Part shown: one piece after another, positions 1 to 52,245 of the stretch
Layout: each line of letters begins with the position of its first letter
Numbering within the stretch: the first letter of the stretch is position 1
Assembly (NCBI GenBank): GCA_001724275.1
Contig: MEDZ01000022.1
Location: 1 to 52,245, forward strand
Length of the DNA: 52,245 nucleotides
Source: Gemmatimonadetes bacterium SCN 70-22
GTDB lineage: Bacteria; Gemmatimonadota; Gemmatimonadetes; Gemmatimonadales; Gemmatimonadaceae
Direction of reading: 5' to 3'
Program-made: the position numbers and the translations under genes
Notes under the pieces: model-generated
Told to the model about the DNA's origin: nothing
Seen by the model: the letters and a program-made list of their open reading frames with translations, nothing else
Database searches by the model: none

Positions 1-65
1 TCCCACCCGCTCTCACCCGCTCCCGCTCGCCCCCACCCGCCTCGCGCCGCCCCCCAAGGCACACC

Positions 66-1256
66 ATGCCTAACGACCCATCCGTGCGGGCCACGGTCCG
101 CGACTTCGTCGACGAGGTCCTCCTGCCGCTGGAGCCACGTTTCCTCAACGAGCCGTGGTCCCGCGTGGCCGCGGCGCTCGAGGCGGCGCGGGACATGGCG
201 CGCGCGCGCGGACTCTGGGCGCCGCACCTCCCGGCGGCGATGGGAGGGCTGGGGTTGTCGCTGGTCGAGTTCGCGGCGGTCAGCGAGGAGCTGGGGCGCA
301 CCCCCATCGGGCACTTCGCGCTCAACTGCCAGGCGCCCGACATCGGTAACATGGAGCTCCTGCTCGCGCACGGGACTGCCGGCCAGCAGGCGCGCTGGCT
401 GGCCCCGCTGGCGCGAGGCGAGATCCGCTCGTGCTTTGCCATGACCGAACCGGAGCGCGCCGGCTCCAACCCGACCTGGCTCGAGGCACGCGCCGAGCGC
501 GATGGCGACGACTACGTCATCACCGGGCACAAGTGGTTCACGACGGCAGCTGACGGGGCGGCGTTCGCCATCGTCATGGCCGTCACCGACCCGTCGGCCC
601 CGCCCCACCGGCGCGCCAGCCAGGTCATCGTCCCGACGGACACGCCGGGCTACGCGCTCGTGCGCAACATCCGGGTGATGGGTGACGCCGGCGAGGGCTA
701 CGCGACCCATGGCGAGGTGCGTTTCGACCGCTGCCGTGTCCCGGTGACGCATCGCATCGGCGGCGAGGGGGACGGATTCGCCCTGGCCCAGGAGCGCCTC
801 GGGCCGGGGCGCATCCACCATTGCATGCGCTGGATCGGGATCTGCGAGCGCGCGCTGGATCTCACCTGCCGGCATGCCGCCACGCGCGAACTGTCGCCCG
901 GCGTGGTGCTGGGGACCAAGCAGGGCGTGCAGCACATGATCGCCGACTCCCGCGCGGAGATCGACGCGGCGCGGCTCCTCATCCTCGACACCGCGCGTCG
1001 GATCGATGCCCACGGTGCGTCGGCCGCGCGCGAGTCGGTCTCGACCATCAAGTTCTTCGCCGCCGGCGTGCTGCAACGCGTCCTCGACCGCGCCATCCAG
1101 GTGCACGGCGCGCTCGGGATGACGGACGACACGCCGCTCGCGTACTGGTTCCGCCACGAGCGCGCGGCGCGCATCTACGACGGGGCCGACGAGGTGCACA
1201 AGGGCGTGCTGGCGCGGCGCATCCTGAAGCAGTACGGCGTGTCGATTCGCGAATGA
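66..1256 (+). CDS. acyl-CoA dehydrogenase, ACAD10/11-like
   Basis: A 396-residue FAD-dependent acyl-CoA dehydrogenase that would introduce the alpha,beta double bond into an acyl-CoA, or act on a phosphorylated hydroxyacyl-CoA together with the kinase that follows. The N-terminal helical domain, middle beta domain (FAMTEPERAGSNPTW near residue 120) and C-terminal helical domain are all present at full family length. Near the C terminus the usual catalytic YEG is IYDGADEVHKG, with Asp372 where most family members have Glu; this DGxDEVH form is typical of the ACAD11 branch. The stop overlaps the next start (ATGA), so the two genes are translationally coupled. The 65 bases before it are a C-rich stretch with no gene I can support. 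AAGG lies about 8 nt before the ATG. Family is certain; substrate is inferred. Confidence 0.93.
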   Translation: MPNDPSVRATVRDFVDEVLLPLEPRFLNEPWSRVAAALEAARDMARARGLWAPHLPAAMGGLGLSLVEFAAVSEELGRTPIGHFALNCQAPDIGNMELLLAHGTAGQQARWLAPLARGEIRSCFAMTEPERAGSNPTWLEARAERDGDDYVITGHKWFTTAADGAAFAIVMAVTDPSAPPHRRASQVIVPTDTPGYALVRNIRVMGDAGEGYATHGEVRFDRCRVPVTHRIGGEGDGFALAQERLGPGRIHHCMRWIGICERALDLTCRHAATRELSPGVVLGTKQGVQHMIADSRAEIDAARLLILDTARRIDAHGASAARESVSTIKFFAAGVLQRVLDRAIQVHGALGMTDDTPLAYWFRHERAARIYDGADEVHKGVLARRILKQYGVSIRE

Positions 1257-2335
1257 GCGCATCCCCGATCGATCGTCCCGGGCGCGTTCGCGCCGGGGAG
1301 GAGCTCGACACGGAGGCGCTGCGCGCGTACCTGCGGCGGCAGCGCCTGGGTGGCGGCGGCGAGCTCCGCGTCTCCCAGTTCCCACGCGGCTTCTCCAACC
1401 TCACGTACCTCGTGGAGAGTGACGGCGTGGCCCGCATCCTCCGGCGCCCGCCATTCGGGGTCGGGAAGGGGGTGGCGCACGACGTGGTGCGCGAGGCCCG
1501 CCTCCTGCAAGCGTTAGGCACCGCCTACGGGAAGGTTCCGCGCGTCCTGGCCATCTGCGACGATCCGGCCGTCCTCGGCGCGCCGTTCTACCTCATGGAG
1601 CGGGCCACCGGGATCATCCTGCGCGATCGGATCCCCGACGGGGTCGCGATCGACCCGCCCCTCATGCGCCGGATCGCCGCGGCGGCGGTCGACACGCTCG
1701 CCGAGATCCACGCGGTGGACCGCGCCGCGGCGGGCCTGGCGTCGATGGGGCGCCCGGAGGGGTACGTGGAGCGCCAGGTGGGGGGGTGGAGCCGGCGCTT
1801 CGAGGCCGCGCGCACCGGGGCGCAGCCCGACGTGGAGCGCATCGCGTCGTGGCTCGAGGCATCGCGTCCCCCCGAATCCGCGTGCACCCTGGTCCATAAC
1901 GACTTCAAGTACGACAACCTCGTCCTGGCGGCGGACGACCCGTCGCGCGTGGTGGCCGTGCTCGACTGGGAAATGGCGACGATCGGCGACCCGCTGATGG
2001 ATCTCGGGACCACGCTTGGCTACTGGGTGGAAGCCGGCGACCCGCCGGCCCTCCGCTCGTTAGGGCTCGGCGTGACCGCCCTGCCGGGCAACCTGACGCG
2101 CCGGGAAGTCGTCGCCCGCTACGAGGACGCCACCGGACGGACCGTGACGAACCCGGTGTTCTACTACGCGTACGGGTTGTTCAAGGTGGCCGTGATCGCG
2201 CAGCAGATCTACGCCCGGTTCGTGAAGGGGCTGACGCGCGACCCTCGCTTTGCCGGGCTCGACCAGGTGGTGTCCACGCTCGGTGCCGCCGCCGTGCGAG
2301 CGGTGGAGCGGGGACACGTGGGGAGCGCCCCCTAG
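1253..2335 (+). CDS. ACAD10/11-type phosphotransferase (APH fold kinase)
   Basis: A 360-residue aminoglycoside-phosphotransferase-fold kinase. The Brenner-type catalytic loop is HNDFKYDN (His215, Asp217, Asn222) and the metal-binding motif is LDWEMATIGDP (Asp238). I chose the ATG at 1253 because it overlaps the upstream stop as ATGA and gives the normal N terminus. In human ACAD10 and ACAD11 the same kinase fold is fused to an acyl-CoA dehydrogenase, and in Pseudomonas levulinate catabolism LvaA (kinase) works with a dehydrogenase-like partner to convert 4-hydroxyacyl-CoA through a phospho-intermediate to enoyl-CoA. A role in 4-hydroxyacyl-CoA use is therefore likely here. It is unlikely to be a drug-resistance kinase, given its neighbours. 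It is convergent with the thiolase, only 6 bases away. Confidence 0.88.
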   Translation: MSASPIDRPGRVRAGEELDTEALRAYLRRQRLGGGGELRVSQFPRGFSNLTYLVESDGVARILRRPPFGVGKGVAHDVVREARLLQALGTAYGKVPRVLAICDDPAVLGAPFYLMERATGIILRDRIPDGVAIDPPLMRRIAAAAVDTLAEIHAVDRAAAGLASMGRPEGYVERQVGGWSRRFEAARTGAQPDVERIASWLEASRPPESACTLVHNDFKYDNLVLAADDPSRVVAVLDWEMATIGDPLMDLGTTLGYWVEAGDPPALRSLGLGVTALPGNLTRREVVARYEDATGRTVTNPVFYYAYGLFKVAVIAQQIYARFVKGLTRDPRFAGLDQVVSTLGAAAVRAVERGHVGSAP

Positions 2336-2341
2336 GCCGTG

Positions 2342-3511
2342 TCAGGCCGGGTAGACCTCGAAGACGCCCGCCGCCCCCATCCCCCCCCCGATGCACATCG
2401 TGACGAGACCGAATCCGCCGCCTCGCTTCCCGAGCTCGTGCACCAGCTGGGTGGTGAGCTTGGCGCCGGTCGCGCCCAACGGATGCCCGAGGGCGATGGC
2501 GCCGCCGTTCACGTTCACCCGATCCATCGGCATCTCCAGTTCGCGCGCCACCGCCAGGGCCTGTGAGGCGAACGCCTCGTTGAACTCGATGAGCCCGAGC
2601 TGCGACATCGTGATCCCCGCCCGGGCGAGTGCCTTGGGCACGGCCTTGATGGGTCCCACGCCCATGACGTCGGGGTCGACGCCCGCGACGGCGAACGACG
2701 CCACGCGCGCCAGGGGACGGAGCCCGAGCGCCGTCGCCCGCGCGGCACTCATGACGGTGACAGCGGCTGCACCATCGCTGTAGGGTGAAGAGTTGCCGGC
2801 GGTCACGCTCCCTCCGAGCTTGAAGGCGGCCGGAAGCTTCGCCAGGCGCTCCACACTGGTGTCGGTGCGGACCAGCTCGTCCACCGCGAACAGCCCTTCC
2901 TCCACGTCCTTCCGGGTCCCGTGCCACGTGACCCGCTCGACCGGGACCGGGATCACCTGGTCGCGAAAGGCGCCGCGCTCGAGCGCCCGCGCGGCCTTCG
3001 CGTGGCTCTCATAGGCGTACTGGTCCTGGTCGGCGCGGCTCACCTGCCACCGCTCGGCCACGCGCTCGGCGGTGAGCCCCATCGCGATCATCTCCTCGGT
3101 CATCGCCGGGTGCAATCGCGGGTGGTGCCCGGCCATCGGGACCTGGCTCATCATCTCCACGCCGCCGGCCATCACCACGTCGGCCATCCCGCTCATGATG
3201 GCCTGTGCCGCCATGGCGATGCTCTGCAGCCCGGAGGAGCAGAATCGGTTGACCGTCACCGCCGGGACGTCGACCGGGAGGCGGGCCCGCAGGACGGCGA
3301 GACGCGCCACGTTGAGTCCCTGGGCCCCCTCGGGCATCGCGCACCCCCAGATCACGTCGTCGATGGTCCTCGGGTCGAGGTCGGCCCGCTTGACGGCTTC
3401 CTGCAGCACGAGGGCCGACAGGTCGATCGGGGCGACCCCGGCCAGCGACCCATCCTTCCTGCCGCGCCCCACCGCGGTACGCACCGCGCTGACGATCACT
3501 GCGTCTGGCAT
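2342..3511 (-). CDS. fadA: acetyl-CoA acyltransferase (thiolase)
   Basis: A 389-residue thiolase, the last step of beta-oxidation (3-ketoacyl-CoA + CoA to acetyl-CoA + shortened acyl-CoA). The acylated cysteine is in [11 protein letters not shown] (Cys91), the His motif is [15 protein letters not shown], and the second catalytic Cys is in [12 protein letters not shown] close to the C terminus. Length matches FadA/AtoB enzymes. It lies 21 bases downstream of the FadN-type bifunctional gene on the same strand, the fadN-fadA arrangement known from Bacillus, so it is presumably the partner thiolase. The exact chain-length preference cannot be read from sequence. Confidence 0.93.
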
Positions 3512-3532
3512 CTCTCGTGGTCTCCGTGCGCG

Positions 3533-5839
3533 CTAGTTGCGAAGCGGCTTGCCGGTCTTGAGGGTGTGGACGATGCGCTCCTGCGTCTCCCGGGTCCCGA
3601 GCAACGCGAGGAACGCCTCGCGCTCGAGGTCGAGGATGTCCTGCTCCGTCACGTCGCGCGGCGGCCCGTCGCCTCCCGAGAGGACGTAGGCCACGTGCGT
3701 CGCGATCTTCACCTCGTGGGCGGTGATGTAGCCCGCCTCCCGCATCGCCCAGACGGCGTACAGCAGGTTCCCCATCGCCTCCTTGCCTAACGCGCGAATG
3801 GTCATGGGGACGGGGGCGACGTAATCGGGGGCGAGGTCGAGGACCCGGGCCTTGGCGTCGGCCAGCAAGCGGTCACGGTTCATCGTGATCCGGTCGCCGT
3901 CGCGCAGGAAGCCGAGCGCGCGCGCCTCCAGGGCGCTGCTGCTCGTGGTCGCCATCGTGATGAGCCGGAAGGCGCGCTTGACCGCCTCGAAGGGGTCGGC
4001 CTCGTCGTAGCGCTGGAGCTCCCTGGTGAAGCGGAAGAGGAGTTCCTTGGTCCCCCCGCCGCCCGGAAGGAGCCCGACCCCCACCTCGACGAGCCCCATG
4101 TAGAGCTCGGCGTGCGCCTGGACCCTCGCCGCATGGAGCGAGAGCTCGCAGCCTCCACCGAGCGCCAGCCCGAACGGGGCGGCGACGATGGGGAAGGGGG
4201 CCCGCCGCAGCGACATCACCGACTGCTGAAAGGCCGTCACGGCCGATTCCAGCATCGTCCACGCGCCGTCCTGCACTCCCTGCACCACCGGGGCGAGGTC
4301 AGCCCCCGCCGAGAAGGTGCGGGGATCGTCGTTCCCGATGACGAGCCCGGCGTAACCGCCGCTCGCGATCGTTCGCTCCGCCGATTCCAACAGCTGCAAC
4401 ACCGGCGCCCCCAGGGTGTTCATCTTGCCCCGGAACTCGAGCAGGAGGACGCCGTCGCCGAGGTCGAGGAGCGCCGCCCCCTCGTTGCGCTCCAGCGTCC
4501 CGCTCCGCAGCGCCACCAGCGGGAGGTCGATGTGTCCCGGGATCCCCTCGATGGGGGCGTAGTCGCCGACGAACGTCAGGTGCCGCGGGCCGCTGCTGAG
4601 GTCGCGGTAGAACGACTCCTGCGCCTTCCGCAGCAGCATCGGCTCCGCCAGCCCGCGCTGCGCCAGCCCGGCGCGCACGAAGTCCAGCCCGAGCGCGTCC
4701 ATCTGGCGGTACGGGCCCATCTCCCATGCATATCCCCACTCCATGGCCCGGTCCACCGACACGATGTCGTGCGCCAGCTCGGGGGTCTTGTCGATCGTGT
4801 AGTGCCCCACCGTCAGCAGCAACGTGCGCACGAACTCGGCATGCTTTCCCCCGGCGGTCCCGAACGCGCGCAAGCGTTGGTGCAGCGGAACCTTCTCCAC
4901 GAAGGCCAGCTCCGGGAACCGGGCCTTCTGCTGCGGCCGATAGTCCAGCGTCTTCCAGTCGAGGGTGAGGATCCCGTCCTTCTCCTTGCGATAGAAGCCC
5001 CCACCGGTCTTGTCGCCCAGGCGCCCGGAACTCACCAGCGCGCCGACCCACCCCGGCAGGGTGAAGTCTTCCCCCGTCGTCGCCGAGGTGCCGGCGGCGA
5101 CGTGCGCGAGGACGTCGATCCCGGAGATGTCGCCCGTGCGGAACGTCGCGGACTTCGCTCGACCGATCAGCGGGCCGGTGAGGGCATCCACCTCGTCGAT
5201 CGAGAGGTCGAACTCCTCCATCAGGCGCAACGTCTGCACCATCCCGAAGATGCCAAGGCGGTTGGCGATGAAGCCGGGGACGTCCTTCGCGAGCACCACG
5301 CCCTTGCCCAGGATCCGCTCGGCGAAATGGCGGATGGTGGTCACCACCGCGCTCGCCGTCTCCTCGGTGGGGATGAGCTCCAGCAGGTGGAGGTAGCGCG
5401 GCGGATTGAAGAAGTGCGTCCCCAGGAAGTGCCGCGTGAAATCGACGCTCCGCCCCTCCGTCAGGAGGCGCATCGGGATCCCCGACGTGTTGGACGACAC
5501 GATCGTCCCTGCCCGGCGCACCGACTCCAGGCGGGCGTACAGCGCCCGCTTCGGCTCCACCTGCTCGACGATGGCCTCCACGATCCAGTCGCACTCCGCC
5601 AGCAGGTGCAAGTGATCGTCGGTGTTCCCCGTCGTCACGAGTGCGGCGCGCGAGCCGTCCATGAAGGGGGCGGGCTTCGCCTTGAGCGCGCGCTGCAGCC
5701 CCGCCCGGGCAATGCCATTCCGGTCCGGATCGCCCGGGATGTCGAGCATCACCACCGGGACCCCCGCCGACGCGGCGAGCGCCGCGATCCCGCTCCCCAT
5801 CGCCCCGGCCCCGATCACGCCGACCTTCGTGATGCGCAT
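3533..5839 (-). CDS. fadN: 3-hydroxyacyl-CoA dehydrogenase / enoyl-CoA hydratase, FadN type
   Basis: A 768-residue bifunctional beta-oxidation enzyme. The dehydrogenase is N-terminal (NAD site VGVIGAGAMGSG from residue 5; catalytic His in GTHFFNPPRYLHLLELIP, with the paired Glu in LELIP), followed by a 3HCDH C-terminal domain. The C-terminal third is a crotonase fold with oxyanion-hole region GLALGGGCEL and catalytic Glu in VEVGVGLLPGGGG. This order is the reverse of E. coli FadB and matches Bacillus FadN/YusL. The start at 5839 was preferred over an upstream ATG at 5938 because the protein then begins directly at the Rossmann strand (MRITKVGVIG). It contains one copy of the CGTTAGGC octamer at 3785-3792. 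The gene is transcribed towards fadA and is divergent from the M1 peptidase. Confidence 0.93.
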   Translation of the reverse strand: MRITKVGVIGAGAMGSGIAALAASAGVPVVMLDIPGDPDRNGIARAGLQRALKAKPAPFMDGSRAALVTTGNTDDHLHLLAECDWIVEAIVEQVEPKRALYARLESVRRAGTIVSSNTSGIPMRLLTEGRSVDFTRHFLGTHFFNPPRYLHLLELIPTEETASAVVTTIRHFAERILGKGVVLAKDVPGFIANRLGIFGMVQTLRLMEEFDLSIDEVDALTGPLIGRAKSATFRTGDISGIDVLAHVAAGTSATTGEDFTLPGWVGALVSSGRLGDKTGGGFYRKEKDGILTLDWKTLDYRPQQKARFPELAFVEKVPLHQRLRAFGTAGGKHAEFVRTLLLTVGHYTIDKTPELAHDIVSVDRAMEWGYAWEMGPYRQMDALGLDFVRAGLAQRGLAEPMLLRKAQESFYRDLSSGPRHLTFVGDYAPIEGIPGHIDLPLVALRSGTLERNEGAALLDLGDGVLLLEFRGKMNTLGAPVLQLLESAERTIASGGYAGLVIGNDDPRTFSAGADLAPVVQGVQDGAWTMLESAVTAFQQSVMSLRRAPFPIVAAPFGLALGGGCELSLHAARVQAHAELYMGLVEVGVGLLPGGGGTKELLFRFTRELQRYDEADPFEAVKRAFRLITMATTSSSALEARALGFLRDGDRITMNRDRLLADAKARVLDLAPDYVAPVPMTIRALGKEAMGNLLYAVWAMREAGYITAHEVKIATHVAYVLSGGDGPPRDVTEQDILDLEREAFLALLGTRETQERIVHTLKTGKPLRN

Positions 5840-5961
5840 ATCCGTTTCACTCGCGAGATAAGGTGCGAAGGGAAGATCCCCTCGGGGCGCCGTTGCCGGA
5901 AGTGGGGCACGCACCCGGCGCGGCTCTTCCATGCGCACCGGCGTTCGACTACGCTCCTCCC
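5840..5961. promoter_or_regulatory. divergent promoter region fadN / M1 aminopeptidase
   Basis: A 122-base gap between divergent starts. On the + strand TACGCT (5950-5955) sits 6 nt before the ATG at 5962 with no Shine-Dalgarno, the spacing expected for a leaderless transcript. An 8-bp palindrome CTCGCGAG (5851-5858) lies just before fadN and could be an operator. Both are inference from position only. Confidence 0.35.
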
Positions 5962-8586
5962 ATGCGACGCCCCATCGCCCTCGCCGCCTTGCTCCTGCTT
6001 TCGGCCGTCGCCCAGGGACAGGAGCGGCGCGACTCCCTCACCGGCCCGGGCATTGCGCTCGCCCTGGCCACCCACCGCGCCGAGCGCATCCGTGATGTGC
6101 GCTACGACCTGGTGCTCGATGTGACGGGGAGCGACTCCGCCGTGGGGCGCGTCGCCATCCGCTTCAACCTGCGCCGCGGCGGCGACGTGGTCCTCGACTT
6201 CCGCGGGGCCCTCCACGGCCGGGTGCGCGCCAATGGGCGTCTCCTCCCCACCGTCGAGTACAACGGCGCCCACATCCGGATTCCCGCCGGCGCCGTGCAC
6301 GCCGGCGCCAATCGCGTCGACGTGGAATTCGCCACCCCCATTGCGGCTGCCGGTGCCAGCATCATCCGCGTCAAGGATCCCTCCGACTCGGCGACGTACC
6401 TGTACACCCTCCTCGTCCCGTCCGACGCCAACCTCCTCTTCCCCTGCTTCGACCAGCCCGACCTCAAGGCGCGGGTCACCCTGACCCTCACGACCCCCTT
6501 CGGATGGAAGGCGGTCGCCAATGGCACGCGCCTGACGAGTGATTCGACCTCCCGCGGCATGCTCACCACCTTCCGCGAGAGCGAGCCGATCAGCACGTAC
6601 CTGATCGCCTTCGCCGCCGGGCCGTGGGAGGAGCTCCGCTCGCCGGGAAGCCGCAAGCCGATCTCCCTCTATGTGCGCCGGTCCCGCCTGGCCGACGTCG
6701 ACGCCGACTCGATCATCCTGGCCAACGACCGCGCGGCGAGCTGGCTCGAGGAGTACTTCGGGACGCCGTTCCCGTTCCAGAAGCTGGACGTGGTCCTGGC
6801 GCCTGCCTTCCCGTTCGGGGGGATGGAGCACCCGGGGGCGATCTTCTACAGCGAGGAGCGATTCGTCTTTCGCGAACGCCCCACGCTGCCGCAGCGACTC
6901 GGTCGTACTGCCACCATCTACCATGAGGTCGCGCACCAATGGTTCGGCGACCTGGTCACGATGCGGTGGTTCGATGACCTCTGGCTGAAGGAAGGGTTCG
7001 CCACCTACATGGCGGCCAAGATGCAGGACGCCCTGGATCCCGCCTCGGAAGCCTGGAAGTCGTTCTACCTGCGCAACAAGCCCGCCGCCTACGCCGTCGA
7101 CGCCAGTGAGGGGACGACCCCGGTCTGGCAACGGCTCGGCAACCTCGACCAGGCCAAGAGCAACTACGGGGCGATCGTCTACAACAAGGCGCCGAGCGTC
7201 CTGAAGCAGCTCAACTACCTGGTGGGGGACGAGCCGTTCCGCGACGGGTTGCGCACCTTCGTCCGGCGCCATCGCTACGCGAACGCCACCTGGCGCGACC
7301 TCCTGAACGCGGTCGGCACGGCAGCGCATCGGCCGCTGGCCGCGTGGGGCGACGACTACATCCTGCGCCCGGGTATGCCGGTTCTCGAGCAGCGGCTCGA
7401 TGTGCGCGATGGGAAGATCACCCGCTTCGCCATCGTCCAGCGCCCGGCGCGGCCCCTCTCGGGGGCGCGTCCGTGGCCGATCCGGCTCGAGCTCCTGGTG
7501 CAGCCGGAACGAGGGGAGGCGCAGCGCATCCCGCTCACCGTCACGGGTGACACCACGGTCGTGGACGAGTTGAGCGGGCGCCCCGCCCCCGCCTTCGTCT
7601 TCGCGAACTCGCGTGACTACGCGTATGCGTTGACGCTGCTCGATCCCGGGAGCCTCAACACCGTCGAGCGCGACATCGGCAGCATTCGCGATCCCTTCCT
7701 GCGCGCCATGCTCTGGGGGGCCATGTGGGACCTGGTGCGCGAGGCGCTCCTCTCACCCGAGCGGTTCGTCCGCGTGGCACTGCGCGAGCTCCCCCGCGAG
7801 CGCGACGAGCAGATCGTCTCCGGAATCGTCAGCCGGCTGGGTCGGGCCACGGCCGCGTACCTCTCGCCGGTCATGCGTGATGCCCTTCTCCCCGACGTGG
7901 AGCGCGCGCTCCTGAGCGCGGCGAACGACGCGACGATGCCGTACGGCATCCGGAAGGCGAACTTCGACGCCTGGGTTCGGGTAGTGGCGACGCACCCCGC
8001 CGTCGATCAGCTCGCCGGGATGCTCGACAGCTCGCAGGTGGCGGGAGAGCCGCTGCGACCGCCGACGCGGTGGGCGATCGTGACGCGCCTGGTCGCGTTG
8101 GGAGCCCCGGGTGCGATGGCGCGACTGGCGGAGGAGGAGGGGCGCGACCGCACCCCCGAGGGAGCGCGCCGGGCCTTCGTGGCCCGGGCCGCCCGTCCCG
8201 ACTCGGCCACCAAGCGCGAGTACTTCCAGCGCTACTTCGCCGACACCTCGCTCAACGAGGATTGGGCGACGGCCTCGCTCGATGCCTTCAACGCCCTCGA
8301 GTCGCAGGACCTGACCCTGGGGTTCCTCACCCCCGCGCTCGATTCGCTCCCCTGGATTCAGCGTAACCGGCGCATCTTCTACGTTGGCGCGTGGATCGGG
8401 GGCTTCCTGGACGGCCAGACCAGCGATGCGGCGCTGGCCACGGTGCGCGATTTCCTCGACCGACGGACCGACCTCCCGCCCGATCTCCGGCTCAAGGTGC
8501 TGCAGGGGGTCGATGAACTCGATCGCACCGTCCGCATCAGGCGCACCTTCGATGTGCGCGCGCCCAGGGCGCTCCAGGATCCCTGA
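5962..8586 (+). CDS. secreted M1 family zinc aminopeptidase
   Basis: An 874-residue gluzincin. The start at 5962 gives a clean Sec signal peptide (MRRPIALAALLLLSAVAQGQ), so the enzyme is exported. The zinc site is HEVAH (His321, Glu322, His325) with the third ligand Glu344 in WLKEGFATYM, the exact 18-residue spacing of the family. The exopeptidase motif, GxMEN in most members, reads GGMEH (Met288-Glu289-His290). An ERAP/HEAT-like helical C-terminal half follows. It probably trims peptides in the periplasm. It is transcribed alone or with the deaminase 12 bases downstream. Confidence 0.94.
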   Translation: MRRPIALAALLLLSAVAQGQERRDSLTGPGIALALATHRAERIRDVRYDLVLDVTGSDSAVGRVAIRFNLRRGGDVVLDFRGALHGRVRANGRLLPTVEYNGAHIRIPAGAVHAGANRVDVEFATPIAAAGASIIRVKDPSDSATYLYTLLVPSDANLLFPCFDQPDLKARVTLTLTTPFGWKAVANGTRLTSDSTSRGMLTTFRESEPISTYLIAFAAGPWEELRSPGSRKPISLYVRRSRLADVDADSIILANDRAASWLEEYFGTPFPFQKLDVVLAPAFPFGGMEHPGAIFYSEERFVFRERPTLPQRLGRTATIYHEVAHQWFGDLVTMRWFDDLWLKEGFATYMAAKMQDALDPASEAWKSFYLRNKPAAYAVDASEGTTPVWQRLGNLDQAKSNYGAIVYNKAPSVLKQLNYLVGDEPFRDGLRTFVRRHRYANATWRDLLNAVGTAAHRPLAAWGDDYILRPGMPVLEQRLDVRDGKITRFAIVQRPARPLSGARPWPIRLELLVQPERGEAQRIPLTVTGDTTVVDELSGRPAPAFVFANSRDYAYALTLLDPGSLNTVERDIGSIRDPFLRAMLWGAMWDLVREALLSPERFVRVALRELPRERDEQIVSGIVSRLGRATAAYLSPVMRDALLPDVERALLSAANDATMPYGIRKANFDAWVRVVATHPAVDQLAGMLDSSQVAGEPLRPPTRWAIVTRLVALGAPGAMARLAEEEGRDRTPEGARRAFVARAARPDSATKREYFQRYFADTSLNEDWATASLDAFNALESQDLTLGFLTPALDSLPWIQRNRRIFYVGAWIGGFLDGQTSDAALATVRDFLDRRTDLPPDLRLKVLQGVDELDRTVRIRRTFDVRAPRALQDP

Positions 8587-8598
8587 GGCGCGCCGAAC

Positions 8599-9201
8599 AT
8601 GGAATCGCTCCGGTTGGTGATCGCGCTCCCCCCGTGGTGTGAGGAGCTGGAGCGCGTGGGTGAGCGATACGAGGCTCCCCTCGACCGCATGCGGGTGGCG
8701 ATCGCCCTGTCGCGGCGCAACGTGGAGGAGGGGAGCGGTGGACCATTCGGCGCCGCGATCTTCGAGGCGTCGAGCGGGCGCCTCGTTGCCGTCGGGGTCA
8801 ACTCCGTCGTCCGGTTGAACAACGCCGTGCTTCATGCCGAGACGATGGCGGTGATGCGTGCGAGCGCCCGGCGCGGGAGCTTCACCCTCGCGTCGTCGAC
8901 CGGCGGGGGCGAGGAGGGCGAGGGGGGCAAGGGGGGCGAACCGCTCGAGCTCTACACGTCGTGCGAACCGTGCGCGATGTGCCTCGGCGCGATTCTCTGG
9001 AGCGGACTGCGCCGGGTGATCTTCGCCGCCCGTCGCGACGACGCCGAGGCCCTCGGATTCGATGAAGGCCCGGTCTTCCCTGACACCTTCGCCTACCTGC
9101 GGCGGCGTGGAGTGTCGGTCGAAGCCGGGCCCCTCCGGGAGGAGGCACGCGCGGTCCTCGCCAGCTACCGGGCCGCCGGCGGCGCGATCTACAACGGCTA
9201 G
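8599..9201 (+). CDS. nucleoside/guanine deaminase family protein
   Basis: A 200-residue cytidine-deaminase-fold enzyme. The zinc site is HAE (His79, shuttle Glu81) plus PCAMC (Cys125, Cys128). GGPFGAAI, YTSCEPCAMCLGAI and the later GFDEGPVFPD resemble the guanine deaminase GuaD branch more than TadA or CMP deaminase, so hydrolysis of guanine to xanthine is a reasonable guess. The N terminus carries about 27 extra residues. Between the two zinc motifs there is a low-complexity Gly/Glu insertion (about residues 98-112) encoded by a G-rich run. Substrate is not proven by sequence. Confidence 0.85.
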   Translation: MESLRLVIALPPWCEELERVGERYEAPLDRMRVAIALSRRNVEEGSGGPFGAAIFEASSGRLVAVGVNSVVRLNNAVLHAETMAVMRASARRGSFTLASSTGGGEEGEGGKGGEPLELYTSCEPCAMCLGAILWSGLRRVIFAARRDDAEALGFDEGPVFPDTFAYLRRRGVSVEAGPLREEARAVLASYRAAGGAIYNG

Positions 9202-9413
9202 CGTCGGAGGACGAGGACGGCAACGCTGGCGGGCGGGGGCAGCCGGTCTGGCTTCCGGGTGCCGCGCCTTCCGCGCGTCGCGTTCCTGTGGATGCGACGC
9301 CACCCGACCTGTTGCCGGGACTCACGACCGGAGATCGAGCCACGAAGGCACGATGCGGGTGGCGTTGCAACCTGCGAGACAACGGCCTGGCGCGCGGCTG
9401 ATGCGCTCCCTGC

Positions 9414-9458
9414 GCGCATGCCATGTAAGACGCTGTAGGCACGTCACTTGGCATGTGC
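9414..9458. repeat. inverted repeat GCGCATGCCA / TGGCATGTGC
   Basis: Arms at 9414-9423 and 9449-9458, 9 of 10 positions complementary, separated by 25 bases in the AT-richer gap upstream of the TPR gene. It is a candidate paired operator site. Confidence 0.45.
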
Positions 9459-9563
9459 AATGTGCGTTTCCACATCACGTACAATTCGCCGCTGCGCAGG
9501 CTACCCGTGGGCGGCACGTCCTCTGCAACGGGTGTAAGTCCTGGCCCTTGTGCAAATGCCTGT

Positions 9564-9583
9564 GGAGGCGAAGTATTGCCTCC
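9564..9583 (+). other. hairpin in leader of TPR gene
   Basis: GGAGGC (9564-9569) and GCCTCC (9578-9583) form a perfect 6-bp stem with an 8-nt AT-rich loop, 27 bases before the start codon of the TPR gene. The left arm is also Shine-Dalgarno-like. Function is unknown; it may be a leader structure. Confidence 0.4.
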
Positions 9584-9610
9584 CCATATCCTCACTGGTC
9601 ACTGGAGTTC

Positions 9611-10882
9611 ATGCTCGCTCCGCTCAGTCCGCTCGAAGCCTATCGTTCCGACCTCGATCGAGAGCACCGCCGATCGGAGTTCGGGAACGCGGATACCGTA
9701 TGGCTCCTGCTGGCGCACTGTCTGGGTCGACTCGCCAAGGCGGGCGAACCGGTGCGCGACCAGTTGGCGCTGCAGTCCGCCAACGCGCTCCGCGACCTGG
9801 CGGACTCGATCGGCGATTCCGAGGAGTCCGATCCGGCCCACGTCCGCGATCTGCAGATGATGATCGCCGGGTTGTCGGCGATCGAGACGCGAGCGGGGGC
9901 GGACCTGGTTTCGCGGGCCTGCCGAGGCTTCGCCGCGCGGATGGTGGAGTCGGGAGCGCTCTTCGTAGCCTTCTCCGCGCTCGGTTTCGCTCGCACTGTG
10001 GCGGCCGATGCGACCGACCGGGAGCGCGGACTCCTGGCTGCGGACCAGGCCCGCATCGCGCGCCAGCTTGGTGAGCTCGACAGCGCTGACGAGCTCTATC
10101 GCGTGGCGAGCGCGATCGGAGAGCGCTCGTCGGACTCGGAACTCCTGTCGCGCTCGTCGCTCGGGCGGGGGGTGATTGCCCGCATCCGCGGCAACTATCC
10201 GCGGTCACGCGCCTTCTTCCAGCACGGTCTCAACCTGGCCGTCAGCGCCAACTCGCGCGAACTCGAGTTCTACGCCCATCAGGGGCTCACCATCGTCACC
10301 TGCGTGACGGGTGATTCTGACGGCTCGATCCGCCACGGCTGGGACGCGTTCCGGCTGGCCGTCGGCGATGTCACGCGAGAGGCGGAAACGCTGGTGAACC
10401 TGTCGCAGCTCTGCCTCGAGTACGGCTACCCGCGAGCGGCGCTGCGGGGCTTCATCTCCGCATTGGCGCGAACCAATCTGCTGCGTATCCGGCTGTCGGC
10501 GCTTGGTGGCGCTGCGCTTGCGGCGGGCCGTCTGGAGCAGCGCCCGCTGGTGGCGCGCATCGCGCGAGAAGTCGCCGAGACCACCGAAGGCTCGGCGCTC
10601 CCGTACGAGAACGCGCAAGCGCTGTATCACCTGTCCGCGGCCCACCTGGCGCTCGGCGATGAGGTCGGCGCCGAGCGGGTACGCCAGGAGGTGCAGAAGA
10701 TTGCGTCGGCCCGCGGATATCACGAGCTTTTGCATCAGGTGGAGCGGGACGAGCTCGCGCGGACGGCGCGACTGACCGAACCGCGCGAGCTCGCCAGCAC
10801 TTCGAGGAGCGTCGTCTCGGCGCTCGAGGCATTCGAGCCCGAGGCGGACGAACTCGCCTTCGCGACTATACGTGCGGATTGA
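9611..10882 (+). CDS. TPR-repeat protein, possible peptide-responsive regulator
   Basis: A 423-residue all-helical protein, predicted cytoplasmic, with no signal peptide or membrane segment. From about residue 130 onward it has degenerate TPR-like helix pairs (for example a stretch with ARQLGELDSADELYRVASA, then RIRGNYPRSRAFFQHGLNLA, and ALYHLSAAHLALGDEVGAE near residue 345). I see no N-terminal helix-turn-helix or catalytic motif. The start at 9611 is chosen because the upstream extension of the frame is non-coding in character and GGAG precedes this ATG. Its 3' end overlaps, convergently by 17 bases, a small lipoprotein gene with three heptapeptide repeats, and an AraC-type regulator follows. 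TPR receptors that bind short secreted peptides (the RRNPP group) have this general architecture, but no homology to them can be claimed from reading alone. Confidence 0.75.
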   Translation: MLAPLSPLEAYRSDLDREHRRSEFGNADTVWLLLAHCLGRLAKAGEPVRDQLALQSANALRDLADSIGDSEESDPAHVRDLQMMIAGLSAIETRAGADLVSRACRGFAARMVESGALFVAFSALGFARTVAADATDRERGLLAADQARIARQLGELDSADELYRVASAIGERSSDSELLSRSSLGRGVIARIRGNYPRSRAFFQHGLNLAVSANSRELEFYAHQGLTIVTCVTGDSDGSIRHGWDAFRLAVGDVTREAETLVNLSQLCLEYGYPRAALRGFISALARTNLLRIRLSALGGAALAAGRLEQRPLVARIAREVAETTEGSALPYENAQALYHLSAAHLALGDEVGAERVRQEVQKIASARGYHELLHQVERDELARTARLTEPRELASTSRSVVSALEAFEPEADELAFATIRAD

Positions 10883-11060
10883 CGAAGTCGACGTGCGGGT
10901 TCACGAAGTCCACATGGGGGTTGACGAAGTCCGCGTTCACGCACTTGTCTGACGCCGGGTTGCACTTGGCGGCGCCGTCGGGGCCCATCGGCGACGAGGA
11001 GCAGGCAGCGAGGCTGGCGGCGACAAGGACGTAGGCGGCAAGGCGAATGGCGCGGGACAT
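10866..11060 (-). CDS. small lipoprotein ending in three DFVNPHV repeats
   Basis: A 64-residue exported peptide. It has a basic n-region, a hydrophobic core and the lipobox LAAC (Cys20), so it should be a lipoprotein. The mature part is short: a Ser/Gly-rich linker, a two-cysteine loop (Cys33, Cys40), then exactly three copies of DFVNPHV (residues 44-50, 51-57, 58-64), with the stop directly after the third. A good AGAGGA Shine-Dalgarno lies 7 nt before the ATG at 11060. The three DNA copies (10869-10889, 10890-10910, 10911-10931) differ at several third positions yet encode identical peptides. It is convergent with the TPR gene and divergent from the AraC-type regulator. It may be a peptide-signal precursor or a surface ligand-binding tail; function unknown. 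Confidence 0.82.
   Translation of the reverse strand: MSRAIRLAAYVLVAASLAACSSSPMGPDGAAKCNPASDKCVNADFVNPHVDFVNPHVDFVNPHV
10869..10931 (-). repeat. three 21-bp coding repeats
   Basis: Three tandem 21-bp units encode the C-terminal heptapeptides of the small lipoprotein. All base differences between units are synonymous (Val, Asn, Pro, His and final Val codons vary). Confidence 0.9.
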
Positions 11061-11179
11061 GAGGTGTTCCTCTGGGTGAAGTGGGTGGATGGGAGAAGTC
11101 TGTCACGTCCGCTCGATGCGCACCGACATCGTATGGGCAGTTCCCATACACGGTGTAACCTTCACCTACGATTCACCGC
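11061..11179. promoter_or_regulatory. divergent promoter with palindromic operator candidate
   Basis: A 119-base gap between the lipoprotein (left, minus) and the AraC-type regulator (right, plus). A perfect 7-bp inverted repeat GTATGGG-N5-CCCATAC spans 11131-11149. TACGAT occurs on the + strand at 11167-11172, 7 nt before the regulator ATG (leaderless spacing), and again on the minus strand at 11133-11128, overlapping the palindrome and about 70 bases before the lipoprotein start. The layout suggests one operator controlling both promoters, possibly bound by the regulator itself; this is inference. Confidence 0.55.
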
Positions 11180-11974
11180 ATGATGGTCTGTGCGCTCGTC
11201 TGGGATTCCGCCTCGAGGGCGCGCCTGCAGGATGCCATGCGCGGCCAGGGGAGCGTGCGATTCTGCGAGCGCCAGGGCGAGTTGCTCGCCCTCGTCGAGC
11301 ACGACCTGGCACGCGTGATCGTCGTCGACCTGCGCGACCGCGAGGGGCGTTCCACACTGGATGCGGTGCGCCACATTCGTGAGGATTTTCCAAGCGTGCC
11401 GGTCGTGCTCTACTGCGCGATCTCGCCGGACACCTCACGCGACGTCCTCGCCTTCGCCCGGGCGGGAGTGAACGACCTCGTGCTCCGTGGCGTCGACGAC
11501 CTGCGTCACACGCTGCGCGCGGCGCTGACGACCGCGGCCGATCACTGCTCGGCGCGCATCATCCTGGCCGAGCTGGAGTCGCTCGTCCCGCCGAACGTGG
11601 TGCCGATGCTGCGCTATTGCATCGAGAACGCTCGTCGCTCGCTCACGGTGGAGGACGTGGCCGTTGCGCTGCACGTGCATCGCAAGACGCTCGTGGATCG
11701 CCTGGGGAGCGCACGCCTTCCCACGCCGAGCGCGATCATCTCCTGGTGCCGGCTCCTCGTGGCCGCGCGGCTGCTCGAGGATCCGGGGCGGTCGGTGGAG
11801 CAGGTCGCGTTGCTTCTGGACTTCCCGTCGGGGACGTCGTTGCGGAACATGATGAAGCGTTACACCGGCCTGCGTCCGGGCGAGATCCGGGAGAACGGCG
11901 GTGTGCATTGCGTCCTGCACACGTTCAAGCGCCAGCTGACGCGCGCGCCGGCCGCGCGCCGGGCGGCGAGCTGA
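11180..11974 (+). CDS. receiver-like / AraC-type HTH transcription regulator
   Basis: A 264-residue two-domain regulator. Residues 1-120 follow the receiver-domain pattern (VIVVDLRD, VPVVLYC, AFARAGVNDLVLRG), but the N-terminal acidic pair is reduced and the conserved Lys of the last strand is Arg, so classical phosphorylation is doubtful. Residues 145-235 are an AraC/XylS double helix-turn-helix (LTVEDVAVALHVHRKTL, then GRSVEQVALLLDF and LRNMMKRYTGLRPGEIR). No Shine-Dalgarno precedes the ATG; a TACGAT box 7 nt upstream suggests a leaderless mRNA. It is divergent from the repeat-peptide lipoprotein and likely acts on that intergenic region. Confidence 0.85.
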   Translation: MMVCALVWDSASRARLQDAMRGQGSVRFCERQGELLALVEHDLARVIVVDLRDREGRSTLDAVRHIREDFPSVPVVLYCAISPDTSRDVLAFARAGVNDLVLRGVDDLRHTLRAALTTAADHCSARIILAELESLVPPNVVPMLRYCIENARRSLTVEDVAVALHVHRKTLVDRLGSARLPTPSAIISWCRLLVAARLLEDPGRSVEQVALLLDFPSGTSLRNMMKRYTGLRPGEIRENGGVHCVLHTFKRQLTRAPAARRAAS

Positions 11975-12013
11975 GTGTCGCGACCACTCCGGGCGCGACT
12001 ACGTCAGGCGCCG

Positions 12014-12325
12014 CTACTCCGGGCGCAGCGGGTGCGCACGCGCCACCGAGACGACGCCCTCGTCCAGTAACTCGAGCACGACGGTCTCACCCGGGGCGAG
12101 CGCGGTGAACAGCACCGACTGGACGAAATGGTGCACGTGTCCCGACGCACCGCCCCCCTTCTCGCACTGGCAGGCGAGTGCCTCGATCGCCCCAGGCGTG
12201 CGCTGCAGGCCGACCTCGACGGCGAAGTGGCCCATGCTGGCCAGGCGTCGCGCGGTGGTCGCGCTGATTTCGAGCCGTCCATCGCGCGGGGTCTTGCGCG
12301 ACACTTCACGCACTTCGAGTACCAT
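12014..12325 (-). CDS. conserved-looking small protein, unknown function
   Basis: A 103-residue protein I do not recognise. It has a basic N-terminal third, then a Cys/His cluster (CQCEKGG, then HVHHF about ten residues later) that could bind a metal, and a beta-strand-like end (LAPGETVVLELLDEGVV). It lies 48 bases downstream of the amidohydrolase on the same strand and convergent with the AraC-type regulator. It contains a TTA codon (12068-12070) outside the octamer context. It is supported as a gene by strand continuity, length and sensible composition, not by family recognition. Confidence 0.55.
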   Translation of the reverse strand: MVLEVREVSRKTPRDGRLEISATTARRLASMGHFAVEVGLQRTPGAIEALACQCEKGGGASGHVHHFVQSVLFTALAPGETVVLELLDEGVVSVARAHPLRPE

Positions 12326-12373
12326 GGGATTGGTCCGTCCTTTCGTCGCCGGTGATGGCCACCGGGGGGATGA

Positions 12374-13720
12374 TCACTTCACGCGCTTGCCACCCTGGAT
12401 CACCACGCGTACGTCGCGCATCACCGTCATGTCGGTCAGCGGGTCGCCGCGCACGAGGATGAGGTCCGCGAGGCGGCCGGGCGCGAGGACGCCCAGGTCG
12501 TGCTCGCGGCGCAGGAAGCGCGCCGGCCAGAGCGTCGCCGACTGGATCGTCTCCATGGGCGAGACGCCGAGCTCGACGAACTTGACCATCTCGCGCCAGG
12601 TGGCGTCGTTGTGGAACATCGCCGGGATCCCGGCGTCGGTACCGATCATGAGGCGCACGCCGGCGTCGCGCAGCTGCCGGAACTTGGTGGGAAGGAGCGG
12701 GAGTCGGGAGGGGAAGAGCGCGTAGTACGGCAGGTGCGGGATCTGCGACAGCGAGGCGCGGATCTCCCGGGCCATGTCGTTAGGCATGAACTCCCGCCAC
12801 GCCGGGTCGTCGAGCCGCTCGGGGAAGACCGAGCCGGTGTAATAGAGGGTGTAGAGCGGCGAGACGGTCGGGGTCCAGTAGAGCGCGGAATTGCGCTCGC
12901 GCAGCTGCTGCAGGATGTCCTCGGGATATCCCGGAGCGGTGCCGAGTCCCGTATGCTCGAAGTTGTCGATCCCATGCCGCAGCCCCACGCGGATCTCCGC
13001 CATCCGGTGGGCGTGGGCCACGACCGGCTTCCCGTTCCGGTGCGCCGTCTCGACCACCGCCGCCACCTCGGCGTCGGTCATCTGGTCCTGGTCGATCAGC
13101 TTCACCACGTCGACGCCGGCGTCGATGATGCGCTGCACCTTCCGGCGGGCGTCGTCGGCGCCACTCACCCCCCAACGGAACGGCTGCTCGTACGCTTCGT
13201 AGGCCTCGTGCTGGATGAACGGCCCCGAGACGAAGAGCCGCGGCCCCGGGATCTCGCCGGCCGCGATGCGCCGCTTGACGGCGAGGATGTCGTCCAGGCG
13301 TGCGCCCAGGTCGCGGGCCGACGTGACCCCCGCCATGAGGAGCTGCCGCGCCGCGATCGGCATCACCAGCGAGGCATCGCGCGTCCCGTACAGGTCGTCC
13401 CAGCGCTGGTAGTCGCCGTGCCCCAGGATGTGCAGGTGCACGTGCATGTCGATGAGCCCGGGCATCACGGTGTGGCCGTTGGCGTCGACGATCGGGACGC
13501 CGGAGGGGACGGTGACCTCGCCCTGGCGCCCGACGGCCAGGATGCGCTCGCCGGCGACGAGCACGACGCCGTCCTCGATGACGGGCCCGCCGTAGCCGTC
13601 GATGATCCGCCCGCCGACCACCGCGAGCGTCGCGCGTGCGCTGCCCTGCGCAGTGAGCGCACGCCACGGCACCGCGAGCGCGACCATCGCGGCGAGCGCG
13701 AGGCCAACGAACGGATGCAT
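12374..13720 (-). CDS. secreted metal-dependent amidohydrolase
   Basis: A 448-residue amidohydrolase-superfamily enzyme of the imidazolonepropionase/prolidase-like branch. The metal site starts with HVHLH (His93, His95); further ligands are in KPVVAHAHRM, NFEHTG and GTDAGIPAMF. The start at 13720 gives a signal peptide (MHPFVGLALAAMVALAVPW), so it is probably exported. An alternative start at 13810, 3 bases after the upstream stop, would add 30 Arg-rich residues and is less likely. It probably hydrolyses a dipeptide or cyclic amide; substrate unknown. It is part of a minus-strand run with the nitronate-monooxygenase-like gene and the thioesterase. Confidence 0.88.
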   Translation of the reverse strand: MHPFVGLALAAMVALAVPWRALTAQGSARATLAVVGGRIIDGYGGPVIEDGVVLVAGERILAVGRQGEVTVPSGVPIVDANGHTVMPGLIDMHVHLHILGHGDYQRWDDLYGTRDASLVMPIAARQLLMAGVTSARDLGARLDDILAVKRRIAAGEIPGPRLFVSGPFIQHEAYEAYEQPFRWGVSGADDARRKVQRIIDAGVDVVKLIDQDQMTDAEVAAVVETAHRNGKPVVAHAHRMAEIRVGLRHGIDNFEHTGLGTAPGYPEDILQQLRERNSALYWTPTVSPLYTLYYTGSVFPERLDDPAWREFMPNDMAREIRASLSQIPHLPYYALFPSRLPLLPTKFRQLRDAGVRLMIGTDAGIPAMFHNDATWREMVKFVELGVSPMETIQSATLWPARFLRREHDLGVLAPGRLADLILVRGDPLTDMTVMRDVRVVIQGGKRVK

Positions 13721-13813
13721 CCGGCGCACGCCCCGGAGGCCGGGAGGGCGCCCGGATGGACGGTGTGGTGCGGTGCGGCGAGTCTCGCGCTGCAGGATCG
13801 GGGTCGGCATGGG

Positions 13814-14815
13814 TCAGGCGGGAGAATGTCGGGTGGCGAAACGGGTCACGTCGGCATGCCGGAAGCGATCGAGGATGGTCGCCACCGGTTCGATGGCGTG
13901 GATCCCCGCCACGCTTCGCCCGGCCTGCCAGTAATCGCGCGCGGCGTCGCCACGGGCGTTCGATCGCTTGAGGCTGAGCACCGATCGCGCCGCGTACAGG
14001 GTCCGCATCCACTTCTTCGTGCGGCGACCGCGCAGGAGCACTCGCGCGATGGCGCCGGCGCGCAGCCCGACGCGCTGGATGTACGGCGTGTTGATGACGG
14101 CGACGGGGACGCCCGTCAGGCGCTCGGTGAGGACGATATCGCGCTCGTCGGCATCGACGATCGCCTGCTTGTAGCGCGGGTGCGCCGAGCACTCGGGCGT
14201 GGCGATGAATCGGGTCCCCATCTGGACGCCCGCGTAGCCGAGGGAGAGGGCGTGCACGTATTCCTCGACATCCCCGATCCCGCCGGCGCACACGAGGGGG
14301 AGGGCGAAGGGGGCGAGCTCCTCGAACAGCGCCTGGGCCGTGCGCGACCCGGCATGCCCTCCTGCGCGCGCGTTGACGGCGATCAGCCCGTCGCACCCCG
14401 CGTCCGCTCCCTTGCGGGCCCACTTGGCCTCGGTGACGTCGTGGTACACGACGCCCCCTGCGGCATGCACGCGGTCGCACACCCAGCGCGGGTTCCCGAG
14501 GGAGGTGACGAAGAAGCGGACGCCTTCCTCGAGCGCGACATCGACCCAGCGCACCATGCGCTCGTGGTAGGCGCGCGCGGTCGACTCGATGAGGGCGTTC
14601 ATCCCGACCGGGCGTCCGCCGGCGAGGCGTTGGATGAGGCGGATCCCCTCGCGGAAGTCGTGCCCGTGCACGTACGTGAGCGAGACGGGCTGGACGATGC
14701 CGAGCGCCCCGCCGGCGGAAATGGCGGCCACCAGTTCGGGGTTCGAGCACGGGTACATCGCCCCGCCCAGGATGGGGAGCTCGATGCCGGCGTGCCGGGT
14801 GAGCGGGGTGTCCAT
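13814..14815 (-). CDS. nitronate monooxygenase / 2-nitropropane dioxygenase-like flavoprotein
   Basis: A 333-residue TIM-barrel FMN protein of the NPD/enoyl-reductase II family. It starts with PILGGAMYPCSNPELVAAIS, has the flavin-phosphate regions AGGIGDVEEYVHALSLGYAGVQMGTRF, and VNARAGGHAG in the middle. The ATG at 14815 is chosen over a GTG at 14833 because it begins directly at the barrel. The AGG of a CGTTAGGC octamer copy (14821-14828) lies 7 nt before this ATG and may serve as ribosome site. It oxidises nitronates or a related substrate; exact role unknown. Confidence 0.85.
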   Translation of the reverse strand: MDTPLTRHAGIELPILGGAMYPCSNPELVAAISAGGALGIVQPVSLTYVHGHDFREGIRLIQRLAGGRPVGMNALIESTARAYHERMVRWVDVALEEGVRFFVTSLGNPRWVCDRVHAAGGVVYHDVTEAKWARKGADAGCDGLIAVNARAGGHAGSRTAQALFEELAPFALPLVCAGGIGDVEEYVHALSLGYAGVQMGTRFIATPECSAHPRYKQAIVDADERDIVLTERLTGVPVAVINTPYIQRVGLRAGAIARVLLRGRRTKKWMRTLYAARSVLSLKRSNARGDAARDYWQAGRSVAGIHAIEPVATILDRFRHADVTRFATRHSPA

Positions 14816-14822
14816 CGGGTGC

Positions 14823-15326
14823 CTAACGACCACCGGTGTCGCGCCATCCCTCGGGCTGCACGTTCCACGTCACGCGGGCGCGCGCCACCAGGTCGCCGAA
14901 GGCATCGACGATCGTGGCCTCGGGGTGGAGGGTGAGCGGCGCGTTCACCTCCGGCAGCTGCACATCCGCGCGCGCCGTCAGCGTCCCGCGGGCCTTCTTC
15001 GCATAGTCGATCTCCAGGCGCACCACGATGCCGCGCGTGCCCGGAGGGAGCGCCGTGAGCATCGCCGTCCCGCTGCAGAGCTCCGCGAGGTTGGCGAGCG
15101 CGACGGCATGCACCGAACGCAGGTGGTTCCGTATGGCGCGGCGGTCGCGGAGGACGCACACGGCGTGTCCGGGGGCGAGTTCGACGACGCGTGCGCCCAG
15201 CGCCCCCGTGTACGGGACCATGCGCCCGAGCAGGCGATTGAACAGCCAGATGCCGCCCGGGCGGCGCGCGAGACGCCGCCACATGGCGAGGATGCGGGCA
15301 CCGGGGGCGTCGAGGGACGGAGGCAT
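14823..15326 (-). CDS. DUF4442 hotdog-fold thioesterase-like protein
   Basis: A 167-residue protein. The hallmark helix and following strand, HLRSVHAVALANLAELCSG, place it in the DUF4442/PaaI-like hotdog family, which hydrolyses acyl-CoA thioesters. The start at 15326 is chosen (ATG); an in-frame TTG at 15374 is an alternative. Its stop codon TAG lies inside a CGTTAGGC octamer copy, 7 bases from the next start, so the two genes are coupled. The 161 bases upstream (15327-15487) hold no gene I can support. Confidence 0.8.
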   Translation of the reverse strand: MPPSLDAPGARILAMWRRLARRPGGIWLFNRLLGRMVPYTGALGARVVELAPGHAVCVLRDRRAIRNHLRSVHAVALANLAELCSGTAMLTALPPGTRGIVVRLEIDYAKKARGTLTARADVQLPEVNAPLTLHPEATIVDAFGDLVARARVTWNVQPEGWRDTGGR

Positions 15327-15487
15327 GGCGGAGGCGACGGGCGGCGGGACGACGTGACCCCGACGGTCGTACAACGTACCGCGCGGCGCGTCCCCTGACG
15401 AGGCGGTGCGGATGCGGGCGATTGGCGTACGCTCACCTCGGGCCCCGATGCGGACGGGGAGGGGTCGTGCCCGGCACCGGGGCGCCG

Positions 15488-16300
15488 TCAGAGGTGCCGC
15501 AGGAAGCGTTCGGGGTCGGTGAGGAAGTCGCGTGTGAGGGCGACGTGCTCCAGCGCCTCGTAGGGGACCGCCTCGACCGGGCGCGCATCGAACGAATAGA
15601 TCGTCGCACCGGGAAAGGCGAGGAGGATCGGCGAGTGCGTCGCGATGATGAACTGCGACGACGCGCCGACCATCTCCTTCAGCATCGCGATGAGGGCGAG
15701 CTGGCTCTGCGGCGACAGGGGGGCTTCCGGCTCGTCGAGGAGGTACAGCCCGCCCGGCACGAACCGGGACTGGAACAGCTTGAGGAAGCTCTCGCCGTGC
15801 GAATGGGCGTCGAGGTCGATCCCGTAGCGCGTCTCCATGTCACGCAGCGAGCCCGCGAGGGGGCCGAGCCGCAGCGCGCGCGCCCAGTCGCTGCGGTCGC
15901 GGTACTCGAGCTCGACCTCGGCGATCTCCGCGAGCAGGGCGGCACGCATGCGGGCGATCGTCCTGGTGAAGCCGAAGAAGTCCTCGGCGCGCAGGAAGAA
16001 TCCACGCCGGGTGCGCGCGCCGCGCCACGTGAGGGCGATAGAGGCCGCGAGGGCGCGTTGCGCCTGCAGCGACTCGTCGGCGTCCACGCGCAGTTCGCTC
16101 CCGAGGGATTGCACTCCGGTGGCGGCGGCGAGCCCCTCCAGCAACGTCGACTTGCCGGAGCCGTTCTCGCCCACGAAGAAGGTGACCGGGGTCGGGAATT
16201 CCAGTATCCCGAGCGTCCGGATCGCGGGGACGGAAAATGGAAATCGCTCGGCTGACCCAGCGGGCGGGGGGCGCAACCCGAGCGATCGGAGCGGCAGCAT
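15488..16300 (-). CDS. AAA family ATPase (ABC-like, COG3910 type)
   Basis: A 270-residue single-domain ATPase. Walker A is GENGSGKST (44-52), an ABC-signature-like SHGESFLKLF follows (about 167-176), Walker B is LYLLDEPEAPLS (Asp189, Glu190) and the switch His is in IIATHSPIL. There is no membrane domain, so it is not an exporter subunit on its own. Small predicted ATPases of this kind are widespread and of unknown role. An in-frame ATG at 16336 would add 12 residues. It is divergent from the S9 peptidase. Confidence 0.85.
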   Translation of the reverse strand: MLPLRSLGLRPPPAGSAERFPFSVPAIRTLGILEFPTPVTFFVGENGSGKSTLLEGLAAATGVQSLGSELRVDADESLQAQRALAASIALTWRGARTRRGFFLRAEDFFGFTRTIARMRAALLAEIAEVELEYRDRSDWARALRLGPLAGSLRDMETRYGIDLDAHSHGESFLKLFQSRFVPGGLYLLDEPEAPLSPQSQLALIAMLKEMVGASSQFIIATHSPILLAFPGATIYSFDARPVEAVPYEALEHVALTRDFLTDPERFLRHL

Positions 16301-16397
16301 TGTCGGCAGGCGCTTCGTATTGGAGGCAGTCGGCACTGGCGCCGTCGGGCGCCCGGCCGGAGTTTAGCACCATTCGAGCCATGCGGGAGCCAACGCC

Positions 16398-18575
16398 ATG
16401 CGAAGCACGCTGTCGATCATCCTCTCCCTTGGGGCCGCTGCGACGGCGGCGGGGGGACAGGGGAGCCCCCTTCGTCCCTTCGCGCCGGGGGACTGGTACA
16501 AGGTCACCACGCTGTCCTCCCCGGCCATCTCTCCGGACGGCAAGCGCGTGGCGTTCACGGTGACCACCGTGCGGGAGGGGGAGAACCGCCGCCACAGCGA
16601 GGTCTGGGTCGTCCCCACGGCGGGGGGCGAGGCGCAACGCTTCACCTCCGCGGGATACGAGTCGTCGAACCCGCGGTGGTCGCCCGACGGGAGCTGGCTC
16701 CTCTTCTCGTCGCAGCGGCCAGGGGGCGGGCGGGGGCGTTCCTGGGGGCTCCGAATGGACCAGCCGGGAGGCGAGGCGGTGTCCACCGATCGCTACCCCG
16801 CCGGTTCCGTGCCTAACGACAAGCGCTTCGTGGTGTGGAGCGAGCCGACCGCGCCCGACTCGGCGCGCGCCGACACCGCGCGCCGGGACCCCCTGGCCCG
16901 GATGCAGCCCATGGCGCGCCCGCCGCACGGTGCCATCACCCGGCCGGTCGACCCTGCCCGGTTCGACGGGCGGCACATCACGGAGATGCGGTACAAGGCC
17001 AACGGGCAGGGCTTCCTGCCGGGACCGCGCGAGGCGCGCAGCTATCGCCCGGTCCAGGTCTGGATGCAGCCGCTGGACGGCGCCGGGGCGAGGCGCATGA
17101 TCGACAGCACGCCCTATTCGCGCCGGGGGGCGACGGTCTCGCCGGATGGGCAGTGGATTGCCTTCGTCGCCGATGCCCAGCTCCGCCCCGATTCCGTCGT
17201 GGAGGCGGAACGCGACTCGCTGGCGCGCCTCCCGTACAACGCCCGGCGCGACGAGGCGCCCCGCAACGACGCCGACATCTTCATCATCCCGGTGAACGGC
17301 GGGACGCCGCGGCGCCTGACGAGCGCGATGGGGAGCGAGAGCGACGTCGCCTGGTCGCCCGACGGGGAGCGCATCTCGTTCATCAGTGCGCCGACGCGCA
17401 TGAGCAACCGCTCGCTGTACGTGGTGGACGTGAAGGGTGGGACGCCGACGAACCTGCTGGCGGAGTGGCAGTACGAGCCGGACCAGTACGACTGGCTCCC
17501 CGACGGGCGCATCGCGATGTGGGCCAGCATGGGCGGGCGGAGCGCGATGTTCCATGTCGCCCCGGCCACGAAGGCGCGCACCGAGGTCATCGGCGGGCGG
17601 CGACAGGTGCGCGGCACGTCGATCGATGCGTCGGGGAAGCTGGTGGCGTACGTGGCGACCAGCATGGACAAGCCGACGGAGCTCTTCATCGCCAACATCG
17701 ATGGCTCCGGCGAGCGGCGCCTGACGAGCTTCAACGACGCGCTCCTCAAGGAGGTCGCCTTCAGCGACGCCGAGCGCTTCACGTACCGGAGTGTCGGGAA
17801 CCTGGAGATCGAGGGGTGGCTGATGAAGCCCTACGGCTACCAGCCGGGGCGGAAGTATCCCCTCGCGCTCTACATTCACGGTGGCCCGCACGCGCAGTAC
17901 GGCGAGGGGTGGTTCGACGAGTTCCAGAACCTGGCCGCGGCGGGAATGTGGGTGCTGTTCACCAACCCGCGCGGCTCGGGAGGCTACGGTGCGAAGTTCA
18001 CCTACGCCACGCGCGGCCGCTGGTTCGCGGAGGATTACCAGGACCTGATGAAGGCCGTGGACATCGCCGCCGCGCGCGCGGACGTCGACTCCACGCGCAT
18101 GGGGGTCACGGGGGGGTCGTACGGCGGGGTGATGACTGCATGGGTGACGGTCAAGACGAACCGCTTCAAGGCGGCGCAGGCGGACCGCATGATCAGCAAC
18201 TGGTGGTCGTGGTACGGGACGAGCGATGCGCAGGGGCTCACCGAGTTCGAGTTCTACGGCAAGCCGTGGGACAACCCGGCGATGTACGACTCGCTGTCGC
18301 CGATCCGCTACATCCGGAAGGTGAAGACCCCGACCTTCATCGTGCAGTCCGAGGAGGATCATCGCACGCCGATGACCGATGCCGAGCAGTGGTACATCGG
18401 GCTGAAGAAGCAGGGAACCCCGGTGGAGTTCGTGCGGTATCCGCGTTCGACGCACGACCTGTCGCGCACCGGCGAGCCGTGGCTCCTCGTCGATCGCCTG
18501 GGTCGGCTTCGCCAATGGTTCACCTACTGGCTGGTCGACGGCGGCTCGCCCCGCGCCGCGACGGGCGGACGCTGA
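16398..18575 (+). CDS. secreted S9 family prolyl oligopeptidase-like peptidase
   Basis: A 725-residue serine peptidase. A short signal peptide (residues 1 to about 20) is followed by a TolB-like beta-propeller (repeated SPDG motifs: AISPDGKRVAF, RWSPDGSWLLF, VSPDGQWIAF, WSPDGERISF) and a C-terminal alpha/beta-hydrolase domain. The catalytic triad reads Ser574 (GGSYGG), Asp654 (SEEDHRTP) and His686 (RSTHDLSR). This is the dipeptidyl/acylaminoacyl peptidase layout; it acts on short peptides in the periplasm. It carries an octamer copy (16811-16818) read as Pro-Asn-Asp. Confidence 0.94.
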   Translation: MRSTLSIILSLGAAATAAGGQGSPLRPFAPGDWYKVTTLSSPAISPDGKRVAFTVTTVREGENRRHSEVWVVPTAGGEAQRFTSAGYESSNPRWSPDGSWLLFSSQRPGGGRGRSWGLRMDQPGGEAVSTDRYPAGSVPNDKRFVVWSEPTAPDSARADTARRDPLARMQPMARPPHGAITRPVDPARFDGRHITEMRYKANGQGFLPGPREARSYRPVQVWMQPLDGAGARRMIDSTPYSRRGATVSPDGQWIAFVADAQLRPDSVVEAERDSLARLPYNARRDEAPRNDADIFIIPVNGGTPRRLTSAMGSESDVAWSPDGERISFISAPTRMSNRSLYVVDVKGGTPTNLLAEWQYEPDQYDWLPDGRIAMWASMGGRSAMFHVAPATKARTEVIGGRRQVRGTSIDASGKLVAYVATSMDKPTELFIANIDGSGERRLTSFNDALLKEVAFSDAERFTYRSVGNLEIEGWLMKPYGYQPGRKYPLALYIHGGPHAQYGEGWFDEFQNLAAAGMWVLFTNPRGSGGYGAKFTYATRGRWFAEDYQDLMKAVDIAAARADVDSTRMGVTGGSYGGVMTAWVTVKTNRFKAAQADRMISNWWSWYGTSDAQGLTEFEFYGKPWDNPAMYDSLSPIRYIRKVKTPTFIVQSEEDHRTPMTDAEQWYIGLKKQGTPVEFVRYPRSTHDLSRTGEPWLLVDRLGRLRQWFTYWLVDGGSPRAATGGR

Positions 18576-18663
18576 CGGTCGCCGGCGGGACACGCGTGGC
18601 ACTGCCCTCCACGCTCGCGCGGTGCGTCTCCCGCACCGCGCGTCGGGTGCGGTCGGTGCGGCG

Positions 18664-19821
18664 ATGATCGCGATCCTCGCGGCACTGCAGCTGGCGGCGC
18701 TCGTGCTCCTGGCGTGGCGGCTGGCGCCCGGGTGGCGACGACGCCCCGCCGTCCTCCCGCTCCCCGAGGGGCGGGAGGGACCGTCCGTCTCGGTGGTGGT
18801 CGCCACCCTGAACGAGGCACGGCGCATTGCCCCCTGCCTGGCGGGGTTGCACGCGCAGGGGGCCCCGCTGCAGGAGGTCATCGTGGTCGACTCGCACTCG
18901 AGCGACGGCACCGACGCCATGGTACGCGAGATGGCGGCGCGGGACCCCCGCTTCCGGCTGGTCCACGATGCGCCGCTTCCTCCCGGTTGGGTTGGGAAGG
19001 TATGGGCGCTGCAGTGCGGGCTGGCCGAGGCCACGGGGGAGTGGGTGCTCGGCGTGGACGCCGATACCGAGCCGCACCGCGGGATGGTCGCCGCGGTGGT
19101 GCGCGCCGCCGAAGCGCTGCGCTACGATGTCGTCTCCTTCTCGCCGCAATTCGCGGGGATGACGGCCAGCGAGCAGTGGTTGCAGCCGTCGATGCTCCTC
19201 ACGCTCGTGTATCGCGCGGGGGCCGCGGGGGTGGCCGATCCGTCACCCGACCGGGTGATGGCCAACGGGCAGTGCTTCCTGGCGCGGCGCTCGGTCCTGC
19301 TTGCGCACGGGGGGTACGAGCTGGCGCGCGCCTCGTGGGCCGACGACGTCACGCTGGCGCGTGCCCTCGCGGCGCGGGGCGTGCGCGTCGGCTTCCTCGA
19401 GGGGTCGCGGCTCTACAAGGTGCGTGCCTACGAGAGCGTCCGGCAGATGTGGCGCGAGTGGGGGCGCTCGTTCGACCTGAGCGATGCGACCACCTTGCGG
19501 CGTCAGTGGAGCGACGTGGCGTTCATCACCCTGGTCCAGGGACTGCCCTGGCTCGTGCTCGCCGGGGCGGCCATGGGGAGGCTCCCGGTGGGGACACTGG
19601 CCGGGCTGGCGCTCCTGCGAACCAGCCAGGTGCTCGTCGCCATCCGCATCCTGATGCTCTTCGCCCTGTGGGGGAGCTACGAGCGGCGGACGATGGGCTA
19701 CTGGCTCTCGCCGCTCTCCGACCCGGTCGCGGCCTGGCGCCTCCTCCTCTCCACGGTGCGGCGCCCCTCGGCATGGCGGGGGCGCACGTTCACGTTAGGC
19801 TCCTCCCGCGCGGCCGGGTAG
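18664..19821 (+). CDS. GT2 family glycosyltransferase, HpnB/CrtQ-like
   Basis: A 385-residue membrane-anchored glycosyltransferase. Residues 1-20 form a membrane helix, then a GT-A fold starts with SVSVVVATLNEARRI, has WVGKVWALQCG and the metal-binding DXD region VLGVDADTEP, followed by WADDVTLARAL. Two or more helices close the C terminus. The PPGWVGKVWA segment resembles the hopanoid-associated HpnB and carotenoid CrtQ group, so a lipid (hopanoid or carotenoid) acceptor is plausible. The ATG at 18664 was chosen over one 42 bases upstream because it starts at the membrane helix. The 3' end overlaps the permease gene convergently by 27 bases. Confidence 0.85.
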   Translation: MIAILAALQLAALVLLAWRLAPGWRRRPAVLPLPEGREGPSVSVVVATLNEARRIAPCLAGLHAQGAPLQEVIVVDSHSSDGTDAMVREMAARDPRFRLVHDAPLPPGWVGKVWALQCGLAEATGEWVLGVDADTEPHRGMVAAVVRAAEALRYDVVSFSPQFAGMTASEQWLQPSMLLTLVYRAGAAGVADPSPDRVMANGQCFLARRSVLLAHGGYELARASWADDVTLARALAARGVRVGFLEGSRLYKVRAYESVRQMWREWGRSFDLSDATTLRRQWSDVAFITLVQGLPWLVLAGAAMGRLPVGTLAGLALLRTSQVLVAIRILMLFALWGSYERRTMGYWLSPLSDPVAAWRLLLSTVRRPSAWRGRTFTLGSSRAAG

Positions 19822-21375
19822 CGGGACGGGACCGCGCGCCACGCGCCCGCTCACCAGGCGCACCGTGGCGACGACGCCGACGATCAGGGCCATGGCGGCG
19901 AACGACCCCGCCTTGCCCATGTAGATGTGAAGGGCGAGGTAGCCCGATGCGATCACGAGCGTCCCGACCGTCATCGGCGCCGCGTACCGCGCGAAGTCAC
20001 GGAAGCTGATCCGCACCCCCTCGTGCTCGGCGAGCCCCACGGTCGTGACGTTCGCCGACGCCCCGATCACCGTCCCGTTCCCGCCGAGGCATGCGCCCAG
20101 CGAGAGTGCCCACCAGAGGACGTCGGCGTTGGCCCCCATCCCCGGGATGAGGCGCGCGACGATGGGAATGGCGACGGCGACGAAGGGGATGTTGTCGATG
20201 AGCGCGGAGAGGGCGCCGCTGACCCAGCAGATGAGGAGCGCGGCGAACAGGAGCGTCCCCGAGGACGACAGCCCCATCACATGCGCCCCCGAGACCACGG
20301 TCCACTGCAGGGCACCCGCGAGCCGCTCGATGAGCCCGGTCTGTACCGCCGCCCCGACGACGATGAAGAGGAAGCCGAAGAACGACAGCGTCGGCCATTC
20401 GATGTCGTGCTCCGTCACGTGCAAGATGCCATGTGTACGCTCCTCCGCCGTGGGACGCGCCGATCGCATGTACAGCCGGTCCTGCACGGCGAGGGCGGCG
20501 GCGGCGCCGATCAGCGCGGGGACCGCGGGGGGCATCCCCGTGAGGTGGTGCGTGAGGAAGCCGGCCAGGATCCCGGCGCAGATGACGCCCAGCCACCGCG
20601 CCAGCGTCGGGTCGGCGAGCGGCGTGGGGAGCGAAGCCGCCCCCTCACCGACCGGCTGCGCGGCGCGCAGCGCATCGGCGTAGTAGCGCTTCGTGTACCA
20701 CTCCAGCCACAGGATCATCAGGGCGCAGGGGAGCGTGAGGTCCTCGAGGAAGTCGAGGAACGACAGGTTGGCCCCCGATCCGATCATGATGTTCGGCGGA
20801 TCGCCGATGAGCGTGGCGGTTCCCCCGATGTTGCTCGCCATGATCATGGGGAGCAGGTAGACCGCCGGGTCGAGTCGCAGGCGACGCGCCATCCCGAGGA
20901 CCATCGGTGTCACGAAGATCACGGTCGTGACGTTGTCGAGGAACGCCGACAGCAATGCCGTGAACCACCCGATGAGGGCGAGCAGGACGTACGGGCGCGG
21001 GCCGGCGCGCTGCATCAGGTGGCCGACCCCCCATTCGAACACACCCGTGGACTTGAGCACGCCGACCACCGCCATCATCGAGGCCAGCAGGACGAGGACG
21101 TTGAAGTCCAGCGCCTGGGCGACGCCTTCGAAGGTGATCAGGCGATAGGGGGTGAAATAGGAGATGACGAAAAGGAGCGCCACGGCCCCCATGGCGACGA
21201 GCACGCGATGCGCGGCCTCGAGCGTCAACAGGATGAAGACACCGGCGATGATCGCCCCGACGATGGCCTGGGAGACGGGGTCGGTGGTCGAGGCCGCGGC
21301 GGCGTGACCCTCCTGGCCCAAGAGCGCGGTGAACGGGGCGAGCATCGCCCCGACGACGAGCAATCCCGATCGCAT
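19795..21375 (-). CDS. SLC13/ArsB-NhaD type membrane permease
   Basis: A 526-residue ion-transporter-superfamily protein with about 11-12 membrane segments. The family hallmark NIGGTATLIGDPPNIMIGSG is present, and a second inverted half has NGTVIGASANV. This is the P-protein/ArsB/NhaD group; the ion (Na+/H+ antiport, arsenite or dicarboxylate) cannot be told from sequence. The start at 21375 is chosen because everything upstream in frame is Arg-rich and non-coding in character. The stop TAA is part of a CGTTAGGC octamer copy shared with the 3' end of the convergent glycosyltransferase gene. Confidence 0.9.
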   Translation of the reverse strand: MRSGLLVVGAMLAPFTALLGQEGHAAAASTTDPVSQAIVGAIIAGVFILLTLEAAHRVLVAMGAVALLFVISYFTPYRLITFEGVAQALDFNVLVLLASMMAVVGVLKSTGVFEWGVGHLMQRAGPRPYVLLALIGWFTALLSAFLDNVTTVIFVTPMVLGMARRLRLDPAVYLLPMIMASNIGGTATLIGDPPNIMIGSGANLSFLDFLEDLTLPCALMILWLEWYTKRYYADALRAAQPVGEGAASLPTPLADPTLARWLGVICAGILAGFLTHHLTGMPPAVPALIGAAAALAVQDRLYMRSARPTAEERTHGILHVTEHDIEWPTLSFFGFLFIVVGAAVQTGLIERLAGALQWTVVSGAHVMGLSSSGTLLFAALLICWVSGALSALIDNIPFVAVAIPIVARLIPGMGANADVLWWALSLGACLGGNGTVIGASANVTTVGLAEHEGVRISFRDFARYAAPMTVGTLVIASGYLALHIYMGKAGSFAAMALIVGVVATVRLVSGRVARGPVPLPGRAGGA

Positions 21376-21718
21376 GCGTACCGTCCTGGGCCAGTGTGCG
21401 CCGATGATCCCCACATCTCCGTAGCCGGCCGTCCCGGCTGCATGGGGCCAGCGGCGGCGCGTCGGGCGACGCGCGGGACCATCCCCCACTGCAGCATGCG
21501 CTGCAGCGGCATGGGCGAGTGTGGCACCGGATCCCCGGTCCTGCAGTAGGAGCTTCCCCGTCTTTTCCCGGGATGGTGTCAGCAGGATTCCCGACAGACC
21601 AGCGTCGTGCCGGCCGCACTGCCGTGCGGGACGGCTCGCGAGCCGCCACGGGGCTGGCGACACGAACGGGGGCAGACGAGGGGAGAATCCCCGTCCGCCC
21701 CCGTGTGTCGTCGGCACC
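21376..21718. other. 343-base gap between pntB end and permease start
   Basis: No gene is supported. It contains a strong hairpin just after pntB (21664-21706, listed separately) and, nearer the permease, a small CTGCAG-N6-CTGCAG repeat (21490-21507). It is presumably terminator plus promoter/leader of the permease. I looked for TPP, cobalamin and SAM riboswitch signatures and found none convincing. Confidence 0.4.
21664..21706 (-). terminator. GC-rich hairpin after pntB
   Basis: ACGGGGGC with GACG and GGGG on one side pairs with CCCCGTCCGCCCCCGT on the other (one mismatch and one bulge). It lies 13 bases beyond the pntB stop. No long T-run follows on the minus strand, so termination efficiency is uncertain. 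Confidence 0.5.
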
Positions 21719-23107
21719 CTACAGCTGCTTGATCTCGGCGACCAGCTTGGTCAGGCTCGACTTCGCGTCGCCGAAGAGCATCGACGTCCGCGTGGCGTAG
21801 AACAGCTCGTTCTCGATCCCGGCGAACCCCGCGCCCATCGAGCGCTTGAGCACGATGCAGCTCTTCGCCTTGTCCACGTCGAGGATCGGCATCCCGAAGA
21901 TCGGCGACGAGGGATCGGTGCGCGCCGCCGGGTTCACCACGTCGTTGGCGCCGATCACGATGGCGACGTCGCAGTTGTCGAATTCGGAGTTGATGTCCTC
22001 CATCGCGAACAGCTTGTCGTACGGGACGTTGGCTTCCGCCAGGAGGACGTTCATGTGCCCGGGCATGCGCCCCGCCACAGGGTGGATGGCGTACTTCACC
22101 GTCCCCCCCTTCTTCTCGATGAGCTCCCCGAGCTCGCGCACCGTGTGCTGCGCCTGCGCCACCGCCATGCCGTAGCCGGGGACGACGATCACCGACTGCG
22201 CGTAGGCCAGCTGGATCGCCGCGTCCTCGGAGGAGATCGACTTGACGGTGAGCCCGGCCGCGCTCTTCCCCGAGGCCGCCGTCGCGCCGCCGAAGGCGCC
22301 GAACAGGACGTTGGCCAGCGAGCGGTTCATCGCCTTGCACATGATCTGTGAGAGGATGATGCCGGACGAGCCGACCAGTGCCCCCGAGACGATGAGGACG
22401 TCGTTCTTGATCACGAATCCCGTCATCGCCCCGGCCAGCCCCGAGTACGAGTTCAGCAAGGAAATGACCACGGGCATGTCGGCCCCGCCGATGGGAATCG
22501 TCAGCAGGATCCCGAGGGCGAGGCTGAGGACGCAGACGGCGTAGAACGGCCAGAGCAGCGAGTCCGGCGTGTAGAGCTGGTAGGCGCTCAGCGCGACGAT
22601 CGCCACGAAGACCAGGGCGTTGAAGCTCTTCTGGGCGGGGAAGGTGATCGGCTTACCCGTCATCACTTCCTGCAGCTTGGCCCAGGCGATCATCGAGCCG
22701 GTGAACGTCACCGCGCCGATGAGGAGCGAGAGCTGGATCGTGATCCCGGTGTCGAGCGGGATCTGCTCGCCGTGCAACTCGGACTTGAGGAACTCGGCGC
22801 CACCCACCAGGAGCGAGGCCGCGCCGCCGAAGCCATTGAGCAGCGCGACCATCTGCGGCATCGACGTCATCTTGACGGCGCGCGCCATCCACCACCCCAG
22901 CGCCGACCCTACCAGGAGCCCGCCCATCATCGCCGCCGGGGTGATGATCTCCAACTCGAGCACCGTCACCACGATGGCGATCAGCATCCCCACACCCGAG
23001 ATCGCGTTCCCCCGGCGCGCGGTTGCCGGGCTTTGGAGCTTCTTGAGCCCGACGATGAACAGGACGGCGGCCACGAGGTACAGCAGCCGTACGATGGAGG
23101 CGGACAT
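21719..23107 (-). CDS. pntB: NAD(P) transhydrogenase subunit beta
   Basis: A 462-residue integral membrane protein. The N-terminal two-thirds are hydrophobic helices forming the proton channel with PntAB; the C-terminal third is the NADP(H)-binding domain III (VIVVPGYGMAVAQAQ, VKYAIHPVAGRMPGHMNVLLAEA, IGANDVVNPAA). It couples hydride transfer between NADH and NADP+ to proton entry, supplying NADPH. The start at 23107 shares one base with the pntAB stop (TGATG), so the two are coupled. Confidence 0.96.
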   Translation of the reverse strand: MSASIVRLLYLVAAVLFIVGLKKLQSPATARRGNAISGVGMLIAIVVTVLELEIITPAAMMGGLLVGSALGWWMARAVKMTSMPQMVALLNGFGGAASLLVGGAEFLKSELHGEQIPLDTGITIQLSLLIGAVTFTGSMIAWAKLQEVMTGKPITFPAQKSFNALVFVAIVALSAYQLYTPDSLLWPFYAVCVLSLALGILLTIPIGGADMPVVISLLNSYSGLAGAMTGFVIKNDVLIVSGALVGSSGIILSQIMCKAMNRSLANVLFGAFGGATAASGKSAAGLTVKSISSEDAAIQLAYAQSVIVVPGYGMAVAQAQHTVRELGELIEKKGGTVKYAIHPVAGRMPGHMNVLLAEANVPYDKLFAMEDINSEFDNCDVAIVIGANDVVNPAARTDPSSPIFGMPILDVDKAKSCIVLKRSMGAGFAGIENELFYATRTSMLFGDAKSSLTKLVAEIKQL

Positions 23108-23397
23108 CACTTCGCATCCTCCTTCTTGAACATCTGGAGCATGCGGTCGGTGACCGCGTAGCCGCCTACCACGTTCATCATGGCGAAGGCGACCGCGAGG
23201 AAGCCGAGGACGGACGAGATCCACCCGAGTCCCGCCGATGCGACGATGACGGCGCCGACGACGGTGATGCCCGAGATGGCGTTGCCGCCCGACATGAGCG
23301 GTGTGTGCAGCGTGGGCGGCACGCGCCCGATCAGCTCCGCGCCGAGGTAGGTCGCCAGCACGAAGATGACGATCCCGGTGATCAGTGCATCAGTCAT
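23107..23397 (-). CDS. pntAB: NAD(P) transhydrogenase subunit alpha-2 (membrane part)
   Basis: A 96-residue membrane protein with three helices (VIFVLATYLGAELIG, then GNAISGITVVGAVIVA, then FLAVAFAMMNVVGGYAV). It is the separate alpha-2 subunit seen in Rhodospirillum-type three-gene transhydrogenases, where E. coli has a fused PntA. It overlaps pntB by one base and follows pntAA after a 57-base gap that contains a tandem repeat. Confidence 0.95.
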   Translation of the reverse strand: MTDALITGIVIFVLATYLGAELIGRVPPTLHTPLMSGGNAISGITVVGAVIVASAGLGWISSVLGFLAVAFAMMNVVGGYAVTDRMLQMFKKEDAK

Positions 23398-23404
23398 GGG
23401 AGAG

Positions 23405-23441
23405 GAGAAGACGAGAAGACGAGAAGACGAGAAGACGAGAA
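23405..23441. repeat. tandem octamer repeat GAGAAGAC
   Basis: Four exact 8-bp copies (23405-23436) plus five bases of a fifth, purine-rich on the + strand, inside the pntAA-pntAB intergenic gap. It occupies the region directly before the pntAB start and so could influence coupling or mRNA stability within the operon. Confidence 0.9.
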
Positions 23442-23454
23442 CCCCGGGACGCCA

Positions 23455-24561
23455 TCAGGCGCGGGCGTTCCCGTCGTGGGCGACACACATGGGGGCGACG
23501 ATCTCGTCCTCGAGGTCGAGGGCGAGCGCGCCTTCCTTCGTGGTGATGTGCTGCAGGAGCGTGAGCACGTTCTTGCTGAACATCACGCTCGCGTGGAACG
23601 GAATGGAGCTTGGCAGGTTCACCGCCCCCACGATCGCGACGCCGTTCACCTCCACGACCTCGCCCGCCCTGGTCAGCTCGCAGTTCCCGCCGCTCTCGGC
23701 GGCCATGTCCACCACCACCGTTCCGGGGCGCATGCTGTGCACCATGTCAGCGGTGATGATCCGTGGTGCGGGTCGCCCGGGAATCTGCGCGGTGGTGATG
23801 ATGATGTCCTGCGTCTTCACGTGCTCCGCGAGCGCCGCGAGCGTCCGGGCCTTTTCCTCCTCCGTCTGCTCGCGCGCATACCCCCCGGCGGCCTCGGCGT
23901 CCTGCTGCGGCTCGGGACCGATGAAGGTGGCGCCGAGGGAGAGCACCTGCTCGCGGGCCGCGGCGCGCACGTCGTAGCCCGACACCACTGCCCCGAGGCG
24001 GCGCGCCGTCGCGATCGCCATCAGGCCGGCCACGCCGGCGCCCACCACGAAGGCCTTGGCCGGCGGAATGTTGCCGGCGGCCGTCGTCAGCATCGGGAGC
24101 AGCTTGGGCGTGTGCATCGCCGCCAGCAGCACCGCCTTGTAGCCGGCGACGGTCGCCTGCGATGACAGGATGTCCATGGACTGGGCCCGCGTGATGCGCG
24201 GAACGCGCTCCAGCGCCAGCGCCGTCACCCGGCGCGCGTTGAGCGCCGCGAGCGTGTCCGCGCTCGTCGACGGCTGCAGCAGGGAAATGACGAGCGCCCC
24301 TTCGCGGACCAGCGCCGCCTCGGCGGGTGAGGGGCGTTGCACCTTGCAGATGACGTCAGCATCGCCGAGCACGGCGCCGGCATCTTCGACCAACTCGGCG
24401 CCCGCGGTGGCGTAGGCGTCGTCGGGGATGAAGGCGGTGGTGCCCGCGCCCCGCTGCACGCGTACCTCGATGCCACTCTTCTTGAGGCGCGCCACGCTCT
24501 CTGGGACGAGAGCCACGCGCCGTTCACCGGCTGCGGACTCGCGAGGAACTCCTATGCGCAT
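23455..24561 (-). CDS. pntAA: NAD(P) transhydrogenase subunit alpha-1 (NAD-binding)
   Basis: A 368-residue soluble NAD(H)-binding domain I. It begins MRIGVPRESAAGERRVALVP and has the Rossmann motif VVGAGVAGLMAIATARRLGA followed by GYDVR, as in alanine dehydrogenase/PntA. The start at 24561 is chosen over one 60 bases upstream because it matches the family N terminus. First gene of the pntAA-pntAB-pntB operon. Confidence 0.95.
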   Translation of the reverse strand: MRIGVPRESAAGERRVALVPESVARLKKSGIEVRVQRGAGTTAFIPDDAYATAGAELVEDAGAVLGDADVICKVQRPSPAEAALVREGALVISLLQPSTSADTLAALNARRVTALALERVPRITRAQSMDILSSQATVAGYKAVLLAAMHTPKLLPMLTTAAGNIPPAKAFVVGAGVAGLMAIATARRLGAVVSGYDVRAAAREQVLSLGATFIGPEPQQDAEAAGGYAREQTEEEKARTLAALAEHVKTQDIIITTAQIPGRPAPRIITADMVHSMRPGTVVVDMAAESGGNCELTRAGEVVEVNGVAIVGAVNLPSSIPFHASVMFSKNVLTLLQHITTKEGALALDLEDEIVAPMCVAHDGNARA

Positions 24562-24626
24562 GTTGAATGATCCCGGGTGGAAAGGACGCGGCATTCTGTG
24601 CTGCGGCACGGAAGGGCACAAGACGG

Positions 24627-24655
24627 AAAATCCCCCGGCGCCGTAGGTAGGGGAT
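24627..24655 (-). terminator. intrinsic terminator candidate after SnoaL-like gene
   Basis: On the minus strand ATCCCC pairs with GGGGAT over a 17-nt loop and is followed directly by TTT, about 40 bases beyond the stop at 24696. It would separate the SnoaL-like gene from the pnt operon. Confidence 0.55.
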
Positions 24656-24695
24656 CAGGGAGGCCGGGAGATCTTCGGTATGGCACGGAGCGGGG

Positions 24696-25271
24696 CTAGC
24701 GGGGGAGGTACTTCGCGGGGATCTCGTTCCCCGGGCGCTCCGCGTCCCAGAAGATCCCCACCACCCACCATCGATCGCCGTCCCGGAGGAGCTGGATCGA
24801 GTTGATCCCGCGTGCGAACGGCTTCTCCGACAGGTCGGCGGTTCGGCGCGACTCGTACGTCGAGAAGACGTGCGTGATGTTGCCGTACGACTCCACCACG
24901 CGATGGACCTCGCGCTCGAAGAAGCCCATCTGCTCCAGGCGGGCGCCCGCCGAGTTCACGTAGTCGTCGGCGCTCCACATCACCACCTCGGCCTTCCCGT
25001 TAGGCATGGGGCGGGTCGGCATCAGCCGCGCATTCGGCACCATGAGCGAACGGAACCGCGTCCAGTCGCGCCGGGCGCCCGCCGGGCCCGAGATCACGTC
25101 GTAGAGCGCAGCGATGATCGCATCGACCGAGGCCACATCCCCCGCCCGGGGCGCGGGGCGGGGAACGGTGTCGGGCGACGGGGGGCGGATGACCGGAGCC
25201 TGGGCTTCCAGCGCCAGCGGCATCACCAGTAGGCAGGCGCCGGCCACGAGCGGACGAAGCAGGGGCATCAT
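24696..25271 (-). CDS. secreted SnoaL/NTF2-like protein
   Basis: A 191-residue exported protein of the NTF2/SnoaL (DUF4440-like) fold. The start at 25271 (two adjacent ATG codons) gives a signal peptide (MMPLLRPLVAGACLLVMPLALEAQA). The body has the fold's pattern: a helix with AIIAALYDVISGPAG, DWTRFRSLMVPNARLMPT, then strands ITHVFSTYESRR and GINSIQLLRDGDRWWVVGIFW. Catalytic role unknown; many homologues are uncharacterised. It has its own terminator candidate. Confidence 0.8.
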   Translation of the reverse strand: MMPLLRPLVAGACLLVMPLALEAQAPVIRPPSPDTVPRPAPRAGDVASVDAIIAALYDVISGPAGARRDWTRFRSLMVPNARLMPTRPMPNGKAEVVMWSADDYVNSAGARLEQMGFFEREVHRVVESYGNITHVFSTYESRRTADLSEKPFARGINSIQLLRDGDRWWVVGIFWDAERPGNEIPAKYLPR

Positions 25272-25366
25272 CGAGAGGGCAGGGGTGAACGGCGGATCGC
25301 CGCCGGCGCGTGCCGGTCGAGGCACGCGCGGGACTCCGCACGACTCCCGGCAAGGGCGCGCCAAAA

Positions 25367-25882
25367 CTAGGCCCGCTCCAGCCACTGCACCATCGCCCGC
25401 CCGAACGCCGGCAAGTCGGCGGGGAGGCGGCTGCTGATGAGGTTCCCGTCGACGACGACCGGGGCATCGACCCACTCCGCCCCCGCGTTCGCCAGGTCGT
25501 CGCGGATTCCCACAGTGCTCGTCAGGCGACGCCCACGGACGATGCCGGCCGAGATCAGGATCCAGGGTCCGTGGCAGGTCGTTGCGACCATCTTGCCGGC
25601 GCCATGCACCTCACGCACCAGCTGCAGCACCGCGGGGTCGCGCCGCAGCTTGTCCGGCGCCCATCCGCCCGGGGCGACGATCCCCAGCAGGTCGTCGGCT
25701 CCCCACTCGCGCGCATTGCCGTCCACACGGCACGGATAGCCGTGCTTTCCCCTGTAGGACGGATCGCCCAGTCCGGCCAGCGGGACGGTGTAACCCGCTT
25801 CTTCCAGCCGGAGTTTCGGGTACCACACCTCGAGGTCCTCGTACTCGGGACCCACGAGCATCAGCACCGTTCCGGATGCCAT
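25367..25882 (-). CDS. PfpI/DJ-1 family glyoxalase- or protease-like protein
   Basis: A 171-residue class-I glutamine-amidotransferase-like protein. The nucleophile elbow TTCHGPWIL puts the catalytic Cys at 103 with His104; the N-terminal acidic region GPEYEDLEVWYP supplies the partner Glu. This is the PfpI/YhbO/DJ-1 family, linked to carbonyl-stress repair. The start at 25882 matches the first strand (TVLMLVGPEYED). The 142 bases upstream, to the apparent end of the next gene, hold nothing recognisable. Confidence 0.9.
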   Translation of the reverse strand: MASGTVLMLVGPEYEDLEVWYPKLRLEEAGYTVPLAGLGDPSYRGKHGYPCRVDGNAREWGADDLLGIVAPGGWAPDKLRRDPAVLQLVREVHGAGKMVATTCHGPWILISAGIVRGRRLTSTVGIRDDLANAGAEWVDAPVVVDGNLISSRLPADLPAFGRAMVQWLERA

Positions 25883-26024
25883 GCCGCGCCTCGCTTGCTG
25901 TGCGCGCCGCTGCGTGCGGCGTGCCCTCAACTCTCTCCCGCTCGCGCGCGCGGCGCAGTCGGGGTATTTCCCACCTGCCCCCCTGCAGCACTCCGGCACC
26001 CACGAGCGGGAGACCCCACCGGCG

Positions 26025-26102
26025 TCAGGGGCGATAGGTGATACCGAGGTACGGGCGGACCTTCTGGCGATAGGGCGCATCCATGGAATAACCGGCACCG
26101 AA
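26025..26102 (-). other. in-frame continuation of the barrel protein beyond the TGA
   Basis: Directly after the TGA the same frame reads FGAGYSMDAPY... and ends PYLGITYRP before a second TGA: 25 residues with the aromatic/hydrophobic alternation of a terminal beta-strand. A CGA (Arg) to TGA change would explain the interruption. It may be a sequencing error, a real nonsense mutation, or stop readthrough. Confidence 0.65.
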
Positions 26103-28940
26103 TCACGCGCGCACGCCCGGGAGCCGCGCGAAGCCGATGGTCGGGACATCCCACTCCCGCTCCACCCCCAGCACGCGCTGGAAGCGCGTGAGCGAGTCGC
26201 CCGCCGCCACCCAGATGGCATATGGCTGGGCCCCCGCGATGCGCGTGGACAGCTTCACCAGTCCGAGCCTGCGGCCCGAGGCAAGACCGACCGGCACCGC
26301 CGGGATGGCGACGCGCTGCCCGAGGTAGGCGCCGTCGAGGAACGGCGGATCGCCCCCGCCCACCGCGAACTGCTCGAACGCGCGCCCCGGCGTGCCGGCG
26401 TCGGCCGCGGTCGTCGCCCCGATGGTGGCCTCCGCCCGCAGCGGCAGCGGCGTGCCGCCTAACGCCAGCGCCACAGTCGCCCATCCCCGGCGCCAGGAGT
26501 CGCCGCCCGTCTCCCCCTGCGCCACCTGGGCGCGAAGCTGCGGACGCGCCACGATGCCGCGCCGGCTCCACTCGACTGCCGCGTGCATCTCCGCGAATCC
26601 CATCGCCCGGCTTGCCCCGGCGAGCGCGCCCGCATCGAGACGCGCCAGGCTCCCCCCAGCTCGCAGGGAGTAACGCCCCCCGCCCCGGTCGCGGTCGAAT
26701 CGCGCGGCAAGCCCCGCGCCCGACAGGCGGGCATCGATGTCGCTGGCGGCGAGGCGTCCGGCGGCCTGCCTCGACGGTGCCTGCTCCACGTGCCACCCGC
26801 TTGCCTCGAGCCGCACCGGCCACAGGCGCAACGCCGCGGCCAGTGATCCGCCACGCCACGCGCCGCGCGATCCGACGCCACCCTGGGCGACGGCGCTCAG
26901 CCTCCCCACCGGGTCCACGTTGGCCGCCATGAGCGACACCATGTCGCCATCGGGGCCGAGTGACGCGCCCGGGAGGACGCGCCAGGCGCGCGGCCCCGCA
27001 CCATACGACTGCGGGCCAGCGACGGCGTGGGCGGTGAATGACCGCCCCACGTCTGGCGGTTCCACCGCGGCGGGGGCGAGTCGGGCATCGAGTGCCACGA
27101 CGGGATCCGCGCCGTTCGCCAGCGCCTGATGGAGGGGGAGGCGACGCACATCGTATCCCTTGGCGTGGAGCGCCAGGTACCAGATATCGCCGCGCGGGCC
27201 CACGTCCGGCGCCGCCACGCTGCCGAGCACGCGCGTGAGGGTGCGCGGCACGTTGGACTCCGGGTCCAGGAGTTCGAGGTTGGCCACCCCCCCTCGCTCG
27301 CTCACCACCACCAGCGTTCCCTCGGGGGTCCACGATGGCGAATGACGATTGGCGCCGTCGCCGGGGTCGACGGGGCGGGCGCTCCCCGTCGCGGCGTCCA
27401 CGACATAGGTCCACCAGCGCCCGTCGCGCTGGACGCTGGCGGCGATGCGTCGCCCGTCGGGCGACCATCGCGGCCGATGCCAGGTGACGGTGGGTGAGCC
27501 CGGCGCGATCGGCGTCCAGCGTCCGCTCCCCAGGTCCACGAGGACCAGGCCGCAACTGCCGGCGTCGCACCGCACCGCCGCGGCGCGCGTCCCGTCCGGG
27601 CTGGGATCGCCCCACCGTATCCCCGCGCCGTGCGTGACACGTTGCACGTGTCCGTTCCGCGTGTCCCAGATGAACAGGTCGGGCCGCACGGCGCCGTCGC
27701 CTAACGGTTCGTCACGGCTCACCAGGAGTCGCGCGTTGTCGGCGAACCAGCGGGGATTCTCGTGCCCGCGCCCCCCTACCGCGTACAGCATTTGCAGCGC
27801 GCGGCGCGGCGGCGGGAACGAATCGAATGGCGCGACGTCGAGCGGGTCGCGCTCGAGCATGCGGGCGACCCGGCGCGCGCGCGCGCCCGCCGACGCCGAG
27901 TCGCGCCCGTCGTCGTGCGACGACCAGATCGCCAGCCGCGACGGCTGCGACGGCGTGCGCAGGACCACGGCCACGCGTTCGCCATCGCGGGAGAGGGCCG
28001 GCTCGCCGGTCCCCCACGCCAGCTTCTGGACCAGCTCGCCCTCGACGATGCCCGCGGCTTGCAGCTGACGTCGCCCCTCCAGCGCCTTCGCCATGACCTC
28101 GGTGAAGAACGCCCCGTAGAGGTCGTCGGGCCCGGCGCCGTATACCCCGCGGAAGGCCTCCGCGAAGCTCCGGCGCTGGCGCGCGCTCATGCGACGCCAC
28201 AGGTGGTCCAGGCTCGCCTCGCCCTTGCGCTCGGCCAGCCACTCGAGGAACGCGCTGCCCACCAGGTAGCGCATCGACCCGCCCAGGTACGTCGTCGCCC
28301 CGTCGAGCTGCGCGTAGGTCGGGAGGCGCCCCTCCAGCGCCCACTGCCGCATCACCGCGGCGCGCCCCACCGAGTGCGGGCGCCCGCTTCCCGTCAGCCG
28401 CCCTTCGAGGTACGTGGCGTACCCCTCGATCACCCAAGCCGGCGACTTGCGCGCCACCGGCCCGACGCGCGCCGGCAGCAGGCGCCAAAGCAGCCGCTCG
28501 GCGGGGTTGCGTGACGGAATCGTGAGGTGGGCCACGTGGCCGTACTCGTGCACCGCGAGCACCTCGCCCCAGCCACGATGCTGCCCGAAGCCCGGCGTGG
28601 GCGACGGCGGCGTGGGCCAGAGGAAGATCACCGGCGCCTCCAGCAGCGGGACGGCGAATCCGTTCGACACGTTGCCGGGATCCTCGACCATGACGGTCAC
28701 ACGCGCGGCGGGTGCGTTGCCGACCAGGGCATTCACCGCCGCGGCGTACGATTCCATCCGCTCGGCCACCGGGAGCACCCAGCCTCGCATCTCCGCCGGG
28801 AAATGCAGGCGAAAGTGCGCCGTCTCGATCGACTCCCAGTCGCGCTCCGGCCGCGTCAGGTATTGCGCCCGAACGGGCGGGGCCGCGGCGAGGAGGAGCA
28901 GGGCGGCCAGCGCCGCGCCGTGGATGCGTCGTGGATGCAT
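26103..28940 (-). CDS. secreted HEYGH metalloprotease / propeller / outer-membrane barrel protein, C terminus cut by TGA
   Basis: A 945-residue exported protein. The signal peptide is residues 1 to about 25; then comes a gluzincin-like zinc protease domain (HEYGH, His131-Glu132-His135, third ligand Glu172 in WVIEGYATYLEG). A TolB/WD40-like propeller follows (WSPDGRRIAAS, SWTPEGTLVVVSE). The last 250 residues alternate hydrophobic strands rich in Ala/Gly/Arg, as in an outer-membrane barrel. The frame ends at TGA 26105-26103, but translation past it continues in frame for 25 more residues that look like the final barrel strands and end ITYRP, then TGA at 26025-26027. So this copy appears truncated by one nonsense codon. 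It carries two octamer copies. Confidence 0.85.
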   Translation of the reverse strand: MHPRRIHGAALAALLLLAAAPPVRAQYLTRPERDWESIETAHFRLHFPAEMRGWVLPVAERMESYAAAVNALVGNAPAARVTVMVEDPGNVSNGFAVPLLEAPVIFLWPTPPSPTPGFGQHRGWGEVLAVHEYGHVAHLTIPSRNPAERLLWRLLPARVGPVARKSPAWVIEGYATYLEGRLTGSGRPHSVGRAAVMRQWALEGRLPTYAQLDGATTYLGGSMRYLVGSAFLEWLAERKGEASLDHLWRRMSARQRRSFAEAFRGVYGAGPDDLYGAFFTEVMAKALEGRRQLQAAGIVEGELVQKLAWGTGEPALSRDGERVAVVLRTPSQPSRLAIWSSHDDGRDSASAGARARRVARMLERDPLDVAPFDSFPPPRRALQMLYAVGGRGHENPRWFADNARLLVSRDEPLGDGAVRPDLFIWDTRNGHVQRVTHGAGIRWGDPSPDGTRAAAVRCDAGSCGLVLVDLGSGRWTPIAPGSPTVTWHRPRWSPDGRRIAASVQRDGRWWTYVVDAATGSARPVDPGDGANRHSPSWTPEGTLVVVSERGGVANLELLDPESNVPRTLTRVLGSVAAPDVGPRGDIWYLALHAKGYDVRRLPLHQALANGADPVVALDARLAPAAVEPPDVGRSFTAHAVAGPQSYGAGPRAWRVLPGASLGPDGDMVSLMAANVDPVGRLSAVAQGGVGSRGAWRGGSLAAALRLWPVRLEASGWHVEQAPSRQAAGRLAASDIDARLSGAGLAARFDRDRGGGRYSLRAGGSLARLDAGALAGASRAMGFAEMHAAVEWSRRGIVARPQLRAQVAQGETGGDSWRRGWATVALALGGTPLPLRAEATIGATTAADAGTPGRAFEQFAVGGGDPPFLDGAYLGQRVAIPAVPVGLASGRRLGLVKLSTRIAGAQPYAIWVAAGDSLTRFQRVLGVEREWDVPTIGFARLPGVRA

Positions 28941-29097
28941 GCGAGCGTTTGGCGAGCGATGGGGCAGGGGTGGGGCACTCCCGAGAGGCACGACGGCCGA
29001 GACGGCCACGAGCCTGCGTCGCGGACCGACGTCGGGGGTCCGTCCAATCTGGCGCATCCCCGCCGGATACCGTAGGGGCGCCTCGGCCGTCCGTTGC

Positions 29098-30150
29098 CTA
29101 GGCGTTCGGTGCGTATCCCATTGCCCGCAGCCGGGCGATGCGCGTCGTCATTGGCGGGTGCGATGCGAGCCAGCCTGCCACGCGCCGCCCCCCGCCGCGT
29201 GGATCGGCGATGCACAGGTGTGCGCTCCCGGTCTTGATGGCGCGCGTTGGCGCTGCCGCCCCTTCCAGCTTCTCCAGCGCCGACGCCAGCGCCAGCGGGT
29301 TGCGCGTGTACTGCGCGCTCATGGCGTCGGCGAGATACTCGCGCTCGCGGCTCACGCCCATGGCCAGCAGGCGCGTGATCAGCGGGGCCAGGATCCAGCT
29401 CAGGACCCAGAGTGCCAGGAGGACCAGGACGAGGAGGTTCCCTCCCTCCTTCTTGCCGCGTCGCCCGCCGCCCCCACCGCTCCCGCTCCCGCTCCCGAGG
29501 CGAGCGCCGCCACGCCCCACCATCCGCCAGATGCCGTCGCCGATGAGCGCCACCGCGCCGACCAGGGCGGCGAGGATCGTCATGAGGCGCACGTCCAGGT
29601 TGCGGATGTGTCCCATTTCGTGCGCCACCACCCCCTGCAGCTCGTCGCGCGAGAGGGTGCGGAGCAGCCCCTCGGTCACCGCGATGTGCGCGTGCTGGTC
29701 GTCCGCCCCGGTGGCGAAGGCGTTGGGGTCGTCATCCGGGACGATCCAGAGGCGCGGACGGGGGAGGCCGCTCGCGATCGCCATCTCCTCCACCACGTTC
29801 ACCAGCTGGCGCTCCTCGGCGCTGGCCGGCTCCACCACCTCGCGTGCCCCGGTGGACCAGAGCACCTTCTGCGCCCCGGTGGTCCAGGCGTAGGCGGCGA
29901 TGGCCGCCGCCAGCGCCGTCAGGAGCAATCCGCCCGCGGGAAAGACGTGGTGATAGCTCCCGGGCGGGGCGTCGCGCGTCGCCAGGAAGGCGATGTAGTC
30001 GCCGCCGAGCCCGAGCCAGGCGAAGAAGAGGATGAACCCGGCCACGACCCAGCGAGACCGGGAGCGGTTGCGCGCCTGCTGTGCGAACAGGTCCAGCGTC
30101 AGAGCTCCACCCGGGGGACCGCGCGCTCGGCGTCGTCCGAGATCTCCCAC
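29098..30150 (-). CDS. M48 family membrane metalloprotease (HtpX/Ste24-like)
   Basis: A protein of up to 350 residues with four membrane segments and the zinc motif HEMGH (177-181), third ligand in SREREYLADAMSAQYTRNP. A Gly/Ser-rich loop (about 210-226) separates the helices after the active site. This is an HtpX-like quality-control protease. The gene follows lemA on the same strand, a very common pairing. The start is uncertain: the GTG at 30150 overlaps lemA by 52 bases; a CTG at 30102 overlapping the lemA stop as CTGA would remove 16 poorly structured Arg-rich residues. Confidence 0.88.
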   Translation of the reverse strand: MGDLGRRRARGPPGGALTLDLFAQQARNRSRSRWVVAGFILFFAWLGLGGDYIAFLATRDAPPGSYHHVFPAGGLLLTALAAAIAAYAWTTGAQKVLWSTGAREVVEPASAEERQLVNVVEEMAIASGLPRPRLWIVPDDDPNAFATGADDQHAHIAVTEGLLRTLSRDELQGVVAHEMGHIRNLDVRLMTILAALVGAVALIGDGIWRMVGRGGARLGSGSGSGGGGGRRGKKEGGNLLVLVLLALWVLSWILAPLITRLLAMGVSREREYLADAMSAQYTRNPLALASALEKLEGAAAPTRAIKTGSAHLCIADPRGGGRRVAGWLASHPPMTTRIARLRAMGYAPNA

Positions 30151-30662
30151 AGCTCGGCCGGGCTCGCCCCGGCCACGGCCGCCACGAAGACCGTCGGGAC
30201 CTGTCGCTGGCGCGTGTTGTACTGCGTCGCCGTGTCGTTGTAGAGCTGCCGGGCGAAGGCGATCTTGTTCTCGGTCGAGGTCAGCTCTTCTTGCAGCTGC
30301 GCGATGTTGGCCGTCGCCTTGAGCTCGGGGTAGGCCTCGACCACGGCGAGGAGGCGCCCCAGGGCACCCGTCAGCTGCGCCTCGGCCCGCGCGGTCGCGG
30401 CGACGCCCGCCCCCGACTCCTCGACCTTGATGGCCTGGTTGCGGGCCGAGACGACCGCTTCGAGCGTCTCCCGCTCGAACGCCGTCGCCCCCTTGACGCT
30501 GTTCACGAGGTTCGGGATCAGGTCGTGCCGGCGCTTGAGCTGCACGTCGATCTGCTTCCAGGCGTTCGCCACCTGGTTCTTCAGCGCGATGAGCCCGTTG
30601 TACGCCCCCACCAGCCAGAACACGAACACTGCCGCGAGTGCGAAGAGGATGAGCAGTCCCAT
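30099..30662 (-). CDS. lemA: LemA family protein
   Basis: A 187-residue protein with one N-terminal membrane helix (MGLLILFALAAVFVFWLVGA) and the LemA core VAWKQIDVQLKRRHDLIPNL-type segment (here VANAWKQIDVQLKRRHDLIP), then the long helices with AVVEAYPELKA and LTSTENKIAFARQLYND. Function is unknown beyond envelope association, but it is often next to M48 proteases, as here. The start at 30662 begins at the membrane helix. Confidence 0.95.
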   Translation of the reverse strand: MGLLILFALAAVFVFWLVGAYNGLIALKNQVANAWKQIDVQLKRRHDLIPNLVNSVKGATAFERETLEAVVSARNQAIKVEESGAGVAATARAEAQLTGALGRLLAVVEAYPELKATANIAQLQEELTSTENKIAFARQLYNDTATQYNTRQRQVPTVFVAAVAGASPAELWEISDDAERAVPRVEL

Positions 30663-30719
30663 CGGGTGCCCCCGTATAGGTGGAGGGTGACCTGTTCCGT
30701 CGCCGTGGCCGAAAACGCG

Positions 30720-30753
30720 CGATGGGACGAAAGCCATGGCTCCCGTCCCATCG
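30720..30753. terminator. 10-bp perfect inverted repeat, terminator-like
   Basis: CGATGGGACG (30720-30729) and CGTCCCATCG (30744-30753) with a 14-nt loop that itself contains GCCATGGC. It lies between the 54-residue membrane-protein gene and lemA on the minus strand. No T-run is adjacent. Confidence 0.4.
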
Positions 30754-30795
30754 ATGGACTACGTGGGAATCCCCCGCGGGGTTACCACGCGGACA

Positions 30796-30960
30796 TCACC
30801 CCTTCCTGGCCTTGGCCGCGTCCTGCAGCCAGGTGAGGGGGATGAGGAAGAGTGGCGTCAGCATGTGACCCAGGAGGAGATTGACCCAGGTGAGCGCCAG
30901 GTAGAACGTGCCAAGGCCGAGTCCTGCCCACAGCGTGCCAAACGGGGATGCGTGCTCCAC
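30796..30960 (-). CDS. 54-residue membrane protein, unknown function
   Basis: A small protein with two hydrophobic segments (LWAGLGLGTFYLALTWVNLLL and MLTPLFLIPLTWL) and a basic tail DAAKARKG. The GTG start at 30960 is supported by an AGGA Shine-Dalgarno 6 nt upstream, and the following hairpin fits a transcript end. I do not recognise a family. Divergent from tilS. Confidence 0.6.
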   Translation of the reverse strand: MEHASPFGTLWAGLGLGTFYLALTWVNLLLGHMLTPLFLIPLTWLQDAAKARKG

Positions 30961-31132
30961 GGTTCGTCCTCGATTCAAGATGGTCGGTCTGCCGGAAATA
31001 GTAGTGAGCGGCGGCGCGAGACACCAGCCCGCGCGCGCCGAGCACCGAGACGCACGGATGGGCCGAGGCGTCATCCGGGGGGGCGGGTCGTCGCCCGCAT
31101 CGGCGGGGGCGGGCGCTAGATTGCATGCATGC
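30961..31132. promoter_or_regulatory. divergent promoter region, 54-residue protein / tilS
   Basis: 172 bases without a gene. TAGATT at 31117-31122 lies 10 nt before the tilS GTG, with no Shine-Dalgarno, so a leaderless or very short-leader tilS transcript is possible. The region also contains the GCATGCATGC repeat at 31123-31132. Confidence 0.35.
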
Positions 31133-32482
31133 GTGCCGGACCTCGCACATCCCGCTGCCGGAGGGCGCACGATCATCGGCCCTGATCGCATCGGCACCGC
31201 CGTCCGCACCCTGCTCGGCGGGGGCGAGCGGCTCGTGCTCGCCGTCTCCGGCGGGGTCGACTCCATGGTGCTGCTCCACGCCGTGGCGCACGCCCGCCCC
31301 GGTGGGGGGGGCGACGGGATCGTGGTGGCCACGTTCGACCACGCCTCGGGGGCGCACGCGGCCGCGGCCGTCGACCACGTTAGGCGCCTGGCGGGCGCGT
31401 GGGGGGTCCCCGTGGTGACCGGGCGCGCGGCCGCGCCGATGCGGGGCGAGGCCGCCTGGCGCGAGGCCCGGTGGCGCTTCCTCCGCGACGTCGCCGGCGA
31501 GCGCTCGGCGCGCATCGCCACGGCGCACACGCGCGACGACCAGCTCGAGACGATCGTGATGCGCGCGTTGCGGGGTGCGGGGGCGCGCGGGCTGAGCGCA
31601 CTCCTGGCGCCGTCGGACATCCTGCGCCCGTTCCTCGACGTGTCGCGGGCCGCGGTGGAGCGCTACGCCGATGCGCACGCGGTGCCCTGGATCGAGGATC
31701 CCACCAACCGCGATCGCGCCCACCTTCGGAACCGCGTGCGCCTGGATCTCCTTCCCGCGATGCGTGCCCTGTCGCCGGGCTTCGACGAGGCGATGCTGGC
31801 GCTCGCGAGGCGCGCGGCGGAAGTGCGGCGTGCCTGCGCCGCGATCGCGCGCGACCTGGTGGTGGACGTCGCTCCCGGGCGCGTCGTGGCCACCCGCGTG
31901 ACCAACGCCGAATGGCCCGCGCCGGCCCAAGCGCTCCTCTGGCAGGCGATCGCCGAAACGGGGGGGATCGTCCTCGATCGGCGCGGGACCGTGCGGCTGG
32001 CGCATTTCGGCTGCGAGGGGCGTCCTGGAACTCTCATCCCCCTGTCGGGGGGCTTCGAGGCCGTCCACCGGCACGAGACGATCGAGCTGCGGCGTCGCCT
32101 CGCCGCGCCCACCGATCGCGTCACCTTGCGGCTGGAGGGGGCGACGATTTTCGGGGTGTGGCGCTTTCGCGCGCTCGAAGCGACTAACTTACGGGGGAGC
32201 GAGATCACCGACGCGCGGCACGCCTGGCTCCCAGCCGATGTCCCGCTCGAGGTACGACCGTGGCGCGCCGGCGATCGCATGCTCACCTCGGGAAGCCGGC
32301 CACGCCGGGTCAAGCGGTTCCTCGCCGATCGGCGGGTGGCCGCGGCCGACCGCGCGGGGTGGCCGGTTGTCGTCGCCGGGGGTGAGATTGTCTGGATTCC
32401 GGGAGTACGCCGCGGTCACGCGGCAACCGTTCGGTCCGGCCGGCCGCGAGTCTGCTTCGTCTGTGAACGTGTCAATGACTGA
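31133..32482 (+). CDS. tilS: tRNA(Ile)-lysidine synthetase
   Basis: A 449-residue N-type ATP pyrophosphatase. The PP-loop is SGGVDS (39-44), followed by the TilS helices with ATAHTRDDQLETIVMRALRGAGARGLSA and the WIEDPTNRDRAHLRNRVR signature, then a C-terminal domain with RPWRAGDRM. It modifies C34 of tRNA-Ile(CAU) to lysidine so that AUA is read. The GTG start at 31133 is a judgement; the frame is open for 225 bases upstream but that part looks non-coding. The stop overlaps hpt by 8 bases, and tilS-hpt-ftsH is a widely conserved order. A non-octamer TTA codon is at 32189-32191. Confidence 0.93.
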   Translation: MPDLAHPAAGGRTIIGPDRIGTAVRTLLGGGERLVLAVSGGVDSMVLLHAVAHARPGGGGDGIVVATFDHASGAHAAAAVDHVRRLAGAWGVPVVTGRAAAPMRGEAAWREARWRFLRDVAGERSARIATAHTRDDQLETIVMRALRGAGARGLSALLAPSDILRPFLDVSRAAVERYADAHAVPWIEDPTNRDRAHLRNRVRLDLLPAMRALSPGFDEAMLALARRAAEVRRACAAIARDLVVDVAPGRVVATRVTNAEWPAPAQALLWQAIAETGGIVLDRRGTVRLAHFGCEGRPGTLIPLSGGFEAVHRHETIELRRRLAAPTDRVTLRLEGATIFGVWRFRALEATNLRGSEITDARHAWLPADVPLEVRPWRAGDRMLTSGSRPRRVKRFLADRRVAAADRAGWPVVVAGGEIVWIPGVRRGHAATVRSGRPRVCFVCERVND

Positions 32483-33014
32483 TCCACGGCTCGAGGGGCG
32501 TGCGGTGAAGCGCATCGCCTTCACCGCCGGGCAGCTGGCCGCCCGGGTGACGGAGCTCGGGCGCGAGATCACGATCGCCTACCCCGACGGCGAACTTCTC
32601 GTCCTGGGGCTGCTGAAGGGGAGTTTCATCTTCCTCAGCGACCTGGTGCGGTGCGTCGACCGTCCGCTCAAGGTGGATTTCCTCGTCGCCTCGTCCTACG
32701 GGAACGACATGGTGTCGAGCGGATTCGTCCGTTTGGTGTATGATCCGGAAACCGAGCTGGAAGGGAAACACATTCTCCTCGTAGAGGACATCGTCGATTC
32801 CGGTCGCACCTTGAGCAAGGTCATGGACGTACTGCGGTCGCGAAATCCGCGGTCGCTGGAGATCTGCGCCCTGCTCGACAAGCACATTGCCACCCATTTG
32901 GCCTATCCCCCGAAGTTCGTGGGGTTCGACGCACCGGACGAGTTCCTCGTCGGCTATGGGCTCGACCACGCCGAGCGCTTTCGGCACCTCCCGTACATCG
33001 CGAGTTTGCAGTAA
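32475..33014 (+). CDS. hpt: hypoxanthine phosphoribosyltransferase
   Basis: A 179-residue purine salvage enzyme making IMP/GMP from hypoxanthine/guanine and PRPP. The PRPP loop is LLVEDIVDSGRTL; the early loop is LGLLKGSFIFLSDL and the flexible loop SSYGNDM. The ATG at 32475 overlaps tilS and gives normal family length. Confidence 0.95.
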   Translation: MTDPRLEGRAVKRIAFTAGQLAARVTELGREITIAYPDGELLVLGLLKGSFIFLSDLVRCVDRPLKVDFLVASSYGNDMVSSGFVRLVYDPETELEGKHILLVEDIVDSGRTLSKVMDVLRSRNPRSLEICALLDKHIATHLAYPPKFVGFDAPDEFLVGYGLDHAERFRHLPYIASLQ

Positions 33015-33029
33015 CCAGGGATCGCTGAC

Positions 33030-35006
<1,977 letters not shown>

Positions 35007-35026
35007 CGACGCCACGGCGCCTCTCC

Positions 35027-37003
35027 GTGCCGCCCCTGGGCGCCGCCGCTGTCAGCGGCGGCGCCCTTCTCGTGGTGTACCTCGCCACGCTGGCACCCGG
35101 CGTCACGCTGTGGGACAGCGGGGAGTTCCTGGCCGCCATCCGCACGCTGGGGATTCCCCATCCGCCCGGCACACCGTTGTTTGTCTTCGGCGCGCGGGGG
35201 TGGGCGGCGCTCGTCGACGGGGTCACGCTCGGGCGCGTTCCGTTCACCTTGGCGGTGAACGCGGCCTCCGCCGTCTCCGCCGCGGCGACCGCCGGCCTCA
35301 TGGCCTGGCTGCTCACGCGATGGACCGGGAGTGCCGGCGCCGGTGTCGCCGGCGCCCTGGTGGGCGGGGCGATGGCGACCGTCTGGCAGGGGGCGACCGA
35401 GACCGAGGTGTATGCCCACGCCGGGCTCGCCGTCGCCCTGGCCCTCGTGGCCGCAGAGCATGCGGGGGAGCGATGGAGCACGCGTCATCGTACCCTCGTC
35501 GCCGCCATCTTCGGGCTCGCGGTGCCGCTGCACATCAGCGTGCTCGTCGCCGGGCCGGCGATCATCTTCCTGTGCGCCACCGATCGTGGCGGGACGTTCT
35601 CGTTCCGCGCCGCCCTGGCCCCGACCGCAGCGTGGGCGATCGCGGTCGGCGCGGGAACCGTTTCGCTGGCACCGCTGGTGACCGGGATCGTCCTCGTGAT
35701 CGCGGCCCTGCTCGCGCCACCGGGCGGCGACCTGGCGTGGCATCGACGCTCGGTACTCCTGGCACCGGCGGTCGCGCTGCTCGGGGCCAGCTTCGTGGCG
35801 GTGATGCTGGTGCGCGCGCCCCACGATCCGCCGATCAACGAGGGGAATCCCAGGTCGTGGGGCGCCCTGGTGGATGTGGTCGCCCGGCGGCAGTACGACG
35901 TGCCACCCCTGTGGCCGCGGCGCGCGCCCCCCTGGCTGCAGGTCGGCAACGTGATCCAGTACGCCGACTGGCAGGTGGCGTCGGCGCTGAGTGATGCTCC
36001 CGGTCCGTCGCCGCTCCGGACGCCGTTCACCCTTGCCTTCGTCGCGTTAGGCGTGGCGGGGGCCATGTGGCATCGTCGCCGGGACCGGCGCAGCTTCCAG
36101 GCGGTCACCATCCTGCTCGCCTGCGCCACGCTCGGCGTGCTGGCCGTCCTCAACCTGCGCGCGGGGCCGTCGTACGGCTGGGGGATACTGCCGCCGGATG
36201 CGATCCGCGAGGCGCGCGAGCGCGACTACTTCTTCGCCCTGGCCTTCCTCGTCGCGGGGCTGTGGTGCGGGTGCGGGATCGCGGCGTGCGCCGGGCGCCT
36301 GCGCGGGAAGGCGCGGGCAGCGTTCTGGCTGCTCGCCGCCCTTCCCGTGGCCCTCAACTGGCGCGGGGTGGACCGCCGCCGCCTTCCCGACGCGATGCTC
36401 GCCGGCGAGGTGGCGCGCGCCCTCCTCGCCCCGCTGCCGCGCAACGCCGTCCTCGTGGTGGCCGGCGACAACGACACCTTCCCGATCTGGTTCGCCCAGC
36501 AGGTCCTCGGGGTCAGGCGGGACGTGACGCCGGTGACCATCCCCTTGCTCGGTGCCGCGTGGTACCGCGAGGAGCTGGCGCGACGGCACGCGCTGCTCCC
36601 ACCGGAACTCGTGATGGAGTGGGGAGGGCTCTCGGCGACGCTGGCGGCCGTCGGTGTGGAGGGAGAGCGGCAGGGGAGGGACGTGGTCGCCGCCGTGTCG
36701 GTGGAGTCGCAGGATCGGCGCGCCATCGCCAGCGATCGGGGGTGGATGCTGAAGGGGATGTGGTACGCGGTGGCCCCAGGCGGCGACCTTGCATCCGTCG
36801 GCATCGATTCGGCGGCGGTGGCGGAGGTGGTACGAACCGGCCGGCAGCCCCCGGGAGAATCGCTCCGGTCCCCCCCGGCGCGGGACCCCGCTGGTCGCTA
36901 CGTTCAGCGGCTGCTGGGGTGTCCGGACGCCGCCCTCGCCCGGGTGACGGGGGGCGATTTGGGGGGCGACCGTTTACTTGAATCGGTCTGTAACTCCCGA
37001 TAA
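35027..37003 (+). CDS. DUF2723 multi-pass membrane protein (GT-C-like)
   Basis: A 658-residue protein with about 12 membrane segments. The DUF2723 signature near the N terminus (YLATLAPGVTLWDSGEFLAA, then LGIPHPPGTPLFV) is clear; the family is related to GT-C mannosyltransferases that add sugars to exported proteins. The loop REARERDYFFALAFL and the soluble end VLVVAGDNDTFPIWFAQQVLGV also fit. The GTG start at 35027 puts a perfect 29-bp palindrome within codons 4-14; GTGs at 35072 or 35075 are alternatives downstream of it. Contains an octamer copy at 36045-36052 and a non-octamer TTA at 36974-36976. Confidence 0.85.
   Translation: MPPLGAAAVSGGALLVVYLATLAPGVTLWDSGEFLAAIRTLGIPHPPGTPLFVFGARGWAALVDGVTLGRVPFTLAVNAASAVSAAATAGLMAWLLTRWTGSAGAGVAGALVGGAMATVWQGATETEVYAHAGLAVALALVAAEHAGERWSTRHRTLVAAIFGLAVPLHISVLVAGPAIIFLCATDRGGTFSFRAALAPTAAWAIAVGAGTVSLAPLVTGIVLVIAALLAPPGGDLAWHRRSVLLAPAVALLGASFVAVMLVRAPHDPPINEGNPRSWGALVDVVARRQYDVPPLWPRRAPPWLQVGNVIQYADWQVASALSDAPGPSPLRTPFTLAFVALGVAGAMWHRRRDRRSFQAVTILLACATLGVLAVLNLRAGPSYGWGILPPDAIREARERDYFFALAFLVAGLWCGCGIAACAGRLRGKARAAFWLLAALPVALNWRGVDRRRLPDAMLAGEVARALLAPLPRNAVLVVAGDNDTFPIWFAQQVLGVRRDVTPVTIPLLGAAWYREELARRHALLPPELVMEWGGLSATLAAVGVEGERQGRDVVAAVSVESQDRRAIASDRGWMLKGMWYAVAPGGDLASVGIDSAAVAEVVRTGRQPPGESLRSPPARDPAGRYVQRLLGCPDAALARVTGGDLGGDRLLESVCNSR
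35038..35066. repeat. perfect 14-bp inverted repeat after ftsH
   Basis: Two 14-base arms (35038-35051, 35053-35066) separated by one T, all G/C except a few bases, followed by TTCTCGT. It starts 32 bases after the ftsH stop and lies in the start region of the DUF2723 gene. It may be a partial terminator or attenuator between the two genes, or simply Ala/Gly-rich coding. Confidence 0.6.
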
Positions 37004-37010
37004 GTTATCG
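36998..37010. promoter_or_regulatory. palindrome CGATAAGTTATCG before yggS
   Basis: A perfect 13-bp AT-rich palindrome (6-bp arms, one central base) covering the DUF2723 stop codon and ending 4 nt before the yggS ATG. In this GC-rich setting it stands out and may be an operator or a translation-control hairpin. Confidence 0.35.
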
Positions 37011-37014
37011 TGTT

Positions 37015-37719
37015 ATGCCTTTTCCGGGGCTTGAGGATCGCGTGCGGGCCGTACGGGAGCGAGTGGCTGCCGCAGTGGCGCGTGGCGGGCATGGGCAGGT
37101 GGTGGAGATCATCGCCGTGACGAAGACGCACGGCGCCGACGCCGTGCGGGCGGCGTGGGAGTGCGGCATTCGGGCCGTGGGCGAGAACAAGGTGCAGGAG
37201 GCGCTGGGGAAGATGGCGGAGGTGTCGGTTCCGGTCGCATGGCACCTCATCGGGCACCTTCAGCGCAACAAGGCGAAGCATGCGGGGCACTTCGCCCTGG
37301 TCCACTCCATGGACAGCCCCCGCCTCGCCGACGCGCTGCACGAGGTGGGAGTGCGGGAGGGGAGGCGTCTCCGTGTCCTGGCACAGGTCAACACGTCGGG
37401 CGAGGAGAGCAAGGGGGGGTACACGCTCGCGTCGTTGCAGGCCGACGCGGGGCGACTGCTCCAGTTGGACGGGATCGAGGTCGCCGGGGTGATGACCATG
37501 GCGCCCTTCGATGCCGACGACGCGGTGTTGCGCGCCACGTTCGCTGGGGCACGCACGGCGCGCGAGGTCCTGCGTGATGCGGGGCACCCCGCCCGCGAGC
37601 TGTCGATGGGGATGTCGAACGACTTCGAGGTCGCGATCGAGGAAGGGGCAACGATGGTCCGCCTCGGGACGATCCTGTTTGGAGAGCGCACGCCATGGCC
37701 GACGAATCATTCCACCTGA
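37015..37719 (+). CDS. yggS: PLP homeostasis protein YggS/YlmE
   Basis: A 234-residue single-domain PLP-binding TIM barrel. The PLP lysine is in IIAVTKTHG (Lys37); other hallmarks are GENKVQEALGKM, WHLIGHLQRNKAK, LSMGMSNDFEVAIEEGATMVRLG and the final GTILFGER. It controls free PLP levels rather than acting as a racemase. Overlaps divIVA by 25 bases. In Bacillus the homologue ylmE belongs to the same neighbourhood. Confidence 0.95.
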   Translation: MPFPGLEDRVRAVRERVAAAVARGGHGQVVEIIAVTKTHGADAVRAAWECGIRAVGENKVQEALGKMAEVSVPVAWHLIGHLQRNKAKHAGHFALVHSMDSPRLADALHEVGVREGRRLRVLAQVNTSGEESKGGYTLASLQADAGRLLQLDGIEVAGVMTMAPFDADDAVLRATFAGARTAREVLRDAGHPARELSMGMSNDFEVAIEEGATMVRLGTILFGERTPWPTNHST

Positions 37720-38246
37720 CCCCGCTCGATATCCGGCGCTACGACTTCGGGAGCGCCCTGCGTGGCTACGATCGCGCGCGCGTGGACCAGTTCCGCGAGC
37801 AGGCCGCCAACGAGGTCGAGCGACTGGCCAGGCAGTGCCAGGCGCTGGAGGGGAAGGCGCAGGGCTTCCACGAGCAGTTGCGCGCGTTCCGCGAGCGCGA
37901 CAAGGCGATCAACGAGGCGCTGATCTCGGCGCAGCAGTTGCGCGCCGAGGTGCGCGAGCAGGCGGAGCGCGAGGCGCAACTCATCCTGCGCGAGGCCCGC
38001 GCCGAGGCGGAGCGGATCGTCGCCGGGGCGACCGCGGAGTCGCGCAAGGTGCAGGGCGACTACGATGCCCTGGTCCGCCAGCGGCGCGCGTACCTCACGC
38101 AACTGCGCACGATGGTCGAGCGGCAGCTGGCGGAGATCGAAGCGGCGGAGGCGAGCATGACCCCTCCCGGCCCGACCGCGCGGGACGTGGGGGCCGAGCC
38201 GACCGGCGACGGGCCGGCGTGGCTCGATTCCCTCATGAAAGAGTAG
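37695..38246 (+). CDS. divIVA: DivIVA domain protein
   Basis: A 183-residue protein. The N-terminal DivIVA membrane-binding motif is LTPLDIRRYDFGSALRGYD, residues 8-26, followed by a long coiled coil (about 30-155, rich in Glu/Arg/Ala heptads) and a disordered tail ending LDSLMKE. DivIVA proteins mark curved membrane at poles and septa and recruit partners. The position between ylmE and ileS copies the Bacillus gene order. Confidence 0.9.
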   Translation: MADESFHLTPLDIRRYDFGSALRGYDRARVDQFREQAANEVERLARQCQALEGKAQGFHEQLRAFRERDKAINEALISAQQLRAEVREQAEREAQLILREARAEAERIVAGATAESRKVQGDYDALVRQRRAYLTQLRTMVERQLAEIEAAEASMTPPGPTARDVGAEPTGDGPAWLDSLMKE

Positions 38247-38261
38247 ACGGCGAGGGGACGG

Positions 38262-39092
38262 GTGACGACGACGGGACACACGCTCGAAGCGATCGAGGCG
38301 GCGGCCGCGGTGGTGCGCGCGCGGTACGCGCTCGTCCCCGAGGTCGCCATCGTGCTGGGCACCGGCCTCGGGGGACTGGCGCGCGCCATCGAGTCGCCGG
38401 TGGCCATCGAGTACGGCGACATCCCGGGATTCCCGCTTTCCACCGTCGAGTCGCACGCCGGCCGCCTGCTGTGCGGGACGCTGGCGGGGCGGCGCGTGGT
38501 GGCCATGCAGGGGCGCTTTCATCGCTACGAGGGGTACTCGCTGCACCAGGTGACCTTCCCGGTCCGCGTCCTGCGCGCGTTAGGCGCGCGCACGCTGGTG
38601 GTGTCCAACGCCTGCGGCGGGATGCACCCGCTGTGGAACGCGGGCGACCTCATGCTGATCGCCGACCACATCAACCTGCTGGGTGACAACCCGCTCGTCG
38701 GCGCCAACGACGATCGCCTGGGGCCGCGCTTCCCGGACATGTCGCAGCCGTACGATGCGGCGCTCCGCGACCTGGCCCGGGGCGAGGCGCGACGGCAGGG
38801 GGTCACGTTGCGCGAGGGGACGTACGTGGCCGTGGCCGGTCCCAACCTGGAGACGCGCGCCGAGTACCGGATGCTGCGCAGCATCGGGGGCGACGTGGTC
38901 GGGATGTCGACCGTCCCCGAGGTGATCGTGGCCGTGCACGGGGGGATGCGCGTCCTCGGGCTCTCGATCATCACCGACCTCTGCCTCCCCGACGCCCTCG
39001 AGCCGGCGTCACTCGACACGATCATCGGGGTGGCGGCGCGCGCCGAGCCGCACCTCACGTCACTGGTGACCGGCGTGCTGGAGCGCCTGTGA
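38262..39092 (+). CDS. punA: purine nucleoside phosphorylase
   Basis: A 276-residue trimeric-type PNP. Phosphate/nucleoside motifs are [32 protein letters not shown], the family signature [14 protein letters not shown] and GMSTVPE. It cleaves guanosine and inosine to base and ribose-1-phosphate, linking with hpt for purine salvage. A GTG start with GAGGGGA close upstream. Stop overlaps ileS (GTGA). Contains an octamer copy (38578-38585). Confidence 0.95.
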
Positions 39093-42000
39093 GTACGACC
39101 CGCTATCAACAACTCCCGGCCGACCGGCCGGCCGATGCCCTCGAGCAGGACGTGCTCGCGCGCTGGCGCGAGGAGCGCCTGTTCGAACGCACCCTCGAGG
39201 CGCGTGCCGGCAAGCCGACGTTTGTCTTCTACGACGGCCCGCCAACCGCGAACGGTCGCCCCGGCATCCATCACGTCTTCGCGCGCACGGTGAAGGACCT
39301 CTTCTGCCGGCATCGCACCATGACGGGGCACTTCGTCCCCCGCAAGGCGGGGTGGGACACGCATGGCCTGCCGGTGGAGATCGAGGTGGAGAAGGCGTTG
39401 GGGCTGTCGGGCAAGCCGGACATCGAGGCCTTCGGGGTCGAGGCGTTCAATGCCCGCTGCAAGGAGAGCGTCTGGACGTACCGGAAGGAATGGGAGCGCC
39501 TGGTGGAGCGGGTGGCGAACTGGATGGACTACGACCATCCGTACGTCACCTACACGAACGACTACATCGAGAGCGAGTGGTGGGCGCTCAAGACGCTCCA
39601 CGAGCGGGGACTCCTGTACCGGGGGCACAAGATCCTGCCGTACTGCGCGCGTTGCGGCACGGCGCTCTCGTCGCACGAGGTGGCGCAGGGGTACGAGGAC
39701 GTCGAGGATCCGTCGCTCTACGTGGCGCTGGACCTGGTGGCGGACGCGGACGCGAGCGGACGGGCGGACGAGGGGCGTCGCCGGCTGATCGTCTGGACGA
39801 CGACGCCGTGGACGCTGGTCTCCAACGTCGCGCTCGCGGTGCACCCGGAGCTGGAGTACGTCGAGCTTCGCAAGAAGAGCGGGACCGAGTGGACGATCAT
39901 CCTCGCGGCGGCGCGGGCGATGGCGGTGCTCGGGGACGATTACACCGACCGATGGGATGTCGTGCGGCGCCTGACGGGGAACGACCTGGTGGGGCGGCGC
40001 TACCGCCGCCCGCTGGATTGGGTCCCCTTCGAGGGCGGGAGCGGGGCGCACGAGGTGATCGTCGCGGGCGACTTCGTGTCGGCCGAGGATGGAAGCGGGA
40101 TCGTCCACATGGCGCCGGCCTTCGGCGCCGACGACTACGCCATGGGGCAGAAGCACGGGCTGGTGATGCTCCAGCCGGTGAACGCCCGCGGCGCCTTCGC
40201 TGACGACGTCCCCGTCGTCGGCGGGGTGTGGGTCAAGGACGCCGACCCCGTCATCGTCGAGGAGCTCCGGAAGCGCGACGTCCTGTGGAAGGCGGGGAAG
40301 CTCGTCCACGCCTACCCGCACTGCTGGCGGTGCAAGACGCCACTGCTGTACTACGCGCGTGTCTCGTGGTTCGTCCGGACGACGGCGTTCAAGGACGAGA
40401 TGATCGCGCGCAACGCGGCGATGGACTGGCATCCGGCCGAGGTCGGGGAGGGGCGCTTCGGCGAGTGGCTCAAGAACAACATCGACTGGGCCATCTCGCG
40501 CGACCGCTATTGGGGGACGCCGCTCCCGGTCTGGGTGAACGATGCCGATCCCGACGAGATCGAGGTGATCGGCTCGTACGCGGAACTCGCCGAGCGCTGT
40601 GGTCAGGCGCTCCCGGCGGACTTCGATCCGCACAAGCCATTCATCGACGCCTTCACCTGGCCCGCGCGCTCGGGGACGGGGACGATGCGGCGCGTCCCGG
40701 AAGTCATCGACGCCTGGTTCGACTCGGGATCGATGCCGTTCGCGCAGTGGCACTACCCGTTCGAGAATCGCGCGCTCATGGCCGAGCGCTATCCGGCCGA
40801 CTTCATCGCCGAGGGGCTGGACCAGACACGCGGCTGGTTCTACTCGCTGCTGGCGATCGCGACGGGGCTGGGCGACGCGCTGCCGAACAATGCGGGCGAC
40901 GGGAGACGGGAGACGGGAGACGGGAGTCGCGCGGCTCGCGCGGACACCACCGCGCCCGGGGGCGCCGGGGGCGCGGCCGACGCCCGAGTCCCGGCCCGCG
41001 TCCTTGCGGCGCCGTACAAGGCGGTCGTGGTGAACGACCTCGTGCTCGATGCCAACGGCGTGAAGATGTCGAAGAGCCGGGGGAACGTGGTCAATCCGTG
41101 GGAGGTGCTGGCGGCCCACGGCGCCGACGCGGTGCGCCTCTTCCTGATCGCGTCGAGCCAGCTCGGGACTCCGAAGCTGTTCGACGCCAACGCCATCCGC
41201 GACACCGCGGCGCGCTTCCTCGTCACGCTCAAGAACGTGTACAGCGGGATCTTCGCGCTCTACGCGAACTTCGGGTGGGAGCCCTCGGCCGCCGATCCGG
41301 CGGTGCACGACCGTCCGGTCCTGGATCGATGGATCCTGTCGCGACTGACGGCGCTGGAGGAGGGGGTCCATGCGCAGCTGCAGGGCTACGATGCCACGTC
41401 GGCGGCGCGCGCCATCATGGGCTTCGTGGTCGACGACCTGTCGAACTGGTACGTGCGCCTGTCGCGCCCGCGGTTCTACGAGGTGGAGGGCGACGACAAT
41501 CGTGCCGCCTTCGCCACGTTGCACGAGTGCCTCGTGGTGACGTCGCGGCTGCTGGCCCCCGTGGCCCCGTTCCTGACGGATTGGATGCACCGCCAGCTCA
41601 CGGGAACGTCGGTGCACCTTGCCGACTTCATCCGGGAGGCCGCAACGGTGCCGGCGCGCGAGCCCGGGCTCGAGCGGGGGATGGCGGAGGTGCGCGAGCT
41701 GGCGACGCTGGGGCGGGCCGCGCGCGAGGAGGCCGGCGTCAACGTGCGCAAGCCGTTGTCGCGGGTGGTGTGCGTGGTGCCGCGAGAGCTGGCGGCCGAC
41801 GTCGAGCCGCTCCTCCCGCTCCTGCAGGCGGAATTGAACGTGAAGGCGGTGTCGCTCGCGACCTCGGCCGACGACCTGGTCACGCTGGAGGCGCGGCCGA
41901 ACTTCCGGTCGTTAGGCAAGAAATTCGGCAAGGCGACGCCGCTGGCGGCGAAGGCGGTGCAGGCACTCGCGAGCGAGCACCTGCGGGCCTTCGAGCGAGG

Positions 42001-42418
42001 GGAGCCGCTGGCGCTCACCGTCGAGGGCGAGACGCACGTCCTCGATGCCGAGGACCTGACGATCCTTCGGCGCGCCTCCGGCGACCTGGTGGTGAAGGAA
42101 TCGCTCGGGCGCTTCGCGGCGATCGATCCCCAGCTCACCCCCGCGCTCCGACGCGAAGGGCTGGCGCGGGAAGTCGTCAGTCGTGTGCAACGGCTGCGCA
42201 AGGACACGGGGCTGGCGGTCTCCGACCGGATTCACCTCCGCCTCTGGGGAACGCCGGAGATCGACGAGGCAGTTGGGGAGTACAAGGAGTGGATCGCGGG
42301 CGAAGTGCTCGCTCGCACGGTCACGATCGGTCGTGACGGCAATGTGGCTGAAACAGCGACGCACGCGGTGGAGATCGACGGACTCACCGTGCACGTCGCC
42401 CTGACCCGGGACGAATGA
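39089..42418 (+). CDS. ileS: isoleucyl-tRNA synthetase, type 2, GXHH signature
   Basis: A 1109-residue class I synthetase charging tRNA-Ile. The first signature, HXGH in nearly all class I enzymes, reads PGIHHVFA (Gly59-Ile60-His61-His62), i.e. GXHH; KMSKS is at 659-663. The editing domain ([15 protein letters not shown] region) and anticodon-binding C-terminal domains are complete, with the length and sequence of the eukaryote-like type-2 form. Just before KMSKS there is an insertion of roughly 35 low-complexity residues (Gly/Arg/Ala-rich) coded partly by a 4x heptanucleotide repeat. GTG start overlaps the punA stop; its stop overlaps the next ATG (ATGA). Confidence 0.96.
40898..40925 (+). 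repeat. tandem heptamer GACGGGA x4 inside ileS
   Basis: Four exact 7-bp units in the coding region of the insertion upstream of KMSKS. The unit is not a multiple of three, so any change in copy number other than by three units would shift the frame of an essential gene. Confidence 0.9.
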
Positions 42419-42852
42419 CGATGGCAACATCCAGTGGCGCGAGCGGGGCGGCCGCCAAGAAGCCGAAGCCGATGAGCAAGAAGCATCTCCAGCACTTCGA
42501 GAAGCGCCTGATGGAAGAGCGCAAGCGCGTCCTGAAGGAGCTGGGGAAGTACGACGAGGTGTTCAACGCCACGGACCAGTCGTCCGACGGCGACCTCTCC
42601 TCGTACTCGTTCCACATGGCGGACCAGGGGACCGACGCCATGGAGCGCGAAAAGGCCTTCCTCTTCGCCAGCCAGGAGGGGCGCTTCCTCTGGCACATCG
42701 ACCAGGCGCTGCGCCGCCTGTACAAGACGCCGGAGACGTACGGCAAGTGCCACAACTGCGGCGACGACATCGCGTTCGAGCGCCTCGACGCGCTTCCGCA
42801 CGCGCGCTTCTGCATCAAGTGCAAGCAGCGGGAGGAAGATGCCAAGAAGTAG
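42415..42852 (+). CDS. DksA/TraR family zinc-finger protein (YlyA-like)
   Basis: A 145-residue protein. A lysine-rich N terminus is followed by a coiled coil (KKHLQHFEKRLMEERKRVLK), then the acidic segment and the C4 zinc finger CHNC...CIKC near the C terminus with YGKCHNCGDDIAFERLDALP. DksA-type proteins bind the RNA polymerase secondary channel and modulate stringent-response promoters. Position between ileS and lspA equals that of ylyA in Bacillus. Overlaps ileS (ATGA) and lspA (14 bases). Confidence 0.92.
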   Translation: MTMATSSGASGAAAKKPKPMSKKHLQHFEKRLMEERKRVLKELGKYDEVFNATDQSSDGDLSSYSFHMADQGTDAMEREKAFLFASQEGRFLWHIDQALRRLYKTPETYGKCHNCGDDIAFERLDALPHARFCIKCKQREEDAKK

Positions 42853-43384
42853 CAGCAAGGCGCTGGTCTTCTGGCCGCTCCTGGTGACGCTGGTCCTCGC
42901 GGATCGCGTCACCAAGGCGGTGGCGGAGCAGTTGCTGTGGCCGCGGGGGGTTCCGAACCCGGTCTTCGGCGACTGGTTTCGCTGGACGCTCGTGTACAAC
43001 CCGGGGGCCGCCTTCGGGCTGCATCTCGGGCCGTACTCCCGCTGGATCTTCCTGGCGCTCACCGTCGCGGCGCTCTGGATCCTCTGGCAACTCTACCGGC
43101 AGACCGACGCCGCCAACCGGTGGCGCACGGTCGCCATTTCGCTCGTCACGGCCGGCGCACTCGGCAACCTCATCGACCGGATCGTCTCGGCCCAGGGCGT
43201 CGTCGACTTCATCGACATCGGGGTGGGCGACATGCGCTGGCCCACGTTCAACGTGGCCGACATGGCGGTGAGCACGGGGGCCATCCTGCTTGCGGCGGTG
43301 CTGTGGCGCGAGGACGCGGAGGCGAGCCGCCGCGAGGCGGAGGACGTGTCGGCGGTGGGCGAGACGTCCGGCGCGCGCTCGTGA
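42839..43384 (+). CDS. lspA: lipoprotein signal peptidase
   Basis: A 181-residue inner-membrane aspartyl peptidase that cleaves prolipoproteins before the lipidated Cys. Four membrane helices; catalytic Asp113 (GNLIDRI) and Asp141 (FNVADMAV), plus YNPGAAFGL in the first loop. It would process lipoproteins such as the repeat-peptide lipoprotein in this window. The stop overlaps the next GTG start. Confidence 0.96.
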   Translation: MPRSSSKALVFWPLLVTLVLADRVTKAVAEQLLWPRGVPNPVFGDWFRWTLVYNPGAAFGLHLGPYSRWIFLALTVAALWILWQLYRQTDAANRWRTVAISLVTAGALGNLIDRIVSAQGVVDFIDIGVGDMRWPTFNVADMAVSTGAILLAAVLWREDAEASRREAEDVSAVGETSGARS

Positions 43385-44385
43385 GCGAGCGGGCGCAGGG
43401 GACGCCGCTGGCGTTCCAGGTCGAGGCGGACAGCGATGTTCGCCTCGATGCGTTGGTGGCGCAGCGCGCCGGCGTGTCGCGCACGCAGGCCGCGACGCTC
43501 ATCGCCAACGGACACGTCACCGTCGACGCGCGGCGGGAGAAGGGGGCCTACAAGCCGCGTGCCGGCGAGCGGATCGATGTCGTCATCCCGCCGCCGGCGG
43601 TGCGCGAGATCCGGGGCGAGGAGATCCCGCTCGCGATCGTGTACGAGGACGACGACCTCGTCGTGATCGACAAGCCGGCGGGGATGGTCGTGCACCCCGC
43701 CCCCGGCAACTGGAGCGGGACGCTGGTCAACGCCCTGCTGGGGCGTGGCGGCGCCCTCTCGCGCACCGGGGGGGCCGAGCGCCCGGGGCTGGTGCACCGA
43801 CTCGACAAGGACACCTCGGGGCTCCTGATCGTGGCCAAGCATGACCGCGCCCACCGCCTCCTGTCTGGTGCCCTCGCCGAGCGTCGCGTCGTCCGAAGGT
43901 ACGCGACACTCATCTGGGGGCACCTCGTGGAGGAGGAGACGATCGTGGACAAGCCCATCGCCCGCGACCCGCGCGACCGCCAGCGCATGGCGGTGGTCGC
44001 CGGCGGCAAGCCGGCGCGCACCACCTTCACCCGGCTCGCCCGCTTCGACGCCGGCGACCTGCTGCGCGCCCACCTCCACACCGGGCGCACGCACCAGATC
44101 CGCGTGCACCTGGCGGCCATCGGGCACCCGGTGGTGGGCGACGACACGTACGGCGGCGGCGGTGGGCGAAAGCTCGTCGGGCTCCCGCCGCGCCGCCATT
44201 TCCTGCACGCCGCGTGGCTGCGCTTCGCGCATCCCATCACCCGGCGGCACGTGGACCTCCGCGCGCCGCTCCCCGCCGACCTGCGCGAGGCGCTGGCCAC
44301 CGTCGCCCACGACCCGTCGCTCCGCGAGCTCGACGATCCGCTGGAGCGCTTCGGGTTCTACGCCGAACCGGGAGCGGGCGCGTGA
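43381..44385 (+). CDS. rluD: RluD-family 23S rRNA pseudouridine synthase
   Basis: A 334-residue enzyme. An N-terminal S4 domain (RLDALVAQRAGVSRTQAATL) is followed by the catalytic domain with HRLDKDTSGL (Asp142), the KPAGMVVHPA motif and HTGRTHQIRVHLA. It likely converts U1911/1915/1917-type uridines in helix 69; the Bacillus equivalent in this position is ylyB. GTG start overlaps lspA, and its stop overlaps cheW (GTGA). Confidence 0.93.
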   Translation: MSERAQGTPLAFQVEADSDVRLDALVAQRAGVSRTQAATLIANGHVTVDARREKGAYKPRAGERIDVVIPPPAVREIRGEEIPLAIVYEDDDLVVIDKPAGMVVHPAPGNWSGTLVNALLGRGGALSRTGGAERPGLVHRLDKDTSGLLIVAKHDRAHRLLSGALAERRVVRRYATLIWGHLVEEETIVDKPIARDPRDRQRMAVVAGGKPARTTFTRLARFDAGDLLRAHLHTGRTHQIRVHLAAIGHPVVGDDTYGGGGGRKLVGLPPRRHFLHAAWLRFAHPITRRHVDLRAPLPADLREALATVAHDPSLRELDDPLERFGFYAEPGAGA

Positions 44386-44798
44386 CCCGCGCCTACCTGA
44401 TCGTCGAGGGGAGCGGGGCGCTGTTCGCCCTCTCGCAGGACGCCGTGCGCGAGATCGTCCCCGCCCGGCACTTCACGCGCCTCCCCGGCGCCCCGGCCGC
44501 CGTACGCGGGTTGCTCAACGTGCGAGGGACGCTGGTCCCGGTCCTCGACCTCGGTGCGTGGTTCGGCCACGGACGCGCAGGGGGGGGAGAGGGGTCGGTT
44601 GTGATCGGCGTCACGGAAGGGCGCGCCCTGGGGCTCCTGGTGGACGACGTCCACGAGGTCTCGGAATTCGCCGACCGGGACTTCGTGCCCCCCGGCGCCG
44701 AGGTCACCGATACGGCCGTGATGGGGTTGGGACATTTCGGCGATCGAATCGTCCTTGCGGTGGACCTGCAGGAACTCGCGCGGCAGACGCTCGCCTAG
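44382..44798 (+). CDS. cheW: CheW-like chemotaxis coupling protein
   Basis: A 138-residue CheW-domain protein. AYLIVEGSGALFALSQDAVREIVP, the hallmark GLLNVRGTLVPVLDL and the later LGLLVDDVHEV are typical. It would link receptors to the CheA kinase. GTG start overlaps the rluD stop. It begins a chemosensory run; no receptor is in the window. Confidence 0.92.
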   Translation: MTRAYLIVEGSGALFALSQDAVREIVPARHFTRLPGAPAAVRGLLNVRGTLVPVLDLGAWFGHGRAGGGEGSVVIGVTEGRALGLLVDDVHEVSEFADRDFVPPGAEVTDTAVMGLGHFGDRIVLAVDLQELARQTLA

Positions 44799-44843
44799 GG
44801 AAGGCGCGAGGCGGCGCGGGATGCCGCCCACGGAGAATCGAGC

Positions 44844-45206
44844 GTGAGCCATACGGTACTGATCTGCGACGACGCCATTTTCATGCGCACCATGCTGGGC
44901 GACATCCTGCAGCAGGCGGGATTCGAGGTGGTGGGCGAGGCGGAAACCGGCGCCCAGGCGGTGGACAAGTACCGCGCCTTGCGCCCGGACCTCGTGACGA
45001 TGGACATCGTCATGCCCGACATGGGAGGGATCGATGCCGTCCGCGAGATCACGCGCGACGATCCGGGCGCGAAGGTGCTGATGTGCAGCGCGATGGGGCA
45101 GCAGGCGCTGGTGATCGAGGCGATCCAGGCTGGCGCCAAGGACTTCGTGGTGAAGCCCTTCCAGCCGTCGCGCGTCCTGGAGGCGGTGCAGCGCGTCCTC
45201 GGCTGA
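44844..45206 (+). CDS. cheY: CheY-like response regulator
   Basis: A 120-residue single receiver domain. Asp9-Asp10 form the acidic pocket, Asp54 in TMDIVMPDMGG is the phosphorylation site, Ser82 (MCSAMG) and Lys104 (VVKPF) complete it. GTG start with GGAG at a good distance. It is the likely output of the CheA encoded next; CheC would remove the phosphate. Confidence 0.95.
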   Translation: MSHTVLICDDAIFMRTMLGDILQQAGFEVVGEAETGAQAVDKYRALRPDLVTMDIVMPDMGGIDAVREITRDDPGAKVLMCSAMGQQALVIEAIQAGAKDFVVKPFQPSRVLEAVQRVLG

Positions 45207-45228
45207 GGGCAGCGCGCCGGCTCTCCCC

Positions 45229-47208
45229 ATGGATCCTGCCCGCTACCGCGAGCTCTTCCTCACCGAGGCCCGCGATCACCTCATCGTCATCAACCAGGCG
45301 CTGATCGCGCTCGAGCACGCCCCCTCGGGCGCGGGCGGCGGGCGCGAGTCGGTGGACGAGCTCTTCCGCGCCGTGCACACGGTGAAGGGGATGAGCGGGG
45401 TGATGGGCTACGATGCGGTCGGCGCGCTGTCGCATGCGATGGAGACGCTGCTCGCGCGCGTGCGCGCCGGGGAGGAGGCGCTCGATGGCGAGCACGTCTC
45501 GCTCCTCTTCGACGCGGCCGATGCGCTGGAGCAGGCCATCGAGGAGACGGCGCCCTCGCTCCCGGCCGGCGCTCCGCCCTCGGCACTGGATGTCACCTCG
45601 CTCGTGGAGCGCCTGCAGGGGCGGCGCCGGGCGGCCCGGGCGCCCGAACGGGCGACGCCGGCGATCGAGCTGCCTCCGGGCGACGGGGTGGAGGTGCACG
45701 TGCACCTCGAGCCGGGGACGCTCCTGCCCGGCGCGCGGGCCCAGCTGGTGGTGTCGCGCGCGCGCGCGTTGGGCCCGGTCAGCGCCGTCGTGCCCAGCGA
45801 AGCGGAGATGCTGGGGGACCGGTTCGACGGCGTCTTCGCCTTGCGCCTGGCGGGTGAACGCGACGCGGGGCGGATCGTCGCCGCCCTCAGCGCGGCGGGC
45901 TACGTCCGGGACGTGCGGGTCGTCGATGGCTCCGTTGCCCCGGCGCGGATGGCCGGTGGCGAGCAGGGCGCCGTGACGGACGCGGAGCGGGTGGACGGCG
46001 CGGCCGCGGCGCCCGGTGACGCCGTCGAGCGGTTCGACTCGGCCTGGGGGAGCGATGCCCTCAAGGCGCCGCTGCAGCAATACGTGCGCATCGACTTGCG
46101 GCGCCTGGACCACCTGATGACGCTGGCCGGCGAGCTGATGATCGTGCGCGGGCAGCTGGCGCAACGTGCCGCGCGCCATGGCGACCCTGCGCTCGACGAC
46201 GCCCTGTCTGCGGCCTCGCGGCTCATCACCGAGCTGCAGGACGGCGTGCTGGGGGCGCGGATGGTGCCCGTGTGGCAGGTCTTCGACCGCTTTCCTCGCG
46301 TGGTCCGTGACGCGGCGCGCACGCTGGGAAAGGAGGTGGAGTTCGTCGTCGAAGGGCGCGAGATCGAGCTGGATCGCGTCCTGCTCGAGCAGGTGGCCGA
46401 TCCCCTCGTGCACCTGCTGCGCAATGCCATCGACCACGGGATCGAGACACCGGAGGCGCGCGTGGCCGCGGGGAAGCGCCCCGCCGGGCGCCTCACGTTG
46501 AGCGCGACGCGGGAACGGACGGCCGTGGTGATCCGGGTGCAGGACGACGGGCGCGGGGTGAATCGGGCCAAGGTCCTGGACAAGGCGCGTGCCCTGGGGG
46601 TCGTGGACCCGGAGCGCACCACCCTGGCGGACGACGAGCTCCTGCGCGTGATCTCGCGCGCCGGCTTCTCCACCGCCGAGCGGGTCACCGAGCTGTCGGG
46701 ACGCGGGGTGGGGATCGACGCGGTGCTGTCGCGCGTGCGCTCCCTTGGGGGGCTGGTCGAGCTGCGCTCGACCGCGGGGGCGGGGACGACGTTCAACCTG
46801 CGGCTCCCGGTGACCCTGGCGGTCATACCCGCCCTCCTGGCGCGGGTGGCGGACGAATCGTACGCCGTGCCGCTGACCCACGTCACCGAAACGCTGCAGC
46901 TGGCCCGTGGCGTGGTGCGGACGGTACGGGGGCGCGAGGTGATCGTCATACGTGAGGAGGTCCTCCCGCTGCTGCACCTGCGCGAGCTCGTCGGGCTCCC
47001 GTCGCGGGAGGTGGCGTCGTCGCACGTGGTGATGCTGTCGATGGCCGACCGCAAGGCCGGGTTGGTGGTGGATCAGTTGTTGGGACAGGAAGAGGTGGTC
47101 GTGAAGCCCTTCGACGCGGTGCGTGGCGCCGCGTCGTGCTTCAACGGCGCCACGATCATGGGCGACGGGACCGCCGCGCTCATCCTCGAAGCGAGCAGCC
47201 TGCTCTAG
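45229..47208 (+). CDS. cheA: chemotaxis histidine kinase CheA
   Basis: A 659-residue kinase. The P1 phosphotransfer domain has His50 in FRAVHTVKGMSG; a P2-like ferredoxin-fold segment lies about 145-245; the dimerization helices follow (YVRIDLRRLDHLMTLAGEL); the ATPase domain has LVHLLRNAIDHGIE, DDGRGVN and the G2 region GRGVGIDAV; the C-terminal CheW-like domain covers the last 130 residues. Complete and apparently active. Confidence 0.95.
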   Translation: MDPARYRELFLTEARDHLIVINQALIALEHAPSGAGGGRESVDELFRAVHTVKGMSGVMGYDAVGALSHAMETLLARVRAGEEALDGEHVSLLFDAADALEQAIEETAPSLPAGAPPSALDVTSLVERLQGRRRAARAPERATPAIELPPGDGVEVHVHLEPGTLLPGARAQLVVSRARALGPVSAVVPSEAEMLGDRFDGVFALRLAGERDAGRIVAALSAAGYVRDVRVVDGSVAPARMAGGEQGAVTDAERVDGAAAAPGDAVERFDSAWGSDALKAPLQQYVRIDLRRLDHLMTLAGELMIVRGQLAQRAARHGDPALDDALSAASRLITELQDGVLGARMVPVWQVFDRFPRVVRDAARTLGKEVEFVVEGREIELDRVLLEQVADPLVHLLRNAIDHGIETPEARVAAGKRPAGRLTLSATRERTAVVIRVQDDGRGVNRAKVLDKARALGVVDPERTTLADDELLRVISRAGFSTAERVTELSGRGVGIDAVLSRVRSLGGLVELRSTAGAGTTFNLRLPVTLAVIPALLARVADESYAVPLTHVTETLQLARGVVRTVRGREVIVIREEVLPLLHLRELVGLPSREVASSHVVMLSMADRKAGLVVDQLLGQEEVVVKPFDAVRGAASCFNGATIMGDGTAALILEASSLL

Positions 47209-47229
47209 GGGCAGGACAGGGAGCGAGCC

Positions 47230-47850
47230 ATGTACGACCTGCTGAGTCTGAAGCCGATGCAACTGGATGCCCTGCGCGAGGTGGCGAACATCGGCGCCGG
47301 GCACGCCGCGACCGCGCTGTCGCAAATGACGGGGCAGACGATCATGATCGCCGTCCCCACCATCAACATCACCCCGCTGGAGGAGGTCCCGCCGGCCATC
47401 GCCTCCCCCGAGGAGCCGGTCGCCGCGGTCCTGATGAACATGCTGGGCGACCTCACCGGGCGGACGCTGCTCGTCTTTCCCAAGCCGACGGCGATCCGGC
47501 TCGCGGAACTCCTCCTGCGCCGCCCGCATGGCGGGGAGGACGAGCTGACGGAGCTGGAGCAGTCGGCCATCAAGGAGGCCGGCAACATCCTGAGCGGCGC
47601 CTACATGAACGCGCTGAGCGACTTCATGGGGCTCCTCCTCCTTCCCTCGCCCCCGGAGCTGGCGATCGACATGTCGCGCGCGGTGCTGACCACCGCGTAC
47701 CTGCAGTTCGGCACCGACCGCGACCTCGTGTTCTGCGTGGAGACGGAGTTCTACATGCAGGAGGTGGGCGAACAGTTGCGCGGCTTCTTCCTCCTCCTGC
47801 CCGACATGCCATCGCTGCGGGCCATTCTCCGGGCGGTGCGAGTGGGCTGA
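47230..47850 (+). CDS. cheC: CheC-type CheY-P phosphatase
   Basis: A 206-residue protein with two copies of the CheC/CheX phosphatase motif (E-x2-N ... P): LREVANIGAGHAATALS near residue 16 and QSAIKEAGNILSGAYMNALS near residue 117. Both Glu/Asn pairs are intact, so it should be active. AGGGAG lies 7 nt before the ATG. CheC rather than CheZ is usual outside the proteobacteria. Confidence 0.93.
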   Translation: MYDLLSLKPMQLDALREVANIGAGHAATALSQMTGQTIMIAVPTINITPLEEVPPAIASPEEPVAAVLMNMLGDLTGRTLLVFPKPTAIRLAELLLRRPHGGEDELTELEQSAIKEAGNILSGAYMNALSDFMGLLLLPSPPELAIDMSRAVLTTAYLQFGTDRDLVFCVETEFYMQEVGEQLRGFFLLLPDMPSLRAILRAVRVG

Positions 47851-47854
47851 GTCC

Positions 47855-50635
47855 ATGCCCGCGGTGATGTCCTCCGAACGCGACCGCGAGGTCTTGCGGT
47901 CGTTCGCGCACCGGATCGATCCCGGTGACGCGGGCGCGCACAACAACCTCGGCGTCCTCTACTTCAACAAGGGGATGACGGCCGAGGCGGTGGCGGAGTT
48001 CACGCGTGCGCTCGAGCTGGATCCGCGCATGACGATCGCGCAGCGGAACCTCGAGATCGCGTATTTCAACTCCGGCTACTACGACATGCGCGTGGAGCAG
48101 CTGCGCGAGCGGCTGCGGACCCACCCTGGCGATCGTGACGCGCGCTGGGAGCTGGGGCGCACGTACGCGCTCCTCGGCGACGCGGGCCAGGCGGCCGAGG
48201 CCTTCCAGGCGGTGCTGCGTGACGCCCCGGACGACGTGGACGCGATGTTGCAGCTGGCGCTGGCCGAGTCGGCGGGGGGGGACGGGGAGGCGGCGGCCGA
48301 GTGGCTGGCGCGCGCCGTGCAGCTGGCGCCCGACCGCCCCCTGCTGCACTTCCAGCTTGGGCAGGTCGCGTACCATCGGGGGCTGAACGACGAGGCGCTG
48401 CGCCACCTCGCGCGTGCCATCGCGCTCGCGCCCGACGATGCCGACGCGCACTACCTCACGGCGTTCGTGCTGGGTGACATGGGGCGGCACGAGGAGGCAC
48501 GCGCGGCGACGCAGCGCGCCATGCAGCTGAGCCCATCGCTGGGGCGGGCCCAGGCCAACCTGTCGCTGGAGCGGTTCGACGCCCGGTCGTACGACCGCGC
48601 CCGGGCGGTGCGGGAAGCCCGGGGGCTTCCCGACGCCATGCGGGTGGCCGAAGACCGCCAGCTGGCGCACCACAACCTGGGGCTCGCCTTCCGGCAGAAG
48701 GGATACCTGGCCGAGGCGCTGCGCGAGTACCGCCTGGCCCTCGATCGCGGCGAGGACCGCCAGCTGGTGCTCCAGGCGATGGCCGAGGTGCACCTGCTGC
48801 GCAAGGATTCGACGGCAGCCGTGCAGCTGTACGACCGCCTGCTGCAGGAGCAGCCGCAGTCGCCCAAGCTGTGGAACGAGCGGGGGATCGCGCTGCACCA
48901 GGACGGGCGCCACGCCGACGCCGCGGCGAGCTACGAGCGGGCGATTGCGGCTGACGGGCACTACGTGCTGGCGATGAACAACCTCGCTGTCGCGCACTAC
49001 CACGCCGGGCGGAGCGACCGCGCCCTCGACGCCCTGCGTCGCGCCCTGCACGAGGTGCCGGGCTTCGTGAAGGCCCGCCTCAACCTCGCCCTCCTCCTCT
49101 TTCGCGCGGGCGAGCCCCAGCGCTCCCTCGAGGCGTACCGGCAGGTGCTGCGCCTGGCCCCCGACCTCGCCGTCGCCTGGAACGGGGTGGGGCTGGTCCT
49201 GGCGCACCTGCGCAAGTTCGAGGATGCCCGCAACGCCTTCGCGCGGGCGATCGAGTCGCGCGCGGACTACGCCGAGGCGCACTACAACCTCTCGTTCGCG
49301 CTCTCCAACCTGGGCGACTTCACCGGGTCGCTGCGCGAGACCAAGCGCGCCCTCGAGCTGGACCCGTACTACACGCCCCAGAAGTTCGAGCTGGCCATCG
49401 ACCTCGAGTTCGAGGACCCGCTCCTCGAGGTTGCGCCCGACGTGGCGGGGGAGCGGCGCGACGGCGTGGTCGAGGAATTCCGCTTCGAGCCGGCGGCGCT
49501 GGATCGCCTGTTCGACGAGCTCGCGGCCCCCCCCCCGGCGGCGGCCGGGGGCACCGAGGGGGCGCCGTTCGCGCTCGCGCGCGCCTGGGCGGCGCAGGGG
49601 GAGCTCGAGAAGGGGTGCAACGAGGTCAGGCGGGCCATCGCCGAGGGGGCGCCGCGCGATGTCGGGCTCGTCACGTTAGGCGACCTGTTCCTCGCCCAGG
49701 GCGTCGCCGGTGAGGCGCTCGAGCGCTATCGCGAGGCGGCGGCGCTGTCGCCGGCGCTGTCGCCAGCGGGGTCGCCAGCGGGGTCGCCAGCGGGGTCGCC
49801 AGCCGGGTCGCCGGCGCTGGCGGCGGCCCGCGTCGGCGAGCTGCGCGCCCTGGTCGCGTTGCGCCGGCCTGCCGAGGCCCGTGACGCGGCCGACTGGGTG
49901 GAGCGGCACGGCGCGGACGACGTCGACGCCCTGCTGCTGGCGGCCGAGGTCCGGGCCGACCTCGACGAGGGAAGCCGCGCGCAGGAACTGCTGGCCCGCG
50001 CCCGGCGGCTCGCCCCGATGCGCCCCGACGTGCTGGAGGCGATCGGCCGGGTGGCGCACGCGATGGGCGATGACGCCCTCGCCATCGAATCGTACCGGCA
50101 CGCCATCGCCCTCGACCACGATTTCGCCGCCTGCCGGGTGCAGCTGGCGGAACTGCTGCGGGCGGCGGGGCTTCATGCCGATGCCGAGCGCGAGCTCGAG
50201 GCGGCGCTCGACAGCGTGCCGACGTACGCCGATGCCGTCCTGGCGCTGGCCCGGCTGCGGCGCGAGTGCGCACGCGCCGCCGACACCATCGAGCTGCTCG
50301 CCCGTTTCCTCGAGGGGAATCCCTTCCACCTCGATGCCCTGGCCTCGCTGGGCGAGTCGCTCTTCCTGGCGGCCCGCCGGGAGGATGCGCGCTTCGCCTT
50401 CGCGCGCATCCTCCGCTTCGACGCCGACCATGTGGCGGCGCGATACTTCCAGGGCGTCCTCCTAGCCGAGGCGCACCGCTTCGAGGAGGCGATGGCGCAC
50501 TGGGCGCGGGTGGTGGACCTGGAGCCGGCGGGGGAGTTCGCCCGTCGCGCGCGGCGCGATGCGCGCACCGCGCAGGACCTGCAGCGCATCTTCGCCGGGC
50601 GTGCCCAGCGGGGGGGAGGAGGCCATGGCGATTGA
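47855..50635 (+). CDS. large TPR-repeat protein of the chemosensory operon
   Basis: A 926-residue protein made almost entirely of TPR units, visible from residue 30 (HNNLGVLYFNKGMTAEAVAEF) through about 520, then a less regular middle (roughly 530-620) and more TPRs to the C terminus. There is no signal peptide or membrane segment. The middle has a Ser-Pro-Ala-Gly repeat tract coded by 12-bp units. It starts 4 bases after cheC and overlaps the next gene by 11 bases. A scaffold for the chemosensory or motility complex is a reasonable guess. Contains an octamer copy at 49674-49681. Confidence 0.85.
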   Translation: MPAVMSSERDREVLRSFAHRIDPGDAGAHNNLGVLYFNKGMTAEAVAEFTRALELDPRMTIAQRNLEIAYFNSGYYDMRVEQLRERLRTHPGDRDARWELGRTYALLGDAGQAAEAFQAVLRDAPDDVDAMLQLALAESAGGDGEAAAEWLARAVQLAPDRPLLHFQLGQVAYHRGLNDEALRHLARAIALAPDDADAHYLTAFVLGDMGRHEEARAATQRAMQLSPSLGRAQANLSLERFDARSYDRARAVREARGLPDAMRVAEDRQLAHHNLGLAFRQKGYLAEALREYRLALDRGEDRQLVLQAMAEVHLLRKDSTAAVQLYDRLLQEQPQSPKLWNERGIALHQDGRHADAAASYERAIAADGHYVLAMNNLAVAHYHAGRSDRALDALRRALHEVPGFVKARLNLALLLFRAGEPQRSLEAYRQVLRLAPDLAVAWNGVGLVLAHLRKFEDARNAFARAIESRADYAEAHYNLSFALSNLGDFTGSLRETKRALELDPYYTPQKFELAIDLEFEDPLLEVAPDVAGERRDGVVEEFRFEPAALDRLFDELAAPPPAAAGGTEGAPFALARAWAAQGELEKGCNEVRRAIAEGAPRDVGLVTLGDLFLAQGVAGEALERYREAAALSPALSPAGSPAGSPAGSPAGSPALAAARVGELRALVALRRPAEARDAADWVERHGADDVDALLLAAEVRADLDEGSRAQELLARARRLAPMRPDVLEAIGRVAHAMGDDALAIESYRHAIALDHDFAACRVQLAELLRAAGLHADAERELEAALDSVPTYADAVLALARLRRECARAADTIELLARFLEGNPFHLDALASLGESLFLAARREDARFAFARILRFDADHVAARYFQGVLLAEAHRFEEAMAHWARVVDLEPAGEFARRARRDARTAQDLQRIFAGRAQRGGGGHGD
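49748..49819 (+). repeat. 12-bp tandem repeat (SPAG tract)
   Basis: Six 12-bp units, the middle three identical (TCGCCAGCGGGG), coding for Ser-Pro-Ala-Leu/Gly repeats in the TPR protein. Being a multiple of three, copy-number change alters linker length without frameshift. Confidence 0.9.
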
Positions 50636-51767
50636 GGGGCCGCTGCGCGAGCTCGGGATCCACGACGTCTTCCAGCTCCTCGACCTGAGCCGGAAGACGG
50701 GGCGCCTGCGCGTCTCGTCGGCCCTGCGCGACAACGAGGGGACCGTCTACTTCAAGGGCGGTCGCGTCGTCACCGCGAGGATCCGCTCCAACCCGCACCC
50801 GTTAGGCGCCCTCCTGGTGCGCGCCGGCAAGGTGAGCGAGGCCGACCTGGACCGTGCCCGGGCGGCGCAGGCGGCGCCCGGCGAGACGCGGAAGCTCGGG
50901 GAGATCCTCGTCGCGCAGGGGGCGATCTCGCGCCGTGAGCTCGAGCGCCAGGTTCGCGCCCAGGTGGAGGCGGTCGTCTTCGAGCTGTTGAGCTGGCAGG
51001 AGGGGTTCTTCTCGTTCAGCGAGGAGGCGCTCGACGGGGTGGTGGCCGATGCCATGACCTCCGTGAGCACCGAGTCGCTGCTGATGGAAGGGGCGCGACG
51101 CATCGACGAGTGGGCGCGCGTCCAGACCCGCATCGCGCACCTCGGGATCATCCCCGTGCTGGCGCCGGTCAGCGAGGACGCCCCGCCGATGCTCGACCTC
51201 CAGCCGCCGGAGTGGGAGGTGCTGGCGGCGATCGATGGCGAGGCCGACGTACGCACCGTCGCGTCGCGCCTCGGGCGCAGCGAGTTCGACGTGGCACGGA
51301 CGATGTTCGGGCTGCTCGCCACGGGGATCATCGCCGTGCACGAGCCGGCGCCTGGCGCCGTTGCGGGCGACGAGCCCGCCGAGCTGGCGACCCTGCTCAA
51401 CGACGCGCGCGAGGCGCTGCGCGACCAGCGTGCCGAGGACGCGCTCTCGCTCGCGGCGTCGGCGGTCGCGCTGGGGCCCACCGACGCGGAGGCGCGCCTG
51501 CTGCTGGCGCGCGCACTGTTCCAGCTCGACCGCGAGGTGGAAGGGGAGGAAGCGCTTCGCCGGTCGCTGGAGCTCGACGGGCGCAATGCGCACGCGCTGA
51601 TGGAGGCGGCGCGCATCGCCGTCCGGCGAGGAGAGCTGGGGCAGGCCATCGCCCACTGGCAGCGCGTGGTGGTGGCGAGCCCGGGGTCGCCGCTGTCGGA
51701 GCAGGCGCGGAACGCCGTCGCCCACGCTTCGCAGCTGAGCGCCGTGCTGGAGGCGGTCGATGCCTGA
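50625..51767 (+). CDS. DUF4388 (PatA N-terminal-like) protein with TPRs
   Basis: A 380-residue protein. The N-terminal DUF4388 domain reads LRELGIHDVFQLLDLSRKTG, then GTVYFKGGRVVTARI; a central GspE/PilB-N-like region has LGEILVAQGAISRRELERQV; the end has two or three TPRs (DAEARLLLARALFQLDREVE). DUF4388 occurs in PatA and many gliding/twitching regulators. A strong GGAGGAGG lies 3-4 nt before the ATG at 50625. Contains an octamer copy (50800-50807). Confidence 0.87.
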   Translation: MAIEGPLRELGIHDVFQLLDLSRKTGRLRVSSALRDNEGTVYFKGGRVVTARIRSNPHPLGALLVRAGKVSEADLDRARAAQAAPGETRKLGEILVAQGAISRRELERQVRAQVEAVVFELLSWQEGFFSFSEEALDGVVADAMTSVSTESLLMEGARRIDEWARVQTRIAHLGIIPVLAPVSEDAPPMLDLQPPEWEVLAAIDGEADVRTVASRLGRSEFDVARTMFGLLATGIIAVHEPAPGAVAGDEPAELATLLNDAREALRDQRAEDALSLAASAVALGPTDAEARLLLARALFQLDREVEGEEALRRSLELDGRNAHALMEAARIAVRRGELGQAIAHWQRVVVASPGSPLSEQARNAVAHASQLSAVLEAVDA

Positions 51768-52245
51768 CGCCATCGCCCGCCTGAGCGACGCCGTGGCGCG
51801 GGCCCCGGCTGGACTGGCCTGGGTGGCGCTCGCCGAGGCGCTCCGCCGCGCCCGCCGGCTGGCCGACGCGGAGCGCATCGCGCTGCGAGGGCTCGAGCGC
51901 CATCCCTACCACGCCGATGGACACGACATCCTGGCCCGTGTGCACGCGGATCGGGGGGATGCGTCGCGCGCGCGGGACGAGTGGGAGATGGCGTTGCAGC
52001 TGGCCCCTGGGCACGTGGGCGCGCTGCTGGGCCTGGGGTGGCTGGCCCTGCGGGCGGGCGACCGCGTCACGGCCGGCCGGCGCTGGGAGGCGGCGCGGGC
52101 TGCGGCCCCCGACGACCCCCGCGTGGCGGCGGCCGCTCGGCAGCTGCAAGAGCCGTCGCCCGCCCCCGCTGACGGCGCCCGGCCGGCGACGACTCGTCAA
52201 CGGCAGGCCCCGCCCCCCGCCCCCGACGCCGTCACCGCCGAGTCC
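51760..52245 (+). CDS. TPR-like protein, 3' end outside window
   Basis: An open frame of 162 residues with no stop before the window ends. The start ATG at 51760 overlaps the previous stop region by 8 bases. It begins MPDAIARLSDAVARAPAGLA, shows TPR-like helix pairs (ALRRARRLADAERIALRGLE, SRARDEWEMALQLAPGHVGA), then enters a Pro/Ala-rich linker. It is a continuation of the same operon. A domain after the linker cannot be seen. Confidence 0.75.
   Translation, partial: MPDAIARLSDAVARAPAGLAWVALAEALRRARRLADAERIALRGLERHPYHADGHDILARVHADRGDASRARDEWEMALQLAPGHVGALLGLGWLALRAGDRVTAGRRWEAARAAAPDDPRVAAAARQLQEPSPAPADGARPATTRQRQAPPPAPDAVTAES

Follow-up and report, generated by a model that had tools for sequence, protein, structure and literature searches.

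Can a bacterium with two membranes operate a peptide circuit built around a TPR receptor? Such signaling, of the Rap/RRNPP type, has been described for Gram-positive Firmicutes (PMC10075063, PMC11343458). The question is raised anew by a cassette of three genes in the 52,245-nucleotide stretch of Gemmatimonadetes bacterium SCN 70-22 analysed here (contig MEDZ01000022.1, hereafter the window). A sequence-only reading of this DNA had proposed that a TPR protein, a small lipoprotein and an AraC-type regulator could form an analogous module in a diderm phylum, a proposal that our analysis supports as a candidate. The features concerned are the following.

9611-10882, plus strand: TPR protein of 423 aa, a candidate Rap-like peptide receptor; an N-terminal helical part (aa 7-113) followed by a TPR solenoid
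10866-10882: convergent overlap of 17 bases between the lipoprotein and TPR genes, at the 3' ends of both
10866-11060, minus strand: lipoprotein of 64 aa, the candidate peptide precursor, with a Sec signal and the lipobox LAAC (by pattern only)
10869-10931, minus strand: three DFVNPHV heptapeptide units, the last reaching the stop codon (from the ORF translation)
11001-11003, minus strand: codon of the lipoprotein Cys20 (lipobox by pattern only)
11124-11161: operator-like element CGACATCGTATGGGCAGTTCCCATACACGGTGTAACCT, conserved and present as a single genomic copy, containing the palindrome at 11131-11149
11180-11974, plus strand: regulator of 264 aa with a pseudo-receiver (REC-like) domain and an AraC-type HTH (Pfam HTH_18, REC fold)

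This layout agrees with what had been read from the letters. The TPR reading frame encodes a protein without a signal peptide, and it overlaps the lipoprotein gene convergently by the 17 bases that had been claimed; this length recurs in most window-clade loci measured, with 11 and 14 bases in two others. The lipoprotein of 64 residues, predicted to be exported, does end exactly after DFVNPHV x3, its Sec signal and lipobox being recognized by pattern: it reads MSRAIRLAAYVLVAASLAAC followed by SSSPMGPDGAAKCNPASDKCVNA(DFVNPHV)3 and then stop, and the part after the cysteine begins SSSPMGPD. Its gene is divergent from that of the regulator across a gap that holds the palindrome, and the receiver-like character ascribed to the regulator is borne out by its AlphaFold receiver fold. 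An Rfam search of the window gave no match.

In order to judge whether this arrangement is more than a local coincidence, its distribution is informative. Adjacent TPR and AraC homologues in the same orientation are found at about 50 loci in the window's family, with a small lipoprotein encoded on the opposite strand of the gap, and the gene arrangement also holds in other families of the order, the class and the phylum. Under an automatic rule, 84 of 91 TPR-AraC pairs, from several Gemmatimonadota families, carry an opposite-strand small lipoprotein between the two genes; one further locus (L096, earlier numbered L081) was recognized by eye as the 85th. The first 50 or so loci had been picked for TPR-AraC adjacency, and most later ones by TPR score only. 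In six short-gap pairs (L112, L118, L155, L157, L173 and L174) the lipoprotein is missing, so TPR and AraC can be paired in its absence. The same rule found no lipoprotein at AraC paralogues without a TPR neighbour (0/9), and on random flanking segments it was satisfied in 56 of 1022 cases (5%), or in 4 of 1022 when a short tail and the post-Cys motif were also required.

The gene families within a few kilobases of 89 loci show how little else is shared: TPR and AraC are common to 88-89 of them and the next family occurs in 24. Since only these two are near-universal, the conserved unit is the trio and not a larger syntenic block; inheritance of the adjacency with a large conserved block was rejected, as the flanks differ between clades. 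The cassette contains no protease or permease gene, and the host genome encodes four SBP_bac_5 (Opp/Dpp-type) genes. Among named relatives, MAGs of the Gemmatimonadaceae are the closest, and the close TPR subset leads to 8 named Gemmatimonadota MAGs. Two plasmids of Gemmatirosa kalamazoonensis, NZ_CP007130.1 and NZ_CP007129.1, carry a cassette each; no TPR homologues were found on plasmids outside Gemmatirosa.

The lipoprotein itself has homologues (E <= 1e-5) in 12 of 148 same-family genomes, query included, most of them with 2-4 copies of a unit such as DFVNPNV, NFVNPNV, DFVNPNA or DYVNPLG. Their lengths are comparable to 64 aa, with start codons uncertain in some. An AraC gene adjoins all 12 and a TPR gene 11; at the twelfth, the contig stops before the TPR position, so that none of the 12 is a clear case of the lipoprotein without the TPR gene. 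Conversely, TPR homologues do not consistently lack a repeat peptide: the C-terminal end of the lipoprotein is repeated in 24 of 91 TPR-AraC loci, nearly all of which have a small lipoprotein. Both of these checks on linkage, which bore on the original proposal, thus turned out favourably. No Pfam family covers the lipoprotein, and NCBIfam gave a weak TrbK match to its signal region only.

What varies between lineages is the tail, which is hypervariable and lineage-specific. The repeat tails are DFVNPHV x3, DFVNPHI x3, NFVNPNV x3, DYVNPLG x4, GGSQPWY x3, APTLPW x4, RRPTIPW x3, ATEVVPWF x2, NWQGSGT x2, HNPDSGN x3, YTPDGGN x4, HLPDSGT x3, HGPDAGS x4, HTLGSGN x6 and YTPDPGA x7; single-unit tails comprise ...DTIPWN, ...DVKPWG, CRSGY..C and CDYVNGNICH. 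In two-cassette genomes the tails differ between the cassettes. The three DFVNPHV copies of the window differ in their DNA at synonymous positions only, which, together with the 2-4-copy relatives in other genera, argues that the array is not a chance product. Comparison of copies within genes across 17 arrays gave a pS of 0.60 and a pN of 0.014. The synonymous sites are therefore saturated and the protein copies almost identical, so that selection acts on the peptide itself, and each unit, old in its DNA, has been held to one sequence. This combination also excludes an RNA or DNA element as the meaning of the repeats. The pattern fits that of a multi-copy peptide precursor.

The TPR protein belongs to a conserved family, and a profile built on it also finds homologues in further bacterial families, at the levels of order, class and phylum. 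It has no NCBIfam family and a sub-threshold Pfam match to TPR_12, and its AF2 model is a full all-helical TPR solenoid (pLDDT 93.2, pTM 0.88). The fold matches of this model are the eukaryotic protein LGN (Z 25, the best), Rap proteins (20-21), NprR (19.7) and MalT (19.3). That the best structural match is LGN and not Rap is an observation against a Rap-like circuit. Because matches to TPR folds are so unspecific, we rejected any ligand assignment based on the fold search by itself. Among the 60 PDB matches listed for the sequence profile there was no RRNPP chain at E <= 0.01; LGN and designed TPRs are among the matches listed. Two arginines, Arg148 and Arg151, are conserved within and beyond the family; in our own numbering they are residues 9 and 12 of a single TPR, both of them groove positions. 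They are compatible with peptide recognition, without proving it.

The third gene is informative about the kind of circuit that may be involved. In the window, the regulator matches HTH_18 above the curated cut-off (49.6 bits vs 33.6) and Response_reg below threshold in Pfam. Its AlphaFold model (pLDDT 94) nevertheless places a receiver fold before the HTH, and this domain matches known receiver domains at a Z of about 18. The receivers of the AraC proteins have neither the acid pair that binds Mg nor the conserved Lys; at the phospho-acceptor site they carry Glu or Asp in the window's family, and outside it mostly Asp. We accordingly class the regulator as a pseudo-receiver protein, and a phospho-relay through the AraC receiver was rejected on account of the degenerate site. 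Where AraC is absent, its position and orientation are usually taken by a response regulator of the NarL/FixJ type (L152, L163) or by a receiver consisting of one domain (L159, L185, L187, L189, L227), and both kinds exceed the Pfam Response_reg cut-off by a wide margin. Further receiver-domain proteins occur at two TPR loci without AraC (L212, L213). A second survey found nine TPR loci without an AraC neighbour, seven of which keep the lipoprotein. Sufficient downstream sequence is available for 73 of the more distant TPR loci, mostly picked by TPR score alone; in 65 of them the neighbour is of the receiver type, so the third gene almost always encodes a receiver domain. A partner defined by its receiver domain points to Rap-Phr and not to the DNA-binding RRNPP receptors. 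In Bacillus, Rap proteins act on ComA and DegU, both of the NarL type, and on the single receiver Spo0F (PMC11343458); the correspondence with the NarL-type and single-REC partners of the cassette supports a Rap-Phr-like circuit.

The control region adds a further element. The palindrome GTATGGGcagttCCCATAC at 11131-11149 is intergenic, with 0 expected in shuffles. It lies in a conserved element of 38 bp, situated between the genes for the lipoprotein and the AraC protein and shared by 10 window-clade genomes from 5 genera; the alignment of these genomes has 28 invariant columns, mostly inside the element, and diverged flanks. With up to three mismatches allowed, the window genome holds one copy of the element, so no wider regulon is visible. 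At the equivalent position, other clades have tandem direct repeats about 21 bp apart, such as two copies of GGGCGTTTTTGCGACA or of ACCGTGGGCAA (by eye). Judged by its sequence, the single-copy element suggests a self-contained circuit that may be autoregulated.

We consider that the cassette is somewhat more probably than otherwise a Rap-Phr-like peptide circuit in a diderm phylum, with a probability of about 0.57. The lipoprotein would be exported via Sec, and its C-terminal tail, here DFVNPHV x3, would be cut proteolytically into short peptides. These could re-enter the cytoplasm through an Opp/Dpp-type oligopeptide permease and bind the TPR protein, which, by analogy with Rap, may act on the receiver-domain partner encoded next door. 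Peptide binding would then switch the interaction between TPR protein and receiver and thereby alter the activity of the regulator, which is predicted to bind the operator between the divergent genes and to control the lipoprotein gene and itself in an autoregulatory loop. The parts of the scheme with direct support are gene order, conservation, selection on the peptide unit, the receiver nature of the partner and the unique operator-like element. The circuit also draws support from the Rap fold matches, the two groove arginines and the four SBP_bac_5 genes of the host. Against it, the lipid anchor and the outer membrane complicate peptide release and uptake, the cassette has no protease or permease gene, the operator is present once per genome in the window's host, six TPR-AraC pairs lack the lipoprotein, and the listed PDB profile matches include no RRNPP chain at E <= 0.01.

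The lipid anchor also lends itself to another interpretation, in which the lipoprotein stays anchored and senses the envelope, its repeated tail serving to dock a protein of the periplasm or outer membrane at several points, and the TPR protein and pseudo-receiver regulator do no more than tune how much lipoprotein is supplied. In most precursors the repeats abut without obvious processing sites, and an autoregulation-like operator that occurs once in the genome would suit this role. It sits poorly, however, with the single-copy tails of many lineages and with tails that change completely between genera while the TPR protein and regulator persist, and the cassette contains no docking partner; we therefore regard it as unlikely. 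A further reading is a secreted peptide with antagonistic action, of the bacteriocin or RiPP kind, for which the TPR protein would provide immunity or regulation. In its favour are the hypervariable tails, the occurrence of several cassettes in a genome, each with its own tail, and the Cys-bracketed tails of some lineages (CRSGY...C, CDYVNGNICH). Yet genes for modification enzymes, exporters or membrane proteins of the immunity type are not conserved next to the cassette, the units are short and nearly identical in close species, and the flanking gene on the other side almost always encodes a receiver-type regulator, so that this reading appears improbable.

Small repeat-tailed lipoproteins can be structural, and the sequence-only reading had itself named a surface tail unrelated to the TPR protein as its alternative. 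The linkage of the lipoprotein to TPR and receiver-type genes makes this unlikely. In its fuller form, a structural or adhesive tail encoded among neighbours without joint function, it is disfavoured and seems highly improbable: the linkage extends across several families with the opposite-strand position fixed, the lipoprotein is absent at AraC paralogues without TPR, and it is retained where the regulator has been swapped for other receiver proteins.

How far, then, does the proposed Rap-Phr-like circuit resemble known systems? The published five-criterion signature of RRNPP systems comprises a Sec-secreted propeptide of 10-100 aa and a receptor of 250-500 aa with TPRs, encoded by directly adjacent genes (PMC10075063). 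The cassette fits this signature with a propeptide of 64 aa, a TPR receptor of 423 aa (its homologues at cassettes are in the 250-500 aa range) and adjacency in 84/91 loci; the Sec criterion is represented by a clear signal sequence with a lipobox (pattern only), of the signal peptidase II type instead of signal peptidase I. In Rap-Phr systems, Rap is under the control of Phr peptides, which come from small exported precursors that in some cases carry 1-4 repeated pheromones (PMC11343458, PMC3601957). The cassette shares with these systems, including the tandem pheromones Phr3T/Phr105, a cytoplasmic TPR protein without HTH, an adjacent small precursor, here with a putative Sec signal, whose C-terminal unit of 5-10 residues is sometimes repeated, and receiver-domain types of target, here candidate targets (NarL-like, single-domain REC) (PMC11343458, PMC3601957). 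It differs in its diderm phylum, in a lipoprotein precursor encoded on the opposite strand between TPR protein and candidate target, in a candidate target gene that lies inside the cassette and is mostly pseudo-receiver-AraC, and in having up to seven repeats. RRNPP receptors have a conserved Asn in TPR4 that contacts the peptide backbone (RapF N227; PMC3601957). As homology to these receptors and the conserved Asn are not established, we name the cassette Rap-Phr-like and not a member of Rap-Phr.

With the DNA-binding RRNPP receptors PlcR, NprR, PrgX and Rgg, the common ground is a TPR solenoid and a small exported precursor (PMC10075063). Here, the TPR protein lacks an HTH and DNA binding resides in a separate protein. 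The sex-pheromone lipoproteins of enterococci are similar in that a peptide signal derives from a lipoprotein precursor, as is the candidate case here. Enterococcal sex pheromones are cut from the lipoprotein signal sequence, unlike the tail peptides proposed here. A literature search, with most subscription journals outside its reach, found no published description of this cassette.

Altogether, the trio, recurring across a class of soil bacteria with a peptide that differs by lineage, looks like an undescribed peptide communication system of two-membrane bacteria. We speculate, at slightly less than even odds, that it is a class-wide pheromone system in which lineage-specific peptides of 6-10 residues from repeat-tailed lipoproteins control receiver regulators via a TPR switch resembling Rap. 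A genome would then have several private channels, and the system would have arisen either independently of Firmicutes RRNPP or very anciently from it. Gemmatimonadota are a common, hard-to-study soil phylum. With a parts list, the sequences of the peptides and Gemmatirosa kalamazoonensis as a named host, the question can be put to a direct test. If the circuit is real, it would mean that Rap/RRNPP-type circuits work across two membranes, and it would provide dozens of ready-made peptide sequences to test.

After the lipobox Cys, nearly all cassette lipoproteins carry SP[TM][AG]P, TGP, TAP or a similar motif, and this holds across families. The corresponding stretch of the window lipoprotein is:

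10977-11003, minus strand, post-Cys region

This motif could serve as a sorting or export signal for Gemmatimonadota lipoproteins. At the opposite end of the protein, a further class of tails finishes with GSG[GSTN] or a similar sequence at or near the extreme C-terminus, as found among the surveyed TPR loci in L163, L191, L193, L215, L217-L219, L221, L222 and L224; in L171, L176 and L199, GSG lies within the repeats. The lipoproteins of L184 and L188 end abruptly directly past the lipobox (tails CTSSSIVGPD and CAD, respectively), and are possibly decayed precursors, or else sequencing errors.

Short DNA repeats also occur elsewhere in the window:

23401-23441, 8-base repeat AGACGAGA, five copies, just beyond the end of the minus-strand ORF 23455-24621
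40893-40926, 7-base unit CGGGAGA, about 5 copies, inside the long ORF 39089-42418
49747-49816, 12-base repeat GTCGCCAGCGGG, about 6 copies, within ORF 47855-50635

The GTCGCCAGCGGG repeat codes for a SPAG-type linker in a TPR-containing protein of 926 aa. Slippage at the CGGGAGA repeat would shift the frame of its host ORF, which by eye looks like an isoleucyl-tRNA synthetase.

Six loci (L112, L118, L155, L157, L173, L174) combine TPR and AraC genes across a short gap of -3 to 133 bp that contains no lipoprotein. Here the TPR-AraC pair may represent the older unit, or their precursor may be encoded elsewhere.
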